57,637 nt of DNA, taken from the IMG/VR virus record IMGVR_UViG_3300030110_000139, positions 1 to 57,637 of that record, one strand, 5' to 3'. A program made the position numbers and the translations under genes. The notes under the pieces were generated by a model. The model was not told the origin of the DNA, made no database searches, and worked only from the letters and a program-made list of their open reading frames with translations. This DNA is from a virus. This document shows, piece by piece, positions 1 to 57,637 of this stretch. Every line of letters begins with the position of its first letter. Position 1 is the first letter of the stretch.

Positions 1-77
1 TCTGCTTCAGGTAAAGAAACTTGAATACCTTGTGGTTGCTCTGTGTTTTCTACACCATTTACTTTTTCAATTGCCAT
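1..77 (-). CDS. Portal protein, N-terminal fragment (second copy of the portal start)
   Basis: The 25 codons from the ATG at 77 are base-for-base the same as the first 25 codons of the complete portal gene whose start is at 56648. The gene runs off the left edge of the window. It is the first part of the end redundancy (1-910 against 56572-57637), so it most likely represents the same gene reached again after going round a circular map rather than a second portal gene. Confidence 0.9.
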   Translation of the reverse strand, partial: MAIEKVNGVENTEQPQGIQVSLPEA

Positions 78-79
78 AA

Positions 80-508
80 TTATCTAATTTTAAACTTGCC
101 ACCTGCTCTTGCGATACCCATGCCTTTACAAACATTACCGCCACCACCCATTTTGACAGGTTTGACAGAACCACCAAATTTCATGTTTCTTAATATTTCA
201 AAGTCTTCTCCAGAAATCTTGCCGTCTTTGTTCTTATCTAATTTCTTTTGACCACCCTTGAGAGCATTAGCTGGATCACCACCAGCTTCCATTTTAACGG
301 CATCTTCTTTTTTCACTTTATCAATGGCTTCTGCTAATCCACCATCTTTCTTTTGATTTACAAGAGGCAGTATTTCTCTTATTTGTGATCGTAACTTATC
401 CATTCTTTTCAAAGAATCTCTTGAAGATCCAGGGACTTTTCTATCTATTTCATCATAAAGTTGTTTTTCTAATTTTAAAAATTTTTCAAAAGCTTCATCT
501 TTATTCAT
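80..508 (-). CDS. Small basic virion-associated type protein with EF-hand (allele A)
   Basis: 142 residues. The N-terminal ~70 residues are charged and helical (begins MNKDEAFEKFLKLEKQL). The middle carries a calcium-binding EF-hand-like loop, DKNKDGKISGED, with D, N, D, G, I at positions 1, 3, 5, 6, 8 but Asp instead of Glu at 12. The C-terminus is Gly-rich and basic (GMGIARAGGKFKIR). The gene at 56651-57052 is the other allele: same two ends, different middle. It lies between the 97-residue gene and the portal start. Function unknown; Ca binding is inferred from the motif only. Confidence 0.8.
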   Translation of the reverse strand: MNKDEAFEKFLKLEKQLYDEIDRKVPGSSRDSLKRMDKLRSQIREILPLVNQKKDGGLAEAIDKVKKEDAVKMEAGGDPANALKGGQKKLDKNKDGKISGEDFEILRNMKFGGSVKPVKMGGGGNVCKGMGIARAGGKFKIR

Positions 509-509
509 A

Positions 510-803
510 TTACTCTCCTGTCTCTGGATTAACCATTCTTGATTTAGTCATATTAATTACTTCGCCTCCACCACTCATCATAATTGTTTGCTTTTGAATA
601 CTAAACGGACTTTTTGAGTCTGGAGTAATATCAAGCTTTTGTGGCTTTGCTTTAACTTTAGTCCTTTTTGCTAGTTTTTTCAAATTCTTTGTAAGCAAGG
701 CATCTTTCTTCTTCTGTTTATCAACTGATTTAATGCCAGTTTTGCCACTAGCAATTGTCTGAATAGTTTTAGCTACACTTTTTAGGGGATCTTTTGTTGT
801 CAT
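510..803 (-). CDS. Small basic protein after large terminase (short allele)
   Basis: 97 residues, Lys-rich (a run TKNLKKLAKRTKVKAKPQ near residue 40) and ending MTKSRMVNPETGE. Its ATG overlaps the terL stop as TAATG, so it is translationally coupled to terL. The second allele at 57054-57530 has about 61 extra N-terminal residues and the same C-terminal half. No family recognised. The charge suggests contact with DNA or the inner face of the head, which is inference. Confidence 0.8.
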   Translation of the reverse strand: MTTKDPLKSVAKTIQTIASGKTGIKSVDKQKKKDALLTKNLKKLAKRTKVKAKPQKLDITPDSKSPFSIQKQTIMMSGGGEVINMTKSRMVNPETGE

Positions 804-2272
804 TAATAATACTCCATCTTTCTTCTGTAGTTTGGCTCAAACTCTTCATCGTCTGGCGTAGTGATAAAACCACCTTGCCTAAATCTTAGTATAGCCTGTG
901 TCATCGAATCTGCCAAGTCATCATGGTCGCCATGTGGAAAACTTGCACATTCCTCTACAACTTCTTCTGCAAAATTAGCATCGGGTCTATACACCATACC
1001 GCTCTCAAACACAGGAGCACAGGCGTTCATACGAGCAAACTTATCTGCACCTTTGCTTGGTGTAAAGGGCGTAACGGGAACACCCATTCTTCTCAACTCT
1101 TGAGTAAGTGGCGTACCACTTGCTTTCTGTTCTATGAGAATCATGTCAGGATCATATGCTTCGCACAGTTCTTGTGCTTTAAGTTTAAGTTCTGGGAAAT
1201 CCCATCTGCCTTTCTCGGCATCAAGCAAGATGATGGCATCTCCTTCACCCTCGATGGGAGTAAAAATACCCCAAGTAGTAATAGCACTATAATCAGAACG
1301 CTCATTCTTAGTAAAAGCCGTGTCGTATGACTGTATGATATAGGAACAGGCAGGTGGCTCACTACGATTCCAAACATTCCACCACTCCCTTTTAATTATC
1401 GCACCTTCTTCGGCTGTCGGATTTTGCATATACTGGGCGTTCCACTTGCCTACGGGTATCGAGGCTTTCACGCCTTCTAATTCGTCTTTGCTCCAATACT
1501 CTGGCCAAAGTACGTTTCCAGTCTCTGGAAATATCGCTGGAAATTCTACTACTTCCCATTTGTCTGCACCCCCTTGAGCTTGTTTCTGTAACACTCTTGC
1601 TGTGAGATCCTTAATCCCCCAACGTGTCATCACTATAATGATAGAGCCTCCAGGTTGCAATCTTTGTCTTGGTCCAGATGTATACCATTCATAAATACTG
1701 TCAAGTGCCGTAGGACTTAAAGCATCTTGTTCAGAAACAGGATCGTCAATAATGAGCAAATCAGCACCTCGTCCAGCCAAAGCACCTCCAACACCAACGG
1801 CATAATATTCTCCACCTTTGTTCGTAGACCATCTACCAGATGCTTTGGCATCTGCAGCTAATCTAATGTCTGGAAATATATCACGGAAATCATCGCTATC
1901 AATTAAGTTTTTAACCTTACGACCAAAACCAACAGCAAGTTCTGCCGTGTGTGTTGCTTGTATAATCTTTAAATCAGGACGCTTTCCCATGAGCCAAGAA
2001 GGAAAAAGATAACTCGCAAACTCAGATTTAGTATGTCTTGGCGGCATATTAACAATCAAACGCTTAATCTTGCCATCAGCCACTTGTTGCAGTTTATCTG
2101 CGTATATCTTGTGATGCTTACCCTCAATAAAGCTAGGCCATATGCGTTTAACAAAATCCATATACAAATCTTGTGAAACCTTCTGTTTCTCAAGCATGGT
2201 CAAGCGTTCAAGCATGGGAGCTATCTTGGATAACTCATCATCACTCAAATACTCTGTGTATTCTAAATTCAT
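803..2272 (-). CDS. terL: Terminase large subunit (packaging ATPase-nuclease)
   Basis: 489 residues, normal length. It drives ATP-powered packaging of DNA into the prohead and cuts concatemers. ATPase half: Walker A variant PPRHTKSE at 77-84, Walker B DLLIIDDP at 171-178, coupling motif IIIVMTRW near 211-218. RNase H-like nuclease half: Asp in SYDTAF (about 317), Glu in MILIEQKASG and the DHDDLADS cluster near 449-456. The start abuts the stop of the 605-residue gene at 2272, and the stop overlaps the next start (TAATG). The small terminase lies about 6 kb away at 8177-8704, an unusual separation. A C-terminal fragment of a second allele is at 57530-57637. Confidence 0.96.
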   Translation of the reverse strand: MNLEYTEYLSDDELSKIAPMLERLTMLEKQKVSQDLYMDFVKRIWPSFIEGKHHKIYADKLQQVADGKIKRLIVNMPPRHTKSEFASYLFPSWLMGKRPDLKIIQATHTAELAVGFGRKVKNLIDSDDFRDIFPDIRLAADAKASGRWSTNKGGEYYAVGVGGALAGRGADLLIIDDPVSEQDALSPTALDSIYEWYTSGPRQRLQPGGSIIIVMTRWGIKDLTARVLQKQAQGGADKWEVVEFPAIFPETGNVLWPEYWSKDELEGVKASIPVGKWNAQYMQNPTAEEGAIIKREWWNVWNRSEPPACSYIIQSYDTAFTKNERSDYSAITTWGIFTPIEGEGDAIILLDAEKGRWDFPELKLKAQELCEAYDPDMILIEQKASGTPLTQELRRMGVPVTPFTPSKGADKFARMNACAPVFESGMVYRPDANFAEEVVEECASFPHGDHDDLADSMTQAILRFRQGGFITTPDDEEFEPNYRRKMEYY

Positions 2273-4089
2273 TAACTTGCTGCTAAGAAGTCATCTACCG
2301 CTTTGATTAATCCACCATTAGCCATGCCAATCACACCACCTTTTTTGGCTGAAACGACTGGTCTGGCTTGAGCACCCAATAGCTGCTCTATAAGTTTATT
2401 GAGGTCACCACTATCAAAGGTTACTGGCCTTATGTTTGATGATGCTGGTGCAAAAGGACTTGCAACAACAGTATCAGCAGTCACAGGCTGAAGGCTGCCT
2501 AATTGTCCACCTGTGCCACCAATAACATTAGGTGGTAAATCAGGCTTTGGCTCTTCAGGTTTAGGTGTTAGAGGTCTAATGATTGGAGTTGGCTCATTAT
2601 CGCTTGTGGCTCTATCTTGAATACTAAAATCCATACCCTCAATTAAATTGCCAAACCTATCTTTAGCACCCGTTATAGTGCCATCTCTATCAACAACGGG
2701 AATTAAGCCTCTCTCTGTAATGCCTCTCATAACTCTTTGATCAGTAATCTCGGCTAGTTTATTTAATCCTCTGCCTAAAAAGTTTGGTATATTTACACCA
2801 CCTATGTTTGTTGAGGGCTCAAAAATTCTTGACTTATCTTCTACAGACCTAGCGATTAAATCTCTGTCGGCAGCATCTTGTATATTTTTTATGTCTGTCT
2901 CTGTTAATCCAGAGGTTCCTAAACCACCAGATAAAGCTTTTTCAACAACTCCAGGCTTAACATCAAATGATACAAAAGGATCTGTAGTTTCCAGTTCATC
3001 ATCACGAGGATCTATGCTTGACGCAAAACCTATTCTCCCAAAAGAAGATGGTGCTTGATCCAACTCACTTTGACTATCAGGTATTAATCCTAGTTGATCA
3101 GGTCTTTCTGGCTTATCTAAATTCTCTGCAAGTGTGCCTTGCTCTAATGCTCTTTGTATATCTCTTGCTTGATTCCCTACATCAAAAGAAACAAATGGTC
3201 TGCTGGTGTCTGTTGGAGTAATGCCTGGATCAACAGTTCCTCTCATTATTTGATCTGTGTAAGCGGGCACACCTCTAACATCAAAAGGTGTCATGTCAAA
3301 AGCGTCTGCAACTGGCTTTGTTAAATCCACTGCGTCCATGACGTTCTTCTCACCTGTGCCTAAAATATCAGATGCAGTTGGTTGATTAAAGACTGCCCTA
3401 GAATAAGCAGCTGGATTTACGTTAGAGGCTTGGATAATACTATTGACAATATTCTCCCCTCTTTTATCACCATCTATCGCTGCAATTTGAAATTGATTTA
3501 AGGCACCAGCTAAATCATTGTCTTTAGCATAATCTTGCAAAGTCGCAATTGTGTCTTTTTTAAAAACTCTTTGTGCCTCGCTACCCTCTGGCAAATTTCT
3601 CGTGGCGTTTAAAATAGTTTGATTATTAAATGTTACGTTAGGAACAGATGGCGTGTCGTCACCGCCAGTTTGTCTGCCAATATCCGTTGCTTGTTGCAGT
3701 TCATCAGAACTAAAGACATCAGTATAGTCCATGTCACTATCTGGTGAAGAAGTGTCTATATTGTCATCTGAAAGATCAGACCTATCATCATCGGCAACGG
3801 AAGTTACTTCGTCAAAAAAGTCCCCAAAATCAGCAACCCCACCCTCTTGCATCATTTGTATGGGTTGATTGAATATGTCTATATTCGATAAAGCGGGTGC
3901 CATGTTTGGAGTCATAGCACCCATTGCTGGTGCCACGACTGGAGGATTAACTAATGTAGCACCATTCATGTTTTTTAAAAAATTATTAAAATTACCCCTG
4001 CTATCGGCAGTTGTATCTAATTTTACCTGCGGTGGTTGTGCAGGGGCAGCGGGGGTCGGCATAAACCCGCCCATAGGTCCATTTGCCAT
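2272..4089 (-). CDS. Unknown 605-residue Pro/Asp-rich protein before large terminase
   Basis: Low-complexity acidic protein: Pro/Ala/Met-rich N-terminus (MANGPMGGFMPTPAAPAQPP), Asp-rich segment at about 95-130 and a C-terminal KKGGVIGMANGG motif that recurs at the ends of marine phage structural proteins. No catalytic motif or membrane segment seen. Coupled to terL. Its Shine-Dalgarno (GGAG) lies within a 28-bp inverted repeat at 4095-4122, so translation of this and possibly terL may be controlled there. A virion or packaging accessory role is inferred from position only. Confidence 0.8.
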   Translation of the reverse strand: MANGPMGGFMPTPAAPAQPPQVKLDTTADSRGNFNNFLKNMNGATLVNPPVVAPAMGAMTPNMAPALSNIDIFNQPIQMMQEGGVADFGDFFDEVTSVADDDRSDLSDDNIDTSSPDSDMDYTDVFSSDELQQATDIGRQTGGDDTPSVPNVTFNNQTILNATRNLPEGSEAQRVFKKDTIATLQDYAKDNDLAGALNQFQIAAIDGDKRGENIVNSIIQASNVNPAAYSRAVFNQPTASDILGTGEKNVMDAVDLTKPVADAFDMTPFDVRGVPAYTDQIMRGTVDPGITPTDTSRPFVSFDVGNQARDIQRALEQGTLAENLDKPERPDQLGLIPDSQSELDQAPSSFGRIGFASSIDPRDDELETTDPFVSFDVKPGVVEKALSGGLGTSGLTETDIKNIQDAADRDLIARSVEDKSRIFEPSTNIGGVNIPNFLGRGLNKLAEITDQRVMRGITERGLIPVVDRDGTITGAKDRFGNLIEGMDFSIQDRATSDNEPTPIIRPLTPKPEEPKPDLPPNVIGGTGGQLGSLQPVTADTVVASPFAPASSNIRPVTFDSGDLNKLIEQLLGAQARPVVSAKKGGVIGMANGGLIKAVDDFLAAS

Positions 4090-4094
4090 GTAAA

Positions 4095-4122
4095 ATCTCC
4101 GAAAAAAGCTTCTTTAGGAGAT
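4095..4122 (-). promoter_or_regulatory. Inverted repeat enclosing the ribosome-binding site of the 605-residue gene
   Basis: ATCTCC at 4095-4100 pairs with GGAGAT at 4117-4122, and the inside continues with AAAAAAGCTTCTTT. Around the centre at 4108/4109, 12 of 14 positions are complementary. Read on the minus strand, the 3' arm is the GGAGAT used as Shine-Dalgarno for the start at 4089. It could be an RNA hairpin that hides the RBS or a DNA operator; the XRE-type gene ends just upstream at 4132. Confidence 0.55.
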
Positions 4123-4131
4123 ATTAACCCA

Positions 4132-4539
4132 CTAACTCGCTTTTTGCAATAGCATTGTCATCTCTCGATTGCTCTGATCAAGCAATCTTGATACCCAAAT
4201 CTCATCTTGACGCTTATCTGCCTCGCCTAATGTATGATCTATAGCGTTGCAAAGCTTCCAAATACGATCTTTTTCATGTTTTGTCAAAGGTCTTGCGTCT
4301 TCATCAAAATTTTTTATGTTTTTGGCTACTTTTTCTGCTTTCTTAGCTTCTGTCCAATACAGAACAGCGTATTTTACGGACAGAGGTATGCGATACTTGT
4401 CTGTTTCATAGCATCTGTACCCTCTTTCGCTCAAACCAAGCCTCTTTGCCATGTCTATTTGGCTCAAGTTTAAGTCTTTTCTTTGTGATTTTAGTTTTTC
4501 ACCACTCCAATCACTGAAACTTTGATCGTTCTTTTTCAT
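4132..4539 (-). CDS. XRE-type helix-turn-helix regulator
   Basis: 135 residues from the ATG at 4539, chosen because AAGGAG stands 6 nt upstream; a longer frame begins at 4563. Residues about 14-55 form a helix-turn-helix of the Cro/C1 kind (LKSQRKDLNLSQIDMAKRLG, then LSERGYRCYETDKYRIP). The C-terminal half is charged and helical. It overlaps the upstream gene by ATGA. It lies just ahead of the inverted repeat at 4095-4122 and the 605-residue/terL pair, so it may regulate late packaging genes; the target is inference. Confidence 0.8.
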   Translation of the reverse strand: MKKNDQSFSDWSGEKLKSQRKDLNLSQIDMAKRLGLSERGYRCYETDKYRIPLSVKYAVLYWTEAKKAEKVAKNIKNFDEDARPLTKHEKDRIWKLCNAIDHTLGEADKRQDEIWVSRLLDQSNREMTMLLQKAS

Positions 4540-4757
4540 TTTTGCTCCTTTAACACGCCACACTCAATTAAATCATCTACCAAGTCTTTATCTGCATGAA
4601 ATCTTACTGGCTTTCCAGTCCAATCACACGCAAATGAAGCATAGGTACGTCTCAAATCTTCCCTGGTCTTAAAACCAAGTTTTGAGTTTGTGGTTATCTG
4701 ATCTATAATCTGTGATGGTGTGCCACTGTAAATAGTGCCACCCTCATCTTTATTCAT
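4536..4757 (-). CDS. Hypothetical protein, 73 residues
   Basis: An open frame extends up to 4937 but would run through a terminator at 4905-4935. The ATG at 4757 (MNKDEGGTIYSG) has AAGAG 7 nt upstream and is preferred. Soluble and charged, it contains one Cys-Asp-Trp patch (FACDWTGKPVRF). Its stop overlaps the start of the XRE-type gene as ATGA, so the two are probably made together. No family recognised. Confidence 0.65.
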   Translation of the reverse strand: MNKDEGGTIYSGTPSQIIDQITTNSKLGFKTREDLRRTYASFACDWTGKPVRFHADKDLVDDLIECGVLKEQK

Positions 4758-4904
4758 AATGTAGCTCTTCATATATGTAACATAGGTTTTCAGTGCCGAA
4801 AGGTCAAGAATTTTTTTTATAAAATTTTTTTGAGGTGCCGTTTTGAAAACATTGGGGGGTGTTTGAGGAAAACCGAGTGCGTTGCACCCTATATATACAA
4901 AACC

Positions 4905-4935
4905 AAAAAAAAGGGGGTGTATATGGCACACCCCC
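4905..4935 (-). terminator. Rho-independent terminator
   Basis: An 8-bp stem GGGGGTGT/ACACCCCC with a 7-nt loop is followed on the minus strand by a run of eight T (A4905-4912 on plus). It lies 25 nt after the stop of the gene at 4960-5166 and closes the amidoligase transcription unit. Confidence 0.9.
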
Positions 4936-4959
4936 ACCGATTTTATATGTAGTTAAAAA

Positions 4960-5166
4960 TTATCTGTTATAAGTATTTCTTAATTGTTTAACTATGTTAT
5001 GAACTTCAAAAACTGTGTCTTGATATTCTTCGGCAATTAGATTTTTTCCATTGTAAGAATCTAATTCATACTCGCCATTTAATATTGGATTCATAACAAA
5101 CTTTAAATGAAAAGTTTTATTATTTAATTTAACTTTTTTATTATTGATTTTTATTCTTCTATTCAC
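4960..5166 (-). CDS. Small basic hypothetical protein (GTG start)
   Basis: 68 residues, starting at GTG (5166) behind AGGAGTCAATC. Rich in Asn and Lys in the first 20 residues, acidic later. No family recognised. Its translation-initiation region is a 28-nt exact copy of that of the next gene upstream (5316-5343). The terminator at 4905-4935 follows. Confidence 0.65.
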   Translation of the reverse strand: MNRRIKINNKKVKLNNKTFHLKFVMNPILNGEYELDSYNGKNLIAEEYQDTVFEVHNIVKQLRNTYNR

Positions 5167-5323
5167 GATTGACTCCTTTTGTTTGTGTTTGTTTTTTAAT
5201 AATTCTTAAAGCTTTGATTAAATTTTTGGTTGTGTTTTTGTTGTGTTCATGGACTTTATCAAACACAATTTCTGCATAATCTTCTAAAAGATTTTCAATT
5301 AAATTTAATTCTTCACTATTCAC
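5159..5323 (-). CDS. Small acidic helical protein (GTG start)
   Basis: 54 residues from GTG at 5323 (begins M-N-S-E-E-L-N-L-I-E-N-L-L). The frame is open to an ATG at 5359, but the GTG has AGGAG at the right distance and exactly copies the start region of the following gene, which decides it. Predicted mostly helical (LIENLLEDYAEIVFDKVHEH). Stop TAG overlaps the next GTG. Function unknown. Confidence 0.6.
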   Translation of the reverse strand: MNSEELNLIENLLEDYAEIVFDKVHEHNKNTTKNLIKALRIIKKQTQTKGVNRE

Positions 5324-5343
5324 GATTGACTCCTTTTGTTTGT
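5159..5343 (-). repeat. 28-nt direct repeat carrying RBS and GTG start (5159-5186 and 5316-5343)
   Basis: The 28 nt at 5159-5186 recur exactly at 5316-5343, 157 bp apart. Each copy contains the stretch AAAAGGAGTCAATCGTGAAT read on the minus strand, that is, ribosome-binding site plus GTG start codon of a small gene. This suggests that a gene-start segment was duplicated. Confidence 0.85.
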
Positions 5344-5361
5344 TTGTGAAAGTATTCAAGA

Positions 5362-6474
5362 CTAGTTTCCTAGTCTTGAAATTCTGTTATTAAACCAAGT
5401 CTTTAAAGACTCTGCTAAGTTTGTAAATGGGTGGGAGTCTGCATTGTTATTAATAACAACTTCACCTTGTGACTCCTTTTCCACTTCTAAGGGAATCTTA
5501 TAACCATTTAAGTCGTATGCACCATTTGATGTACCATTTAAATGTCCATAGTATTCTTGATTAAGACATATAACCAAACTACAATCGCCTAGTTTACGTC
5601 TTATAGTATTGATTGTACGTCTTACAGAACGTGCATCGTTAATGCCTACAGTATCCATTATTTCCCTTGTAGTCGCTCCATTATCTGTTTGTAACATCTC
5701 AAATACTTGATGAAGTTTGGTATTTCTTGGCATGGTATTTGTTAACGTATCCATGTATTTAACACCTTGATTTAAGACTTGGATTCTATGGTTAATAGTA
5801 TAATCAAACATATTAACAAGAAACATAATCCAATTCTTTAACTTGATATTATTTACTGTTCCTTGATGTTGTCTAAACTCAATTGTTCCACGTTGATTCC
5901 TAACATCAATATTTCTTAAATTAATAGAATAGAATTTACCAACTATTACATTTTTTAAATCGTTGTAATTTTGGGAGTCTTCTATTCTATTTAAGAAACC
6001 ATCAATGGGACTCGCATATCTTGAATTTCTACGACTTGGTGCAAGAAAACTTGATATGAAGTCTTGATATTGAGCATATCTATAAACAACGTCTTTGATA
6101 ACTTCAAACTGAAACATATCATTTGAATCTTGAAAATATGTATCATTGTCTTTGAATAGTTGAATTGATCTTCTATTAAATTCTTCACTATCCATTGTTA
6201 TTGGTTTAACTCCAATGTGAACATGATGTCCACATTGGCGAGTGATTCTCCCACCATTGGCAATAATCAAGTCATTAACTTGACTTGAATACTCCCAAGT
6301 AGATTCTGCCTTACTACTAAGTGGTGGGAAGATAATCTCGCATCCACTAGTTAAACTCGCATCGTGTTTAACTTTAATAAAGTTTAATGTAGGATGGTTA
6401 GCAAATAGATTACTACCATTTAAGACAGATAATCCATCTACTTCCCTTTCAAATCCTAAAGCTACATCAATCAT
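5362..6474 (-). CDS. Putative amidoligase (COOH-NH2 ligase) with C-terminal winged helix
   Basis: 370 residues. Features of the amidoligase (glutamine-synthetase-like COOH-NH2 ligase) family: GFERE at 7-11, CEIIFPP at 45-51, CGHHVHIG at 81-88, and GTIEFRQHQGT near 196-206, the usual metal and ATP ligand positions. Such enzymes join a carboxyl to an amine using ATP. Residues about 245-315 look like a winged helix (ATTREIMDTVGINDARSVRR), a fusion that suggests a nucleic-acid-associated role. RBS AGGAG precedes ATG at 6474. A gamma-glutamylcyclotransferase-like gene lies 4 kb upstream in the same direction. Substrate unknown. Confidence 0.75.
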   Translation of the reverse strand: MIDVALGFEREVDGLSVLNGSNLFANHPTLNFIKVKHDASLTSGCEIIFPPLSSKAESTWEYSSQVNDLIIANGGRITRQCGHHVHIGVKPITMDSEEFNRRSIQLFKDNDTYFQDSNDMFQFEVIKDVVYRYAQYQDFISSFLAPSRRNSRYASPIDGFLNRIEDSQNYNDLKNVIVGKFYSINLRNIDVRNQRGTIEFRQHQGTVNNIKLKNWIMFLVNMFDYTINHRIQVLNQGVKYMDTLTNTMPRNTKLHQVFEMLQTDNGATTREIMDTVGINDARSVRRTINTIRRKLGDCSLVICLNQEYYGHLNGTSNGAYDLNGYKIPLEVEKESQGEVVINNNADSHPFTNLAESLKTWFNNRISRLGN

Positions 6475-6599
6475 AAAAAAATCTCCTATAATAGTTAAAA
6501 TGTTTGTTGCGAATCAATCCTAGCATTCTTTGAGCGAACACACAAGCATTGAATACCTATATATAAAATTAATCTTGAGCTATTCGATTAGCTCCAAAC

Positions 6600-6960
6600 G
6601 AATAAAATAGGCGAACAGCTTCGCATTTTTTAATTGTTCGCTCCAAAAGAGCTGGTCGACCAGGAAGCTGCAGCTGCATAGCCTGGCACTCCGACTCCGA
6701 CAGTCCGAGTCCGACAGTCCGATAGACCGAACAATAGTTCGTTGAAGGAGGCAGCAAGCGGATCGACCAGGCTAAATTCACGGCTTTTTCCTGGGTCAAC
6801 AGCATCCGAGACCGAACAATAGTTCGCTCTAGGAGGCGGACGACTGACGCACCAGGCACCAGAGCGAACAATCATTCGTTCAAACAGCTTAACCTGGTCA
6901 AATTAAGCTGGTAGAGCGAACAATCATTCGGCTGCAGCAGAGATCCGACCAGGAACGGAG
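6600..6960. repeat. Palindrome-rich intergenic block, left of the 7.0-7.7 kb cassette
   Basis: Gene-free and more GC-rich than its surroundings, it consists of short recurring words. The palindrome CGAACAATAGTTCG is at 6728-6741 and 6813-6826, and CGAACAATCATTCG at 6865-6878 and 6917-6930. CTGGTCGACCAG is near 6652, and AGTCCGA is repeated near 6690-6720. The rest of 6475-6600 holds no convincing gene; a weak minus-strand promoter for the amidoligase may lie there. Open frames here are shadows of the repeats. Confidence 0.75.
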
Positions 6961-6962
6961 GC

Positions 6963-6994
6963 AAAAAAAACCCACGCTAAGCTAAAAGCGTGGG
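6963..6994 (-). terminator. Rho-independent terminator of the cassette
   Basis: Stem CCCACGCT (6971-6978) pairs with AGCGTGGG (6987-6994) across an 8-nt loop; on the minus strand eight T follow. It ends the transcript 7738 to 7019. One further repeat word (CGAACAATGTCCG) stands just upstream at about 7003-7015. Confidence 0.93.
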
Positions 6995-7018
6995 TCTTAA
7001 TCCGAACAATGTCCGATA

Positions 7019-7099
7019 TTAGGTGATAATAAGCAAGAACCAAAACGCCACCCACATCATCAAGATGCCAAGCGTGTTAATTAAAAACATCCAAAACAT
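7019..7099 (-). CDS. 26-residue membrane micro-protein
   Basis: ATG at 7099 overlaps the stop of the previous gene as TAATG. The product begins MFWMFLINTLGILMMWV and ends FLLIIT: almost entirely hydrophobic, one membrane span with aromatic residues. It ends about 25 nt before the terminator at 6963-6994. Coupling and clean transmembrane composition support a real gene. Possible roles are a small holin-like or regulatory membrane peptide; not assignable. Confidence 0.65.
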   Translation of the reverse strand: MFWMFLINTLGILMMWVAFWFLLIIT

Positions 7100-7413
7100 T
7101 ATTCTACCTCCTCATAATCTGCTAAATTAATTCCATAATCTTCTAAAGTATCTGAATGATTGCTTTCCAAATCTTCTGCAAAGTTTTCAACGAGAATATC
7201 TTGATAAAGACTTGGAGGATGTGGCATTGTATAAGGGAAAGACTTAATCGCTTTGATGTCCTCAAATAACACATCCCAATCCTCATAATTAGGACTATCA
7301 ACCAAACCATCATCGGCTAAATTATCCATGTAACCACTAACTTCCCCTAATAGGAAGTTAGCGACTTTTTTGTCTTGGATAATATTATTTTTTAATTGCT
7401 CTAGTAAACTCAT
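7099..7413 (-). CDS. Acidic hypothetical protein, 104 residues
   Basis: The ATG at 7413 (MSLLEQLKNNIIQDKK) is 1 nt after the stop of the preceding gene; the longer frame upstream is only the shadow of that gene. Strongly acidic, especially at the C-terminus (NLADYEEVE), without cysteines or membrane spans. Coupled on both sides, so part of a three-gene cassette (7738-7019). No family recognised. A small acidic protein in a phage accessory cassette could mimic DNA or bind an enzyme, but nothing shows it. Confidence 0.7.
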   Translation of the reverse strand: MSLLEQLKNNIIQDKKVANFLLGEVSGYMDNLADDGLVDSPNYEDWDVLFEDIKAIKSFPYTMPHPPSLYQDILVENFAEDLESNHSDTLEDYGINLADYEEVE

Positions 7414-7414
7414 A

Positions 7415-7738
7415 TTAAATATACCTTTCTTTAAGTGCATAACCATCGCCATACAGAACACTCGCAAGAGTGTAAACCATATGAAAACCCATATCCATAC
7501 CACAACCACCAACACCAACGGACATGGTTTTATCTTTGTATGTCCATTTTAAAACATTAGCGACATGAAAAGAAAGCCAACTTAGTTCATTATTTTGGAT
7601 TGAGTGGCAACTTATATGCCTATACATTCCACTTCTTGAAACTTGTCTAATCACAAGCCAAACTGTAGAACCCTTTGGAAAATGTTTTTTTAATAGTTCT
7701 GTTGAGTATTCAACAGTATTCACATATACTTCTGTCAT
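7415..7738 (-). CDS. Conserved phage protein with GGCGMDMGFH motif
   Basis: 107 residues. Two recognisable blocks: RQVSRSGMYRHISCH at about 31-45 and VGVGGCGMDMGFHMVYTLAS at about 73-92, then LYGDGYALKERYI. I know these blocks from small uncharacterised proteins in many phages and bacterial accessory regions; no function established. Start supported by AAAAGGAGTC before ATG at 7738 and a near-consensus promoter at 7770-7799. Confidence 0.75.
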   Translation of the reverse strand: MTEVYVNTVEYSTELLKKHFPKGSTVWLVIRQVSRSGMYRHISCHSIQNNELSWLSFHVANVLKWTYKDKTMSVGVGGCGMDMGFHMVYTLASVLYGDGYALKERYI

Positions 7739-7769
7739 AAAGACTCCTTTTGTTTTGTTTGTATATATA

Positions 7770-7799
7770 TTATATGGTATTCATTGCCTACTTGTCAAG
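7770..7799 (-). promoter_or_regulatory. Sigma70-type promoter for the cassette
   Basis: On the minus strand TTGACA (7794-7799), 18-nt spacer, TATAAT (7770-7775): both boxes are exact consensus. It reads into the genes 7738-7019. Confidence 0.85.
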
Positions 7800-7829
7800 G
7801 AACAATAAAACTTTTTTTTGTGTCGAGCT

Positions 7830-8165
7830 GGTCGATTTTTTGCAGCAGCTTGTCCTGGTGCTGCTCGACTAGAGCGAACAATAGTTCGCCAAACAATTGT
7901 TCGTTTGGTCTTCCCAGGGAGGAGGAGAGGCGGATGTCAGAATGAGGCGGAAGCTAAAACGAACAATAGTTCAGTCCGAGCCCGGGAAAGTCCGACACCG
8001 AACAATTATTCGCTGAACGACCAGGCTGAAGCTGACACCGAACAACGAACAAAAAAAGCACGGCAGAAGCCAGTCCGATGAAGCAGGCACACCGAACAAT
8101 GTCCGAAAGTCCGAGTCCGAAGTCCGAGCCTAGAAGCCCGACCCAGGCGTAAGACCGAACACGCC
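7830..8165. repeat. Palindrome-rich intergenic block, right of the cassette
   Basis: Same word set as 6600-6960: CGAACAATAGTTCG at 7875-7888, GAACAATAGTTC at 7961-7972, CGAACAATTATTCG at 7999-8012, CGAACAATGTCCG near 8093, GTCCGA words near 8100-8130, GAGCTGGTCGA near 7825. GC-rich relative to neighbours and without a credible gene. With the left block it frames the promoter-three genes-terminator unit. Confidence 0.75.
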
Positions 8166-8176
8166 AAGTGTTTCTG

Positions 8177-8704
8177 CTATTTTGCGGGTATTACGCTATC
8201 ATGTTCTATCTCCAATGGGTCGTTATGGGTCTTTGTGGCTACTTTCATGCGTTTCTGAGCAACTGTTTGAAATTCCTGTAGTTTTTCCAGTATTTGCTCC
8301 CTTGTAAGGTTATCTGCTTGTTCATGTAGCACATGAGCCTTATTAACAAGAAGTCCAGTTGCCTTTAATCTAAGTTCTTCAGCTCTGATAGCATCACCAT
8401 ATTTTTCTCTATCTATGGCTAAATCTCTTATCTTTTTTAAATCACGCAATGACTTCTCAAGCGTTACACCAAACCTAGACCTTGCCTCTTCTTGCATCTC
8501 TTGGTAACGCTCTTGCACTACTGGGTTACGCAACAAGCGAACAGCATCAACTCCAGGATTTGCATAACCAGCTTTTCGTGCTGCAGATGTCTGCGTCATG
8601 TCTTTGTGCATAAAGTTATCAAGGAAAGCCTGCTGTTTATCTGTCAATCTTTTCTGACCAGCAAGCCTTTGCTCTCTTGATAAATCTTCTCCTACTTTTG
8701 GCAT
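8177..8704 (-). CDS. terS: Terminase small subunit
   Basis: 175 residues from the ATG at 8704 (MPKVGEDLSREQ), chosen because it overlaps the upstream stop as TAATG and has GGGAG 8 nt before it. N-terminal DNA-binding helix-turn-helix typical of small terminases at about 20-65 (LTDKQQAFLDNF, TSAARKAGYANP, RLLRNPVVQERYQEM). The remainder is helical and charged (oligomerisation). It recognises the phage DNA for TerL. It is separated from terL by accessory genes and the repeat-framed cassette. Confidence 0.85.
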   Translation of the reverse strand: MPKVGEDLSREQRLAGQKRLTDKQQAFLDNFMHKDMTQTSAARKAGYANPGVDAVRLLRNPVVQERYQEMQEEARSRFGVTLEKSLRDLKKIRDLAIDREKYGDAIRAEELRLKATGLLVNKAHVLHEQADNLTREQILEKLQEFQTVAQKRMKVATKTHNDPLEIEHDSVIPAK

Positions 8705-9168
8705 TATTTTATCTCCCATCTAAATTTAAGTTGACCATGAATTGGCAACCAATCTCTATTCGGTCTAGTAGTCCAACCTTTGTTTTCTTTCCAACCACCA
8801 GTTTCTCCCATTATTTTCCAACCTACACCACGAAGACTAGCACCAGATTCTTTTTGCAATGTATATGTAATCATTTTTAATCCACCCATTTGTTGCCATA
8901 TTCTCCAACATCTTCCATACAAAAACGAACAAGTATTTTTTGGGGCATTTGGTTTTACGCACACACGCAATACCTCTGCTGTAAATCCGTCATCTAATCT
9001 TCTTGCAATTGGTCTACCCACAATTGCTACACCATGCAATTCATCTAAAGAAGCTCCAATAGAAAATTTACCACCTTGAGTTGGTTTACTATGTCTGTGA
9101 AAGTTCGCAACGAACTCATTAGCTTCTTGTATGCTCATAGGTATGGTTTTAAGTTTCAAAGTTCGCAC
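8704..9168 (-). CDS. XF1762-like phage protein (GNAT-like fold)
   Basis: About 151-154 residues. Typical blocks of the XF1762 family: EANEFVANFHRHSKP, KFSIGASLDELHGVAIVGRP, NTCSFLYGRCWRIWQQMG, ITYTLQKESGASLRGVGW. The family resembles GNAT acetyltransferases; its substrate is unknown. No ATG at the right place: GTG at 9168 or TTG at 9159 (AAAGG about 8 nt before) are the likely starts, with an internal ATG at 9138. Coupled to terS by TAATG. Confidence 0.75.
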   Translation of the reverse strand: MRTLKLKTIPMSIQEANEFVANFHRHSKPTQGGKFSIGASLDELHGVAIVGRPIARRLDDGFTAEVLRVCVKPNAPKNTCSFLYGRCWRIWQQMGGLKMITYTLQKESGASLRGVGWKIMGETGGWKENKGWTTRPNRDWLPIHGQLKFRWEIK

Positions 9169-9200
9169 CTTTCGGCATCAGTAAATATAGGGTATGGGGT

Positions 9201-9410
9201 GGGTTACTTACCACCCACCTATACCCCCTTATAGGGGGGAAGTTGGGTAAGTTGGTAAGTACCAATAAAATCAATGACTTACAAGCCATTATGAACTTAC
9301 CATGACAAGAAGTAAGTTGGGTAAGTAAATTTAATTTATTCAATAATATCAATGTTTTACAACTTCCCATCAAAATCTACTTACCGGTAAGTTGGTAAGT
9401 GGTAAGTAAA
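9201..9410. repeat. Iteron-like GGTAAGT array with hairpins
   Basis: Eleven copies of GTAAGT/ACTTAC in 205 bp: 9206, 9246, 9254, 9277, 9295, 9312, 9320, 9379, 9386, 9394 and 9401. Several are paired 8 bp apart (GGTAAGTTGGTAAGT), and one inverted pair forms ACTTACCGGTAAGT at 9379-9392. A hairpin CCCCC-TTATA-GGGGG lies at 9224-9238. The whole gap 9169-9410 is otherwise gene-free. Candidate replication origin or operator array. Confidence 0.8.
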
Positions 9411-9746
9411 TTACTCATAAATCACCAAAACTTTTGGGTTAGATGTTCGCTTAAACCAAGATCCTTTTATGGTGTTTTCAAAGCCTAATTTTCTCATCAT
9501 ATGTATATTCATAAACCCACAATAATGACAATCATCATCACCAAAACCAGCTTTCTTTGTACAGTTCAGTTTATGCTCAACTTCAATATCACATTTTTGA
9601 GCTATACCTTTCTCAACTGCACAACCAAGACAAATGGTTTTATTATTCAATACAAGTTCTCTGCTTGGCAAAATCATAGCACTACAACTTGTGCAACGAG
9701 TTTTAACTTGCTTTGTACCTTGGAAATCCATCTTCATCTTCCTCAT
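9411..9746 (-). CDS. Zinc-finger protein with four CxxC-like pairs
   Basis: About 111 residues. Cysteine pairs CTSC (about 18-21), CLGC (39-42), C...C around 52-62 and CHYC near 73-76 suggest two zinc sites. Start uncertain among ATG codons at 9746, 9737 and 9731. It overlaps the upstream gene by about 44 nt. Its stop is directly next to the GGTAAGT array. A DNA- or RNA-binding role is plausible; no family assigned. Confidence 0.7.
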   Translation of the reverse strand: MRKMKMDFQGTKQVKTRCTSCSAMILPSRELVLNNKTICLGCAVEKGIAQKCDIEVEHKLNCTKKAGFGDDDCHYCGFMNIHMMRKLGFENTIKGSWFKRTSNPKVLVIYE

Positions 9747-10017
9747 ATCTTATAATCTGACCTACGTCAAAGTTACTATACAATGGTATGTTATCAAGCA
9801 CACCTGTGCCATTTAAAGCACCACCCTCTGAAATCTTAACCCACATAGCTTCTGACGCAAGATTAAGTTTTCTACCCTTGTCATTAACAGGGAATCTAAC
9901 TTTGGTGTACCCATCTGCAATATGTTCTTCATCACTTGCAAAACCCCACCCTTTGGGTATGTGCATTACATTTTTCTGCTCAAATTTTAAAGCTTTTCTT
10001 CTTTCTTTTTTATCCAT
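9703..10017 (-). CDS. Hypothetical protein, weakly DUF2314-like
   Basis: 104 residues: basic N-terminus (MDKKERRKALKFEQKN), then a beta-rich part with MWVKISEGG, GTGVLDNIP and VGQIIRYEED. The order 'MWV..., G.LDN.P..., vG..I.Y' is reminiscent of DUF2314 domains, but the match is from memory and weak. It overlaps both neighbours and belongs to the accessory operon 11607-9411. Confidence 0.6.
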   Translation of the reverse strand: MDKKERRKALKFEQKNVMHIPKGWGFASDEEHIADGYTKVRFPVNDKGRKLNLASEAMWVKISEGGALNGTGVLDNIPLYSNFDVGQIIRYEEDEDGFPRYKAS

Positions 10018-10216
10018 TATCTTTCTCCCACATTTTTACAATTGGGGCATTGTAAAGTTCTGATTGTCTTTCAGCCTCTTTCATAGCCTTTTTATAAGGC
10101 ACTTCAAATGCTCTGCCACTTGTCATGCCACTACCATTTCTTTCCCAAGAAACAAGAGAAACATTATAGTTTTTACCACCCCAATGTTTCTCAACTCTCA
10201 CTTCATATGAACTCAT
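10010..10216 (-). CDS. Hypothetical protein, 68 residues
   Basis: Small soluble protein beginning MSSYEVRVEKHWGGKNY, beta-rich first half and helical second half (KKAMKEAERQSELYNAP). It overlaps the next gene by 8 nt and touches the previous one at 10216. No family recognised. Confidence 0.65.
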   Translation of the reverse strand: MSSYEVRVEKHWGGKNYNVSLVSWERNGSGMTSGRAFEVPYKKAMKEAERQSELYNAPIVKMWEKDNG

Positions 10217-10671
10217 TAACTACCTACCTTTCTTGCTAGATTAATATTTAAGTCTTGATACATATAAGCTTCTTCTGCAGCACGACTTAAAAATTTGTTA
10301 TCAAGTGCAAAGTCTTTGTACCCATCATGTATAGAGCTATAATAAGCATCTGAGGGCATACCAATGCCTTTCCTACGCATATAGTAAAGCATAACTTTCT
10401 TGCCTTTAAAACCAGGTACATCAATTTGTAAACGCATCTTCTTATAAAGGTAAGGATAACCCTCAAACCTATCTAAAGACTTTTGACACTCTTTAGTAAT
10501 CTTCCATAAGCCAATAGGCACTTTTGCACTCTTGTCTTTAACAATGTCTGCAACACCATTAAACACAAGCCTATACCCAATTAAATTGAAACCAAGTATA
10601 GGCTTTGCTTTAGGGCAACGCACTTCCATTGCACTCATATTAAGGTTTGCACCATAAGCACCATACAACAT
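10216..10671 (-). CDS. Gamma-glutamylcyclotransferase-like (AIG2/GGCT fold) protein
   Basis: 151 residues from ATG at 10671 (MLYGAYGANLN), which overlaps the upstream stop (TAATG) with GGGAG 8 nt before. The N-terminal YGAYGANL matches the nucleotide/substrate loop of GGCT-fold enzymes (YG-YG-N-L), and FEGYPYLYKK near 95-104 holds the expected catalytic Glu. The family releases 5-oxoproline from gamma-glutamyl amines or peptides. It shares the accessory region with the amidoligase at 5362-6474, a pairing known in other phage and bacterial clusters. Substrate unknown. Confidence 0.75.
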   Translation of the reverse strand: MLYGAYGANLNMSAMEVRCPKAKPILGFNLIGYRLVFNGVADIVKDKSAKVPIGLWKITKECQKSLDRFEGYPYLYKKMRLQIDVPGFKGKKVMLYYMRRKGIGMPSDAYYSSIHDGYKDFALDNKFLSRAAEEAYMYQDLNINLARKVGS

Positions 10672-11012
10672 TATTCTGCTCCCTCTAAAAAACAAGCACC
10701 TAGAATATTCAGCTCTTGGACAATACCAAGACCATAGTCATAGCCTTGCTTGTAGTGATGGCATCTTTTGTCATCATCTTTGTTGCCATGCACCACAGCA
10801 TCAAATATGCCACTTTTATATGAATCTAAATCCTTAGATGTAAGCACATCAGCTTTAACTAATGTGCCAACTGAATCATTATTTAAAGAGTGGAAAAGAA
10901 AATTTTTAGAATTTTCTTTTAGTTCTTCTAAAAACTCTTCTGCATCTGTAGAATCTGTATTCACAATTTTTTCAAGTCTTTCAATTACATAACTGATATC
11001 TATTTTAGTCAT
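10671..11012 (-). CDS. Hypothetical protein, 113 residues
   Basis: Acidic helical N-terminal half (VIERLEKIVNTDSTDAEEF); the C-terminal part has DDDKRCHHYKQGYDYGLG. Coupled by TAATG to the cyclotransferase-like gene and touching the preceding gene at 11012. No family recognised. Confidence 0.65.
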   Translation of the reverse strand: MTKIDISYVIERLEKIVNTDSTDAEEFLEELKENSKNFLFHSLNNDSVGTLVKADVLTSKDLDSYKSGIFDAVVHGNKDDDKRCHHYKQGYDYGLGIVQELNILGACFLEGAE

Positions 11013-11374
11013 TAAGCTACCCTCTTTTCTACAAAATTAATTACTGCATCTAAGTTATCTGCATTAAGCAATAATGAAAACTTAGACTTTGTTATATTCA
11101 TATTATGAACTTCATAACCATTGCCATTTACATAAATAGCTAAATCTTTGGTATGATAGACTTGCACATCACTAAATGAAGCATCAATCCAATTACTAGG
11201 GAACTTTTTAACATGGTCTTGCACATCATTAATCATCTCCCAATACTCAACCACATCTCCATGAACATCTTTATCCTGCTCACACTCATGTCTAAGATTA
11301 GTCCTAGCTTGAGCATTGGTTGAATCGCCAAGAAACGCATTAAGCATTTCATCTGTAATCTTAATGTTCTCCAT
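11012..11374 (-). CDS. Hypothetical protein, 120 residues
   Basis: Soluble acidic protein (MENIKITDEMLNAFLGDST) with a beta-rich centre (VQVYHTKDLAIYVNGNGYEV). It overlaps both neighbours by one base at its ends. Second gene of the operon started at 11642-11670. No family recognised. Confidence 0.65.
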   Translation of the reverse strand: MENIKITDEMLNAFLGDSTNAQARTNLRHECEQDKDVHGDVVEYWEMINDVQDHVKKFPSNWIDASFSDVQVYHTKDLAIYVNGNGYEVHNMNITKSKFSLLLNADNLDAVINFVEKRVA

Positions 11375-11607
11375 TACACAGACTCCTTACTCACACACCA
11401 CTCATCAAATGACTGACCAAAATGGTCATTGGTTTCTATGCAAAAGATTTCATAGTTGGCAAACAGCAAACCTCTTTTGCCAAAATTTTCTTCAACGCAT
11501 TTTAACAACGCATCTTTGTTGTCAAACTCTTTTGTTACAAATTTGCCATTGTCATCAAATGATGGCCAAACGCACTCTTGTACTGCTTCTTCAAATTTAT
11601 TTGTCAT
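11374..11607 (-). CDS. Hypothetical protein, 77 residues, first gene of accessory operon
   Basis: Starts at 11607 with AAAGGAG about 7 nt before. Acidic; ends FDEWCVSKESV. It follows directly on the strong promoter at 11642-11670 and leads the string of overlapping small genes down to 9411. First-gene position suggests high early expression. No family recognised. Confidence 0.65.
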   Translation of the reverse strand: MTNKFEEAVQECVWPSFDDNGKFVTKEFDNKDALLKCVEENFGKRGLLFANYEIFCIETNDHFGQSFDEWCVSKESV

Positions 11608-11641
11608 AACAAAACTCCTTTGTTTAAAATGTTATATCTAA

Positions 11642-11670
11642 TATATAGGCACTCATATCCTATATGTCAA
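11642..11670 (-). promoter_or_regulatory. Sigma70-type promoter with CATATAGGATATG dyad
   Basis: On minus: TTGACA (11665-11670), 17-nt spacer, TATATA (11642-11647). The spacer begins with the dyad CATATAGGATATG. The 25 bp 11646-11670 match 25733-25757 with two differences, indicating a common regulated phage promoter. Confidence 0.85.
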
Positions 11671-11672
11671 CA

Positions 11673-12860
11673 TTATAAGTCAAATAATTTTAATTGTGGT
11701 TTAACATTTTTAATTCTTGCTTTGGCAATTTCATAATATTCGCTCTCTTTTTCTATTCCTATAAAGCTAAAATCTTCTTCTCTTGCACCCATACCTGTTG
11801 ACCCACTACCCATAAACGGATCAAGCACCACGCCTCCTTTTGGCGTTACCAAGCGAACAAGGTATCGCATCAGCTCAACAGGTTTAACTGTTGGGTGGGT
11901 GTTCGCCTTTATATCACCACCTAAACCAAACTTACGCTCATCTTTTGATGTCTTTGCACAATAAAAATACCTAGACGCATTACCCTGGTCTCCATATGCT
12001 GGCATAAATTGTTCGGTATCAGCAAGCTGACCAGCAGTCCAAATGCCCTTGTGTGTTCGCTCTCTGCTGACCTCCGTGCTGGAAGTTTCAGGAAATATTT
12101 CTTGTATTTGTTCGCTTCCATCGTGCATCACATTGCTTGGCCAACGACCTGTTTGATTATCAACTAAATCCGAATCCGATAGTTGTTTACGCTTGGCGTT
12201 AGATGTCTGACCGAATGATAGCTTGTCCACACCGATTGCAGCCTTACTTTGTTCGCCTTGATCACGGAAGTCTGGCATCGTATTTGGATGTTTGACCTCA
12301 CCCTCAATCCGACAAGCGTCAATGTTTATAGCACCAGTACCGAACTTGTCCATGTTGTCTGCTACCGACTTCTCCGACAAAGGCTTTCTTGCTAATACCA
12401 TTGGTTCATGTGCTGGTTTAAGAGCTGTACCCCAACCATTACCAATGTTATGGCTTTTGGGAAAACCACTACCATAAAGCCAAATACATTGATCACGGAT
12501 TTCAAATCCAGCATCTTCGATAGCAACTGCCATTCTGTGATATGTCCTAGAGCCACTAAACGCAATCATATGACCACCAGGTTTAAGAAGTTCATAACAT
12601 TTACGCCAAGTTTCTACTTGAAACGCTATGTCGCCACCATCCCACTCTTTGCCCATGAAGCCTTTGCTAGACCGAACAAACACGCCATCAGTCCCATGTT
12701 TTGCTGGTGCTGCATCTTCTTTACCGAACCTTTTAACTATTGATGTTAGATGGTACGGCGGATCTGTGACTATACTATCCACCGAACATTTCTCTATTTT
12801 GTCCATGACCTCTAAACAGTCGCCATGATAAACTGTGCTTCCCTCTACAATAATCTCCAT
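11673..12860 (-). CDS. DNA N4-cytosine/N6-adenine methyltransferase
   Basis: 395 residues. Transfers methyl groups from S-adenosylmethionine to an exocyclic amine of DNA. Catalytic TDPPY is near 36-40, before the AdoMet motif DPFMGSGSTGMGA near 346-358, the order of the beta class. Other family blocks: FMGKEWDGG, GRWPSNVMHDG, HPTVKPVELMRYLV. The central segment (about 150-310) is the variable target-recognition part. No partner restriction gene, so an orphan phage methylase, probably for self-protection. Adjacent to the transglycosylase gene at 12862. Confidence 0.93.
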   Translation of the reverse strand: MEIIVEGSTVYHGDCLEVMDKIEKCSVDSIVTDPPYHLTSIVKRFGKEDAAPAKHGTDGVFVRSSKGFMGKEWDGGDIAFQVETWRKCYELLKPGGHMIAFSGSRTYHRMAVAIEDAGFEIRDQCIWLYGSGFPKSHNIGNGWGTALKPAHEPMVLARKPLSEKSVADNMDKFGTGAINIDACRIEGEVKHPNTMPDFRDQGEQSKAAIGVDKLSFGQTSNAKRKQLSDSDLVDNQTGRWPSNVMHDGSEQIQEIFPETSSTEVSRERTHKGIWTAGQLADTEQFMPAYGDQGNASRYFYCAKTSKDERKFGLGGDIKANTHPTVKPVELMRYLVRLVTPKGGVVLDPFMGSGSTGMGAREEDFSFIGIEKESEYYEIAKARIKNVKPQLKLFDL

Positions 12861-12861
12861 A

Positions 12862-13548
12862 TTACCTCTCTAATAAACTTAATTGTTTTGTTTGTTTTTG
12901 TGTCCAACCTATTGGACATTGTATTGAATCTATTTCTCTTGCCATTTTTTCAGGACACCTATTGCTAGTCTTGTAATTCCTTGCAACATTAACAGAATCA
13001 GCAGAAGCAAACGGATAATGTTTACCAGACATATTCAGTCCTCTTAACATATGTATCCACGGCATAGTTTTAAATTTTTTATCTAGCTCATTAAATGCTT
13101 CATTAACTCGTTGTTCCCATGATGCAGAACCCACTTGCCAATACTCACCACTACTTCCAAAACAAACTTTGGGATATTCATTACATAAGTCAATTAAGTA
13201 ATCTAAACTTAAATGTAAGTGCCAAACAGGAACGCCATAACATTTAGAGTACGGCCACGTTTGTAAAAATTCTTTGTTTTCTTTCTCATCTCCACCAATT
13301 ATATCGGGTATAACTGCCCAATGTGGGTGTCCAAGCTTATCATCAAGCCAATTGTAATAAGCCTGGTGATTAAAAGTCTTCCCACTTGTAAATGTTGTAA
13401 AAGCACCATTATCCCACATTACGCTTTGACCTATTTGCAGACATATTTCAGCGTTTCTTGGATCAGCAAAGGAAACACAAAAGTGTTTCCCAGCCATTTT
13501 ATAAAGGTTCTCTTTAGGTGTAAGAGGTGTTCCATGATAATGTATCAT
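12862..13548 (-). CDS. dpdA-like: DpdA-like / tRNA-guanine-transglycosylase-type protein
   Basis: 228 residues. Pattern of phage TGT-superfamily proteins linked to 7-deazaguanine DNA: HYHGTPLTP at 3-11, KHFCVSFADP at 21-30, WDNGAF at 45-50 (place of the TGT Asp-Ser-Gly-Gly active-site loop), PDIIGGD at 81-87, VPVWHLH at 106-112, VCFGSSGEY at 128-136 and a C-terminal HMLRGLNM. Expected reaction: exchange of guanine in DNA for a deazaguanine base. It overlaps the next upstream gene by ATGA; that operon also encodes a VUT/YhhQ-type transporter. Assignment is from motif memory, without a search. Confidence 0.65.
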   Translation of the reverse strand: MIHYHGTPLTPKENLYKMAGKHFCVSFADPRNAEICLQIGQSVMWDNGAFTTFTSGKTFNHQAYYNWLDDKLGHPHWAVIPDIIGGDEKENKEFLQTWPYSKCYGVPVWHLHLSLDYLIDLCNEYPKVCFGSSGEYWQVGSASWEQRVNEAFNELDKKFKTMPWIHMLRGLNMSGKHYPFASADSVNVARNYKTSNRCPEKMAREIDSIQCPIGWTQKQTKQLSLLER

Positions 13549-13781
13549 GTGCTTACAATCTTAACCCCAGAGTGTTCGCCTACGATGGTCACTCTGCCAA
13601 ACATTTCTGACAACATTTTACTTAGTTGTTCTTGCAGATATCTTTTTTCATAAATCTCTTTTTGAAATTGTATAAATTTTTCAACATCTACTTGTTCGTT
13701 TGATTCAACAGTAACATCATATATGTTGACCATGCCATCATATGGACAACGACAAACTAATTTAAACTGATAGTTGTTCAT
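13545..13781 (-). CDS. Small conserved protein in the deazaguanine operon
   Basis: 78 residues with LVCRCPYDGMVNIYDVTV at about 8-25 and VGEHSGVKIVST at the C-terminus; the middle is helical. It lies exactly between the transglycosylase-like gene (ATGA overlap) and the transporter (20-nt overlap). I recognise the 'CP-DG ... HSGV' style from small phage proteins of unknown function but cannot name it. Perhaps an accessory of the base-exchange enzyme. Confidence 0.65.
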   Translation of the reverse strand: MNNYQFKLVCRCPYDGMVNIYDVTVESNEQVDVEKFIQFQKEIYEKRYLQEQLSKMLSEMFGRVTIVGEHSGVKIVST

Positions 13782-14253
13782 CTTTGTTTCTCAAGTAAAA
13801 ATAAATAGCTAATGCTGCCAACATTTTACTAACGAACATTGTGATACAAGCAAGCAAGCTAAACTGACCTATCATCAACAAGAAAACTGCACTATCAACT
13901 GGCGTTGATGCTAATGAACTTATTAAGATTCTTTCATGTAAAGGCTTACCAGTAAACGTGTAAACACCCCAATCTGTAAGTTCGCTTATCATAAACGCTA
14001 CAAATGAAGCTACTGCGATGAACGGATTAGCCATAACATAACTCAAGACTGCCCCAATAACCATAGCTCCAATAACTTTATGACCTATCTCCCTTTGTGC
14101 ATAATCTCGTAGTATAAATATAATACCAACAATAATGCTCATTGGTGGATACATGGTGTCATAAAATGGTATTAATGGGACGTAAACGAATCCCACATTG
14201 ATTAATACAACCGATAAAATATATGCGATTGTAAATTTATATTGATTTAACAT
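13762..14253 (-). CDS. VUT family membrane protein, YhhQ-like (preQ0 / queuosine-precursor transporter)
   Basis: 163 residues with about five or six membrane spans. Family blocks: ILRDYAQREIGHKV at about 48-61, SYVMANPFIAVASFVAFMISELTDW near 71-95, and ERILISSLASTPVDSAVFL near 107-125. VUT/YhhQ proteins of bacteria take up 7-cyano-7-deazaguanine or related queuosine precursors. AAGGAG precedes the ATG at 14253. Being next to a transglycosylase-like gene, it probably supplies imported base to that enzyme. The first span is included, so the protein looks complete. Confidence 0.8.
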   Translation of the reverse strand: MLNQYKFTIAYILSVVLINVGFVYVPLIPFYDTMYPPMSIIVGIIFILRDYAQREIGHKVIGAMVIGAVLSYVMANPFIAVASFVAFMISELTDWGVYTFTGKPLHERILISSLASTPVDSAVFLLMIGQFSLLACITMFVSKMLAALAIYFYLRNKDEQLSV

Positions 14254-14572
14254 AATTTGCTCCTTCTGTTAAGTTTCTATACTCTATGTTAATCCCCAAA
14301 TTTTTCGCTACTTCCATACCCATTTCCATGCCTTTTGATATACCTTTATCTGTATAGACTGCCATCAAATCTGCGTGACGATACCATTGAAACGCTCTTG
14401 ACATACCCATACCTCTAAGTTCAGGAATTCTGTCATCAAGCACTTGTGTATAAAGAAGATGCGAGGCAAAAGGGGCTTCGCCTCGCAAGAGAGAATCGCT
14501 CATACACTTTTGTGCATATGCGACATTACTTTTAACATCACCCATATAGGGTGATTCTATTATAACTAACAT
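14237..14572 (-). CDS. DUF7768-type, nucleoside-deoxyribosyltransferase-like protein
   Basis: 111 residues from ATG at 14572 (MLVIIESPYMGDV), which overlaps the upstream stop as TAATG. Blocks: SPYMGDVKSNVAYAQ, LLRGEAPFASHLLYTQVLDD, WYRHADLMAVYTDKGISKGM. This is the pattern of small phage proteins related to nucleoside 2-deoxyribosyltransferases. Such a fold could handle N-glycosidic bonds and would fit base-salvage or base-modification next to the transporter and transglycosylase-like genes; the actual reaction is unknown. Confidence 0.7.
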   Translation of the reverse strand: MLVIIESPYMGDVKSNVAYAQKCMSDSLLRGEAPFASHLLYTQVLDDRIPELRGMGMSRAFQWYRHADLMAVYTDKGISKGMEMGMEVAKNLGINIEYRNLTEGANYVKSI

Positions 14573-14802
14573 TATGTTGCTTTCAAGCAAGAGGCTGAAA
14601 CATCATAACCATCTGGTTTATCACCAAATTCTTTTTTTAGCCTTGCAAGTACCAATTTTCTGCTATGGTCAATATCATTATCACAACTCTGTTGTGTATA
14701 ATATTCAACCTGACTAACGTGCCATGTGCATTTTGTTTGTCCACCCATGTATCTAGGCCCCTCAACCCAAATGACACAAATCATTAAAAACATTTTAACC
14801 AT
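14572..14802 (-). CDS. Small protein with hydrophobic N-terminus, possibly exported
   Basis: 76 residues. The N-terminus MVKMFLMICVIWVEGP is a short hydrophobic stretch that could act as a signal peptide or anchor. The rest is polar with four cysteines (TKCTWH, QQSCDND, SASCLKAT and one in the leader). AAAGG lies 7 nt before the ATG. Coupled to the next gene by TAATG. No family recognised. Confidence 0.6.
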   Translation of the reverse strand: MVKMFLMICVIWVEGPRYMGGQTKCTWHVSQVEYYTQQSCDNDIDHSRKLVLARLKKEFGDKPDGYDVSASCLKAT

Positions 14803-14894
14803 TCAATTACCTTTCTGTAAGTACGGATAAATACATTGGGTTTTTTGTGAATGGTTGTTTCTTGAATATGCAACTTCAAATATTTATGTCTCAT
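14784..14894 (-). CDS. 36-residue basic micro-protein (candidate)
   Basis: ATG at 14894 with GGAG 6 nt upstream; the product begins MRHKYLKLHIQETTIHKKP and ends EWLKCF. Basic and helical. It overlaps the next gene's start by 19 nt and fills most of the otherwise empty 14803-14930 gap. An earlier in-frame ATG at 14906 exists. Support is limited to RBS, spacing and composition. Confidence 0.4.
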   Translation of the reverse strand: MRHKYLKLHIQETTIHKKPNVFIRTYRKVIEWLKCF

Positions 14895-14930
14895 ATTACA
14901 CTCCATGTTATTTACCCAATTATCCTTAAA

Positions 14931-15131
14931 TTACACGCCATAATCAACAATAATCCCATTATCAAGTTGTTCTTCTTTCTTGATAACATCTGCGATATAT
15001 TCATGTCCGTGTTCGCCATAAGTCTCTTTGACTTTGACTAACGCTTGTTTATTCGTTAAGCCATCGTCATTAATTAATCCACCGAAGTATTCTTCTAGCT
15101 CAATTAAATGATTGTTTTGATATGCTGTCAT
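14931..15131 (-). CDS. Hypothetical acidic protein, 66 residues
   Basis: Begins MTAYQNNHLIELEEYFGG; helical and acidic (KVKETYGEHGHEYIADVIKK). One base separates it from the stop of the 435-residue gene, so co-translated. No family recognised. Confidence 0.65.
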   Translation of the reverse strand: MTAYQNNHLIELEEYFGGLINDDGLTNKQALVKVKETYGEHGHEYIADVIKKEEQLDNGIIVDYGV

Positions 15132-15132
15132 A

Positions 15133-16440
15133 TCACTCTCCTTTTGCTTTTTGTAAGTTGTAGTCGTTAATTTTCTTGCCTAGGTTTTTGTTGCCTGCTT
15201 CACATTGCTCAACCCAAACTCTCTTTGTGACATTGCCTCGTGCATCACGATAACGTCTCCAATGCCCTCTTCTCAAGTGCCACCTCTTTGGTGATCCATG
15301 ACCAGTAAAAATCTTTTCATATACTGTCTTACCTCTTGGCTTTGGTAGGTCAATATTGATAAGACTATATTCATTTGTAGGAACTTTTCTGCCATATCTA
15401 ACGTGAGCAATTTTAGTTTTTGCAGGTTCTTTCTTTTGTTGAACAATGAGATCATAATTCAACAAGGATAAAACACTAGCAATAAACCTCATGTCACCGC
15501 CTTGAATCAAAGCTAAATGTGTTGAAGCAATTTCGCTCATTGCTTCTTCCATGTAACCATCTTTGATTTGTTCTTTAGATGAAATCCAATCCATGCTACT
15601 TGACATGATCGTATTAAATCTTGAATACACTTCATTCATGGCTTGATAATCTTGAAGATTATCATCTAAAGTTTTTGCTTTCCAATAATCTTCATTGTTT
15701 TCATATTCACCAAAATGTTTTAAAACATAAGGATAACCTACTAGTTTAACTGCCTCATTAACTTGCTCTTTAATAAAAACATTTTTATCTAATCTTGGCT
15801 TTGTATATTTTTCACCCATGTTTCCTTGTTTAACAGTTGTGTTTAAAAAATGTTCATACATCATATCGTGATTGCACTCTTCATAATTAAAAACAGTATT
15901 AGACATTGGAGACATAATCCATTTGCCTTCTTTTTTTTTATCTCTATCAGGTAAATTACACCACATTTCATAAGAGATAGTGTTATCACCAAATAATGGT
16001 CTTGCTCCTAGATCAGTAACTGGTCTCTCATGAATATGATAACCAATTCTGTCTAAATAATCCGTCGGTTTTTCAATTCTATCTCTGTAGTCTGGCAAAA
16101 TTTTATCATAATACTTACTCATGGCATGAACTCTGTAATGTTCATCCCATTCAATAAACATATTTTTAAAAGGTGGAACTGCCGTCTTAATCATCTCGTT
16201 CAAAACATATGGTCTTGACATAGAGGCTTCGATAGCGTGGTCAATTAAATCATTACTAATCACAAACTTTTGTGCATTAACCAGTTTAACTTGCATCTGT
16301 CTAATAGCTGCTTGTGAATAAGAATGATGTTGATAACCCATAATCGTTCTTTTTGGTTGCGACATAGCACCAATAATTTCACTTGCCATCAATGGTTTAT
16401 TGACAAACTCATCTTTAACAAATTTTTCAAACTTTGACAT
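15133..16440 (-). CDS. Unknown 435-residue protein with basic C-terminus
   Basis: Large soluble protein with no motif I can name in residues 1-370 (blocks such as KRTIMGYQHHSYSQAAIR and KWIMSPMSNTVFNYEEC). The C-terminal 60 residues contain KRWHLRRGHWRRYRDARGN and RVWVEQCEAGN, a Trp/Arg/His pattern seen at the ends of several phage and plasmid proteins of unknown role. It has its own promoter at 16468-16495 and GGAGGAAGT before the ATG. First gene of the unit leading into the deazaguanine operon. Confidence 0.75.
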   Translation of the reverse strand: MSKFEKFVKDEFVNKPLMASEIIGAMSQPKRTIMGYQHHSYSQAAIRQMQVKLVNAQKFVISNDLIDHAIEASMSRPYVLNEMIKTAVPPFKNMFIEWDEHYRVHAMSKYYDKILPDYRDRIEKPTDYLDRIGYHIHERPVTDLGARPLFGDNTISYEMWCNLPDRDKKKEGKWIMSPMSNTVFNYEECNHDMMYEHFLNTTVKQGNMGEKYTKPRLDKNVFIKEQVNEAVKLVGYPYVLKHFGEYENNEDYWKAKTLDDNLQDYQAMNEVYSRFNTIMSSSMDWISSKEQIKDGYMEEAMSEIASTHLALIQGGDMRFIASVLSLLNYDLIVQQKKEPAKTKIAHVRYGRKVPTNEYSLINIDLPKPRGKTVYEKIFTGHGSPKRWHLRRGHWRRYRDARGNVTKRVWVEQCEAGNKNLGKKINDYNLQKAKGE

Positions 16441-16467
16441 ACTTCCTCCATTTGCTAGTATTTTGAT

Positions 16468-16495
16468 AGTATATGATAGTCATATAGGAAGTCAA
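16468..16495 (-). promoter_or_regulatory. Sigma70-type promoter for 16440 operon
   Basis: Minus strand TTGACT (16490-16495), 16-nt spacer, TATACT (16468-16473), 28 nt ahead of the ATG at 16440. The spacer contains TCCTATATG, a half of the CATATAGGATATG dyad found in the promoters at 11642 and 25729. Confidence 0.8.
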
Positions 16496-16516
16496 TGCCA
16501 AATGTCAATAATAAAA

Positions 16517-16546
16517 CAAAAAAAAAGACCTGGATTGCTCCAGGCC
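16517..16546 (-). terminator. Rho-independent terminator
   Basis: Stem TCCAGG/CCTGGA with a 4-nt loop, followed by about ten T on the minus strand (A16517-16526 on plus). It ends the short transcript begun at 16607-16635 and separates it from the promoter of the 435-residue gene. Confidence 0.9.
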
Positions 16547-16600
16547 CTTTTCACAAACATTTTAAAACAAAAGGAGAAATCTTACGATTTCTTTCTTTAT
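16517..16600 (-). ncRNA. Candidate ~84-nt small RNA
   Basis: A full consensus promoter (16607-16635) and a strong terminator (16517-16546) enclose only about 60 nt. The transcript would have a 5' hairpin with a perfect 7-bp stem (AGAAATC/GATTTCT, loop 4 nt, 16575-16592) and the terminator hairpin. The only frame in it, a 22-codon ORF from an ATG near 16552, runs through the terminator. AAAAGGAG occurs near the 5' hairpin on the plus strand only; on the RNA it is CTCCTTTT, an anti-Shine-Dalgarno-like stretch that could pair with the AAAAGGAG leaders of phage genes. Confidence 0.6.
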
Positions 16601-16606
16601 AAATAT

Positions 16607-16635
16607 AATATAGGTATTGGGCCGTTTAGTGTCAA
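16607..16635 (-). promoter_or_regulatory. Sigma70-type promoter of the small RNA
   Basis: Minus strand TTGACA (16630-16635), 17-nt spacer, TATATT (16607-16612). It overlaps the end of the gene at 16632-16913. Confidence 0.85.
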
Positions 16636-16913
16636 GGCATATCATCAATAATACTTGAAGTATTAACATGAGTTGGGTTTCTTCGAACTCTACCAACATC
16701 ATTTTCTTTTAATGCTCTAGGATCATCTTCAAAGAAAGCTTCTTCTTCAACATAAACTGATGGCTTTAAACCATTCAAGTCTACTTTTTTTGGAGAAAAC
16801 TTATTAGCATCTGCTGCTTCACATTTATCGCATAATGGTTTTCTTTTATTTTTAACTTTATGTGCGAGTATTAATCTAGGACAAGCAGAACATCTTTCAT
16901 ACTTTGCTATCAT
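16632..16913 (-). CDS. Zinc-ribbon protein, 93 residues
   Basis: N-terminal C4 site: CSAC at about 8-11 and CDKC near 28-31, the remainder acidic (VYVEEEAFFEDDPRALKEND). It overlaps the end of the methylase gene by 17 nt and so is co-transcribed with replication and methylation genes. Small phage zinc ribbons often regulate transcription; here this is inference. Confidence 0.7.
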   Translation of the reverse strand: MIAKYERCSACPRLILAHKVKNKRKPLCDKCEAADANKFSPKKVDLNGLKPSVYVEEEAFFEDDPRALKENDVGRVRRNPTHVNTSSIIDDMP

Positions 16914-18342
16914 TATCTGCTTCCTTTATAGCATAAAATATTCGAGCTACCACTTGAGGCACGATGCTATTCCCTAAACATCTAAGTCGGTGTACCCTGT
17001 TGGATACCCCATGAGCCACTCTACCCACGTTGGGTTCAACGTCCCAGGTGATTGGTCTCTCACGGAAGGGTGGTTGCCTAACATCTTTTGCATCTTTCCA
17101 CCCGGTCTGCCCGCCGCATCTTCGTTTGCTGATGGTGTAGGGAACATCTCCTTTTTCTTGTTCTCCCAATAAACTTTTCTTGGCAGACTCATTCTTTGAC
17201 GATTCTCCTTCCAATTTTCCATGTTGCCCGAGTCCTTGTAATCCCTTGCTGTTGGTGTTGGAAACATCTCTCTCTTGGGATAATTCCATTTCTCCATTCT
17301 TGGTGGTCTGAGAGTGCAACCTAGCATCTGCTCTGCTTGTTGTTCGGTCATCTCCCCCGCCTCTACCTTCTTTCTGAAGATCATAGTCTGACCCATTGAT
17401 GCGTGTCCGTACCCCTTTGTTGTCGGTGTCGGCCACATTATCTCTTCCCTTACTCTTGGTGTTGGAAACATCTTCACTTCGTCCACTAATGTTATTGCAC
17501 TTGAGCCGTCTTTCTTCACTTTCTCGTAAAGCTCCTTGCTCTTCGGACCTTGCTTGGCATTCGCTGCTGTTGGTGTCCTCCACATCTTCACGCTGTCTGC
17601 TAAGTTCAGACTGTGACTGCTCTTCCCGTCTTTGCTCAACCTCCTGTTGTTCGGTGTCAACTCCACTTGTGGGTGCTCTATCTCCTGTGTTGTTGGTGTT
17701 GGCCATAAGGTCGAAGATGTCTGTTTGTACATATCCATTGTCTTGTTGTCCACTTGCTCCCTCAAGTTCGCTGGCTTTGTTCGTCCCTTGCGTTGACCCT
17801 CCATCAATTTGATTGTCCCCTCTTCTGAACGAGGTGGCAGATGATCCATTGTGTTCGGTGTGGCCCACAACCCAGCATCGCATTCGTCTATGTTTTGCAT
17901 CGACGGCTGCAGCTGGAATAAGATATGGGATGGCTTTGTATCCGATACTTTCCAGGTCAATGAGACTTCTTCTGAGGCCCATTGGCATTGTAACAAAGCC
18001 TGACACATTTTCGCCAATGACCCATTTAGGCCGTATGTCTTCAATAATCCTAACCATTTCGTGCCAGAGATCTCGGTCGTCTTCGCTTCCTCTCTGAGAG
18101 CCTGCGACACTCCAAGGTTGACATGGGAATCCTCCAACAACGATGTCTGCATCTTTGTATTCTTTTCCATTAAAACTCCTTATATCACTATATATTGGTA
18201 CATCGTGCCAATGTTTACGCAAGACTTTTTGACAATATTGATCTCTCTCAACAAAAGCTACTGTCTCAAAGCCACCTACTATTTGTTCTGCAGCATAACT
18301 AAATCCGCCTATGCCACTAAATAAATCTACTATCTTATACAT
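16897..18342 (-). CDS. dcm-like: DNA cytosine-5 methyltransferase
   Basis: 481 residues from ATG at 18342 (MYKIVDLFSGIGGF), preferred over 18372 because GAGAG lies before it and it overlaps the primase stop by 8 nt. Motif I DLFSGIGGF 6-14; motif IV GGFPCQPWS with catalytic Cys74; ENV 111-113; C-terminal RLRCLGNSIVPQVVARIF (motifs IX/X). The segment about 165-400 is hydrophilic and repetitive (VSNTNSKG, ADTDNKG, VEDTNSSE), more like linker than a target-recognition domain. The same DNA encodes a long ORF in another frame (16974-18170). Confidence 0.92.
   Translation of the reverse strand: MYKIVDLFSGIGGFSYAAEQIVGGFETVAFVERDQYCQKVLRKHWHDVPIYSDIRSFNGKEYKDADIVVGGFPCQPWSVAGSQRGSEDDRDLWHEMVRIIEDIRPKWVIGENVSGFVTMPMGLRRSLIDLESIGYKAIPYLIPAAAVDAKHRRMRCWVVGHTEHNGSSATSFRRGDNQIDGGSTQGTNKASELEGASGQQDNGYVQTDIFDLMANTNNTGDRAPTSGVDTEQQEVEQRREEQSQSELSRQREDVEDTNSSECQARSEEQGALRESEERRLKCNNISGRSEDVSNTKSKGRDNVADTDNKGVRTRINGSDYDLQKEGRGGGDDRTTSRADARLHSQTTKNGEMELSQERDVSNTNSKGLQGLGQHGKLEGESSKNESAKKSLLGEQEKGDVPYTISKRRCGGQTGWKDAKDVRQPPFRERPITWDVEPNVGRVAHGVSNRVHRLRCLGNSIVPQVVARIFYAIKEADNDSKV
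16974..18170 (-). CDS. 398-residue ORF nested out of frame in the C5-methylase gene
   Basis: Entirely inside the methylase gene in a different minus-strand frame. It starts MEKNTKMQTSLLEDSHVN; AAGGAG stands 5 nt before its ATG at 18170. It carries seven [LM][WF]xTP repeats (LWATPNT, LWPTPTT, MWRTPTA, MFPTPRV, MWPTPTT, MFPTPTA, MFPTPSA) and ends LNPTWVEWLMGYPTGYTDL. I know this ending and the TSLLEDS/PTPTARDYK pattern from proteins annotated beside or within phage C5 methylases. Each PTP repeat coincides with a hydrophilic TNSKG-type repeat of the methylase frame. Translation is plausible but unproven; function unknown. Confidence 0.55.
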   Translation of the reverse strand: MEKNTKMQTSLLEDSHVNLGVSQALREEAKTTEISGTKWLGLLKTYGLNGSLAKMCQALLQCQWASEEVSLTWKVSDTKPSHILFQLQPSMQNIDECDAGLWATPNTMDHLPPRSEEGTIKLMEGQRKGRTKPANLREQVDNKTMDMYKQTSSTLWPTPTTQEIEHPQVELTPNNRRLSKDGKSSHSLNLADSVKMWRTPTAANAKQGPKSKELYEKVKKDGSSAITLVDEVKMFPTPRVREEIMWPTPTTKGYGHASMGQTMIFRKKVEAGEMTEQQAEQMLGCTLRPPRMEKWNYPKREMFPTPTARDYKDSGNMENWKENRQRMSLPRKVYWENKKKEMFPTPSANEDAAGRPGGKMQKMLGNHPSVRDQSPGTLNPTWVEWLMGYPTGYTDLDV

Positions 18343-20506
18343 TGTCTCTCGCTGTAGTCGCCTCGTATTCACCTCTGCTCATTGCACCATCTATAGTGCC
18401 AAGCCATTTCCTACCACCACTTGTGCTAAATGAATACTTTGCAAGTCTACCCTCTTGTATAAGTTCTCTGACAAGACCATCAATCATTCTTTGTGTGCAA
18501 TTGTTTAATACTCGTGGTGCATCAGTATCAGCAGACATACGTTGCGTTATAGCATCTGCACCAGACTGTTGTGTCATAGCTCTGCCTTCTCTTTCACAAT
18601 CTGCAATCCAATTAAATAATGCGGTCTTTTTAATCTCTTTATTTGTACCACTATGCAGTCTTGAGATATCATCACTCTTATCAATCAATAAGCCACTATA
18701 TTCATCTCTAATAAAATGTCTTATGTTTCTGTTTGCAGGTCCATTAGACTTTACTACTGCACCATCAAAGCATTTGTTTCGTTTGTATTCTATTCCTAAA
18801 TCTTGACATCTTCTGCGTCCATTAGCCTCATCTACTTGCCATAATGCAAAAGCACAACGAACACCATCTACCAATGCAGACGTACCTCTAATCATATTTC
18901 TTGCTTGTTCAGGTGTATTTACAACTAAATCTTCTTTAACTTTAGTCATGTGGTGACACATAATAACAGACGCACCGGTTTCTGTAGCTATCTGTGCCAA
19001 TAGTCCAGTTAATGCTGCACCTGCTGCAGGGTCTGAGTTTACATCTGCATGAACAAATGAAGCTAACGGATCAAAGACAATTAGTTTTAAATTTTTCATC
19101 TGTAGTATTTGCTCATAAATTTTATCAAATTCATCGCTTGTTCTGTATCCATCATGTGTTTCTTGTAATATTGGAAATACACCACCAACATTAGGTAAAC
19201 TTACAATTCGTAACTCATGATCATATTCAATTCTACTGCCACTAGCATCAAGTCTTTCAATACGTCTGTGCATCTCTGCTTCGTCATCTTCTGCTGTAAA
19301 TATAATAGAATTACCAAACTCACTAATCATGCCACCAAAAGATTCTTGCATTGACTGACCACTTGATACTTTCATAGCTAAGTCAAGTGTCATCATGCCT
19401 TTACCACTATCACCTGCAGCAGAGAATATTATAGGCACTGCTAAAGGTAATGTGTTTGCTATCAAAAACTTTTGCTCTGGTGCTTGTCCTACAAATCTAT
19501 TAATGAGCATACTGTCATCAAGAAGATTAATATTCTTTTTAACTTGCTTTACATTGGTGTTAAGAAACTCGTTAATGTTAAATTGCTCTGCTATCGCATC
19601 AACAACATCCCATCTTTCAGGCTTACCTCTTGGTGGCGTTAATGTGGTTACTGATTTGACACCAGCGTTTAATGCAAGTTCTTGTACTAGCTCTGCAACT
19701 TTACGACCAGCTGTGTCATTATCTGGCCAAATCACAAGTTCTTTCTCATGTAATGGAGAAAAGTCAAATAAGTTTGCAGACTTTCTTGACAACATACCCG
19801 CACCACCCATAGTACAAGTTGTTGTATAACCTAAGTCATTTAAGGCATCTGCACACTTTTCACCCTCAACCCATATAATTTTTTCAGAGGCTATAATGTT
19901 TGGTATGTTGTATAGTGGGCGAACATCAGGCATACGAGGATAATTACTGCCACCTGTAAACTGTCTAAATTCTTTCTTTGGTTTGCCGTGTGAATCAAGT
20001 ATTGGATTTCCATCTTGATCTATATCGTTGTATCTTCTAACAAGACAAAGTAATTCACCTTGAGCATTTAAATATCTGTGTTCGCTATCATATGGTGTAT
20101 TAATGTTTATTTGTTTAGCTTCAGGTTTAATAATTGAACTTATGCTTTCTATTGGTTGTGGTGCTTCGTTATCCAAATATGAATCAAACAACTCTTTAAC
20201 TTCTGGTAACTTCATGTTTCTACCTTCCATCAAAATTTTAACGATACCACCCACTCCATCTGCACCATTAAAATCTTGCCCTTTCATAAAATAAGGAGAC
20301 CTTGGATTTATATCAATTTTTAAAGACTTTCCAGCTTCGCCATGTAACGAGCCTATTGTAAATTGATCTCCTCTAATTACACCTTGAGGATAGGTTTCTC
20401 TTAACATATCAATTTGTACACTCGCTGGGACTTTTTGACTTATCATTTCAACAAGTTCTTTGGAATCCATACTGCGTTTATTATTGCCAAATTTAATAAT
20501 GTTCAT
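18335..20506 (-). CDS. Primase-helicase (TOPRIM + RepA-like RecA-fold ATPase)
   Basis: 723 residues from ATG at 20506, chosen because AGGAG lies 6 nt before; an ATG at 20512 is too close. The N-terminal part resembles a primase zinc-less entry region; TOPRIM: IIWVEGEKCADAL (about 213-225) and ELVIWPDNDTAGRK (about 258-271). ATPase: Walker A AAGDSGKGM near 370, Walker B LKLIVFDPLASF near 478-489, VIMCHHMTK near 520. It primes and opens DNA at the fork. The phage lacks a recognisable DNA polymerase, so host polymerase III is probably recruited. Confidence 0.9.
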   Translation of the reverse strand: MNIIKFGNNKRSMDSKELVEMISQKVPASVQIDMLRETYPQGVIRGDQFTIGSLHGEAGKSLKIDINPRSPYFMKGQDFNGADGVGGIVKILMEGRNMKLPEVKELFDSYLDNEAPQPIESISSIIKPEAKQININTPYDSEHRYLNAQGELLCLVRRYNDIDQDGNPILDSHGKPKKEFRQFTGGSNYPRMPDVRPLYNIPNIIASEKIIWVEGEKCADALNDLGYTTTCTMGGAGMLSRKSANLFDFSPLHEKELVIWPDNDTAGRKVAELVQELALNAGVKSVTTLTPPRGKPERWDVVDAIAEQFNINEFLNTNVKQVKKNINLLDDSMLINRFVGQAPEQKFLIANTLPLAVPIIFSAAGDSGKGMMTLDLAMKVSSGQSMQESFGGMISEFGNSIIFTAEDDEAEMHRRIERLDASGSRIEYDHELRIVSLPNVGGVFPILQETHDGYRTSDEFDKIYEQILQMKNLKLIVFDPLASFVHADVNSDPAAGAALTGLLAQIATETGASVIMCHHMTKVKEDLVVNTPEQARNMIRGTSALVDGVRCAFALWQVDEANGRRRCQDLGIEYKRNKCFDGAVVKSNGPANRNIRHFIRDEYSGLLIDKSDDISRLHSGTNKEIKKTALFNWIADCEREGRAMTQQSGADAITQRMSADTDAPRVLNNCTQRMIDGLVRELIQEGRLAKYSFSTSGGRKWLGTIDGAMSRGEYEATTARDNV

Positions 20507-20552
20507 TACCATCTCCTATGATGGCGGTACTTTGCTACCTTCTGTATCGCCA

Positions 20553-21257
20553 TCACCCTTCACTCCAACAAGTATTTGAATACTGACAAAATCTACAATC
20601 AAACACATCTCTATTCTGTGCTATTCTTGGCAGCATTTCATTTTGCTTAGATGCTCTTAATATATTAACTGCTCTATCACTAGCATATTGTGCCAACTCT
20701 TGATTAAACGGAACTAGCTCATAATAGATTTCACTTGTGTTCTTGTTAATAACTGTGAATAAACATGGATTATCTGTCAGTTCCATGTAAGCTTGATACA
20801 AGGCAACTTGTACTTCATATGTAGGATTTGCCTTAATACCTTTAAACCTAAAATCTCTAAACTTTTTCTCATTAGCAGATTTACATTCCCAAAGCATGGG
20901 GTAATCAACATCAAGAGGTCCACCACATATCACGCCATCTATGTGTCCTTTAATCTCATCATCTGCTATTGCAAAGCCAAACTGTTCGCCATTCTTGTCT
21001 ATAGTCCTTAAATCAAAACCCGCATTTCTAATCCATCCAGCCATACTGTTTTCTAACTCATGGCCTAACTGAAATATTCTTAATGTTTGTGCATTAAACT
21101 CTTTGTTTTCATCTGGTTGTTGCCCTTGATAAGTATACTGTATTTTTCTTGCACATTTATCACCTAGCATAGAACCACCTAAATATCTTCTTCTAGGTTG
21201 AGACTTATTCTTCTCAACAATAATCTTATCAATGATTTCTTCAAAAGGGTAATTCAT
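20553..21257 (-). CDS. Cas4-like PD-(D/E)XK exonuclease with Fe-S cysteines
   Basis: 234 residues from ATG 21257 (MNYPFEEIIDK); frames open to 21290 and 21338 exist but overlap the preceding gene more. Nuclease core: GHIDGVICGGPLDVDYPMLWECKSA (D...ECK signature) and QVALYQAYMEL. One cysteine near the start (GDKCARKIQYTY) and three at the C-terminus (CRFCQYSNTC) match the four-cysteine iron-sulfur arrangement of Cas4/AddB-type nucleases. Likely end-processing in recombination with the helicase, Sak4-like ATPase and SSB-like protein next to it. Confidence 0.85.
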   Translation of the reverse strand: MNYPFEEIIDKIIVEKNKSQPRRRYLGGSMLGDKCARKIQYTYQGQQPDENKEFNAQTLRIFQLGHELENSMAGWIRNAGFDLRTIDKNGEQFGFAIADDEIKGHIDGVICGGPLDVDYPMLWECKSANEKKFRDFRFKGIKANPTYEVQVALYQAYMELTDNPCLFTVINKNTSEIYYELVPFNQELAQYASDRAVNILRASKQNEMLPRIAQNRDVFDCRFCQYSNTCWSEG

Positions 21258-21489
21258 TGTCTGTTGGTTCTGTTTCGTCTTTGCCGTGGACATATTTAAG
21301 AAGTAATCTATCGAGTTCTTGTTTGTTGTATTGTTCATCTTCTTCTACCTTCTTTGAGAATTGCATTATTGTAACTGTGGCTTTTATTTCCTCTTCAGTC
21401 AAATCACTAAGTTTTTTATCCCAACTAAACCTAGTAAAAAGTTTAGTTAAATTTGTTAATGAATCGTCTCCGATATTGGGTTTATCCAT
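21241..21489 (-). CDS. Hypothetical acidic protein, 82 residues
   Basis: Charged helical protein (MDKPNIGDDSLTNLTKLF, then a KKVEEDEQYNKQELDRLL helix) ending in DNELPF, an acidic-aromatic tip similar to the ends of SSB proteins that dock partners. The resemblance is short and may be chance. It overlaps the nuclease start by 17 nt. Confidence 0.65.
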   Translation of the reverse strand: MDKPNIGDDSLTNLTKLFTRFSWDKKLSDLTEEEIKATVTIMQFSKKVEEDEQYNKQELDRLLLKYVHGKDETEPTDNELPF

Positions 21490-21740
21490 CTACCTTCTCC
21501 CTCTTTATAAAGTGAACCAGTTAAAATTTCCATGCCATCAAAAAATGCGGAAAAAGTAATTTGTAAAACCTCGTTCTTGTTTAACTTAACAATTCTATCA
21601 AATGTCTTTCCAAGATCATCAGCTAGTATATCTGGGTCTCCACCAAGCTTAAACCACATGAATAAACTACCTTCTTTTACATTTTCTACACCAACTTTAT
21701 TCTCTTCGTGAATAAGATATTTAACTTCCATTCTTGCCAT
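21456..21740 (-). CDS. Hypothetical protein, 91-94 residues
   Basis: Start ATG 21740 or 21731 (MEVKYLIHEENKVG). Beta-rich with KEGSLFMWFKLGGDPDILAD and ILTGSLYKEGEGRWINP. It overlaps both neighbours within the recombination operon. No family recognised. Confidence 0.65.
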   Translation of the reverse strand: MARMEVKYLIHEENKVGVENVKEGSLFMWFKLGGDPDILADDLGKTFDRIVKLNKNEVLQITFSAFFDGMEILTGSLYKEGEGRWINPISETIH

Positions 21741-22008
21741 CTTTTGCCTCTATTGCTAATGCCGCATATCCAATAATGTCAATCATGTTATCTTCTACTT
21801 TTGGATTTTGGCTGTTTCTAATTTGCTTAATACCTATCATTGCTCTGTAAACATCATGTATATCAAGCGGCTCTTTTAATTTCTTTCTTAATAATATGTT
21901 CCACATCTGAGCTATGTAAGTATGTGTCTCTGTAGCGTCACCATGAGATTTCGCTCGTGAACCATTTATTAGTAAGTCTGCTTTTTTTAAAGCTTCACTA
22001 CGCTGCAC
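21721..22008 (-). CDS. DUF6378-like phage protein (GTG start)
   Basis: 95 residues from GTG at 22008, which has a perfect AGGAGG 5 nt before; an ATG at 22023 exists without such a site. Helical: RSEALKKADLLINGSRAKSHG, then THTYIAQMWNILLRKKL and VYRAMIGIKQIRNSQNP, DNMIDIIGYAALA. The 'SHGD ... W ... M..K..R ... D..GY..LA' pattern fits DUF6378, found in many phages beside nucleotide or replication genes; function unknown. Confidence 0.7.
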   Translation of the reverse strand: MQRSEALKKADLLINGSRAKSHGDATETHTYIAQMWNILLRKKLKEPLDIHDVYRAMIGIKQIRNSQNPKVEDNMIDIIGYAALAIEAKDGKNGS

Positions 22009-23680
22009 TATTCCCTCCTTCATAATAATTTAGAATTTTTGCATCAATTTCTTTTTTATTCCACAAGTAATTTAACCAACAAGCGGCTTTGTACTTATTC
22101 CAACTAAAATCCATTGGTCTAACAAACTGACCTAACATAGCTAAAGCGTTCTTTTGTTTCATTGTTACGCCTTGATTTAGCCATCTTTTACCTTTCTTTG
22201 CACCATCACTATCTTCAATGCCTCTCAGAAAGTCATCAGCAGACGCAATAGCTTGTTCTTTAGTACCTACACTAACAACCCTTAAACGCCCTTTGTTACG
22301 CCTTACAAGAGCGACAGAAATGTCATTTAAGTGTGCAACTAATCCAAATCCATTAAACCCACTAGCCATCATACATCTTTTGTTTTCAAACAAATCAAGC
22401 CATCTAAAAGGCGATCTATCAATCAAATCAACCTCAGTCATAGTAAACTCATCAAGAACTTCTTTGTCTTGTGTGCCAAACTCATGTCCACAGATAGGAC
22501 ATTCTCGTGATGACAAAGGTATCTCTGATTGACAATCTGGACAAACTTTAAGTGGCGTTGCACCAGCGTTAGTTGCTTGTGCTCCATCAAGATCAACGCC
22601 CTCATCTAATGAACCATGTGTAAGCACACTTGTTCCAAAATCTAATACAATGCAATTTTTTTTAATCAGACCAGGATATTCTTCTTGATTGACAGTTCTT
22701 AATCCACGACCAATCATCTGTACCATTGTTGATTTATATGAACATGGTCTAGTCAATACAATGCAACTAATTGGTGGTGCATCAAAACCCTCGGTCAATA
22801 CTGCTACGTTTACAACGACTTGAACATCACCATGCTCTAAATCATGTAAAATTTGCTTTCTTTGTTCGCTTGGTGTGTCTCCAGTAACAATTTCTGCTCT
22901 AACATTCTTACGTCTAAATTCATCACATACATCTTGTGCATGGACAATGGTGCTACAGAAGATGACTGTCTTTCTCTCATTAGCTTTGTCTTGCCACTCT
23001 TCAACAATCTTTTCATTAATAGCTCTCTTGTTCATAATCTTTTCAACTTCTGACATATCAAAATCAGTTACAGTCTTACGAACATTCTCTAAATCTTTCT
23101 GTACACCTACATCAACAACATACGTTTTTGGTGGCACTAAAAAGCCTTCTCTAATTAATGTGCTAATCTCAATTTGATGTGAGCAGTTGGTGAATACTTT
23201 TCTTAAACCTTTTCTGTCTCCACGATTGGGTGTTGCAGTAAAACCTACAATCTCAACAGATTCATTGGCTTGTCTAACTTTATCAATAATACGCATATAA
23301 GTATCTGCTACTGCATGATGACTTTCATCAACAACAACAAGATCAAAGTGACTTATGTTATTTAAATTGTTCTCTCTTGATAGCGTTTGCACCATGCTAA
23401 AGATAGTGCTGCCATTCCAATCTTTTTCTGACCCATCAACAATACTGGTTGTGATGTTTGGGTTAACTCTTGAAAACTTTGTTTTGTTTTGTCTTACTAA
23501 CTCATCTCTGTGTTGCAATACCAAAACTTTATTTCCAACTTTAAATCTTTTACCAACCAATGCAGACAACATAATAGTTTTGCCCGCACCAGTAGGTGCA
23601 ACTACAATTGTGTTCTTATGTTTGTCTAAAGCAGTTGAAGCATCGTCTACTGCTATCTCTTGGTATGGTCTTAAAATCAT
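21998..23680 (-). CDS. Superfamily 2 DEAD/DEAH-box DNA helicase
   Basis: 560 residues. Q-like RPYQ at 4-7, Walker A APTGAGKT at 28-35, DESHH (motif II) near 117, FTATPNRGD (motif III), VNVAVLTEGFDAP (motif V), MIGRGLRT (motif VI). A C4 zinc ribbon (CPDCQSE...CPICGHEFG) follows at about 385-410. The C-terminal 120 residues are unassigned. Related to SSL2/Rad25-type phage helicases acting in replication or recombination. ATG 23680 has AAAGGAACAC upstream. Confidence 0.92.
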   Translation of the reverse strand: MILRPYQEIAVDDASTALDKHKNTIVVAPTGAGKTIMLSALVGKRFKVGNKVLVLQHRDELVRQNKTKFSRVNPNITTSIVDGSEKDWNGSTIFSMVQTLSRENNLNNISHFDLVVVDESHHAVADTYMRIIDKVRQANESVEIVGFTATPNRGDRKGLRKVFTNCSHQIEISTLIREGFLVPPKTYVVDVGVQKDLENVRKTVTDFDMSEVEKIMNKRAINEKIVEEWQDKANERKTVIFCSTIVHAQDVCDEFRRKNVRAEIVTGDTPSEQRKQILHDLEHGDVQVVVNVAVLTEGFDAPPISCIVLTRPCSYKSTMVQMIGRGLRTVNQEEYPGLIKKNCIVLDFGTSVLTHGSLDEGVDLDGAQATNAGATPLKVCPDCQSEIPLSSRECPICGHEFGTQDKEVLDEFTMTEVDLIDRSPFRWLDLFENKRCMMASGFNGFGLVAHLNDISVALVRRNKGRLRVVSVGTKEQAIASADDFLRGIEDSDGAKKGKRWLNQGVTMKQKNALAMLGQFVRPMDFSWNKYKAACWLNYLWNKKEIDAKILNYYEGGNSAA

Positions 23681-23781
23681 GTTTGTGTTCCTTTTGTGTT
23701 GGGTAGCTTTGCGGCATCGGTGCTACCCAAAACCGACTCTAGCAGACGAGAAAGGTGTCCTGCCGCTAGAAATCTAGAATC
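23681..23781. other. Intergenic spacer with imperfect hairpin
   Basis: About 100 bp more GC-rich than the flanks. TCTAGC near 23739 and GCTAGA near 23765 can pair across a 21-nt loop that has its own GAC/GTC arms. No T-run follows, so it is not a standard terminator; possibly an RNA processing or attenuation site between the SSB-like gene and the helicase. Confidence 0.35.
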
Positions 23782-24396
23782 CTACTTCTTTGCCCAATTT
23801 GGAACAACACCACTATTAGGTGTTTGGTTCGGTTGTTGGGTTTGAGGATTAACTTGTGGTTGCTGTGATTGTACTGGTGCTTGACCAGTTGAACCAAGGT
23901 ATTCTTTGCTATTAACAGCTAATGCAACTAACATTTTATTTTTGTCAGCATAACCATTAGTGCCTTTCTCAACAGCAATTTTTACACAAAATTCTGCACC
24001 ATCTAAAACACTTAGATCATTGACCTTTCTTCTGCTTGACGCTTCGGGTGAAGTGTCATTAGGGTCAAGACCAAACGTGCTATTGATGATGTCTCTAAAA
24101 GTTTTTATACCTATTTCTTTGCACCAAGGCATACCAGTTTCAGGGTTCATCTTGCCACCATCACACATGACATTCTGCCAAAACTTACGTTTATCATATG
24201 GTCCACCTACTATGGTAAACTCACAGTCTAAAAATTTAGCACCTGATGACCCTATTTTAAACATCGGTTGAGATGAATAATCTTGGATCACATGATCGCC
24301 TTTCTGCATTTTTAAAATAACACGAGCTACTGTTCCAGCTGGTATTAAATCAAACTCTCTATTAGAGTCATTCGGTACATTATTAAAATCAATCAT
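23782..24396 (-). CDS. Single-strand-DNA-binding-type protein
   Basis: 204 residues: beta-rich core to about 150 (FDLIPAGTVARVILKMQKGD, FLDCEFTIVGGPYDKRKFW, FCVKIAVEKG) and a long Gln/Pro/Asn-rich flexible tail ending VVPNWAKK. Length, domain order and position between a Sak4-like ATPase and a helicase fit the phage SSB-like replication proteins I know. OB-fold inferred, not seen directly. Its start overlaps the stop of the ATPase gene (ATGA). Confidence 0.7.
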   Translation of the reverse strand: MIDFNNVPNDSNREFDLIPAGTVARVILKMQKGDHVIQDYSSQPMFKIGSSGAKFLDCEFTIVGGPYDKRKFWQNVMCDGGKMNPETGMPWCKEIGIKTFRDIINSTFGLDPNDTSPEASSRRKVNDLSVLDGAEFCVKIAVEKGTNGYADKNKMLVALAVNSKEYLGSTGQAPVQSQQPQVNPQTQQPNQTPNSGVVPNWAKK

Positions 24397-25262
24397 TTTT
24401 CTGTCTCCTTTTCGCTAGATTTGATTGAATTAGGATCAACAAAATTCAAGTTAGTTTTTTCTGCTGATCTTCCACTTATTTTTGTCAACAACTTACCAAG
24501 ATGTGGCTCTTCAACTATTTCAAGTTGACCAGACCTATCCTTGGCTGGATAACCCCATTCATTTAGTGTTTGACAAATAAAGGCTCTGTAAGGTCCGTGC
24601 TCTTCACTAGGCATTACTGCCATTGTTATAACTTCATCAACAATACCTGGAAGTTCACGACCAGTTTTTGAACCCTCTATCTGTAGTTCATACAAAGTTC
24701 TGCCGTAATCATCTACTTTCTCATCAAGAATGCCAACAAAGATAACATTCTTATCTCTAATATGTTGCAGATGTGTAAGCCATGCCATCATCTCACGACC
24801 TTGCATACCATAGACTGCTCTAGTATCAATCTTGCCAGTTCTATCAGATTTATTATCTTGATGACCATAACAATATTGAAAGCAAAGTCTGCCTGCAACT
24901 GTAATACTATCTACAAATATAGAATCGTATTTCTGCATAACTGTGAAAGAGTCGCCATACATCTGTGAAACTCTTTCATAATCAACACTACTATAAGGTT
25001 GATCAGTTGGTAAAGCTGGATTTGGTCCACCAAGAAAACAAGCAAAATCTCTGCACTCTTCCCATGTCTTGGGACGAATAACATCAATAGGCCATCTTTC
25101 AATAGCAGCATCACCAGCTTCTAAGTCCATAAATAATGTAGTGTCTGGGTCAAGAGTACGGGCAAGAGTAGTCTTACCCACACCACTTTGACCACAAACT
25201 ACAATCTTATGACCTCTTTTTTCTGCCAATCTTTCATCGGCTGTAATAATTTTAAGAGCCAT
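24393..25262 (-). CDS. Sak4-like RecA-fold ATPase (single-strand annealing/recombination)
   Basis: 289 residues. Walker A GQSGVGKT at 24-31, MDLEAGD (first acidic strand) near 47-53, Walker B DSIFVDSIT near 112-120, sensor NVIFVGILDEK. The tail is polar (NSIKSSEKETEK). This is the phage nucleotide-binding protein type grouped as Sak4, a RecA-core family that helps strand annealing together with SSB. The neighbours (SSB-like, nuclease, helicase) support it. Confidence 0.85.
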   Translation of the reverse strand: MALKIITADERLAEKRGHKIVVCGQSGVGKTTLARTLDPDTTLFMDLEAGDAAIERWPIDVIRPKTWEECRDFACFLGGPNPALPTDQPYSSVDYERVSQMYGDSFTVMQKYDSIFVDSITVAGRLCFQYCYGHQDNKSDRTGKIDTRAVYGMQGREMMAWLTHLQHIRDKNVIFVGILDEKVDDYGRTLYELQIEGSKTGRELPGIVDEVITMAVMPSEEHGPYRAFICQTLNEWGYPAKDRSGQLEIVEEPHLGKLLTKISGRSAEKTNLNFVDPNSIKSSEKETEK

Positions 25263-25686
25263 TAGTATCCTCCGTAATATCCACAGTCGTTCCTGTCAGC
25301 TCAACAGTTCTGTGTTCTTGTAGTTTACCTTTAATAACAGGAGGTGCATTGTTATATTTACGCTCATCAATAGCATAAGTTATCCTAGCGTAGTGCCTTG
25401 CATCTTCTTGATCCATATTTAACAAAGTGCTTGCAAGACCTTGTTGATCCCAAGTTACCTTCTGTCTTAAAGTTACTTTAACCTTATAGCCTTGTTCATT
25501 TAATGTAACAGAGCCATAATCTTTGCCATCGTCATTTAACTTGTTTCTTGCTGTATTCCCAAATCTTATGGAAAGTTCTTCGTTAAGTAACGATTGCTTA
25601 TCTTTTAATGCCTGCATCTGCTGTTTAAGTTCTTCTCGATACTTAAATACATCTTGCATAGGCATATGTATAAAATCTAAATCCAT
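25252..25686 (-). CDS. Hypothetical protein, first gene of the replication operon
   Basis: 144 residues, N-terminal coiled coil (YREELKQQMQALKDKQSLLN at about 16-35), then a beta-rich part (YKVKVTLRQKVTWDQQGLAS). It starts at 25686 behind AAAGGATCAATC and follows the promoter at 25729-25757. It could be a recombination mediator of the kind often placed before Sak4 genes, but I cannot assign a family. Confidence 0.7.
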   Translation of the reverse strand: MDLDFIHMPMQDVFKYREELKQQMQALKDKQSLLNEELSIRFGNTARNKLNDDGKDYGSVTLNEQGYKVKVTLRQKVTWDQQGLASTLLNMDQEDARHYARITYAIDERKYNNAPPVIKGKLQEHRTVELTGTTVDITEDTNGS

Positions 25687-25728
25687 GATTGATCCTTTCT
25701 CAAATTATAATAGACACTAGATACCTAT

Positions 25729-25757
25729 AAAGTAGGCATACATATCCTATATGTCAA
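25729..25757 (-). promoter_or_regulatory. Promoter of the replication operon, with CATATAGGATATG dyad
   Basis: Minus strand TTGACA (25752-25757); a 17-nt spacer leads to TACTTT (25729-25734), an imperfect -10, while TTTATAG lies a few bases farther. The -35/spacer segment is nearly identical to 11646-11670. The near-palindrome CATATAGGATATG (13 bp) is a likely operator. Confidence 0.75.
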
Positions 25758-25766
25758 TAGTTATTG

Positions 25767-26141
25767 TTATTTTTTTTTGTAAGAAAGGTAAATATCTATA
25801 TTGTGTATGGCTTTCATCATTTTTTGTTTAAGTTTAAATTCGGGTGTCAACATACCTTTTGCATCTTCAACAATCAACTTTGAAAGTCCATTTTCTTCTT
25901 CTAATAAATATCTAAAATCTGCAATATAATTACATATTTTTACATTATTAATACTTAATTCATATTTTATTTGACGCTCTAATTGTGCAACAACGCCAGC
26001 TTTTTCCATAGCTTTAAGTTGTCCCCAACGCTCAGCCTCCCATTTAGAATCAAATGTTAAACCAAAGGCCAATGTTTTTTTTGCAAAATACTTATTGGCT
26101 CTTCTAGTTTTTTTGGGTATAAATGGGTATGAATAGGTCAT
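25767..26141 (-). CDS. DUF1064-like nuclease / Holliday-junction-resolvase-type protein
   Basis: 124 residues. Blocks of the DUF1064 family of phage PD-(D/E)XK-type nucleases: LTFDSKWEAERWGQL at about 29-43, VVAQLERQIKYEL at 51-63, YIADFRYLLEEENGLSKLIVEDAKG at about 72-96 (D...EDAKG as the metal site), KLKQKMMKAI. The first gene read leftward from the divergent region at 26.1 kb. Likely branches or nicks recombination intermediates. Confidence 0.75.
   Translation of the reverse strand: MTYSYPFIPKKTRRANKYFAKKTLAFGLTFDSKWEAERWGQLKAMEKAGVVAQLERQIKYELSINNVKICNYIADFRYLLEEENGLSKLIVEDAKGMLTPEFKLKQKMMKAIHNIDIYLSYKKK
26095..26123 (+). promoter_or_regulatory. Plus-strand promoter for the RHH gene
   Basis: TTGGCT (26095-26100), 17-nt spacer, TATAAA (26118-26123), then GGAGG at 26142-26146 and ATG at 26154. 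It lies wholly inside the oppositely directed nuclease gene. Confidence 0.65.
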
Positions 26142-26153
26142 GGAGGTAGTATA

Positions 26154-26351
26154 ATGACAGACATTTCAAAATTCAAGTCGGTTGCTGTAGATATCGATAC
26201 TTACAATAAATTAGAGTTAATTTGTAAAGAAGAGCGAAGAAATAAACGTCAACAACTAGGCTTAATGGTTGACAAAGAGTGTGAAAAATTAAATCTGAAT
26301 ACTGAAAGTAAAGTGCTTGGTCTAGGTGGACTCAACCGCCCTCATCCTTGA
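26154..26351 (+). CDS. Small ribbon-helix-helix-type regulator, only plus-strand gene
   Basis: 65 residues: a beta strand FKSVAVDIDTYNKLELICK then helix EERRNKRQQLGLMVDKECEKL, the strand-helix-helix arrangement of Arc/MetJ-type DNA-binding proteins. Clear RBS GGAGG 7 nt before ATG. Its start is 12 bp from the divergent nuclease start and its last 30 bp overlap the end of the lysozyme gene in the opposite direction. Position between late (tail, lysis) and early (replication) blocks suggests a switch-like repressor; the CATATAGGATATG dyads are candidate targets. Confidence 0.75.
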   Translation: MTDISKFKSVAVDIDTYNKLELICKEERRNKRQQLGLMVDKECEKLNLNTESKVLGLGGLNRPHP

Positions 26352-26771
26352 AATTAGGCGATTCGCTCTTTTTGTTACCTGTTTGTGCCAACGGCTGTCT
26401 TCCATCTGAACTGCACATTCTTGCCAATCCTTATTTAGTAAAGCTGTATGAAATTTCTTAAATTTGGAAAATCTTGGACGGCCTAGATTAAACATCATGT
26501 TTGCACATATTTTTTGTACTTCATCTGGTAAATCATTAAAGTTAAAAAATAGTTTTTCACATTCGCTTATTGTTACTTGTATGTCTTGCTCAAATAGTTC
26601 ATTAACTCTTTCATCATCAACACGAGTTCCAACTTCCAATCCATACTCTGGGTCTGATTCTATTACCAAGTGGCCTATCCCAATCGTGGGCAGCGATAAA
26701 TGATCTAAATACACAGCATTGACACGACCTTCGTCCGTCTCAATTTCTTGGCGTAGCTCATCTATGTTCAT
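26322..26771 (-). CDS. Endolysin, T4-type lysozyme (GH24)
   Basis: 149 residues. Catalytic triad pattern of phage lysozymes in the first 35 residues: Glu in IETDEGRV (about 11-14), Asp in AVYLDHLS (about 23) and Thr in LPTIGIGH (about 29). Later ANMMFNLGRPRFSKF and WHKQVTKRANRLIS match the C-terminal lobe. It cleaves peptidoglycan glycan strands. No signal sequence, so release needs the holin (52152-52559). Overlaps the next gene by ATGA. Confidence 0.92.
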   Translation of the reverse strand: MNIDELRQEIETDEGRVNAVYLDHLSLPTIGIGHLVIESDPEYGLEVGTRVDDERVNELFEQDIQVTISECEKLFFNFNDLPDEVQKICANMMFNLGRPRFSKFKKFHTALLNKDWQECAVQMEDSRWHKQVTKRANRLISRMRAVEST

Positions 26772-29700
26772 CTAAATAACTCTCCATATTGTTCTTTGGG
26801 TACAGTTAGTGGTGATCCTCTTCTAGCTGCTATAGCTTGGTCTGTTGGTGACAAACCTAATGCAGCACCAGTTCCAGGTTGTGTAATATCTATTTTACCA
26901 ACATTTGTATTAGGATTTACTGCTTGAATACCTTGTAGTTGATTAGTGGTATTTGCTCCAACATTTCTTACTGCTTGATTGATACCAGTGTTTTCTGCAA
27001 CGGCTCTTACTTGATTTGATGTATCGTTTACGCTTTCTTCAACAGATTGTGTGATGGCTTGGCCTGGTCGGAAAGCATTAGACACAGCAGTTAAGAATAC
27101 TCTTTGTTGTTCGGCAGTTGGATTTGCAGTACCCTCTAATTTTTTAGAAGCTTCAACAATCTCTTTCATAGCTTTTTTACCAGTAAATAACTGGCCAAGA
27201 ACGAACATTTTAGCAATTCTACCAACATTATTGAATACATTAGCTAATATACCTGCAGCAACAAGGTCGCCTTTTGGTATATTATTTGATATTCTAGTAA
27301 GTATTTTACCAAAATCTCTAATGTTCGTAGCAACACCAGCAGTATCACCAGTGTTTGGAAAAATTATATCAAGTTTATTACTTTTATCTGCTCTAGCAAT
27401 ATTCTTTGCTAATTGTTTCATGCCATCTGCGTTTGTTACAGCACCAACATTATCAAGCATATTCTCAACATAACTACCTCTGATAGTTTTAAGTTCTGCA
27501 GGTTTAGCTTTGTAAAAGTTCATAACGGCTTTTAGATCGCCACGAGTAGCACCTGGAGACATGACCAAATCCAAAGCCTCTTCTGGGTCTAAATTATTGT
27601 TTCTAATTTTTGCAAACACACTATTAGATCTTAGTCTTGATGTTTCTTGTAACGTATCTAAAGCACCACGCATGGCATTAGCTACACCTTGATCCAAGCC
27701 TTGTGCAACAGCATTTGTAATTACTTCTTCATCTAAATTAGTAAGTTTTAGATCTTCAAATCCTTTAGCAACTTGCTTAAGTTTATTGTATTCTGCTCTA
27801 CCATAAAGCTCTACACCAGTATCACCTAAATCATCTAATGATTTAATAAACTCATTTGGCTTAAAATTTGTTGGATTGATAGAATCAAAACCAGTTTTGT
27901 TTAAAGCACCTTGTAACCAATCTTTACCCATTTGAGTTTTAATTTGATTGTATTGTGTATCATCTAAAGCTTTTTTTAATCTGTTAAGACCAGTTGGTGT
28001 GCCACCATTACCAATTACTTTTTGAGTTAGTCCAGTTAAAGCTCCAGGCCTTGCAATGTTAAATGAACCACTACGCATTTGTTCAACAAGTTCTTTAGAC
28101 CCTAAAGTGCTTGATATATCATCATATAATTGAGTTCCCTCTCTAAATTGTTGTCTTGCTGTAGGCAATAATTTAGATGCAACTTGTATTTTACCAAATG
28201 CGTCTGAACCTAATTGTTCGGTAATGTCTTTAGTAAGTGAATCAATATTTGACCTTAAAAGAAGGTTGTCAACTTTGCGGATTGCGTCTTTCCAAACATC
28301 TGATAAATTTTTAGATCTATCAATTATACTTTTTTGTAAAACTTCAGCTTCTGTTTTTGGTGCGTTTCTAAGATCCCAAAGTTTTCTTCTTAATTGATAT
28401 GCGTCTGTAAATGATGCTTTGTCACCTAATGCTCTTAATTCTTCTACCAAAGATAAACCTACACGACCCTCTTCTGTAGCTAATCTACCAGTTCCAGCTT
28501 GTGCAAATTTCTTTTCTGCCACATCTGCAACTTCTTTAACTAAGGTAGTAGGTATAATTCTAGCATCACCAATAGATGTTTCAATGACCTCATTTATAGT
28601 AGCCCATTGTTGTGACATAGTGTCTTCAAAGTTCTTTGCAGATTGTTGTACAAAGTTAAAAACATTATCATCTATAAGTTGATTACGCTCTAATCCACCT
28701 GCTAAATTATCAGCAGACTGTTTAAGAGCACTCATAATTGAACCATAGGCTTGTGTTTGTTTCTGTGCTAATTCTTTACCAAACTTCTTCTCAAACTCAA
28801 TAAACAAATCACCTGCAGATTTTTGACTACCCTCTGTAGCGGCTTGACTAATAAATTGATTTAATTCACCAATTTTTTTGTCCATAGCTTCTGCTATTTT
28901 TTGAGTTCTTGGTGATCCACCTAACACGCTTTCTTGTAGTTGTTGAAACTTTGCAGCTATAGGTCTACCCTTTATCTGTGCTATTGTTGGTTCTAACCCT
29001 TCTTCAATTCCTTTAGCAGTAATTCTTAAGTCTTCTTTACTTGCTTCTTGTATAAATTTCTTACCAGATGGTGCTATTGCTCGGTAAGCTAATAAAGGTA
29101 TGCCGAACAACAGTTCACCCGCAGCAGCTATACCACCTTCGATTGCCGCATCTTGTGCAATGTCTCCAGCAGTTTGATCTGACACGCCTGCAATTCCCTC
29201 AATAGCCTCTTCTACAAGGGAACCACCGCCACCACCAACAAAGGCACCAACTGCACCACCAAGTAATGTTCCAAATCCTGGTGCAATACCAGTTCCTATG
29301 GTTGCACCTTTAATTGCACCTGCAACACCACCTCCTAGTTCTGGTAGTATACCAACTAAATCAGATAAATCGTTTCTACTAAAACCTTCTTCATCAATGA
29401 GGACATTTTTATCTGTTTGAACGCCAACTTTTTCAGCACCAGTGGGTGTTAAGGCAAGTCTACCTCTATTATCTCTTATATAATCTGACCTAGTAAACCC
29501 TTGTGCAGCCAATATCTTTTCTTGTTCTGCATCATTTTCTGCAACTGACAATGCAGACCTAAGACCAAAATCTTGAATACCAGATTCTGTATCAAAGTTA
29601 GATTGTGTTGGTTGATCTTTAGGTTGAGAAGTTGTTTTAGTTTCTGCAAGTAAATCATCAAAAGTAATATCTCGTCTTTGTTGTCCAAAAAATTGTGATC

Positions 29701-29791
29701 GTATAGCGTCTGATTCTTTTTGAGTTGGTGCATCACCAGCTATTTCAACCTTGACTATTCCTTGTGGGGTTTCAACATTAATTATAGCCAT
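26768..29791 (-). CDS. Large internal virion / DNA-ejection-type protein
   Basis: 1007 residues. A polar N-terminal 130 residues; a Gly/Ala-rich hydrophobic region at about 145-240 with several potential membrane-inserting helices (GGGVAGAIKGATIGTGIAPG and GTLLGGAVGAFVGGGGG); then long helical, coiled-coil-rich sequence to the end. This is the architecture of podovirus ejection proteins that leave the head and span the host envelope. Coupled to the lysozyme gene. Function inferred from composition and position after tail genes. Confidence 0.7.
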   Translation of the reverse strand: MAIINVETPQGIVKVEIAGDAPTQKESDAIRSQFFGQQRRDITFDDLLAETKTTSQPKDQPTQSNFDTESGIQDFGLRSALSVAENDAEQEKILAAQGFTRSDYIRDNRGRLALTPTGAEKVGVQTDKNVLIDEEGFSRNDLSDLVGILPELGGGVAGAIKGATIGTGIAPGFGTLLGGAVGAFVGGGGGSLVEEAIEGIAGVSDQTAGDIAQDAAIEGGIAAAGELLFGIPLLAYRAIAPSGKKFIQEASKEDLRITAKGIEEGLEPTIAQIKGRPIAAKFQQLQESVLGGSPRTQKIAEAMDKKIGELNQFISQAATEGSQKSAGDLFIEFEKKFGKELAQKQTQAYGSIMSALKQSADNLAGGLERNQLIDDNVFNFVQQSAKNFEDTMSQQWATINEVIETSIGDARIIPTTLVKEVADVAEKKFAQAGTGRLATEEGRVGLSLVEELRALGDKASFTDAYQLRRKLWDLRNAPKTEAEVLQKSIIDRSKNLSDVWKDAIRKVDNLLLRSNIDSLTKDITEQLGSDAFGKIQVASKLLPTARQQFREGTQLYDDISSTLGSKELVEQMRSGSFNIARPGALTGLTQKVIGNGGTPTGLNRLKKALDDTQYNQIKTQMGKDWLQGALNKTGFDSINPTNFKPNEFIKSLDDLGDTGVELYGRAEYNKLKQVAKGFEDLKLTNLDEEVITNAVAQGLDQGVANAMRGALDTLQETSRLRSNSVFAKIRNNNLDPEEALDLVMSPGATRGDLKAVMNFYKAKPAELKTIRGSYVENMLDNVGAVTNADGMKQLAKNIARADKSNKLDIIFPNTGDTAGVATNIRDFGKILTRISNNIPKGDLVAAGILANVFNNVGRIAKMFVLGQLFTGKKAMKEIVEASKKLEGTANPTAEQQRVFLTAVSNAFRPGQAITQSVEESVNDTSNQVRAVAENTGINQAVRNVGANTTNQLQGIQAVNPNTNVGKIDITQPGTGAALGLSPTDQAIAARRGSPLTVPKEQYGELFR

Positions 29792-31728
29792 TATGTTGTC
29801 TCTTGTGGTCTAAATCTAAAAACATTATCTTCACCAAGAATCATCTTAGTTCCTAATGTTCCAGCACCTTTTCTATCTACTCTAATACCAAATTTTTCTA
29901 AATTGCTATAAGCCTCATCAATCTCATCTTTTTTACTTAAAGTTATTTGTTTAAAAAGTCTATTGAGTTTAGTTTTAAGTAAGCCAATATCAGCGTCTCC
30001 GCTAAATACATCTATAGCTCCAACAATATCATCAACCAACCTTCTATCATTATCAGAAATAGTTTTACCACTTTCTCCTAAAATAGCTGCTGCATTTCTA
30101 GCTTTAAGTTCTGTTAACAAAACATTTAATCGTTTGACTGGATCAGTTTCGCCTTTACCTATTGGTATTCCAAAAGATATGGCTAATTGATTACCAAATG
30201 ATCTTATTTGATCTCCAGCAGATACGCCTGTTTCATTAATTACTTTTGCAATATCTCTAAACTTATCAATACGCCTTGTTAAACCTTTTTCCATTGTTTC
30301 TATTGCGTTTACTGCTATATCAGGAGCAACAACTTTTGATTTTGCACCAGTTGGATTATTTGGATTTGCATAAAAAACATCAAAAGTTATCTTAGATCCA
30401 CCGAACAATGGAACTGATCTAGGCTTTTCTAAATAAGTTTTTTTCTTATCTTTTGTTGAAGCAGTTATAAGAGATTTTGTCATATCTGTATATGTGGCGG
30501 CATCTATAATCGCAAATCGTTTGTTGAACTCTGCATTATTGTCTAAATTGTTTAATTCATAACTGTTAAGTCTTGAAAATCTACCAGTGTTTTGCAATAC
30601 ACTGTTAGCTAAACCACCCTCTTTTGGTATAACAACGTAACCCTTTCTATTCATAGCTTTTTTCTTATCTTCTTCAGTTTTGCCTAATGCGTATGATCCT
30701 GCTTTAGCTCTTATTGCCTCTGCTTTGGCCACTGCTTTTCTAAAATCTGGCATTGCCGCTTCACCTGCTTCACCTACAGATGATAGGATTTTACTTACAT
30801 CAAAACCTTTACCAGCTCTGTTTTGCATGAGTGCTAACCCAAAAGACATTAAAGCTTGTTTAGTATCTGCTTCACCCGATATGTCTAAACCGGTGGCTTC
30901 TCCAAACTCGTTGATATATTGATCAAATGTTTTTGGCTTTTCTTTGCCAGTTTTAACTTCCGACAAAAATGAATCTAAAGCTTTAACAGTTGCTTTTTTA
31001 GCCGCAGTATCTGCACCCTCAACTTCTTCATCAAGAGTTGGAAAATCTGTGTCTGCATCAACACCACCAGTTCCCTCTTGTTCTTTTTGTTCTTCTTTTC
31101 TATCAACTTGTTCTTGTACTTTTTTTATTGTTTCTGTATCTGCAAAATCACCTGCACCAAATGCACTAGGATCTCCAACATTTTTACCTAAAGTTTCTTG
31201 TATTGCTTTAGCTGCCGATGCACTTAGTGCATCTTGACCAGCAGGTGTAAATACATCCATTCCTGGCACGTCTGCCATACTTTTAGCACCAACATTACCT
31301 TTTAAAGACGCTTCTTCAGCACCTTGTGGCAAAAATAATTCTTGACCAGTTGGGTCTTTAAATTTATCTCTTTCTTTTAACCTTTGTTTAAAACCTGCTT
31401 CTGATTCTTGATTAAGATAATCACCAATAATATTTCCTTGAATTGGATCTGTGAAAGCAGATATAATACCACCCGCACCTCTAATTTGATCTAAAGCACC
31501 TAGACCGACATTACCAATATTTCTAAATAAAGAACCTATTTTACTTTCGCCAGCAGATGGCTGAATTTGACCTAATGGTGGAATAAACTTGTCTTTTAAA
31601 GCACCTTTGCCTTGCAATCCTAAGTTATATTGTTGCATGATCTCAGAAAAAGTTCTTGGACGACCTAAAGCTTTTAATAAAGCATCTGTATCACCTATAT
31701 TCAGTCCTGAAATATTTTTAGGAGCCAT
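29791..31728 (-). CDS. Internal virion-type protein, 645 residues
   Basis: Start ATG 31728 (MAPKNISGLNIGD) with AGGA 7 nt before. Polar, helix-rich with Gly/Ala segments (IGSLFRNIGNVGLGALDQIR) and an acidic stretch at about 215-240. The C-terminal third is helical and charged. Second member of the set of large proteins between tail and lysis genes; probably ejected with DNA. No enzymatic motif seen. Confidence 0.65.
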   Translation of the reverse strand: MAPKNISGLNIGDTDALLKALGRPRTFSEIMQQYNLGLQGKGALKDKFIPPLGQIQPSAGESKIGSLFRNIGNVGLGALDQIRGAGGIISAFTDPIQGNIIGDYLNQESEAGFKQRLKERDKFKDPTGQELFLPQGAEEASLKGNVGAKSMADVPGMDVFTPAGQDALSASAAKAIQETLGKNVGDPSAFGAGDFADTETIKKVQEQVDRKEEQKEQEGTGGVDADTDFPTLDEEVEGADTAAKKATVKALDSFLSEVKTGKEKPKTFDQYINEFGEATGLDISGEADTKQALMSFGLALMQNRAGKGFDVSKILSSVGEAGEAAMPDFRKAVAKAEAIRAKAGSYALGKTEEDKKKAMNRKGYVVIPKEGGLANSVLQNTGRFSRLNSYELNNLDNNAEFNKRFAIIDAATYTDMTKSLITASTKDKKKTYLEKPRSVPLFGGSKITFDVFYANPNNPTGAKSKVVAPDIAVNAIETMEKGLTRRIDKFRDIAKVINETGVSAGDQIRSFGNQLAISFGIPIGKGETDPVKRLNVLLTELKARNAAAILGESGKTISDNDRRLVDDIVGAIDVFSGDADIGLLKTKLNRLFKQITLSKKDEIDEAYSNLEKFGIRVDRKGAGTLGTKMILGEDNVFRFRPQETT

Positions 31729-31729
31729 A

Positions 31730-32656
31730 TTATTTTCCTGTAGGACCGCCACTAAAAGGTGCTATTTGTGATAGTGTTGTATATGCACCTATCCCTTGCA
31801 AAAATGGATTTGCAGCTGGTTGTGTGGCTTGTGTAAATGTTGATGGAATACTTGAACTAGGCATACCTTGTAGTAAGTTTTGACCTAATTGTAATCTTGT
31901 AAAAGGTTCTTGTGCTTGCTGTAACATATTTGCTCTTTGTGCATCTAATTGTGCTTGTTGTTGTCTTTGTCTTAATGCACCTAATTGTGATAGTTGAGAT
32001 ATGTCTGCTTGACCTAAAGCTTGTTGTAAACGCCCAATATCGCTTGTTGTACCAGCTAAAGTGCCAAACGCTTGTCCAAGACCACCAGATAGTCTTCCAG
32101 CCTCTTGTGAGGCTTTTAAAGCTTGTCCAAACCCTTGTGATAAAAGTTTTGATAGAGTATCGCCCTTAACATCTTGTAACCCTCTTTCCGTTTCTGCTCT
32201 TTGCACACCCTCTCTTGATCCACCAAAAGCACCAGACCTAATGGCTTGTTGGGCCGCTCCAGCTCTACGCATATCAGCTTGTCTATTAAGTTGACGCATT
32301 GCAACATCAATAACTTGCTCTTGAAATGGGTCTTGAAATTTTTTTATTGATTCGGGTTGTAAAAAGCCTAATCCACTTGTTAAGGCTTGTTGTGCTGCAA
32401 GTGATTGATTGGCTGCACCTTGTAAAAATGGTTGATATTGACCAACCATTTGCTCGCCTAATTCTGCTGCTCTAGCTGTGAGTGGATCCATACCAGCAAT
32501 TTGTATTCCTGGCAGACCAAGAGGACTATCTAATAATCCAGCGGTAGTCTGTTCTTCACCATCAAAAGTACCAAATGCTGATTGTAGTAATCTTTTTTGA
32601 AGACCTTCTAAAAATGGTGGTAATCTTTGTATATTTTCATAAGTTTGTGTTGCCAT
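31730..32656 (-). CDS. Ala/Gln/Gly-rich ejection-type protein
   Basis: 308 residues, repetitive helical composition (LGQADISQLSQLGALRQRQQ, AGAAQQAIRSGAFGGSREG). The blocks FQDPFQEQVIDVAMRQL and AIRSGAFGGSREG are familiar from marine phage internal or tail proteins. It touches the next upstream gene at 32656. Likely a virion internal protein; no catalytic feature. Confidence 0.65.
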   Translation of the reverse strand: MATQTYENIQRLPPFLEGLQKRLLQSAFGTFDGEEQTTAGLLDSPLGLPGIQIAGMDPLTARAAELGEQMVGQYQPFLQGAANQSLAAQQALTSGLGFLQPESIKKFQDPFQEQVIDVAMRQLNRQADMRRAGAAQQAIRSGAFGGSREGVQRAETERGLQDVKGDTLSKLLSQGFGQALKASQEAGRLSGGLGQAFGTLAGTTSDIGRLQQALGQADISQLSQLGALRQRQQQAQLDAQRANMLQQAQEPFTRLQLGQNLLQGMPSSSIPSTFTQATQPAANPFLQGIGAYTTLSQIAPFSGGPTGK

Positions 32657-33453
32657 TACGCCCTCGACTCTAAATTATCCATCATGTTATAGGCTCTTTG
32701 TATGCCTTTTCTTTGATTTCCACCACCAAGACCTTTGACAGCATCTTTAGTCAAAACAAACTCTCCAGCCATTAACATAGCTGGAACATCATCTTTTGTG
32801 CCAGAACCCTCAGATGGGTCAATTCCACCTGTTCTTCTTGGAAAACTCATAGGACCACCATCTGCAGCATATGTTATGCCACCTAATTGCCCTCCAGGAC
32901 CACCAAACCCAAATGGCCTTTGTTGAAACTCTCTTTGTTCTTCTTCATCGTCATCGCCAGCAAGCAACTGTGCAATTAATCCAGCTGTAAGACCCTCGCC
33001 AAGTCTTGTATTTAACAATCTTGCTAATAAATTATCATCTGCAATGCCCGCAGATTTTAATAACTCTCCACTAAATGTTCTAGGAGTTCCAGCAATTTTT
33101 TCTCGTGCAACTTCAACTGGTGGCTTTGTACCTGTAGATGTTGCTGTCCCTACAGTTTGATCGCTTCTTGTCATTGCAAAAGGTAGTTTCTCACCAGTTG
33201 GCGTAGAGCGAACATTAGTTCCCTCAACAGGTGCCTGTTGACCAGAAAAATTGTCAAATGCCATACCACCTATACCAGAAAGTAAAGCATTTCGCACAGC
33301 GTCTTTGTTTTTGCCACCCATTAGCTTTGATGTTATTGCTCCTGTGGCTAATCTACTAACAAATGGACTAACTGAAGTACCAGCTATGCCCGGTCCTAAA
33401 GCACTACCAACAACAACAGGTAAAATATCTTTTAGTAGATCTCCTAAACTCAT
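32656..33453 (-). CDS. Tail/ejection protein with DDVPAMLMAGEFVL motif
   Basis: 265 residues. Gly-rich hydrophobic N-terminus (ILPVVVGSALGPGIAGTSV), acidic DDDEEE near 178, and a C-terminal block KDDVPAMLMAGEFVLTKDAV that is widespread at the ends of phage tape-measure and ejection proteins. Probably works with the three large proteins downstream in DNA ejection. Confidence 0.7.
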   Translation of the reverse strand: MSLGDLLKDILPVVVGSALGPGIAGTSVSPFVSRLATGAITSKLMGGKNKDAVRNALLSGIGGMAFDNFSGQQAPVEGTNVRSTPTGEKLPFAMTRSDQTVGTATSTGTKPPVEVAREKIAGTPRTFSGELLKSAGIADDNLLARLLNTRLGEGLTAGLIAQLLAGDDDEEEQREFQQRPFGFGGPGGQLGGITYAADGGPMSFPRRTGGIDPSEGSGTKDDVPAMLMAGEFVLTKDAVKGLGGGNQRKGIQRAYNMMDNLESRA

Positions 33454-33485
33454 GTCTTTATATTACCTTACTTTTCATTATTCGT

Positions 33486-33713
33486 CTATGTCTTTACCTT
33501 AATTGTGCCGTTATCATTGAACAAAGCACCTACTTCTAAATCTGTATCACTTGTTGGCAAGTCCGTCAAAGTAATCTTAGTGCCTCGAAGTTCACCAGGA
33601 TTTTGCAATTGTGTTACTAATTGACTTAAACTTCTTACCATTTCATTAAAATACTGAACATCATATTCGCCAGGTGGCAATGAAAAGGTTGGTGGTACAA
33701 GTTGTCTACTCAT
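33486..33713 (-). CDS. Small tail-associated protein, 75 residues
   Basis: Begins MSRQLVPPTFSLPPGEYDVQY; a short helix NEMVRSLSQLVTQLQNPGEL, then beta (TKITLTDLPTSDTDLEVG). Gene overlaps the tail-stabilisation gene by ATGA. Common small gene next to gp10-like genes in marine phages; function unknown. Confidence 0.7.
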   Translation of the reverse strand: MSRQLVPPTFSLPPGEYDVQYFNEMVRSLSQLVTQLQNPGELRGTKITLTDLPTSDTDLEVGALFNDNGTIKVKT

Positions 33714-35761
33714 CTATCTCCATCCGCTCTTAAATCTACTCTTGGTGTTCCAAGTCTCCAATTAACTTTTTGTGATGTGCTTTCTACTCTAAGACCAAAT
33801 GATCTCCCACGCAACCTTAAATGATTAAGCTCCGTGGTTGGTGTAACAGTATTCGTTGATGTCTTAATAAAACCACCGCCTGGACTTCTTTGAGCTTTAA
33901 GTGAGAATATTGCCTGCTTGTCACTTGTGCTTATGTCAGAATCACTATTGTCAAAACTTACATCAGGTAACATTCGTCTTAAAAATACAAATTGATCTCC
34001 ATCTTGAATGTCTATAGGACTCGATTCTATAAATGATGTAAACGCAGTGCCATCATTGTCATTACCTTTTTCATGGTTGTAGACAAGATTAGAGTCTGTT
34101 GCCATTGGGTATTGATATACACCTCTGTCTATCCAAGAACTCCGTGCAAGACTACCGACATACCAAATTTTTTGGTCGTAATTATAAACCACATATTTGT
34201 CATTTTCGCCAGTGCCATTATTTGATAGAGAATTTGTTTGTGATGGGTAAAACCAAAACACTTCTCCAAAAGCTGAGTTTACACCTGCATATATTTTATC
34301 AGTTTGTGTTTCATTAAAATCTTGAAAAACATGATCTCTAACAGAACAAGGGATAACTTGAACACGACCATCATAAATATAAAAACGATCATATCCCATC
34401 CAAAAAACAGCGTCACCTACGGCAACAGCACTATTAAACCCACGAACAGTAATGTTACTAGCAAGTTGATTAATACCAAAAGTAAAAGGTGGACCGATAA
34501 ATTGCATTGAAAACACAGAAGTGTCAGTCAATACAATCATTTCTCGTCTTGTTTTAACTGCCGTAATAATTTCAGAACCAGAACCTACTCTTAAGTCACC
34601 AGCAGTATTGGTTGCAGTAGGAGTCCAGAGAAATGGGTTTTCTTGCGAACTAAATCTAATTAACAATCTGTCTTGTGCAGTTTGACCTATTGGATTTGCA
34701 CCAAAACAAATAACATGACGATCTCTTTCAGACACTATAACTTTTCTTGATTTTGTTGGTGCTTGATCAGACAGTTCTATTAAATTTTGTGCTCTTGAAG
34801 TAAGTCCCAATGTTTTGTCCCAATAAAAAACAGCACCATCTCGTTCATTAAAGATTAAATCTTCACCAAAATTATCTTGTGACCATAAACGTAAAGTGCC
34901 ACCCGTGCCTGCTGTTTCAGTTGCCTCTATACCAATTCCACCACTAGCCTCAAAGACCGCAACATTATCAGCATGAGTTGTAGCTGTTGTGCCTGCACTA
35001 CCTCTAATTAAACCAGTAAAAGTTGTGCTTGTTTTACCTGTATACTGTATTATTTCATCTTCTATTTTTAAAAAACCACTTGATTCAAATGATGCAGTTG
35101 AGTCTACAGTCACTGTAGTTGCCGAAGTGTCTGAAGTTAAATCACTACCATTAATCAAAGTAACATAATCATCACTTGCTGCGGCATTACCTAAAGCTAA
35201 ACGAACTGTGTTAGGAGTAATAGTTGCAGGAGTTCCAACACCTGCCTCGTCATTTACTTGAGTTGTGACTCCATGCCCTCTTGTAACAGTTAAGGTATTA
35301 GTGCTTACATTTGTAACAAGCATAAGCTCCCCTCTTACTTGAATGACATCAGTGCTTGCAATACCTGTAGCATCTGTAACATCTATTGCCGTTTCATCTT
35401 TCTCTAGTTCCTCTGCTAAAGTTGTAGATAAAGTCGTTGTGTTTAACTCACCATTCCAAGGTCCTGCACCCCAACCACTTCCTGGAACAACTGTATTTAT
35501 GCCTATGTTTAATTGATAATCTGCATTAACTGAGCCCGCACTAGACAGTGCAGCAGCAGCATTTGATGCTAAAGTTATTGTGTAAGTGTTTCTTGTAGGA
35601 ACACTTTGTATTTCATGTTCTATGTCCAGTTGTGCGTTTAAAGTTGAATTACCAGTGTTAGCATTTGCAAATGTAACAAAATCTCCCACCAACGCACCAT
35701 GAGACTCATCATTTACAGTTACAGTTGTGCTATCAGTTGCAGTTATAAAAGTAATTGCCAT
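33710..35761 (-). CDS. P22 gp10-like tail completion protein, larger C-terminal part
   Basis: 683 residues. The N-terminus (TATDSTTVTVNDESHGALVG) looks like the inside of a protein. The central DNFGEDLIFNERDGAVFYWD, later DRHVICFGANPI and FWMGYDRFYIYDGRVQVIPC are blocks of the marine gp10-like (DNA-stabilisation/tail needle hub) proteins, normally one chain of about 850-900 residues whose beginning is here in the separate gene 35761-36327. An inserted segment at about 200-260 has beta repeats. Start and upstream stop overlap as TAATG. Confidence 0.8.
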   Translation of the reverse strand: MAITFITATDSTTVTVNDESHGALVGDFVTFANANTGNSTLNAQLDIEHEIQSVPTRNTYTITLASNAAAALSSAGSVNADYQLNIGINTVVPGSGWGAGPWNGELNTTTLSTTLAEELEKDETAIDVTDATGIASTDVIQVRGELMLVTNVSTNTLTVTRGHGVTTQVNDEAGVGTPATITPNTVRLALGNAAASDDYVTLINGSDLTSDTSATTVTVDSTASFESSGFLKIEDEIIQYTGKTSTTFTGLIRGSAGTTATTHADNVAVFEASGGIGIEATETAGTGGTLRLWSQDNFGEDLIFNERDGAVFYWDKTLGLTSRAQNLIELSDQAPTKSRKVIVSERDRHVICFGANPIGQTAQDRLLIRFSSQENPFLWTPTATNTAGDLRVGSGSEIITAVKTRREMIVLTDTSVFSMQFIGPPFTFGINQLASNITVRGFNSAVAVGDAVFWMGYDRFYIYDGRVQVIPCSVRDHVFQDFNETQTDKIYAGVNSAFGEVFWFYPSQTNSLSNNGTGENDKYVVYNYDQKIWYVGSLARSSWIDRGVYQYPMATDSNLVYNHEKGNDNDGTAFTSFIESSPIDIQDGDQFVFLRRMLPDVSFDNSDSDISTSDKQAIFSLKAQRSPGGGFIKTSTNTVTPTTELNHLRLRGRSFGLRVESTSQKVNWRLGTPRVDLRADGDR

Positions 35762-36327
35762 TAAGATTCATTCCTAAAATCGGTTACAGTTACGTCTCCA
35801 TTGGTCGTTTCAATAGTAACTTCACCCAACGCACTAGCCATTGCAGGATTTTCTAAGTTAAATGTAACAGTGCCAATTTCTCCAGTCGAACTCACACCAG
35901 TTGGTAAAGCTGGAGCTAATGTATCATTAGATTGTGCGTTTATCACTTCTTCTCCAAGACCCGTGGTTCCTGTTACGCCAGTCACGGCAAAGGCAATAGC
36001 ATTGCCATTTATATCAAACACGACCTCACCATTAAGCACTTTTCGTCTTAGTGGCGTGATATCATTGTAACTTTGTGACTCTTCAATATAAAATTTTATT
36101 TCTGTTCCAACACCTAAATACTCATTTCCTTGCAGATTTGCCCAAGCGTGTAAAGATCGAGAGACTCCAAGAAAAGTGTTTGGTGAATATTTTTCCCAAC
36201 CACCAAGTTTCTCTGGGTAACCAAAACGAAAACGAACTTTATCACAATCGTTCCACCCACCTTTGTTCGTATAAGACGTTGTTTCTTTGTTAATACCTGG
36301 TCTGAACTTTAAAGACGTTATTGGCAT
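35761..36327 (-). CDS. P22 gp10-like tail completion protein, N-terminal part
   Basis: 188 residues. Begins MPITSLKFRPGINKETTSYT, GGWNDCDKVRFRFGYPEKLG and YIEESQSYNDITPLRR, the usual N-terminus of the gp10-like protein. It then carries VTGVTGTTGLGEEV and PTGVSSTGEIGTVT, copies of the repeat module of the 1066-residue tail protein, and stops at FRNES. The downstream gene continues the family. The two may form a genuine split protein or result from module insertion; both frames are intact and coupled. Confidence 0.8.
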   Translation of the reverse strand: MPITSLKFRPGINKETTSYTNKGGWNDCDKVRFRFGYPEKLGGWEKYSPNTFLGVSRSLHAWANLQGNEYLGVGTEIKFYIEESQSYNDITPLRRKVLNGEVVFDINGNAIAFAVTGVTGTTGLGEEVINAQSNDTLAPALPTGVSSTGEIGTVTFNLENPAMASALGEVTIETTNGDVTVTDFRNES

Positions 36328-36333
36328 AATTTA

Positions 36334-36591
36334 TTATTCCTCTGGTGCTACATAATCTGCAACAGTTCCATAATCCCCTGCTTTTGCTTTTTCATATATT
36401 TGTCTGCCATGCTCTTCAACATCATCGGGAGTTGCACCAAATTCGTAGTAACCATCATTATCCGTCAATCCCATATCAGCATAATGAGAAAATTTACATT
36501 CTAAAACAATGCAGGTCTTTTCCTCATCCATCCATTTTGGGTTTTTTGCATCAACTAAAGTTGCACCATTTATTTTTATTTTTATTGTCAT
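36334..36591 (-). CDS. Hypothetical protein, 85 residues
   Basis: Acidic (MTIKIKINGATLVDAKNPKW; C-terminal GTVADYVAPEE). It sits between a fibre-like gene and the gp10-like pair, a usual place for a small fibre accessory or chaperone. No family recognised. Confidence 0.65.
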   Translation of the reverse strand: MTIKIKINGATLVDAKNPKWMDEEKTCIVLECKFSHYADMGLTDNDGYYEFGATPDDVEEHGRQIYEKAKAGDYGTVADYVAPEE

Positions 36592-36593
36592 TT

Positions 36594-36953
36594 TTAAGAT
36601 ATCCTATGCCAAAGTGTTGTATTGTTTGCATCATAATTATAACTATTTGTATATCCCATAGTTCTCCAAGTTCCACTGCTGGTAAAGTTTGCAGAGGAAC
36701 TAGAGCTATAAGCACCAGCTGCATTAGCTGCCCAAAATCGATATGTGGTATTAGCTGCTTGCGTTGTGTCTCCATTTTTCGGAAGAATCATTATTGCGAA
36801 AACATAAGAGCCTACGTTTTTCCAAGATGATGCGGTAGAACCAGGTACACTTGTTAAATTTGCAGCACTTATTGCTGGTAAATCACCAGTTAATTTTGTT
36901 GCGTCTAAAGTTTGTGTACCAGTTACTGTAGTGCCACCAACAATTAAAGCCAT
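36594..36953 (-). CDS. Short tail-fibre-like protein
   Basis: 119 residues. Beginning with a fibre-type repeat LDATKLTGDLPAISAANLTS, then Ser/Ala/Asn-rich beta sequence with many aromatics (RFWAANAAGAYSSSS, SYNYDANNTTLWHRIS). Probably a receptor-binding tip or side fibre part, placed after the long fibre gene. One base separates it from its neighbour. Confidence 0.65.
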   Translation of the reverse strand: MALIVGGTTVTGTQTLDATKLTGDLPAISAANLTSVPGSTASSWKNVGSYVFAIMILPKNGDTTQAANTTYRFWAANAAGAYSSSSSANFTSSGTWRTMGYTNSYNYDANNTTLWHRIS

Positions 36954-36954
36954 A

Positions 36955-38166
36955 TTACATCTCCTCTAATTTAAATTTATATTTTTTACCATTTAATCTA
37001 TTTAATAAAAATAAATCATCTGAACCTTCTTGTATTGTCCAAGAGCCTCTAGTGCCATCTACTTCATTATCTCTTGTTTTAGTGTTATTTAAATTTATAT
37101 CACCAGTGTATATATCTCTCCATTGTTTTGAAGAAGATCCTAAATCATGTGTGTCATCTGCGGCTGGTAATATTGCTCCACCAAATACCGCTCCTGCATT
37201 AAATGTTGCTAATCCTGCCTCACTACCATCTATTGTAAGAAATGTTGTATCAGAGGATCCATCTGTACCTTTAAATATAATATCAGTATCATTGCCTTGA
37301 GCATCAATAGTTATATTACCTGCGGATGTTGCTAATGTAGATGCCGCATCACCTGTTGCTATGTCATCTAAGGCTGTGGTCGTGCTTACTGTACCAAAAG
37401 AAAGTGCTCCAGATCCATCTGTTTTTAAAAACTGTCCGTCAGAACCATCAGAGTTAGGTATTGTAAATGTTGTACCACCAGAGGTTAATTTTAAGTTTGT
37501 GCCGTCTGATAAAACAGCCTCGTCTGAATCATGTAATTGTAGTGTTGGTGTTCCTCCAGTGTCTGTCAAAAGCAATCCAGTATCATGCACATGAGTTAAT
37601 GCAATTTCAGAATTAGCACCAAAAGATACAATAGCTCCGTCTGAGGTTAAATTTACATCATCTCCAACATTTAAATCATCAGTGACTGTAAGATCATCAG
37701 TGACTGTAAGGTCATCATCTACAGTAAGATCAGCTACAGCTAAATGTGCAAAAGCATCTACTACTGCTGCACCAGAACCTGCACCATCTAAGTAAACAAC
37801 TCTTGCAGTGCCTGGTGCTATTGTAACATTAGCTCCAGATCCTTGTGATATAATTATATTTTGTGAACCACTTGTTCCGTTTTCAATAATATGAACTCTG
37901 TTTAAAGTGTTTGGTGCTATAGTAATAGTACAAGCAGAATCTAATGTTCCAGTGTATTTAATAAACATAGCTCTACCAGGATCAGTAGAAGCATCTGCAA
38001 CTGTGGTTGTATGAGTATCTGCGTTTGTTGTTATGCCTTCTGTGCCAAAACCTAATGCTTCACCTATAAGTTCTAAATTGGTGTTTGTTTTTGTACCCCA
38101 GTTACCCGACTGCTCTCCAGTCGCCATTTCTTCAAGTCTAAGATTATTTACAAATGTACTAGCCAT
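36955..38166 (-). CDS. Tail fibre protein
   Basis: 403 residues. Virion-binding N-terminus of marine phage fibres (FVNNLRLEEMATGEQSGNWG, TNTNLELIGEALGFG), then beta-rich shaft with short repeats (DDLTVTDDLTVTDDLNVGDD), TLQLHDSD and GGAILPAADDTHDLGSSSKQ, a common fibre block, and a basic end KKYKFKLEEM. It should form trimeric fibres for host recognition. Confidence 0.85.
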   Translation of the reverse strand: MASTFVNNLRLEEMATGEQSGNWGTKTNTNLELIGEALGFGTEGITTNADTHTTTVADASTDPGRAMFIKYTGTLDSACTITIAPNTLNRVHIIENGTSGSQNIIISQGSGANVTIAPGTARVVYLDGAGSGAAVVDAFAHLAVADLTVDDDLTVTDDLTVTDDLNVGDDVNLTSDGAIVSFGANSEIALTHVHDTGLLLTDTGGTPTLQLHDSDEAVLSDGTNLKLTSGGTTFTIPNSDGSDGQFLKTDGSGALSFGTVSTTTALDDIATGDAASTLATSAGNITIDAQGNDTDIIFKGTDGSSDTTFLTIDGSEAGLATFNAGAVFGGAILPAADDTHDLGSSSKQWRDIYTGDINLNNTKTRDNEVDGTRGSWTIQEGSDDLFLLNRLNGKKYKFKLEEM

Positions 38167-38181
38167 ATTACTTTTCCTTTA

Positions 38182-41100
38182 TCATGCTGCCCATTCTGGA
38201 CTTTGTGATGGACTTATCGTGCTATAACTTGTTGTTGCACCTGTGACCTCAGTATAACTTGTTGTTGTGCCCGTGACCTCAGTATAACTTGTTGTTGCAC
38301 CTGTGACCTCAGTATAACTTACAGAAGTCTCATTGGCAATAAGTCCGTATAAATTTATAATTCCTAGTGCTCCAGTTGCCTCAACTCCAGTTATACTGAT
38401 GTTGTTGATTGCTAAAATAGATTCATTGCCCAAAGACGTTGTTCCAACAACTGTTGTTACATTTACTGGTGTGACTGTAAGAACAGTAGTTGTTCCCACT
38501 GCACTTGTACTTGTAGCCGCACTTGGAACAACAGTTGAGCCACCTGTTACGTTAAAAATCGAATCAGAAGTAAAGACAGTGTTACCCATATTACTATGGT
38601 TAGTACAGTAGTAATATAACGTAGGAGCATCACTAGCCACAGTAATTTCTGTATAAGCACCAGAACTTCCAGGTGTTCCATATGTTGTTACACCAGTTGT
38701 GTATTCTGAACCACTTGCGTGTGTTCCATTTGCAGTTGTAGAAAGACGTAGAGGGTGTGCTCCACCTGTGCCATTTGAAGAATCACTTTGATCAAACCTA
38801 TAAGTTTTACCCTCAACCAATGTCAAAACTGGACGTTCAACTCCGTTTATATAATAGGCGTTACTACTACCAGAGTCATATGATGATTTAGAGGCTACTG
38901 TAATGGTAAAAGTAATAGTTCCAGTATCTGTATTACCTATACCTCCAGTAGCGGACACACCCGTGACAGATAAATTAGCGTCACCACTTACGGCTTCGTC
39001 ACCAATATTAACAGTTCCAGTTAAAGCTGTTTCAGTAACTTTAGCTCCACCAGCAGCTAATACGTCACCAACTGAACCAGTGGCTGCAAATCCAGCAGCT
39101 TCAAATGTTATTGAAGGTAAGGCTGTTGCAGTGCCTAATGATGTAGTGGCTGCAACTCCAGTGACGGAAAATTCTATTAAAGGTAAAACTGTTACAGTGC
39201 CTAATCCAGTCGTGCCAACTTGACTTGAGGCTTCAAATGTTATTGAAGGTAAGGCTGTTACACTTCCTAATCCAGTCGTGCCAGTCAACCCAGTTTCAAC
39301 AACAACTACGTTAGAAAAGGCTATTTCATCTCCAATTTGCCCAGTGCCTTCAACGCCAGTGACTGAAAATGTTGCAAGTCCCGTTGTAGCCTCACTTCCA
39401 AGTGCTGTTGTTCCAACTACAGATGTAAGAGAAACAACTGTTTGAGGAGCAGCCGTTGCAGTTCCCACTGCACTTGTTCCTACTACACCTGATGCAGTAA
39501 ATACGCCTTGAGGTATTGTAGCTTCATCGCCAACGGAAGATACTCCTTCAACGCCAGTGACAGCAACAACCGAAGTTCCTGTCATAAATCCAGCAAAATT
39601 TCTTAGTCCAAAAAGATTCTCTTCATTGTCTGCACTATCATCCTCAAGAATAGCACCTACTGGAACTTCAGAAACAAACCTCATTCCAGCAGTTAAATCA
39701 TAACTTTTTGCTGATCCCGTAAGATTACTATCCGTTGTAGAATTACTAATAAGTTGAAAATTTGTAGGAAAATCAGATCCTGTATCGCTTGTGGCTAATT
39801 GAACTGTATCAACTAAATTTCCACTTGAATTAAAAACTTGTATGTTACGACCATTTGTTCCTGGTGCTCCCATAAAACAAACAAACTCTGCTGCTTCTAT
39901 TAATCTAAACTCATGTGCAAAACAGCCTTCTGCAATAAATGATGTTTTTTCTCCACCATCTGAATCAGCTATTGAAAAACCAGAGGAACTTGACGCTGTT
40001 TGATACCTATTTGTAGGTCCAGTAAAATCAGTGCCATTTGCAAAACTACCATTCGTTGTGCTAATAGTGCTACTGTTTGAACCACCATTACTGTCAAATC
40101 TTGTAAAGCTAGTTGCAGTTTCTCCATATCCATCAACTCTAACAGCTTGTGCACTCCCACTCGCTATGCCATATAAAAAGTCTGTGGTTGCAGGAAAAGC
40201 TGGTCTTGTATCTGTGCTTAAATCTGCATTACCAGTTTTGAAAACAATAATAGGTAAATCAGAAAAGACTGTGTATTGTGGATCACTCGAATCGTCAGCA
40301 TAAGTTTGAGTTGTAGTTGACGTACTACCAACAGAAATTGTTGCATTTAAAGAACCATCTTTAAATATTTTAACCTCTGCCGTTCCATACAAAGCTCTCA
40401 TTTGTAGTATAAAACCAGTACGAGAATTGAAAAAACCAAAAGAAGTTCCAGCCCAAGAAGTTGGAACACCAGTTGACTCATTGTTAGTATTTTGTAGTGT
40501 TATCGGCTTATCTGCCGATATTAACTTATTTTCATAATTAGAAGCAGCGACATCTAAAGTACCCCCAGCAGAAGAAATTGTTCCTAACGAAGATCCATCT
40601 GAAAATACTTCTGTGGTTGCCTCATAGGAAATGACTTTTACTGTAGGATCATTACTATCAGTAGGCACAAACCATTCGGCATGAAATGCTCCAGCTAAGT
40701 CTGGATTACCAACGGCTTGATGACCACTTGCACTAACTACGCATTGTGGGACTACAGTTTCACTGCCAACTGAAGTTGTGCCAGAAACGCCAGTAACACT
40801 AAATGCTACAGTTTGTGTTGTGGCTACAGTTTCACTGCCAACAGCAGTAGTTCCAACAACACCCGTTACTGCAACTGTAATTGCAGGAAGTGCAGTTACA
40901 GTTCCTACTGATGTCGTGCCTTCAGTTTCAACAGCACCTTTAACAGAAATTGAATCAACTGATAAAACATGACCAGTGCCAGAGGAATAAGGGTATAATC
41001 TAAGTTGATTTGTACCACTGTTTGCCGTGAAAGTAAGAGTAGTTGTCCCAACAGCTACATTTGCATAATCTGTTACACTAGACCCATCGTGGATAGCAAC

Positions 41101-41382
41101 AAAAAAACTGCCTGTTTCAGCCGTTACTAAAACTGATATTGTGTAGCTTCTACCAGCGTCTAAAGTTAAATTTTGACTAAAAGTGTGATACTGATTTGCA
41201 GTAATTGTAACAATACCATCACTGACAGAGGCACTAGAATTAGAACTGGTTGACCAGCCAGTAGTATCAGAGTCAAATTCTCCATTGGTAACTTGCTCTA
41301 TTCCAGATACAACAACAGGTATGGGAGCGTTCCACGCTCCTTCACCCCATGCACCTCGACCCCAACCAGTAATGTTCGCCAT
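38182..41382 (-). CDS. Repeat-rich tail protein with lectin-like and cupredoxin-like domains
   Basis: 1066 residues. Residues about 35-155 resemble a beta-sandwich carbohydrate-binding module (YTISVLVTAETGSFFVAIHD, SGTGHVLSVDSISVKG). About fifteen copies of a module of the form VTGVxGTTxVGxxT occur at 155-220 and 580-820 and again near the end. Residues about 820-930 carry GGAHPLRLS and YYYCTNHSNMGN, the His...Cys-x2-His-x2-Met layout of type-1 copper proteins. The C-terminus is three SYTEVTGATT repeats. Probably a large adhesin or fibre on the virion. Confidence 0.75.
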   Translation of the reverse strand: MANITGWGRGAWGEGAWNAPIPVVVSGIEQVTNGEFDSDTTGWSTSSNSSASVSDGIVTITANQYHTFSQNLTLDAGRSYTISVLVTAETGSFFVAIHDGSSVTDYANVAVGTTTLTFTANSGTNQLRLYPYSSGTGHVLSVDSISVKGAVETEGTTSVGTVTALPAITVAVTGVVGTTAVGSETVATTQTVAFSVTGVSGTTSVGSETVVPQCVVSASGHQAVGNPDLAGAFHAEWFVPTDSNDPTVKVISYEATTEVFSDGSSLGTISSAGGTLDVAASNYENKLISADKPITLQNTNNESTGVPTSWAGTSFGFFNSRTGFILQMRALYGTAEVKIFKDGSLNATISVGSTSTTTQTYADDSSDPQYTVFSDLPIIVFKTGNADLSTDTRPAFPATTDFLYGIASGSAQAVRVDGYGETATSFTRFDSNGGSNSSTISTTNGSFANGTDFTGPTNRYQTASSSSGFSIADSDGGEKTSFIAEGCFAHEFRLIEAAEFVCFMGAPGTNGRNIQVFNSSGNLVDTVQLATSDTGSDFPTNFQLISNSTTDSNLTGSAKSYDLTAGMRFVSEVPVGAILEDDSADNEENLFGLRNFAGFMTGTSVVAVTGVEGVSSVGDEATIPQGVFTASGVVGTSAVGTATAAPQTVVSLTSVVGTTALGSEATTGLATFSVTGVEGTGQIGDEIAFSNVVVVETGLTGTTGLGSVTALPSITFEASSQVGTTGLGTVTVLPLIEFSVTGVAATTSLGTATALPSITFEAAGFAATGSVGDVLAAGGAKVTETALTGTVNIGDEAVSGDANLSVTGVSATGGIGNTDTGTITFTITVASKSSYDSGSSNAYYINGVERPVLTLVEGKTYRFDQSDSSNGTGGAHPLRLSTTANGTHASGSEYTTGVTTYGTPGSSGAYTEITVASDAPTLYYYCTNHSNMGNTVFTSDSIFNVTGGSTVVPSAATSTSAVGTTTVLTVTPVNVTTVVGTTSLGNESILAINNISITGVEATGALGIINLYGLIANETSVSYTEVTGATTSYTEVTGTTTSYTEVTGATTSYSTISPSQSPEWAA
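38221..38320 (-). repeat. 30-bp tandem repeat at the 3' end of the repeat-rich tail gene
   Basis: Three consecutive 30-bp units (38221-38250, 38251-38280, 38281-38310) and the start of a fourth encode SYTEVTGATT-type decapeptides. Differences between units are one to three bases, so copy number may vary by slippage. Confidence 0.9.
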
Positions 41383-41396
41383 TGGTTAGCCTTTTA

Positions 41397-41861
41397 TTAG
41401 GCTATTCTAATAATAGCGTTTGATGCGTCTGCTGTTGGAAATTGTATTGTAAATGTGCCTGATGTTGATGTTTTATTATTTGTAAAATCTAACACACATA
41501 CTGCTTTATCACTGCTAGTGTCATTATATATTAATGCACCCATTGCAGTAATTGTTGCAGTTGTAAAACTTAAATCAACAAAATCTGTAAATGCAGTTGC
41601 CGAAGAAGTTGAACTAGCAACAGACGGAGCAACTTTAGTCAAAGCTCCACCACCAGCACTGTAACTACCACTGTTAGCAATTTCGCCAGTTGTTGTATAA
41701 GCTGTTGTTCCATGACCTAAAGTAGCAGTTGTACTAGATTTACCACCACCACCTTCTGCATATAGTGCTAGTTTAAAAGCATTGCCATTAGTGGCAAAGT
41801 TATGTGTGCCAAGCATCAGTTCTTTTTTAAATGCGTTGCACATTGCTTGGGTTATAGCCAT
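41397..41861 (-). CDS. Virion structural protein, beta-rich, 154 residues
   Basis: Starts MAITQAMCNAFKKELMLGTH and ends with FTIQFPTADASNAIIRIA, blocks that recur in one small structural protein of many marine phages. The middle is Gly/Thr/Ser-rich. Located between the tail adhesin and small adaptor genes. Exact place in the virion unknown. Confidence 0.75.
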   Translation of the reverse strand: MAITQAMCNAFKKELMLGTHNFATNGNAFKLALYAEGGGGKSSTTATLGHGTTAYTTTGEIANSGSYSAGGGALTKVAPSVASSTSSATAFTDFVDLSFTTATITAMGALIYNDTSSDKAVCVLDFTNNKTSTSGTFTIQFPTADASNAIIRIA

Positions 41862-41862
41862 A

Positions 41863-42150
41863 TTAGAGTCTCCTTATATATTCAGCCGTTTCCTTTTGAC
41901 CACTTGATCGCAAGGCTTGAATGATTGTAGCACGCTCTTCCTTTCTTGCCAAGATAAGATAATGGTATAAAATTATTTTAAGGTGCTCTTTAAACACTTT
42001 AGCTTGTTGTCTTATGTGTGGTGGAGCTTGATCAGAAATACTTGCAATCTTATCAACAGCAAGATCAGCTATCTGTTCATTAGTTAAGCCTCCTCCATTT
42101 GAAGTTTTAATATTAACACTGCCTACTTGTGATACATTGACATTAAACAT
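41863..42150 (-). CDS. Hypothetical protein, 95 residues
   Basis: Begins MFNVNVSQVGSVNIKTSNGG; the second half is a basic helix (HIRQQAKVFKEHLKIILYHYL and RATIIQALRSSGQKETAEYI). Frequently found near tail genes in marine phages as far as I remember; function unknown. It touches the upstream gene at 42150. Confidence 0.65.
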   Translation of the reverse strand: MFNVNVSQVGSVNIKTSNGGGLTNEQIADLAVDKIASISDQAPPHIRQQAKVFKEHLKIILYHYLILARKEERATIIQALRSSGQKETAEYIRRL

Positions 42151-42929
42151 TATGAGACTGCTCCATTTTTAAAATGAGTGAATACTACGTTTTGTTTTAA
42201 ATTTTTATTTACTTTAAGTTTTACGGGATGAGAGAATACCATATATCCTAAAACAGTGCCTTTCTTTATATTTATTTCGTTTATTTGTTTAGTCGTATCC
42301 ATCTTATATAACACATTGAGTTGTAAATCACTATGTTCTTTATATACATTAAAACATCCACCTGGTGGTACATCAAAAGGTAATTCATTGTGCCAATAAG
42401 GTGATGTAAATATATATGAGTGTGATGATGAAACTTTGAAAGGATAACAAAATTTTAAGTTTCTGTAATCTTTGAATCTGTCACTACCAGAAGAAAACTG
42501 ATTATTAGAGTGAGTTTGTATTTCCAACATTGCAGGAAACAATGATTTATTAATAATAAAACTGTCCTGTCCCTCATCTTTAATAAAAATATCAATATCT
42601 ATAGGAGCTTTTAAAAGTATTGTTGATTTAAATAAACCTGTTATTCCTGGACAAGTTTTCATTGTGGAGCGATTGTAGTCTGGCTTTTTTGCACTTGCAA
42701 CAGCCATATTATTTTTCTTCATATAATCAAAAACAGTTAAAGGATTAAAATAATTTGTAGCTTTTTTTAATGATTGAAACCATGAACTACTACTGGGGAC
42801 ACACGGCTCCATCCATAAATTTGTATTGTCGATTATTTCCTCTGGTGTCATATTCATTTGATCACAACAATTTTTTCTAATATTATAAGATAAAAAACTT
42901 ACATCCTTTTCTGTTAACAATTTAAACAT
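42150..42929 (-). CDS. Hypothetical protein, 259 residues, possibly a sugar- or lipid-modifying accessory
   Basis: No clear motif. Blocks: GITGLFKSTILLKAPIDIDI, YPFKVSSSHSYIFTSPYWHN, KKGTVLGYMVFSHPVKLKV. Soluble with beta-rich centre. It overlaps the Rossmann-like gene 42922-43641 by 8 nt, so the two probably act together. The functional suggestion is only from that pairing. Confidence 0.6.
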   Translation of the reverse strand: MFKLLTEKDVSFLSYNIRKNCCDQMNMTPEEIIDNTNLWMEPCVPSSSSWFQSLKKATNYFNPLTVFDYMKKNNMAVASAKKPDYNRSTMKTCPGITGLFKSTILLKAPIDIDIFIKDEGQDSFIINKSLFPAMLEIQTHSNNQFSSGSDRFKDYRNLKFCYPFKVSSSHSYIFTSPYWHNELPFDVPPGGCFNVYKEHSDLQLNVLYKMDTTKQINEINIKKGTVLGYMVFSHPVKLKVNKNLKQNVVFTHFKNGAVS

Positions 42930-43641
42930 CTTTTTTCTCCTCGTAACTTACTCCAGGTATATCCTCTCTTCCTATTAAATTAGAATGAGAGTCTAAAGGT
43001 TCTGGTGGTTCTAATTTTGATTTTCTTTTAATTACTAAACTACCCTCAGATACACTTGATATTAGAGGATTTTCTAATCTATGATATCCATAAAGCTTTT
43101 CATCATCTGGCACATTAGTGTCTAACAAAGATGAATTGTAAGCAATGTTAATTTTAATTCCTTTTGATATAGCTATAGCCAACCAAAACTCACAACAACC
43201 TCTACCAGCCTCTGCAAAAGCAACATTTTTGTGAGTAAAATCAATACCATATAAATGTAATTCTTTTACCTCTTGTGCTACTGCATAAGCTATTGCATAG
43301 GCAACAGTATTATTTAAATAAGCATAACCAGTTTTTTTAAGAACCTTCTCTAATGGGTATTCCACAACATCAGGACATCTTTCATCTAACGTGCAAGAAA
43401 AAATAGGTATGCCTAATTTCTTTTTCAATCTTTCAGACATTACATCTGTTTGTTTACCTGCATTTGGAGTATCCAAAAATCTTGATGGAGGATCCATCAT
43501 AAACATTTTATCGTGAAATATTACAGAAGAAACAGAGTTGATAGCCCATGTTTCATCAAACTTTTCACTTCTAATTTTTGCCATCATGTATTCGGCACAA
43601 CTATTGCCTAATGCGACAATAGCAACACTTTTATTTTTCAT
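42922..43641 (-). CDS. Rossmann-like protein of DUF115/MAF type
   Basis: 239 residues: nucleotide-fold start SVAIVALGNSCAEYM, ETWAINSVSSVIFHDKMFMMDP (alternating strand and motif), VKELHLYGIDFTHKN, GRGCCEFWLAIAISKGIKINI. The pattern resembles proteins with the DUF115-like fold associated with glycan modification. Tail location suggests modification of virion or host surface sugars. Family placement tentative. Confidence 0.5.
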   Translation of the reverse strand: MKNKSVAIVALGNSCAEYMMAKIRSEKFDETWAINSVSSVIFHDKMFMMDPPSRFLDTPNAGKQTDVMSERLKKKLGIPIFSCTLDERCPDVVEYPLEKVLKKTGYAYLNNTVAYAIAYAVAQEVKELHLYGIDFTHKNVAFAEAGRGCCEFWLAIAISKGIKINIAYNSSLLDTNVPDDEKLYGYHRLENPLISSVSEGSLVIKRKSKLEPPEPLDSHSNLIGREDIPGVSYEEKKDV

Positions 43642-43653
43642 TTTGCTACCTTT

Positions 43654-44301
43654 TTATTGATTTCGAGTTCTTACTAATCCCTCCCTATAAGCATCTGTGT
43701 TTTCTTTAGCCTCTGCGTATATTTTTAATCTGCTAATGGCTTCAGTAAACCGAGCTGTATAAAGTTGTAATAAATCGTTTTCACCTTTCATAAATGTGTA
43801 TGCTTCTATGAGAGTTGCATATAACAAAGCATCTGGTGCATTTGTGCTAATCCACGTTGAGCCAGAACCATCTGTTGTCAATGAAGTTGGTCTATAATAA
43901 TAATGCACCTCAACAGTAAAATTACTATTTGGTGTTGGTGCAACGATAAAATTATCTACATCAAAAGAAGCGTAAAACCTTGGAGTTCCAGTTGTGGCTG
44001 GATTAGGATGAAATTCTTGTAAATAGTTTACATCTTTTTGTAATAAAAAAACATTTTCACTACTAGAGTTTACAAAAGACAAAGAAAAATTTGCTAACCA
44101 ATCTGATGGTTTTTGTAAAAATTTATTGCCATTTGTCATAGTACCTGTGGCATTTTTTCTAAAATATTCTAAGTCAACAACTTTAAATATTCTTTCTTCT
44201 GCATTTTTAATAAAAAATGGTATCTCAGCAACAAATGTACTTTCGTCATTTTGCGTCCATTCTTGTACTGAAGCTGTAAGTGTTGTTAATGTAAAACTCA
44301 T
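43654..44301 (-). CDS. Head-to-tail adaptor/head-completion protein
   Basis: 215 residues. MSFTLTTLTASVQEWTQNDE and ESTFVAEIPFFIKNAEERIF with FLQKPSDWLANFSL are blocks of the small adaptor found with gp4-like tail factors in marine podoviruses. C-terminal helix (DAYREGLVRTRNQ). Coupled by ATGA to the 104-residue gene. It probably stacks below the portal. Confidence 0.75.
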   Translation of the reverse strand: MSFTLTTLTASVQEWTQNDESTFVAEIPFFIKNAEERIFKVVDLEYFRKNATGTMTNGNKFLQKPSDWLANFSLSFVNSSSENVFLLQKDVNYLQEFHPNPATTGTPRFYASFDVDNFIVAPTPNSNFTVEVHYYYRPTSLTTDGSGSTWISTNAPDALLYATLIEAYTFMKGENDLLQLYTARFTEAISRLKIYAEAKENTDAYREGLVRTRNQ

Positions 44302-44612
44302 GATGTACTCACTGTAACTGTTCCAACAGAAGTTGTGGCACTAAATGTTGTTAATAAAGTTCCCAAGTTGCCTAAACCAGTATTAGTGTACAATATAAAC
44401 TTTTTGTTATCATCTTTAATATCTGGTCTTGCATCTTGAATTGCCTCAGCGTCAGGCGTTGATCTTACTGGCTCTAATTGTGGGTGCTTTTCTTCATATT
44501 CGTCTTTACCTACTACTGAACCATTCCACTCTTTTCTTGTGTCTTTAATACGATACCTAAAACCAGACCTATCTGATATTCTATAAGCATATTTACCACT
44601 AGCAAAAGGCAT
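44298..44612 (-). CDS. Small head-tail joining type protein, 104 residues
   Basis: N-terminal blocks RISDRSGFRYRIKDTRKEWNG and EKHPQLEPVR are familiar from small proteins near gp4-like genes. The C-terminal LLTTFSATTSVGTVTVSTS resembles half of the VTGVxGTTxVG module of the big tail protein. Coupled to both neighbours. Confidence 0.7.
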   Translation of the reverse strand: MPFASGKYAYRISDRSGFRYRIKDTRKEWNGSVVGKDEYEEKHPQLEPVRSTPDAEAIQDARPDIKDDNKKFILYTNTGLGNLGTLLTTFSATTSVGTVTVSTS

Positions 44613-45280
44613 TATCCAACCCTATAATAATCAAGTTTGGGTGTTACATTAAATGCTGATCTATCTCTATCTTCAGCCATCGCTCTTTCAAACTCTTCTT
44701 CATACACAGATTTAAGAAGTTGTATTCTATCGGGTGCTCTTTTCATAGCTATATAATAAGCCAATCCAGCTGTTAGACAAGGTATAAATCTAAAGGGTAT
44801 CTCAAGAGTGTTAACTTGCGTATCAGCGTCTTGCATCCTTGTTAAAGCATCAAAGACAATAACATCTGTGCTGTTTTCGGGTGTTGGGTATAATTTTAGA
44901 TTAGGAGTTATTTGTCTATCCAAAAAATATTGTGTTGGTCTACCTGTTGATGTCTTGTTTGGTAGATTAAGAAAGGTATCTCTGCTAATTCTAGTCATGC
45001 TAAAATCCGTGCCACTTCTTTTTACAACCACTGATAAAATATCTATTATATCTGTTGACAAGCTGTACTCTGAATCATTTGATGTCAATGCTTGAGTTCT
45101 TTGCTCAATAGTCCATTGATTAAGGCCACGATTTGCCCACTCAGCAAGCATAATATTTAAAGAACGCCTAGCAGTTTGCAAATCATAACCAGTTTTAGCC
45201 TCTAAGCCACATCTCTCAAAAGCCTCTTCAATGTACTCAGCTACATCTAAATTAAAGTCAGTAGAGCTTGAAGTGGTCAT
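44612..45280 (-). CDS. P22 gp4-like tail accessory / DNA stabilisation protein
   Basis: 222 residues. FNLDVAEYIEEAFERCGLEA, TGYDLQTARRSLNIMLAEWA and GLNQWTIEQRTQALTSNDSE are the standard N-terminal blocks of gp4-like head-closure factors in marine phages. Later CLTAGLAYYIAMKRAP. It assembles under the portal to hold DNA. Start ATG 45280 overlaps the preceding micro-gene stop (TAATG). Confidence 0.85.
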   Translation of the reverse strand: MTTSSSTDFNLDVAEYIEEAFERCGLEAKTGYDLQTARRSLNIMLAEWANRGLNQWTIEQRTQALTSNDSEYSLSTDIIDILSVVVKRSGTDFSMTRISRDTFLNLPNKTSTGRPTQYFLDRQITPNLKLYPTPENSTDVIVFDALTRMQDADTQVNTLEIPFRFIPCLTAGLAYYIAMKRAPDRIQLLKSVYEEEFERAMAEDRDRSAFNVTPKLDYYRVG

Positions 45281-45441
45281 TAGGCTTTACCACCTTTTTT
45301 CATTTTCTTCATAGCCATTCCACCACCACGCATTTTCTTAGCCATTCCACCGCCACGCATTTTTTTTGGTTTCATAGCCATGCCACCACCTCTCATTTTT
45401 TTAATTCCAGATGCTTTCATTTTTCTAGGACTCATTGCCAT
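45280..45441 (-). CDS. 53-residue Met/Lys/Gly repeat protein
   Basis: Begins MAMSPRKMKASGIKK and is made of three KMRGGGMA-type repeats, ending KKMKKGGKA. AAAAGGAG stands 6 nt before the ATG at 45441, and the stop overlaps the gp4-like start (TAATG). Extremely basic, so probably packed with DNA or bound to capsid; similar Gly-Met-Lys proteins occur in marine phages. Confidence 0.8.
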   Translation of the reverse strand: MAMSPRKMKASGIKKMRGGGMAMKPKKMRGGGMAKKMRGGGMAMKKMKKGGKA

Positions 45442-46007
45442 ACTTCACTCCTTTTAAGTTTGTTATAGTATTGTTGTCTTTGCTCATAAATATCTTCAAC
45501 ATTGTACTCATTATAATATTTATCATAATATCCAAGTTTCTTCAATTTATTTGCACTTTCTTGTAACTTTGTTAATCGTTGTACGAAAATCAAAGCATAT
45601 TCTTCCTTAACAATATTTGCAAATGTGCCGTCATCAATAAGTTCATTTACATCATCGTTAGGGTGAAATCCCATCAACCAAATATCTTTTTGTTTGTATT
45701 TGCCTTCTTGAATTTTTTCATTTACATCACTTAAATGTTTATGAAATTTTTCATTATTTTCAAAACACATATCAACAATAATTATTAAATCTTTGTTATC
45801 TTTAAAACAATCTATCAAAGTATCTAAACAATAATATGAACTGGTGTTTTTAAATGCAAAGCTTACTTTTTTGTCTTTCCAAGCTGTTTTTGCAAAAGGA
45901 CAAGATGGAAGATTGTTATAATTTTTGTTTGGCTTTTCTAATGCAAATCTTGACCATTCACGAATTTCTTCACAAATATGATCCTCAAGATTTTTATACT
46001 CATCCAT
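45432..46007 (-). CDS. Hypothetical protein, 191 residues
   Basis: Soluble, acidic. A central segment DLIIIVDMCFENNEKFHKHL looks like a strand-turn-helix of an alpha/beta fold; later KQKDIWLMGFHPNDDVNELI. The C-terminal helix is charged. Overlaps the repeat micro-gene by 10 nt. No family recognised. Confidence 0.65.
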   Translation of the reverse strand: MDEYKNLEDHICEEIREWSRFALEKPNKNYNNLPSCPFAKTAWKDKKVSFAFKNTSSYYCLDTLIDCFKDNKDLIIIVDMCFENNEKFHKHLSDVNEKIQEGKYKQKDIWLMGFHPNDDVNELIDDGTFANIVKEEYALIFVQRLTKLQESANKLKKLGYYDKYYNEYNVEDIYEQRQQYYNKLKRSEVWQ

Positions 46008-46288
46008 TACTTTGTCTTCCTACGCCTAGCTGCAGCTACTCTTCTTGGCTTACCAGCTGGTTGACCTAATCTTTTCTTTTGTGCGATACGTTTTCTTTTT
46101 TCTGAGGCAGACATCTCCGAAGCAGTTTTCGGAGTTTTCTTACTAATCCTTTTACTTGGACGACAATAAGGCGTACCACGCTTCTCACCCTTTTGACGAC
46201 CACATTTTTTACCTGTCTTAACATCTTTCCAGTCCTCCTTAAACCATCGTTTGAGAGCTAAACCAGCTTTTGTTTTTCTCACAGCCAT
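46007..46288 (-). CDS. DUF5872-like basic protein
   Basis: 93 residues: WFKEDWKDVKTGKKCGRQKG and GTPYCRPSKRISKK then EMSASEKRKRIAQKKRL match the DUF5872 pattern (W-DV-TGK-CGRQ...P-CRP). Found in marine phages and large viruses; likely virion-packaged DNA-binding protein. Coupled on both sides. Confidence 0.75.
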   Translation of the reverse strand: MAVRKTKAGLALKRWFKEDWKDVKTGKKCGRQKGEKRGTPYCRPSKRISKKTPKTASEMSASEKRKRIAQKKRLGQPAGKPRRVAAARRRKTK

Positions 46289-46569
46289 TATCTAAACTTT
46301 GTTACTTTTCTTCTATTGCTCATAACTGCACCACAACCCCTTGCAATATTAGGATTTTTAGATGGTCGTTTAACTTTACCCTTTGACACATTTCCGCCAT
46401 TTTTCATTTCTACTACACCACCCATAGCTTTTTTCTTTGCTTTTTTACCACCTTTACCATAGTTGGCTGCTCCTACCTTTCGGCATTTTGCGATGGCTCC
46501 TGAAGCATAAGCTGATGGAAAAACCCTATATCTAGCTTTTACTTTACGATAACAAGCGTCTTTAGGCAT
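46288..46569 (-). CDS. Small basic protein with WCY/DACYRKVK-type block
   Basis: 93 residues. KDACYRKVKARYRVFPSAYAS and AIAKCRKVGAANYG are blocks of a small basic protein widespread in marine phages; then Lys/Gly-rich tail. Probably structural. Neighbour to the DUF5872-like and DUF6321-like proteins, which share the composition. Confidence 0.75.
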   Translation of the reverse strand: MPKDACYRKVKARYRVFPSAYASGAIAKCRKVGAANYGKGGKKAKKKAMGGVVEMKNGGNVSKGKVKRPSKNPNIARGCGAVMSNRRKVTKFR

Positions 46570-46572
46570 AAT

Positions 46573-46743
46573 TTATCTCCTTGATAATTTCCAACAAGTG
46601 CACATCCACTCTTTTTTTTTGCATTTTAAACATACTTTAATCGGTTCACCTCTTACGACCTCTCCTTTTTTTAGCGGCACAATGTGCTTTTTCAGAAAAT
46701 CCTTTAGGTCGTTTACAATTGATTTTCCTCTTCCTCTTGACAT
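46573..46743 (-). CDS. 56-residue zinc-knuckle-like protein
   Basis: Begins MSRGRGKSIVNDLKDFL and ends with VCLKCKKKEWMCTCWKLSRR: four cysteines (CLKC, CTC) that could bind zinc. Its first 98 nt overlap the end of the gene 46646-46786 in another frame. AAGGAAG lies 5 nt before the ATG. The ending is familiar from small marine phage proteins. Confidence 0.6.
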   Translation of the reverse strand: MSRGRGKSIVNDLKDFLKKHIVPLKKGEVVRGEPIKVCLKCKKKEWMCTCWKLSRR

Positions 46744-46786
46744 TAAACTTCCTTTTCTGCGGAGGCTTTGACACTTGTTGTGCCAT
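46646..46786 (-). CDS. 46-residue very basic protein
   Basis: ATG 46786 behind GGGGAGG. Begins MAQQVSKPPQKRKF and ends with INCKRPKGFSEKAHCAAKKR plus RGRKR. The NC-RPKGFS-KAHC block is known to me from marine phage micro-proteins. About half of it shares DNA with the gene at 46573-46743 in a different frame. Confidence 0.65.
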   Translation of the reverse strand: MAQQVSKPPQKRKFNVKRKRKINCKRPKGFSEKAHCAAKKRRGRKR

Positions 46787-46807
46787 TTGAGACCTCCCCA
46801 TAACCAT

Positions 46808-46966
46808 TTAAATAAACTTATGTAAAAATGGCGTTATAACAATTAAAACAGCTAAACCCCAAACTTTTAAATCTAATTTATCAAGACTTTTTTCTATTTT
46901 TTCATAACGTCTATTACACTCAGATTCGTGCTTTTCTAATAATTTTAAAACTTCATTCGCTCTCAT
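46808..46966 (-). CDS. 52-residue membrane protein with coiled coil
   Basis: Begins MRANEVLKLLEKHESECNRR, continuing as a charged helix to about 33, then a hydrophobic span (WGLAVLIVITPFLHKFI). The helix-plus-anchor layout resembles XhlA-type haemolysin or small lysis-associated proteins. The ATG is one base after the stop of the DUF6321-like gene. Confidence 0.65.
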   Translation of the reverse strand: MRANEVLKLLEKHESECNRRYEKIEKSLDKLDLKVWGLAVLIVITPFLHKFI

Positions 46967-46967
46967 T

Positions 46968-47252
46968 TTAACACTTCCATCTTCTTCTTGCTTGTCTTAA
47001 CCTACTGTTTGGATTCTTGGCTGCCTTTGGAAACTTTTTCATTTGACCTGCTGATCTTGCACAAAAGGACTTTCTTCTTTTAGCTGCCTTGCTTCCCTTT
47101 TTAACTTTACCTGTTACGGCAGTTTTTAATTTACTGCCTGGATTGTCACGTCTATATCTTGCAACACCCGCTTTAGTCATTCCCGCTCCACTCTTGGTGG
47201 AACGGAAATACTTTTTAGTTTTAGGAGGCTGTTTATCTTGCCTTCTAGCCAT
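46968..47252 (-). CDS. DUF6321-like basic virion protein
   Basis: 94 residues: GAGMTKAGVARYRRDNPGSK, LKTAVTGKVKKGSKAAKRRK, KSFCARSAGQMKKFP and RLRQARRRWKC match the DUF6321 pattern. Highly basic, likely DNA- or capsid-associated. It abuts the structural gene at 47252. Confidence 0.8.
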   Translation of the reverse strand: MARRQDKQPPKTKKYFRSTKSGAGMTKAGVARYRRDNPGSKLKTAVTGKVKKGSKAAKRRKSFCARSAGQMKKFPKAAKNPNSRLRQARRRWKC

Positions 47253-47653
47253 TAATAGCTCTTTCTAATCTGCATTATTACAGTGTAAGTATCTGCTGAA
47301 CTATGCCCTACTGTTGTAAACATAATATCACCAGTTACACCAGAACTAGCAGGATTAATCAAACCTCCAAATGATGTGTAATCGTGATGTCCACTTTGAT
47401 TCTCACCAAGCTCTATACAAAAATCATCTGTTGAAGCGTCAAATAAAATTTTTACTTTCATTCCATTGCATTGCCACCACATTTTTTCAATTGTAGCTTT
47501 TGTACAAGCTTCACCACGAACATTTGTTGATAATGCAGAAACATCAACTTTTTTTACTGCATCTTCGCCAGAGCCATCAGATATATTAGTAAACTTCAAA
47601 ACAGCGATTTGATTACCATCAACTAAGGTTTGAGAGGTAACTGCGTCTGCCAT
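47252..47653 (-). CDS. Virion structural protein, 133 residues
   Basis: Begins MADAVTSQTLVDGNQIAVLK with FTNISDGSGEDAVKKVDVSA and a C-terminal TYTVIMQIRKSY. Beta-rich and without charge clusters, it resembles small structural proteins of marine phages. Located with capsid-region genes, so a head decoration or fibre component. Confidence 0.7.
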   Translation of the reverse strand: MADAVTSQTLVDGNQIAVLKFTNISDGSGEDAVKKVDVSALSTNVRGEACTKATIEKMWWQCNGMKVKILFDASTDDFCIELGENQSGHHDYTSFGGLINPASSGVTGDIMFTTVGHSSADTYTVIMQIRKSY

Positions 47654-47665
47654 ATTACTCTCCTA

Positions 47666-48295
47666 TTAGTAAACTGAGTATTCTATTTCAAGAGTGCCAC
47701 GGAAAGCGGTTAAAGCAGCATCACAAGCAGCACCCGCACCTAAGTAAAGATTTTTACTAGCTATAGCTGCACTTATATTTGGTGTAAACACATGAAACGT
47801 ACCAGCGGTTGCATCTAAATCTATATCTACTTCTGTTACTGAGTCTGTTGCAGATATTCTTGGATTAAAAGAAGTTACTCCTGCACCAACAATCTCTGTG
47901 CCAGATGATATTGCAGCATTAGTCGCAGTACCAGAAGTCGCACTTAACTGTAAATTTGCTAAAGATTGTGCATCACTAGCAGCAGCAGTTGTTATACCAA
48001 GAACTACTTTGTGAATAAAAAACTTACTAGCAGTTACTAAAGCATCTGGATGATCTGTATTCAAAGCACCAAGTTCTACAAGAACATCATTATCTCCATA
48101 CGTTACTGAAGCTGCATTAGTATCAGCTAAACTTATAGCGAATGTTTGTATCTTTCTGGTTCCTAAAGAAATAAGTTGTCCAGTTGAGTTAACTGAAAAT
48201 CCAGTTTCCGTAATTGCACCACTTGTGCTGTCTTCATTAATTACGTTGAATCCAGCCTTAGAACGGACTGGACCTGAAAAGGTTGTGTTAGCCAT
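47666..48295 (-). CDS. Virion structural protein, 209 residues
   Basis: Ala/Ser/Thr-rich beta protein starting MANTTFSGPVRSKAGFNVIN, a common start of marine phage surface proteins (TFSGPVRS-GF). Ends GTLEIEYSVY. It follows the terminator at 48360-48387 and must use its own promoter or read-through. Probably exposed on the head. Confidence 0.75.
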   Translation of the reverse strand: MANTTFSGPVRSKAGFNVINEDSTSGAITETGFSVNSTGQLISLGTRKIQTFAISLADTNAASVTYGDNDVLVELGALNTDHPDALVTASKFFIHKVVLGITTAAASDAQSLANLQLSATSGTATNAAISSGTEIVGAGVTSFNPRISATDSVTEVDIDLDATAGTFHVFTPNISAAIASKNLYLGAGAACDAALTAFRGTLEIEYSVY

Positions 48296-48321
48296 GTCAA
48301 TCTCCTTGTCTTGGCCAATGT

Positions 48322-48337
48322 CGAAGTTAATTCTTCG
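48322..48337. promoter_or_regulatory. Small inverted repeat before the structural gene 47666-48295
   Basis: CGAAG-TTAATT-CTTCG, 5-bp arms, placed between terminator 48360-48387 and the RBS (AAGGAG near 48303). On minus, TTGACG overlaps it, so it could mark an operator or weak promoter. Support is modest. Confidence 0.35.
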
Positions 48338-48359
48338 TCAAGGTAATTTAAGTATACAC

Positions 48360-48387
48360 AAAAAAAAGGGGTCTGCATAGACCCCTT
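48360..48387 (-). terminator. Rho-independent terminator after the major capsid gene
   Basis: Stem GGGGTCT/AGACCCC (48368-48374 with 48379-48385), 4-nt loop, extended by A-T pairs; seven T follow on the minus strand. It lies 20 nt after the capsid stop and would enrich capsid transcript relative to downstream genes. Confidence 0.92.
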
Positions 48388-48406
48388 AAAAAATATGTAA
48401 TTATTT

Positions 48407-49318
48407 TTATGCGGCTCCTGGTGAACCAAAGACAGCACGAGGATCTGAAAAACCAAAGGCATAACGCTCTCTAGCTTTATATCTCATGTTGCCTGTATCG
48501 AAATCAGCTTCCATGCTTGTACTTAATGGGATTCTTTCAAAATATTTAAATCCATTAGGTGCATCTGTTTTGATAAAAAACGCATCTGTGTCTGTTAAGA
48601 AGTGGTTAATTGTATAACCCTCTGGTAACATACCCATATTTTTAATTGCGTTTAAATCATTGTCAGAAGTGCCAACTCTTAAAGTTGACTCAAGCAGTCT
48701 GTCTGCAACAAATTGCAATGCAGGTGGAATAATTAGTTTCATTCCTCTTAAAGCAACAATCATATTTCTCTCATCAACAAAGTTTGAAATGTCAATAAGA
48801 GCATTTTCTAATGATGTTTCATTAAGATCTGCTGCAGTTGATGGCTCGTTTCTAAACGTACCACCGCCACCTAATGGGTGGTCTGTTGCACAAAGCTCTT
48901 TGCCATCACCACCTGTAAAGCTTGAATTAAACGCATTGTTTAATGTAGCAGCAGATTTGACTTGCTTTGTGTGTGCCATTGACCTTGCTAATGCTCTTGT
49001 ATATCTTGCTCCAAGTTGGTCATACAAATTATCTTCCATTGCTTCTTCTGTTAAGGCAAAAGCTAACGCAATAGTTTCCATTGTATATCTTGAAGTATAG
49101 ACTTCATTTGCAGAATCAAAGGTTACACCAGCACCTTCTGATTTTGTTGCAGCATTGCCGAAACCACTCAACATTACCTCTTCTTCAAAAGCTCTATCAG
49201 AAGATTCTGTTTCATAAATTTCAGTATGCTCTTGATCATAACGATCATATTCCATGCCGAATAAAGCGTTAAGACCAGGTTCTAACTCTTTTACGAGTTG
49301 TGCTCTTGATATAGCCAT
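48407..49318 (-). CDS. Major capsid protein (HK97-fold type)
   Basis: 303 residues. Blocks seen in this capsid group: ALFGMEYDRYDQEHTEIYET, SRYTMETIALAFALTEEAME, LCATDHPLGGGGTFRNEPST, LKNMGMLPEGY-like region (AIKNMGMLPEGYTINHFLTD), and C-terminal YKARERYAFGFSDPRAVFG. Size and position between scaffold/decoration genes and a strong terminator fit the major head subunit. Confidence 0.9.
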   Translation of the reverse strand: MAISRAQLVKELEPGLNALFGMEYDRYDQEHTEIYETESSDRAFEEEVMLSGFGNAATKSEGAGVTFDSANEVYTSRYTMETIALAFALTEEAMEDNLYDQLGARYTRALARSMAHTKQVKSAATLNNAFNSSFTGGDGKELCATDHPLGGGGTFRNEPSTAADLNETSLENALIDISNFVDERNMIVALRGMKLIIPPALQFVADRLLESTLRVGTSDNDLNAIKNMGMLPEGYTINHFLTDTDAFFIKTDAPNGFKYFERIPLSTSMEADFDTGNMRYKARERYAFGFSDPRAVFGSPGAA

Positions 49319-49331
49319 AATCTAATCTCCC

Positions 49332-49916
49332 TTACGCTAATCCTGCACCCTTAACACCAAAGATGTGATTTTGAATCACAACTAAGACATTAGTGGCATC
49401 TGACCCAACATCACTGTTCTCTGGATCTTGTGATATATCTATCGCTTTGATCGGAAGATTAGTGTTTGTTGCACCTGTTGTTACATCCAACTCTGCACCA
49501 GAAATACCAGTTACAGTAGAACCTGCACTTGTATATACGATATCAAAGTTACCTAATAAATCTGCAACTGGAAATGCGGCATCAGCTTGAACTTCAAAGA
49601 CAACATTCGGATCGTCTATAATAAAAGCTTCAATATCTGACGCATTTGTGCTTGCAGGGTAAAAGTTTGAAAAAGTTTCCTTTTTCGTTGTAGGATCTGT
49701 ATACCTACAACCATTGAACACCCCAATTATTGGAACAGTTCCGCCATCGGCATGAACTTCAATACCACCTCCTGTGACTTGCATTACCATGTCACCTTGG
49801 AAAATAGCAGTTCCGTAATCGGCAGCGATTCTATATCGGCTTTGACCACCAGTGTAGGGAGCTCCCCCTATCATCTTAACTGGTCTCATGCCAAAAGCAG
49901 CATCTTGATTTGCCAT
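49332..49916 (-). CDS. Capsid decoration / stabilisation type protein
   Basis: 194 residues, beginning MANQDAAFGMRPVKMIGGAP, GGQSRYRIAADYGTAIFQGD: blocks of a head protein routinely placed directly before the capsid gene in this phage group. Beta-rich. A head decoration or capsid accessory role is inferred. Confidence 0.75.
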   Translation of the reverse strand: MANQDAAFGMRPVKMIGGAPYTGGQSRYRIAADYGTAIFQGDMVMQVTGGGIEVHADGGTVPIIGVFNGCRYTDPTTKKETFSNFYPASTNASDIEAFIIDDPNVVFEVQADAAFPVADLLGNFDIVYTSAGSTVTGISGAELDVTTGATNTNLPIKAIDISQDPENSDVGSDATNVLVVIQNHIFGVKGAGLA

Positions 49917-49941
49917 TTTTAACTCCTAAGTAAGAATTTTA

Positions 49942-50394
49942 TTAACTTTGCCTCTTGCCACCAAAAGCGACTTGAGACTTCCTTTCTTTAGATATTGGCA
50001 TCGCAGGATTTGACTCTTTCATCAAATCTCTATCAACAGCCTCCATCTGTGTATTGGTTTTATCCATGAAGTATTTATTTCTTTCTTCAACAATTTCTTC
50101 TGGAATCCGTGCTAATAAAAGTCCTCCTTGACCAATTACTCCAGCATTTTTGCCTTCATCAATCACGGGAAAATCTGCATCTGGATAGTCTTCTGCACGC
50201 ACTAATTCATATCCTTCTCTTTGTCGTTTATGGATATTTGCTTTATCATCATAATCCATAACACGTTCTCTAATCCACCTGTGTTTATATCCTACAGGTG
50301 CTGGTGGAGCATCTAAAACTGATGGTGGTCTCCAAGCTTGTTTTCTTTCCTGTTTTTCACGAGTTGCAGACTCTCGATTAGCTCTATCTACCAT
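49942..50394 (-). CDS. Conserved head-region protein, 150 residues
   Basis: Start ATG 50394 (MVDRANRESATREKQERK), chosen for AAGGAG 6 nt before; the longer frame from 50439 overlaps the scaffold. Blocks KHRWIRERVMDYDDKANIHK, REGYELVRAEDYPDADFPVI, GLLLARIPEEIVEERNKYF recur in marine phages between scaffold and capsid genes. Function unknown, probably head assembly. Confidence 0.75.
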   Translation of the reverse strand: MVDRANRESATREKQERKQAWRPPSVLDAPPAPVGYKHRWIRERVMDYDDKANIHKRQREGYELVRAEDYPDADFPVIDEGKNAGVIGQGGLLLARIPEEIVEERNKYFMDKTNTQMEAVDRDLMKESNPAMPISKERKSQVAFGGKRQS

Positions 50395-50395
50395 C

Positions 50396-51319
50396 TTAGG
50401 CTCCTTTCCTGGAATCAATTTTAGCCACCTCTTTAGCATATTGCTCCAAAGGTATTCTCATTTTTTTAGCAAACGCAACTTGTCCAGGGGTTAGTTCTAT
50501 TTGCTTCTTCCGCCCACTATTAGAAACGGCTTTGCCGTTCACAGGTGCAACAGTCTGGGCGACTTTTCTGTCACTCTGAAATTTTTGTGGAAATTCTTTT
50601 CTCATACGTTTATCAATTTCCATATAATACTCATCTGTAGATGGGTCTATTCCATCTTCAGCAACAACTTGTTCATGTATGGCTTGAGCACCTCTTGTCA
50701 TAACCATGTCTTTGCCAAACCATGAATTTTTATCAAGCCAACCTTGTAACTTTGGATCTAACTCTTGTTTTTGCGGGGTCTGCCTCTTTGGGGTTTCAGA
50801 TTGTCCCTCATCTTTTTTAGTTCCTTCAGTTTCGGTTCTAAGTTTTTGTATTCTGAGTCTTTCGTTCTCAATAGCGAGTTTAGCCATGAGGTCACTTGCC
50901 TCAGACATTTTTTCAGCATCTCCAGCATCAAAAGCCTCCTTATAAAGTTTTTTTGCTTGTGCGGTTTGTGCTTCTATTCTGTTTCCAAACTCAGAAGTGT
51001 AACCAGAATTAAGTTGTGATAGCTGTTTTTGCAACTGATCATTCTTTTTCTTTTGTTCTTCTGCATATTTAAAAGCAGCATCAGCCTCTTCCAAAGCTTG
51101 TTTTCTTTTGGCTGTTAATTGGTTTATACGTTTTTGAACATTTTCAGAATAATTCTCTAGTTCATCTTCTGGTTGTTCAGAACGAACTTCTGTTCGCTCT
51201 TCTTCTTTTGCTTGAACTTTTGGAGTCTCTTCTTTTTTTTCTTCTGACTCTTCAATATCAACAATTACATTTTCTTCAGGAGCTTGTTGCTCTACAATTT
51301 TTTCTTGTGCTTCATTCAT
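50396..51319 (-). CDS. Scaffolding protein
   Basis: 307 residues from ATG 51319 (MNEAQEKIVEQ) with GGAGG about 5 nt before. Very acidic first 60 residues (EESEEKKEETPKVQAKEEER), a long coiled coil at about 65-160 (QALEEADAAFKYAEEQKKKN), and the C-terminal LTPGQVAFAKKMRIPLEQYA block that likely binds the capsid shell. Composition and order are those of a procapsid scaffold. Confidence 0.8.
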   Translation of the reverse strand: MNEAQEKIVEQQAPEENVIVDIEESEEKKEETPKVQAKEEERTEVRSEQPEDELENYSENVQKRINQLTAKRKQALEEADAAFKYAEEQKKKNDQLQKQLSQLNSGYTSEFGNRIEAQTAQAKKLYKEAFDAGDAEKMSEASDLMAKLAIENERLRIQKLRTETEGTKKDEGQSETPKRQTPQKQELDPKLQGWLDKNSWFGKDMVMTRGAQAIHEQVVAEDGIDPSTDEYYMEIDKRMRKEFPQKFQSDRKVAQTVAPVNGKAVSNSGRKKQIELTPGQVAFAKKMRIPLEQYAKEVAKIDSRKGA

Positions 51320-51330
51320 CATTACCTCCA

Positions 51331-51807
51331 CTATACATAAGAAACATCTGTTGGATCAAGTATTTTCGCTATAATATTATCATCATTTATAAGCCTTAAC
51401 TCAAGACCCTCCACTTTGAACCTATTTCCAGCATATCTTCCCATAAGTACCCATTCTTTCTCAGAACAGTATGCTCCAGTTGGGAATTTATCTTTGTCTT
51501 TATAAGCGTCAGGGCCCATTTTTACAACATATGCAACAACTGTTGCAAATGATTCTCTGTCTCGTGTTGCATCTGGTATGTAAATCCCCCCTTTTGTCTT
51601 TTCTTTTGGATAATATGGAACAACTAATATTCTATAACCAGTTGGTTGAGGTAATCTGTCAATCACAGAAGAATCTATTTTTGATGGATCATCTTCATTT
51701 TTGTTGGGTTCTTTATCTTGACCAAATCCTTTTCCTATAGCTGGTGGAACTGGATTAATCTGTTTTTTTGCCAATAATCTATCTGGCACATAAAGTTTTT
51801 TATTCAT
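51331..51807 (-). CDS. GroES-like co-chaperonin domain protein
   Basis: 158 residues. After a flexible N-terminal 50 residues, the GroES beta-barrel pattern appears: GYRILVVPYYPKEKTKGGIY, IPDATRDRESFATVVAYVVK, MGPDAYKDK, and the end LRLINDDNIIAKI. GroES relatives in phages (T4 gp31 type) adapt host GroEL for folding the capsid protein; location between scaffold and portal supports this. The mobile-loop region corresponds to KEKTKGGIYIPDATRDR. Confidence 0.8.
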   Translation of the reverse strand: MNKKLYVPDRLLAKKQINPVPPAIGKGFGQDKEPNKNEDDPSKIDSSVIDRLPQPTGYRILVVPYYPKEKTKGGIYIPDATRDRESFATVVAYVVKMGPDAYKDKDKFPTGAYCSEKEWVLMGRYAGNRFKVEGLELRLINDDNIIAKILDPTDVSYV

Positions 51808-51991
51808 CGTCTATACCTTTCATCGAGGTTCTAATTTCTTCCTCACACCAAGTCAGTCCTCGTATTTGACCTGTTATGAACCGATAATCTTCTATTGAAG
51901 ATATCGAACCATCTGCCAAAGATTGAATTAATTCATCTCTTCTTTGACGTATGTTCTTTAATAAAGTTTGTGCTACCTTCACGCCATCCAT
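51800..51991 (-). CDS. Small helical protein, 63 residues
   Basis: Begins MDGVKVAQTLLKNIRQRRDE; two helices (RQRRDELIQSLADGS and DYRFITGQIRGLTWCEEEIR). A recurring small gene near the head block of marine phages. Overlaps the GroES-like gene by 8 nt and is coupled to the micro-gene upstream (TAATG). Confidence 0.7.
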   Translation of the reverse strand: MDGVKVAQTLLKNIRQRRDELIQSLADGSISSIEDYRFITGQIRGLTWCEEEIRTSMKGIDDE

Positions 51992-52107
51992 TATTCTTCC
52001 TTATCCTTTATTTCTTGAACTGTCAAACACATAGGACACCTATAAATGTCATCGAGTTCTGTTTTACGCAGTGCAATCTTACATCTTTCACATAATATTA
52101 TTTTCAT
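51991..52107 (-). CDS. 38-residue zinc-ribbon micro-protein
   Basis: MKIILCERCKIALRK... with CERC at about 6-9 and CPMC at about 24-27 separated by IYR: a minimal C4 zinc ribbon. Stop overlaps the next start (TAATG). ATG at 52107 lacks a strong RBS. Size below usual gene-calling limits; motif and coupling make it credible. Confidence 0.7.
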   Translation of the reverse strand: MKIILCERCKIALRKTELDDIYRCPMCLTVQEIKDKEE

Positions 52108-52151
52108 TTTATGACTCGTATGTATTCTTAAATGTCTGAATAGATCTTGTG

Positions 52152-52559
52152 TTATTTTTTCATGTTCTCCCTAGCTACACCTTTTGACTTTTCAAAAGAT
52201 CTCATTCCTCCCAATCCTAATAATGAAAGGGTTAACGTCATAAGTTCACCCGTGGCTAGGCTAGGCAAAGTTACCTCTGGCATCCATATAGCTGTTGCCC
52301 ATTCTGCAATAGGCATGATAAAAAACTGAGTTAATAACCCTAGAGCACAGATCCACATAATCGCTGGACGAGCTCCTGCAACGAATAATGAAGGGTGTTT
52401 CGCTTGTTCTTTGTTCGTTTCGATTTGACCTTTTGCAAGCTGTAAGGCGTGTTTTTCTGCCATCGTTGCCAGGTCATGTGCCAATTTATTTTTTTGATCT
52501 TTGTCTTCTATAAATTTTCCAACCAGTTTACTGACTGGACCTATTAAAGCTGTTAACAT
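52152..52559 (-). CDS. Holin of the GTA_holin_3TM type
   Basis: 135 residues: charged helical N-terminus (KLVGKFIEDKDQKNKLAHDL), then ARPAIMWICALGLLTQFFIM, ATAIWMPEVTLPSLATGELM and TLTLSLLGLGGMRSFEKSKG, the membrane segments and ending of the three-span holin family first described in gene transfer agents. It opens the inner membrane for the lysozyme at 26322-26771, far away on the map. Confidence 0.85.
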   Translation of the reverse strand: MLTALIGPVSKLVGKFIEDKDQKNKLAHDLATMAEKHALQLAKGQIETNKEQAKHPSLFVAGARPAIMWICALGLLTQFFIMPIAEWATAIWMPEVTLPSLATGELMTLTLSLLGLGGMRSFEKSKGVARENMKK

Positions 52560-52568
52560 TGCTACCTC

Positions 52569-52766
52569 CTAATACACTTTAGTTCTTTTTTCATCTATAT
52601 ATTGCACAAGTTTACACATACATTTATAACTTTCAACCTTTTCTGGTACTTGCACAGATTGCTCTGTAAGTTTTTCAGCATAATACAGACAATTATTTAC
52701 ATCTTTAAAGTAAATTCTCGCATCAATATTCATATTTAAAAAACAAGTTAATAAAAATGCACTCAT
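52569..52766 (-). CDS. Small protein with hydrophobic N-terminus and cysteines
   Basis: 65 residues, N-terminal MSAFLLTCFLNMNIDARIYF (possible signal or lipoprotein-like leader), then DVNNCLYYAEKLTEQ and YKCMCKLVQYI. Adjacent to the holin, so perhaps an envelope-located lysis accessory. Overlaps upstream gene by ATGA. Confidence 0.65.
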   Translation of the reverse strand: MSAFLLTCFLNMNIDARIYFKDVNNCLYYAEKLTEQSVQVPEKVESYKCMCKLVQYIDEKRTKVY

Positions 52767-53047
52767 GTTTTTCTAGTTTTTTTTAACGCTTCTTTTGCTT
52801 TTTTAGCTATCTTAACAACTTCTGTTTTTTTCATTACTTTTGCCCTTTGTTCCATGACAGTAAGGATTTGAATTTTTCGAGCATAAGGCTTGCTAATACG
52901 CTTAACTTTTCTAACTGTTGCACGAGCATCAGCAGGAGTTGCAAATTTAATCTTAACAGTATCTTTTGGATTTTCGTCAGTATAAAGTCTTCTACCTGAA
53001 CCTTTAGGTTTTTTTCCTGTACCAACTTTTGGATCTTTTTTTGCCAT
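52763..53047 (-). CDS. Small basic protein with DENPKDTVKIKFAT block
   Basis: 94 residues, very Lys-rich. RRLYTDENPKDTVKIKFATP and a long basic helix at the end (VVKIAKKAKEALKKTRKT). The ENPKDTV-IKF block recurs in marine phages. Probably DNA-associated; function unknown. Directly follows the EF-hand membrane gene. Confidence 0.75.
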   Translation of the reverse strand: MAKKDPKVGTGKKPKGSGRRLYTDENPKDTVKIKFATPADARATVRKVKRISKPYARKIQILTVMEQRAKVMKKTEVVKIAKKAKEALKKTRKT

Positions 53048-53374
53048 TTACTTACCATTCTTTTGCATATACGCACTCGTACCCATGTATGTACCAACAA
53101 TACCAGCACCACTTAAAAATATTAAATCTGTAACTGCAGCAAGTCCTTTTAATTTCTCGTCTGAACACCAAGGCGAAGCTAAAAATATTGCGTATAATCC
53201 CATAAATATTAACGTATATCTAGCCATTCTAAGTTGTGCTAAATTTTTTCTTAATCTTGTTTCAGTTTCTTTAATCTCTTTAGCATGGTTTAATTCTGCA
53301 TCAGAAACAATGCCATCACCATCTTCGTCATAATCTGCATAAATAGATTGTTTTTGTAATCTTTTCTGTGTCAT
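53048..53374 (-). CDS. Membrane protein with cytoplasmic-type EF-hand
   Basis: 108 residues from ATG 53374 (MTQKRLQKQSIYADY), fixed by its ATGA overlap with the micro-gene upstream. A canonical EF-hand loop DEDGDGIVSDAE at about 17-28 (D, D, D, G, V, E), a charged helix (HAKEIKETETRLRKN), then two membrane spans (YTLIFMGLYAIFLASP; DLIFLSGAGIVGTYMG). A calcium-responsive membrane protein in a lysis neighbourhood; role unknown. Confidence 0.8.
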   Translation of the reverse strand: MTQKRLQKQSIYADYDEDGDGIVSDAELNHAKEIKETETRLRKNLAQLRMARYTLIFMGLYAIFLASPWCSDEKLKGLAAVTDLIFLSGAGIVGTYMGTSAYMQKNGK

Positions 53375-53448
53375 CCTATCGTTAATCCTAAAATAAAAGC
53401 CATTGACCAAATTCCAAGTGTTAAATAAATAAAAGTATTATCTTTCAT
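53371..53448 (-). CDS. 25-residue membrane micro-protein
   Basis: ATG at 53448 overlaps the stop of the 160-residue gene (TAATG), and its own stop overlaps the next start (ATGA). Sequence begins MKDNTFIYLTLGIWS and ends LGLTIG: one membrane span. Coupling at both ends is strong support. Possibly a holin-like or anti-holin peptide. Confidence 0.75.
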   Translation of the reverse strand: MKDNTFIYLTLGIWSMAFILGLTIG

Positions 53449-53930
53449 TATCTTTTTTCCTTATATAACCATGCAAGAAATATTATAAATCCAATTACAG
53501 TTATGACAAGAATTGTCAAACCAATCCATTCCCAAATTTTTCTTACAAATTCTTGTCTCTCATAAATCTCTTCTTTTCGTCTTTTTCTAATCTCAGCTTC
53601 CATTTGCAAAATCTCATTCCACGAATTAGCTCCGTAGTGGAAATTTAAAAATGATTTAAGTTCTTGTCGTTGTGCTTCAAATTTTTTTTTAGCTGTAAAA
53701 GCTTCAATAGCCGAGGCTTCTATTTCTTTTCCTTTAAATAGTTTTCTAAGTGGTGAGGCATTTTTAGCAGATTTTTCAGTATTCTCAACATCTGAAACGG
53801 CTCCCATCCAGCGTGACAGGTCTTTTCCCATAGACTCAATTTCACGGCCTGCGGCAAAGCCACGTTTTATGGCGTTAAATGCCGTATTAGCGGCTGTAAT
53901 GGCTATGCCAATTGAAGCGGGATCGAGCAT
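53448..53930 (-). CDS. Conserved protein with C-terminal membrane anchor
   Basis: 160 residues: DPASIGIAITAANTAFNAIK, GFAAGREIESMGKDLSRWMG, a charged coiled coil (EAFTAKKKFEAQRQELKSFL and IRKRRKEEIYERQEF) and C-terminal span (WIGLTILVITVIGFIIFLAW). Widespread in marine phages near holins; possibly a spanin-like or holin-associated factor. Coupled to the micro-gene below it. Confidence 0.75.
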   Translation of the reverse strand: MLDPASIGIAITAANTAFNAIKRGFAAGREIESMGKDLSRWMGAVSDVENTEKSAKNASPLRKLFKGKEIEASAIEAFTAKKKFEAQRQELKSFLNFHYGANSWNEILQMEAEIRKRRKEEIYERQEFVRKIWEWIGLTILVITVIGFIIFLAWLYKEKR

Positions 53931-54163
53931 TAAAATATCCCCTTGAATTTTTGTGGTTTTGCTATTTCAGAAAACTTTTTAATTATGCCGCCGTCACGTT
54001 TTTTTACGGGTTTTCTTCGCTTTCTTTTTTGGCTTGTTGACTTTGATTTCCCCGCCGTTGACAACGCTATCGCTATTGCTTGTCTCTGCGGATACTTTTC
54101 TGACCTCAACTTCCTTATATTCTGGCTGATTGTTTTCTGGCTCTTGCCTTTCTTCAACGGCAT
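53930..54163 (-). CDS. Small basic protein ([13 protein letters not shown] type)
   Basis: 77 residues: [39 protein letters not shown], then Lys-rich tail. A widely distributed phage/virus small protein. Strong AAGGAG 7 nt before ATG 54163. Its first 170 nt overlap the 83-residue gene 53994-54245 in another frame. Confidence 0.8.
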
Positions 54164-54245
54164 GACCTTGCTCCTTTGCTAATCTTCTTTGCCTTTTCTT
54201 CTCTTTTTCAACTTGCCATATTTTTTCTCTAATAGAACTAACCAT
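53994..54245 (-). CDS. Charged helical protein, 83 residues
   Basis: [20 protein letters not shown], acidic centre ([20 protein letters not shown]), basic tail ([13 protein letters not shown]). Follows the portal gene after 3 bp. It contains, within its own codons, the RBS of the overlapping gene 53930-54163. Function unknown. Confidence 0.65.
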
Positions 54246-54248
54246 AAT

Positions 54249-56648
54249 TTATCCTTTCATTGATCTCATAGCAGCTACATCACGAGTTGTTTGATCTCTT
54301 TGTGCCGCTATTTCTTCTTGTTGATCTAATCTTTGTTGATCAAGTAAAACATCATTTCTTTCTTTTTCTTTATCCAATGTTTGCTTTTGTTCAAACTGGT
54401 CTTGTTTCTGTGCAATTTCTTGTCCTCTTAACGCTAACTCTTGTTTTCTAATTGTTACAAGCGGGTCTTCACTTGGTGGTGGTGTTAACGCTTGTGCATA
54501 TTGCTCTTGTATTTCTGCTGCTAACTCAGCACTTCTTGAAGCCACTTGTGTAGCCATTTGTTGCATTGCATTAGGGTCTTGTTGCATCATTGCTTGTTGC
54601 TCTGGTGGAACAGCAGCCATGACTTCTTGTTGTGCTTGTAGTTCAGACATCATTGCTATGTGTTCTGATATGTGTCCTTGTAATGTCATAAGTATTGCAG
54701 CATTAGCTTGTGCCACGGGTGTACTAATCATAGCTAAATGAGCTGTAATATGTGCTTGATGATTTTGTTCTGGAAAAGCTTGAAGACTACCACCCTTTAA
54801 TGCCTCTTGATTTTCTTTCGCTGGATTCATGGGCATTGGCTGTGGGGGAGGTTGCAACACAGCCTCTATGTTTGTAACCCCTAACGCTTCATACATTTTT
54901 CTATAGGCTTGGTACATTCCATTTGGCCCATGAATATCTGGATTGCTTTGTGCTAATTGTAACTGTGTTTGTGCCAAAGCAATACGTTGTGACATTGAAA
55001 ATATATTTGGATCTGAAACAGGAAGTATATCAATTCTGTCATCAAAATCTGTTTGTTTAATCTCTGGTGGTGCTCCTGGTACTTGATAAGGGTACATAGG
55101 AACATCCATAGCAAATAAACGTGCAAGTAACTTAAACTCTATCTTTTGTGAGTAGTGTAAGCGTTTATGAATTGCAGACATTACCTTTGTGCCACGTTCC
55201 ATAATAGCCATAGTTGTACCAACTGGTGCGTTGCCTTGCATCTCGCCAACTTTCATGTCAGCCATTGATGCAAAGCGTCTACCAGAGTCGATAAGCGTTC
55301 CAAGTAATGAATACAAGGTTTGAGATGGCTCCTTAAATGGCAACGGCATAATTGCTTGACGCAAATCCATGCCAACCATATCTACATCTCTGAACTCGCC
55401 AGGATTTAGCGGAGTTTCGTCATCTCTAATCCTTGCACCTCTTGCTTTAAATCCTGCAGGTAAGTTTGATAAAGTACCTGCGTCAATGAGTTGTCTAAGT
55501 ATTGATGTTGAAGCTCTTGATAGCCCACCTATCATGTGAGTAAGACCAAAGCCATAAAACCCAAGACCAGGTAAGAACTTATAATGAATAAAATAAGGGA
55601 TCTTCCTACGGAACGGATCACCCTCATTGAAATTACGTTTGATCGATAATATTTCACCAGATTTCTCCACTATTGTGACGACATAGGGCATTTTTAATCC
55701 AGTGGGTTCTTGGTCTTGACCAATATCTTCAAACCCAATTAAATCTAAATCTGTGTGAATTTCATATAATGTTATTTCTTCATTATCGCTTGTGCCTTTT
55801 CCTACACCCTGAATATCGTCTATTGTTTCTTTGACCTCATCATAATTGGTACCTCCACTATCTGATGAGGGTAAATCTATATCTCTATAAAACCCTTGAA
55901 GTTGTAACTTCCTAACCTCATTTTTGCCCATACGGACTACATGAGTTATGCGTGAAGATGATCGTAAGTCTGTTGCATTGTATGGCACAATTAAATCTTC
56001 TGCATGAACAAACTTTGAAACAGCCCTTTGCATAGAAGGGTCAAAATAAACTTTTTTAAATGCTGAACCTACAACGGGAAGATAAAATAACATTTGATCT
56101 AACTCAGGATCATATTCTTCCATCTCGTAAGTTATTTGATAATTCATATAATTTTTAACACGCTCTGCTTGTGCTAAAAGTTCTGGACTTTCTGCACCAA
56201 CAATATGTGTTCTAACAGGTCCACTTGCAGGTAACATCTCTCTGTACGCTTGTGCCTGAAACTGTGTAACGCTTTCTGCTAATAAAGGATGAACTACTCC
56301 AGAAGCACCTTCAAAAGGTTCTGCTCTGTCTTCATAGTTCATTCCAAGTAATTCTAATCCACCTTTATACTGTTCTTCCCAATCTCTTCTTGAAGATATA
56401 TCGTCATCAATGGCACCAACTAAATCGCTTGAAATAACACCCAAATCACCATCTTCAATTAATTCAGCTAAGTTAGCATCAAAAGGAACTGGCATTGTTG
56501 CCTGTATTTCTTGTTGCATTTCACCAATAATGGCAGAGCCATCATCAAGTTCAGTTACACCTGGAGTAATCTCTGCTTCAGGTAAAGAAACTTGAATACC
56601 TTGTGGTTGCTCTGTGTTTTCTACACCATTTACTTTTTCAATTGCCAT
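54249..56648 (-). CDS. Portal protein (P22-like large portal)
   Basis: 799 residues. It forms the dodecameric ring through which DNA passes. Blocks: RRDWEEQYKGGLELLGMNYE, RAEPFEGASGVVHPLLAESV, LDQMLFYLPVVGSAFKKVYF, LPGLGFYGFGLTHMIGGLSR, AGTLSNLPAGFKARGARIRD, ADMKVGEMQGNAPVGTTMAI: the signature of marine podovirus portals. The Gln/Ala-rich C-terminal 180 residues (QQEVMAAVPPEQQAMMQQ) form a long helical barrel-like tail. A fragment of a second allele starts the window. Confidence 0.93.
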   Translation of the reverse strand: MAIEKVNGVENTEQPQGIQVSLPEAEITPGVTELDDGSAIIGEMQQEIQATMPVPFDANLAELIEDGDLGVISSDLVGAIDDDISSRRDWEEQYKGGLELLGMNYEDRAEPFEGASGVVHPLLAESVTQFQAQAYREMLPASGPVRTHIVGAESPELLAQAERVKNYMNYQITYEMEEYDPELDQMLFYLPVVGSAFKKVYFDPSMQRAVSKFVHAEDLIVPYNATDLRSSSRITHVVRMGKNEVRKLQLQGFYRDIDLPSSDSGGTNYDEVKETIDDIQGVGKGTSDNEEITLYEIHTDLDLIGFEDIGQDQEPTGLKMPYVVTIVEKSGEILSIKRNFNEGDPFRRKIPYFIHYKFLPGLGFYGFGLTHMIGGLSRASTSILRQLIDAGTLSNLPAGFKARGARIRDDETPLNPGEFRDVDMVGMDLRQAIMPLPFKEPSQTLYSLLGTLIDSGRRFASMADMKVGEMQGNAPVGTTMAIMERGTKVMSAIHKRLHYSQKIEFKLLARLFAMDVPMYPYQVPGAPPEIKQTDFDDRIDILPVSDPNIFSMSQRIALAQTQLQLAQSNPDIHGPNGMYQAYRKMYEALGVTNIEAVLQPPPQPMPMNPAKENQEALKGGSLQAFPEQNHQAHITAHLAMISTPVAQANAAILMTLQGHISEHIAMMSELQAQQEVMAAVPPEQQAMMQQDPNAMQQMATQVASRSAELAAEIQEQYAQALTPPPSEDPLVTIRKQELALRGQEIAQKQDQFEQKQTLDKEKERNDVLLDQQRLDQQEEIAAQRDQTTRDVAAMRSMKG

Positions 56649-56650
56649 GT

Positions 56651-57052
56651 TTATCTAAGCTTAAATTTTCCGCCTGCTCTGGCAGCACCCATGCCTCTAC
56701 AGACACCGCCACCTGAACCCATCTTAACAGGTCCACCTCTTTCAAACTTTTTTGCCATACCTGGGTCCATCTTTTCTTGAACAGCTTCTGGTAATTTTGA
56801 AAACCCTTTAAACTTTTTTGGCACCGCTTCACCACCAGTTTCCATTTCTTTAGCCTTAACCTTTTCAATGGCTTCTGCTAATCCACCATCTTTCTTTTGA
56901 TTTACAAGAGGTAATATTTCTCTTATTGCTGCTCGTAACTTATCCATTCTTTTCAAAGAATCTCTTGAAGATCCAGGGACTTTTCTATCTTTTTCATCAA
57001 AAAGTTGTTTTTCTAATTTCAAATATTTTTCAAAAGCTTCATCTTTATTCAT
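56651..57052 (-). CDS. Small basic protein, allele B (without EF-hand)
   Basis: 133 residues. N-terminal ~65 and C-terminal ~20 residues closely match the gene at 80-508, but the middle is KGFSKLPEAVQEKMDPGMAK and no EF-hand loop. The FSKLPEAVQ block is common in marine phage proteins. So alleles differ by exchange of an internal module. Confidence 0.8.
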   Translation of the reverse strand: MNKDEAFEKYLKLEKQLFDEKDRKVPGSSRDSLKRMDKLRAAIREILPLVNQKKDGGLAEAIEKVKAKEMETGGEAVPKKFKGFSKLPEAVQEKMDPGMAKKFERGGPVKMGSGGGVCRGMGAARAGGKFKLR

Positions 57053-57053
57053 A

Positions 57054-57530
57054 TTACTCTCCTGTCTCTGGGTTAACCATTCTTGATTTTGTCATATCTA
57101 CAACTCCACCCTCACTAGCCATCATAATTGATCGCTTCTGAATACTAAAAGCACCTCCTGGCTTTGGCGTAATATCCAAAGTTTGTGGCTTTGCTCTTAC
57201 TTTAGTCCTTTTTGCTAGTTTTTTCAAATTTTTTGTTAATGCTGCGTCTTTACGCTTTTGCATATCAACTGTCTTAATACCTGTCTTACCTTTTTCTATG
57301 TTGGTAATCATCTTTGCTAAACCTTTGAGAGGGTCTACATTTCCACCAGCTTTAAATAATTTTAACTGTTTTATTTTGCCAGGATTAACTTGTTTTATTT
57401 TAGACCCTTTATCAAACATACGATTATTTGTATCTTTTCCTCTTGCCTGCAAGTCTTTGTAAACCATGTCTCTGTCAGCTTGCTCACTTGCAAGACCTAC
57501 AAATTTGCTAAAGTCTTTTTTGCCTGGCAT
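57054..57530 (-). CDS. Small basic protein after terL, long allele
   Basis: 158 residues. The last 95 match the 97-residue gene at 510-803 (TKNLKKLAKRTKVRAKPQ; MTKSRMVNPETGE). The first ~61 (MPGKKDFSKFVGLASEQADR...) are absent from the short allele. Coupled to terL (TAATG at 57528-57532). Function unknown. Confidence 0.8.
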   Translation of the reverse strand: MPGKKDFSKFVGLASEQADRDMVYKDLQARGKDTNNRMFDKGSKIKQVNPGKIKQLKLFKAGGNVDPLKGLAKMITNIEKGKTGIKTVDMQKRKDAALTKNLKKLAKRTKVRAKPQTLDITPKPGGAFSIQKRSIMMASEGGVVDMTKSRMVNPETGE

Positions 57531-57637
57531 TAGTAATACTCCATCTTTCTTCTATAGTTAGGTTCAAACTCTTCATCGTCTGGCGTAGTGATAAAACCAC
57601 CTTGCCTAAATCTTAGTATAGCCTGAGTCATCGAATC
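57530..57637 (-). CDS. terL: Terminase large subunit, C-terminal fragment (second allele)
   Basis: The last 35 codons and stop (DSMTQAILRFRQGGF ... YRRKMEYY) are in frame up to the right edge. They correspond to 803-910 with about five base differences by my reading. This closes the end redundancy. Confidence 0.9.
   Translation of the reverse strand, partial: DSMTQAILRFRQGGFITTPDDEEFEPNYRRKMEYY

Follow-up and report, generated by a model that had tools for sequence, protein, structure and literature searches.

The closest described systems are the 'group 3' DpdA-only phages, which encode a DpdA and no genes of preQ0 synthesis (PMC6884629). Among them, Pantoea phage MED16 and Salmonella phage 7-11 contain the 7-deazaguanine dADG, measured in their DNA by mass spectrometry, at about 0.13% of G in MED16 (PMC8306585) and 0.02% in 7-11 (PMC6884629). 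A 2019 study already considered that a phage might pair DpdA with a YhhQ-type transporter and lack the genes of preQ0 synthesis (PMC6884629). This kind of system, DpdA with a transporter, is already known; in the 2019 work, YhhQ homologues correlated with no phage group (Hutinet et al., 2019; PMC6884629). Seuratvirus/EC151-type preQ0 clusters carry a transporter beside a DpdA and add FolE, QueD, QueE, and QueC (PMC8310023). In Streptococcus phage Dp-1, in which dPreQ1 was measured (PMC6884629), the DpdA gene shares an overlap with a transporter gene annotated as QueT, and the phage also has a QueF homologue.

The sequence analyzed here (the window) is a single linear IMG/VR virus contig of 57,637 nucleotides (IMGVR_UViG_3300030110_000139), beyond the ends of which further phage sequence is possible. 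Its gene families include terminase, SU10-type portal and adaptor, capsid, holin, and lysozyme. Five minus-strand ORFs, running from 14572 to 11673, abut or overlap one another. These and a further methylase gene are as follows:

14237..14572, minus strand: DUF7768 protein, nucleoside deoxyribosyltransferase-like (PF24963, E=5.5e-31)
13762..14253, minus strand: vut, YhhQ/QPTR-like (COG1738/PF02592) transporter, 163 aa (Vut_1, TIGR00697, adjacency to dpdA)
13545..13781, minus strand: small QueF-related T-fold protein, 78 aa (AF2 model, Foldseek, profile against PDB, PHROG 37496)
12862..13548, minus strand: dpdA, short 'singleton' DpdA family, 228 aa (PHROG 887, DpdA profile)
11673..12860, minus strand: N4/N6 DNA methyltransferase, directly after dpdA (PF01555, E=2.9e-36)
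16897-18372: C5 methylase

The four overlapping genes of the preliminary description are real ORFs, with overlaps of 17 nt (DUF7768/vut), 20 nt (vut/small), and 4 nt (small/dpdA); the N4/N6 methylase begins 1 nt past dpdA. As also stated there, FolE, QueD, QueE, and QueC were not found among the gene-sized ORFs of the window, either with Pfam (E<=1e-4) or with phage-derived profiles.

In our judgement, vut, the small gene, and dpdA probably form a mobile import-and-modify cassette combining precursor import, exchange into DNA, and T-fold tailoring. We infer all its functions, both transport and chemistry, from sequence. The YhhQ/QPTR-like Vut, located in the host membrane, would import a 7-deazaguanine precursor, most likely preQ0. 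By homology to the enzymes of 7-deazaguanine phages, DpdA would then swap guanines of the phage DNA for the imported base. In the last and least certain step, Cys12 of the small protein may attack the preQ0 nitrile, more likely once the base is in DNA; the tailored base would probably be dG+ (archaeosine), dADG and dPreQ1 being the alternatives.

The window shares with the DpdA-only phages the short DpdA family and the lack of preQ0 synthesis genes, and host-made or imported precursor is possible in both. It differs from 7-11 and MED16 in two genes, vut and the small gene, neither of which was found in those two genomes; that they nevertheless carry dADG speaks against the cassette reading. 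The transporter belongs to the same phage family as that of the Seuratvirus/EC151-type clusters, except that import here appears to replace synthesis. Dp-1 has the full synthesis pathway, a full-length QueF, and a transporter of another name and family (QueT, ECF type). The earlier interpretation of import feeding DpdA is right in outline, and the genomic data support it strongly; its DUF7768 component did not stand, and the import idea itself dates from 2019. Within a literature comparison that is incomplete, the exchange of queD-queE-queC for the transporter, the near-obligate linkage of vut and dpdA, the family of miniature QueF-related proteins, and a vut-queC-dpdA version of the locus appear to be new.

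DpdA and the transporter linked to it

The 228-aa protein is assigned by its sequence to the short 'singleton' DpdA family. It matched PHROG 887 'queuine tRNA-ribosyltransferase' with E=2.2e-44, and a profile built from 24 environmental relatives retrieved the DpdAs of MED16 (143 bits) and 7-11 (122.5 bits). With a broader DpdA profile, EC151 DpdA1 scored 29.7 bits, compared to <=4.8 bits for 2000 shuffled copies. These matches support the DpdA membership proposed earlier. Asp46 (motif DNGAF) and Asp184 (ADS) were invariant in 21 aligned DpdAs, including those of EC151 and MED16, and are candidate catalytic residues; we take them, by motif only, to be the counterparts of Asp102 and Asp280 of TGT (Z. 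mobilis numbering). Extensive modification is not assured, because the dADG levels in MED16 and 7-11 are so low.

Searches of PDB and Pfam with the DpdA sequence gave no TGT match, and hhalign of the single E. coli TGT sequence against the DpdA profile was not significant (0.5%). The AF2 model (pLDDT 67) was too weak to be used for recognition of a TGT fold; Foldseek with this model returned weak, mostly barrel-type matches, none of them a TGT. Homology of DpdA to TGT and the naming of the transporter family for queuosine salvage are consistent with a set acting on tRNA, in which a reduced TGT would salvage queuosine precursors for host or phage tRNA during infection. We regard this as very unlikely: the DpdA profile takes in enzymes from phages in whose DNA 7-deazaguanine was measured, the cassette sits in phages with DNA methylases, QueA and QueG genes are lacking, and the CxCxxC zinc-site motif of TGT is absent from the 228-aa sequence.

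The window vut scored 27.2 bits with Vut_1, exactly at the cut-off (27.2), and 25.7 bits with TIGR00697 'queuosine precursor transporter', under the cut-off of 50.95; all 16 aligned vut relatives likewise matched TIGR00697. No significant match was obtained by hhalign of the single E. coli YhhQ sequence against the vut profile. These scores, at or below the curated cut-offs, count against the reading; we propose Vut as the importer of a 7-deazaguanine precursor on genomic evidence, its linkage to dpdA and the exchange described below.

Among 84 distinct IMG/VR contigs retrieved with DpdA, vut adjoined dpdA in 80, in several gene orders: vut-dpdA (27), dpdA-vut (26), vut-small-dpdA (19), dpdA-vut-small (4), another small gene in between (2), dpdA-small-vut (1), and vut-queC-dpdA (1). 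The remaining four contigs contained small-dpdA (three) or queD-queE-queC-dpdA (one). In the reverse search with vut, dpdA was adjacent in 76 of 80 contigs, and at least two of the other four end close to vut; the two contig sets overlap, and not all contigs are independent. A tree of 108 DpdAs, in which sequences sharing a state were collapsed at 92% identity, showed only 7 changes in the presence of vut but 14 in its order or presence. No transporter was found beside DpdAs outside the clade of the window (MED16, 7-11, several prophage DpdAs). The linkage of vut and dpdA is near-obligate in the window clade, in contrast to the 2019 study, in which YhhQ homologues showed no correlation with any phage group.

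Small-dpdA or dpdA-vut pairs also occur in phages that can be cultured: Microcystis phage Mae-JY30, Pseudanabaena phage Pam5, and Rhizobium phages RHph_X2_30 and RHph_N3_2. Two further arrangements were recorded. In the Rhizobium and Aminobacter phages RHEph05, RHph_X3_2, and Erebus (L037, L038, and L040), a vut-family transporter lies among replication genes, with no dpdA near it. In Caulobacter phage DMCA (L042:5705-6001), a short QueD-like gene of 98 aa overlaps the start of dpdA.

Exchange of synthesis genes for the transporter and mobility of the block

Contigs L004 and L006 represent the same kind of phage, with colinear flanks 85% identical at the nucleotide level. Their agreement runs to L004:6328 and L006:7278 and resumes from dpdA (8001) at 88.8% identity. 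Upstream of dpdA, L004 carries queD (PTPS, 3.2e-18), queE (radical SAM), and queC (1.7e-44), whereas L006 carries vut and the small gene. This exchange is the best evidence for precursor import: in a natural experiment, synthesis genes stand at the very position of the importer in a close relative. Together with the reciprocal adjacency of vut and dpdA, it argues for the reliance on precursor supply over synthesis that had been claimed for this phage. The remark in the literature that DpdA-only phages might import their precursor thereby becomes a directly testable module.

Alternatively, preQ0 made by the host could feed the phage, with DpdA and the small protein as the core of the system and Vut as a secondary booster or a carrier of other cargo that matters only in salvaging hosts. 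Small-dpdA pairs without vut are common in genomes of Pseudomonas, which makes its own preQ0. In addition, Seuratvirus-type phages have a full synthesis pathway plus a transporter (PMC8310023), and the hosts of DpdA-only phages mostly have genes for Q synthesis (PMC6884629). Against this stand the near-perfect reciprocal linkage of vut and dpdA and the exchange with queD-queE-queC, which point to a need for supply through Vut in this clade, and we consider feeding by the host unlikely here.

Sequence comparison also shows transfer of the block. The window and L006 are 76% identical over 1402 bases of vut-small-dpdA; beyond it, their DNA likeness is limited to about 320 bases that match weakly, at 65%. 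The near-total lack of likeness outside the block indicates that it moved between unrelated phages.

The vut-queC-dpdA version was found in five contigs, L052 (4942-6687), L178, L183, L184, and L187. The presence of QueC without QueD and QueE suggests that its substrate, 7-carboxy-7-deazaguanine (CDG), is imported or supplied by the host in these phages, and the arrangement would fit CDG import at least as well as preQ0 import. We know of no case of CDG transport by the vut/QPTR family. Extended to the whole clade, this reading would have Vut import another precursor, for instance CDG, preQ1, or queuine, from which the product of the intervening gene (queC in the five contigs, the small gene elsewhere) would make the substrate of DpdA. 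A lone QueC makes sense only with CDG available, queC and the small gene were never found together at the loci surveyed, and QPTR members vary in substrate (PMC11130926). However, in about half of the vut-dpdA pairs the two genes are direct neighbors, which indicates no general need for a converting enzyme; we rate such a scheme for the clade as quite unlikely and retain preQ0 as the most likely cargo.

A different operon, queC-dpdA-queF-queD-queE-folE, was observed at L236:4998-8265; its dpdA is divergent, and the QueF (116 aa) directly follows dpdA.

The small T-fold protein

In the preliminary description the small protein was called undescribed. It indeed has no Pfam family and falls into PHROG 37496, of unknown function; its relationship can nevertheless be recognized. 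The AF2 model (pLDDT 90.5) has the strand-strand-helix-helix-strand-strand (E-E-H-H-E-E) order of a T-fold. Foldseek with this model against PDB placed 13 chains of QueF-Like archaeosine synthase (5jyx/5k0p) first, with E from 7e-4, followed by GTP cyclohydrolase I and QueF; in the viral library, the best named match was a predicted archaeosine synthase. QueF-Like was also the sole significant match of the sequence profile against PDB (4.5e-5; 5jyx E=2.1e-5). With hhalign, the profile gave 72.6% for the QueF set, 12% for FolE, and 0.4% for QueD; the QueF set includes a QueF-Like sequence, so that this result is not fully independent of the PDB match. A mini-FolE or mini-QueD was rejected on these values. 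A relationship to SelU was dropped (weak match, E=0.0023, with nothing else to back it). Matches to dTor repeats, returned by one search, were helical-repeat artefacts.

Cys12 aligned with Cys21 of QueF-Like, which forms a thioimide with preQ0 (PMC5485725). Cys12, Tyr21, Glu34, Glu51, and His70 were invariant in 28 relatives, and judging from the alignments, the family resembles QueF and QueF-Like in keeping the nucleophilic Cys and the substrate Glu. The general-acid Asp of QueF/QueF-Like (Cys+7) is not conserved: it is Asn19 in the window protein, Asp only in L025, L026, L094, and L099, and Ile or Val in others. The NADPH-binding motif ESKS...K, present in phage QueFs, is absent from the family alignment. 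Because of these two features, we did not assign the protein to QueF or QueF-Like; model and sequence together suggest a QueF-related T-fold protein and a probable nitrile-processing enzyme.

The P. calidifontis QueF-Like enzyme (5jyx/5k0p), which acts on preQ0 already in nucleic acid (PMC5485725), has the T-fold, the nucleophilic Cys, and the conserved Glu in common with the small protein, but is about 109 aa long, compared to about 78 aa, and the small protein lacks the conserved Cys+7 Asp and adds the invariant His70. The 'PreQ0 pathway QueF-like protein' of Cluster B mycobacteriophage Funsized is also encoded next to dpdA; it is, however, a recognizable QueF of 132 aa with an ESKS-type motif, and its gene has no adjacent transporter and is followed by queC.

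On the tree of 108 DpdAs, presence of the small gene toggled 23 times. In four pairs of phages, roughly 80-96% identical (L022/L023, L061/L057, L182/L189, and L191/L202), the members differ between vut and dpdA by a clean gap the size of this gene. Genomes of Pseudomonas and some Burkholderiales have the small gene immediately before a distant dpdA, in most cases overlapping it by 4 nt, with no vut there; in Microcystis phage Mae-JY30, it comes after dpdA. The toggling and the small-dpdA pairs without vut fit an optional tailoring function tied to dpdA and not to import. Since MED16 and 7-11 have no copy, the small protein is ruled out as the maker of their trace dADG and is not needed for it.

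The small protein could instead be a non-catalytic partner of DpdA, such as a precursor-binding or DNA-targeting subunit. Its tight translational coupling to dpdA and the poor conservation of the general-acid Asp of QueF agree with this, but many dpdA loci that look active do without the gene, which comes and goes as a unit, and the invariance of Cys12, Glu51, and His70 in the relatives would suggest catalysis. We find a non-catalytic role doubtful and prefer an enzymatic one. PHROG 37496, encoded next to dpdA in many phages and in genomes of Pseudomonas, can be named as a probable nitrile-processing T-fold enzyme. If the protein is active, few known enzymes that tailor DNA bases would be smaller. 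The gene has been gained and lost repeatedly, which suggests that phages change the type of modification to escape restriction.

More tentatively, and as a possibility that falls somewhat short of an even chance, many environmental phages may outsource the preQ0 pathway to a movable importer and a short DpdA. The 78-aa enzyme, a new T-fold subfamily distinct from QueF and QueF-Like, would be a plug-in that rewrites the nitrile of DNA-bound dPreQ0 and is swapped between near-identical phages for a quick change of modification, and the vut-queC-dpdA version would import CDG.

A protein of 81-86 aa with the motif GGLEPRFIIERxDG recurs directly beside dpdA or vut (L042:6723-6977, L035:9678-9938, L033:8512-8757, L106, and L108). 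It is unrelated to the T-fold protein; a GGLEPRF-type protein of 84 aa, encoded next to dpdA in some loci, was rejected as a homologue of the small protein.

Genes flanking the cassette

The DUF7768 protein, earlier counted as part of the set, is a neighbor of the cassette and not a component. Only L002 and L003, a near-identical contig and a 90%-identical relative of the window, have it at the cassette, and 376 phage records contain a member of its family.

The N4/N6 methylase is possibly co-transcribed with dpdA but lies outside the core cassette. That the two methylases provide layered protection against restriction, as was suggested, is a conjecture. At L145:4759-9739 (Pseudomonas maioricensis strain S25), small-dpdA precedes an N4/N6 methylase ORF and a C5 methylase in what is apparently a prophage; genes of these kinds also surround the window cassette. 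The C5 methylase ORF of the window includes a long, charged insert of low complexity, and an ORF of 398 aa (16974-18170) overlaps it in another frame.
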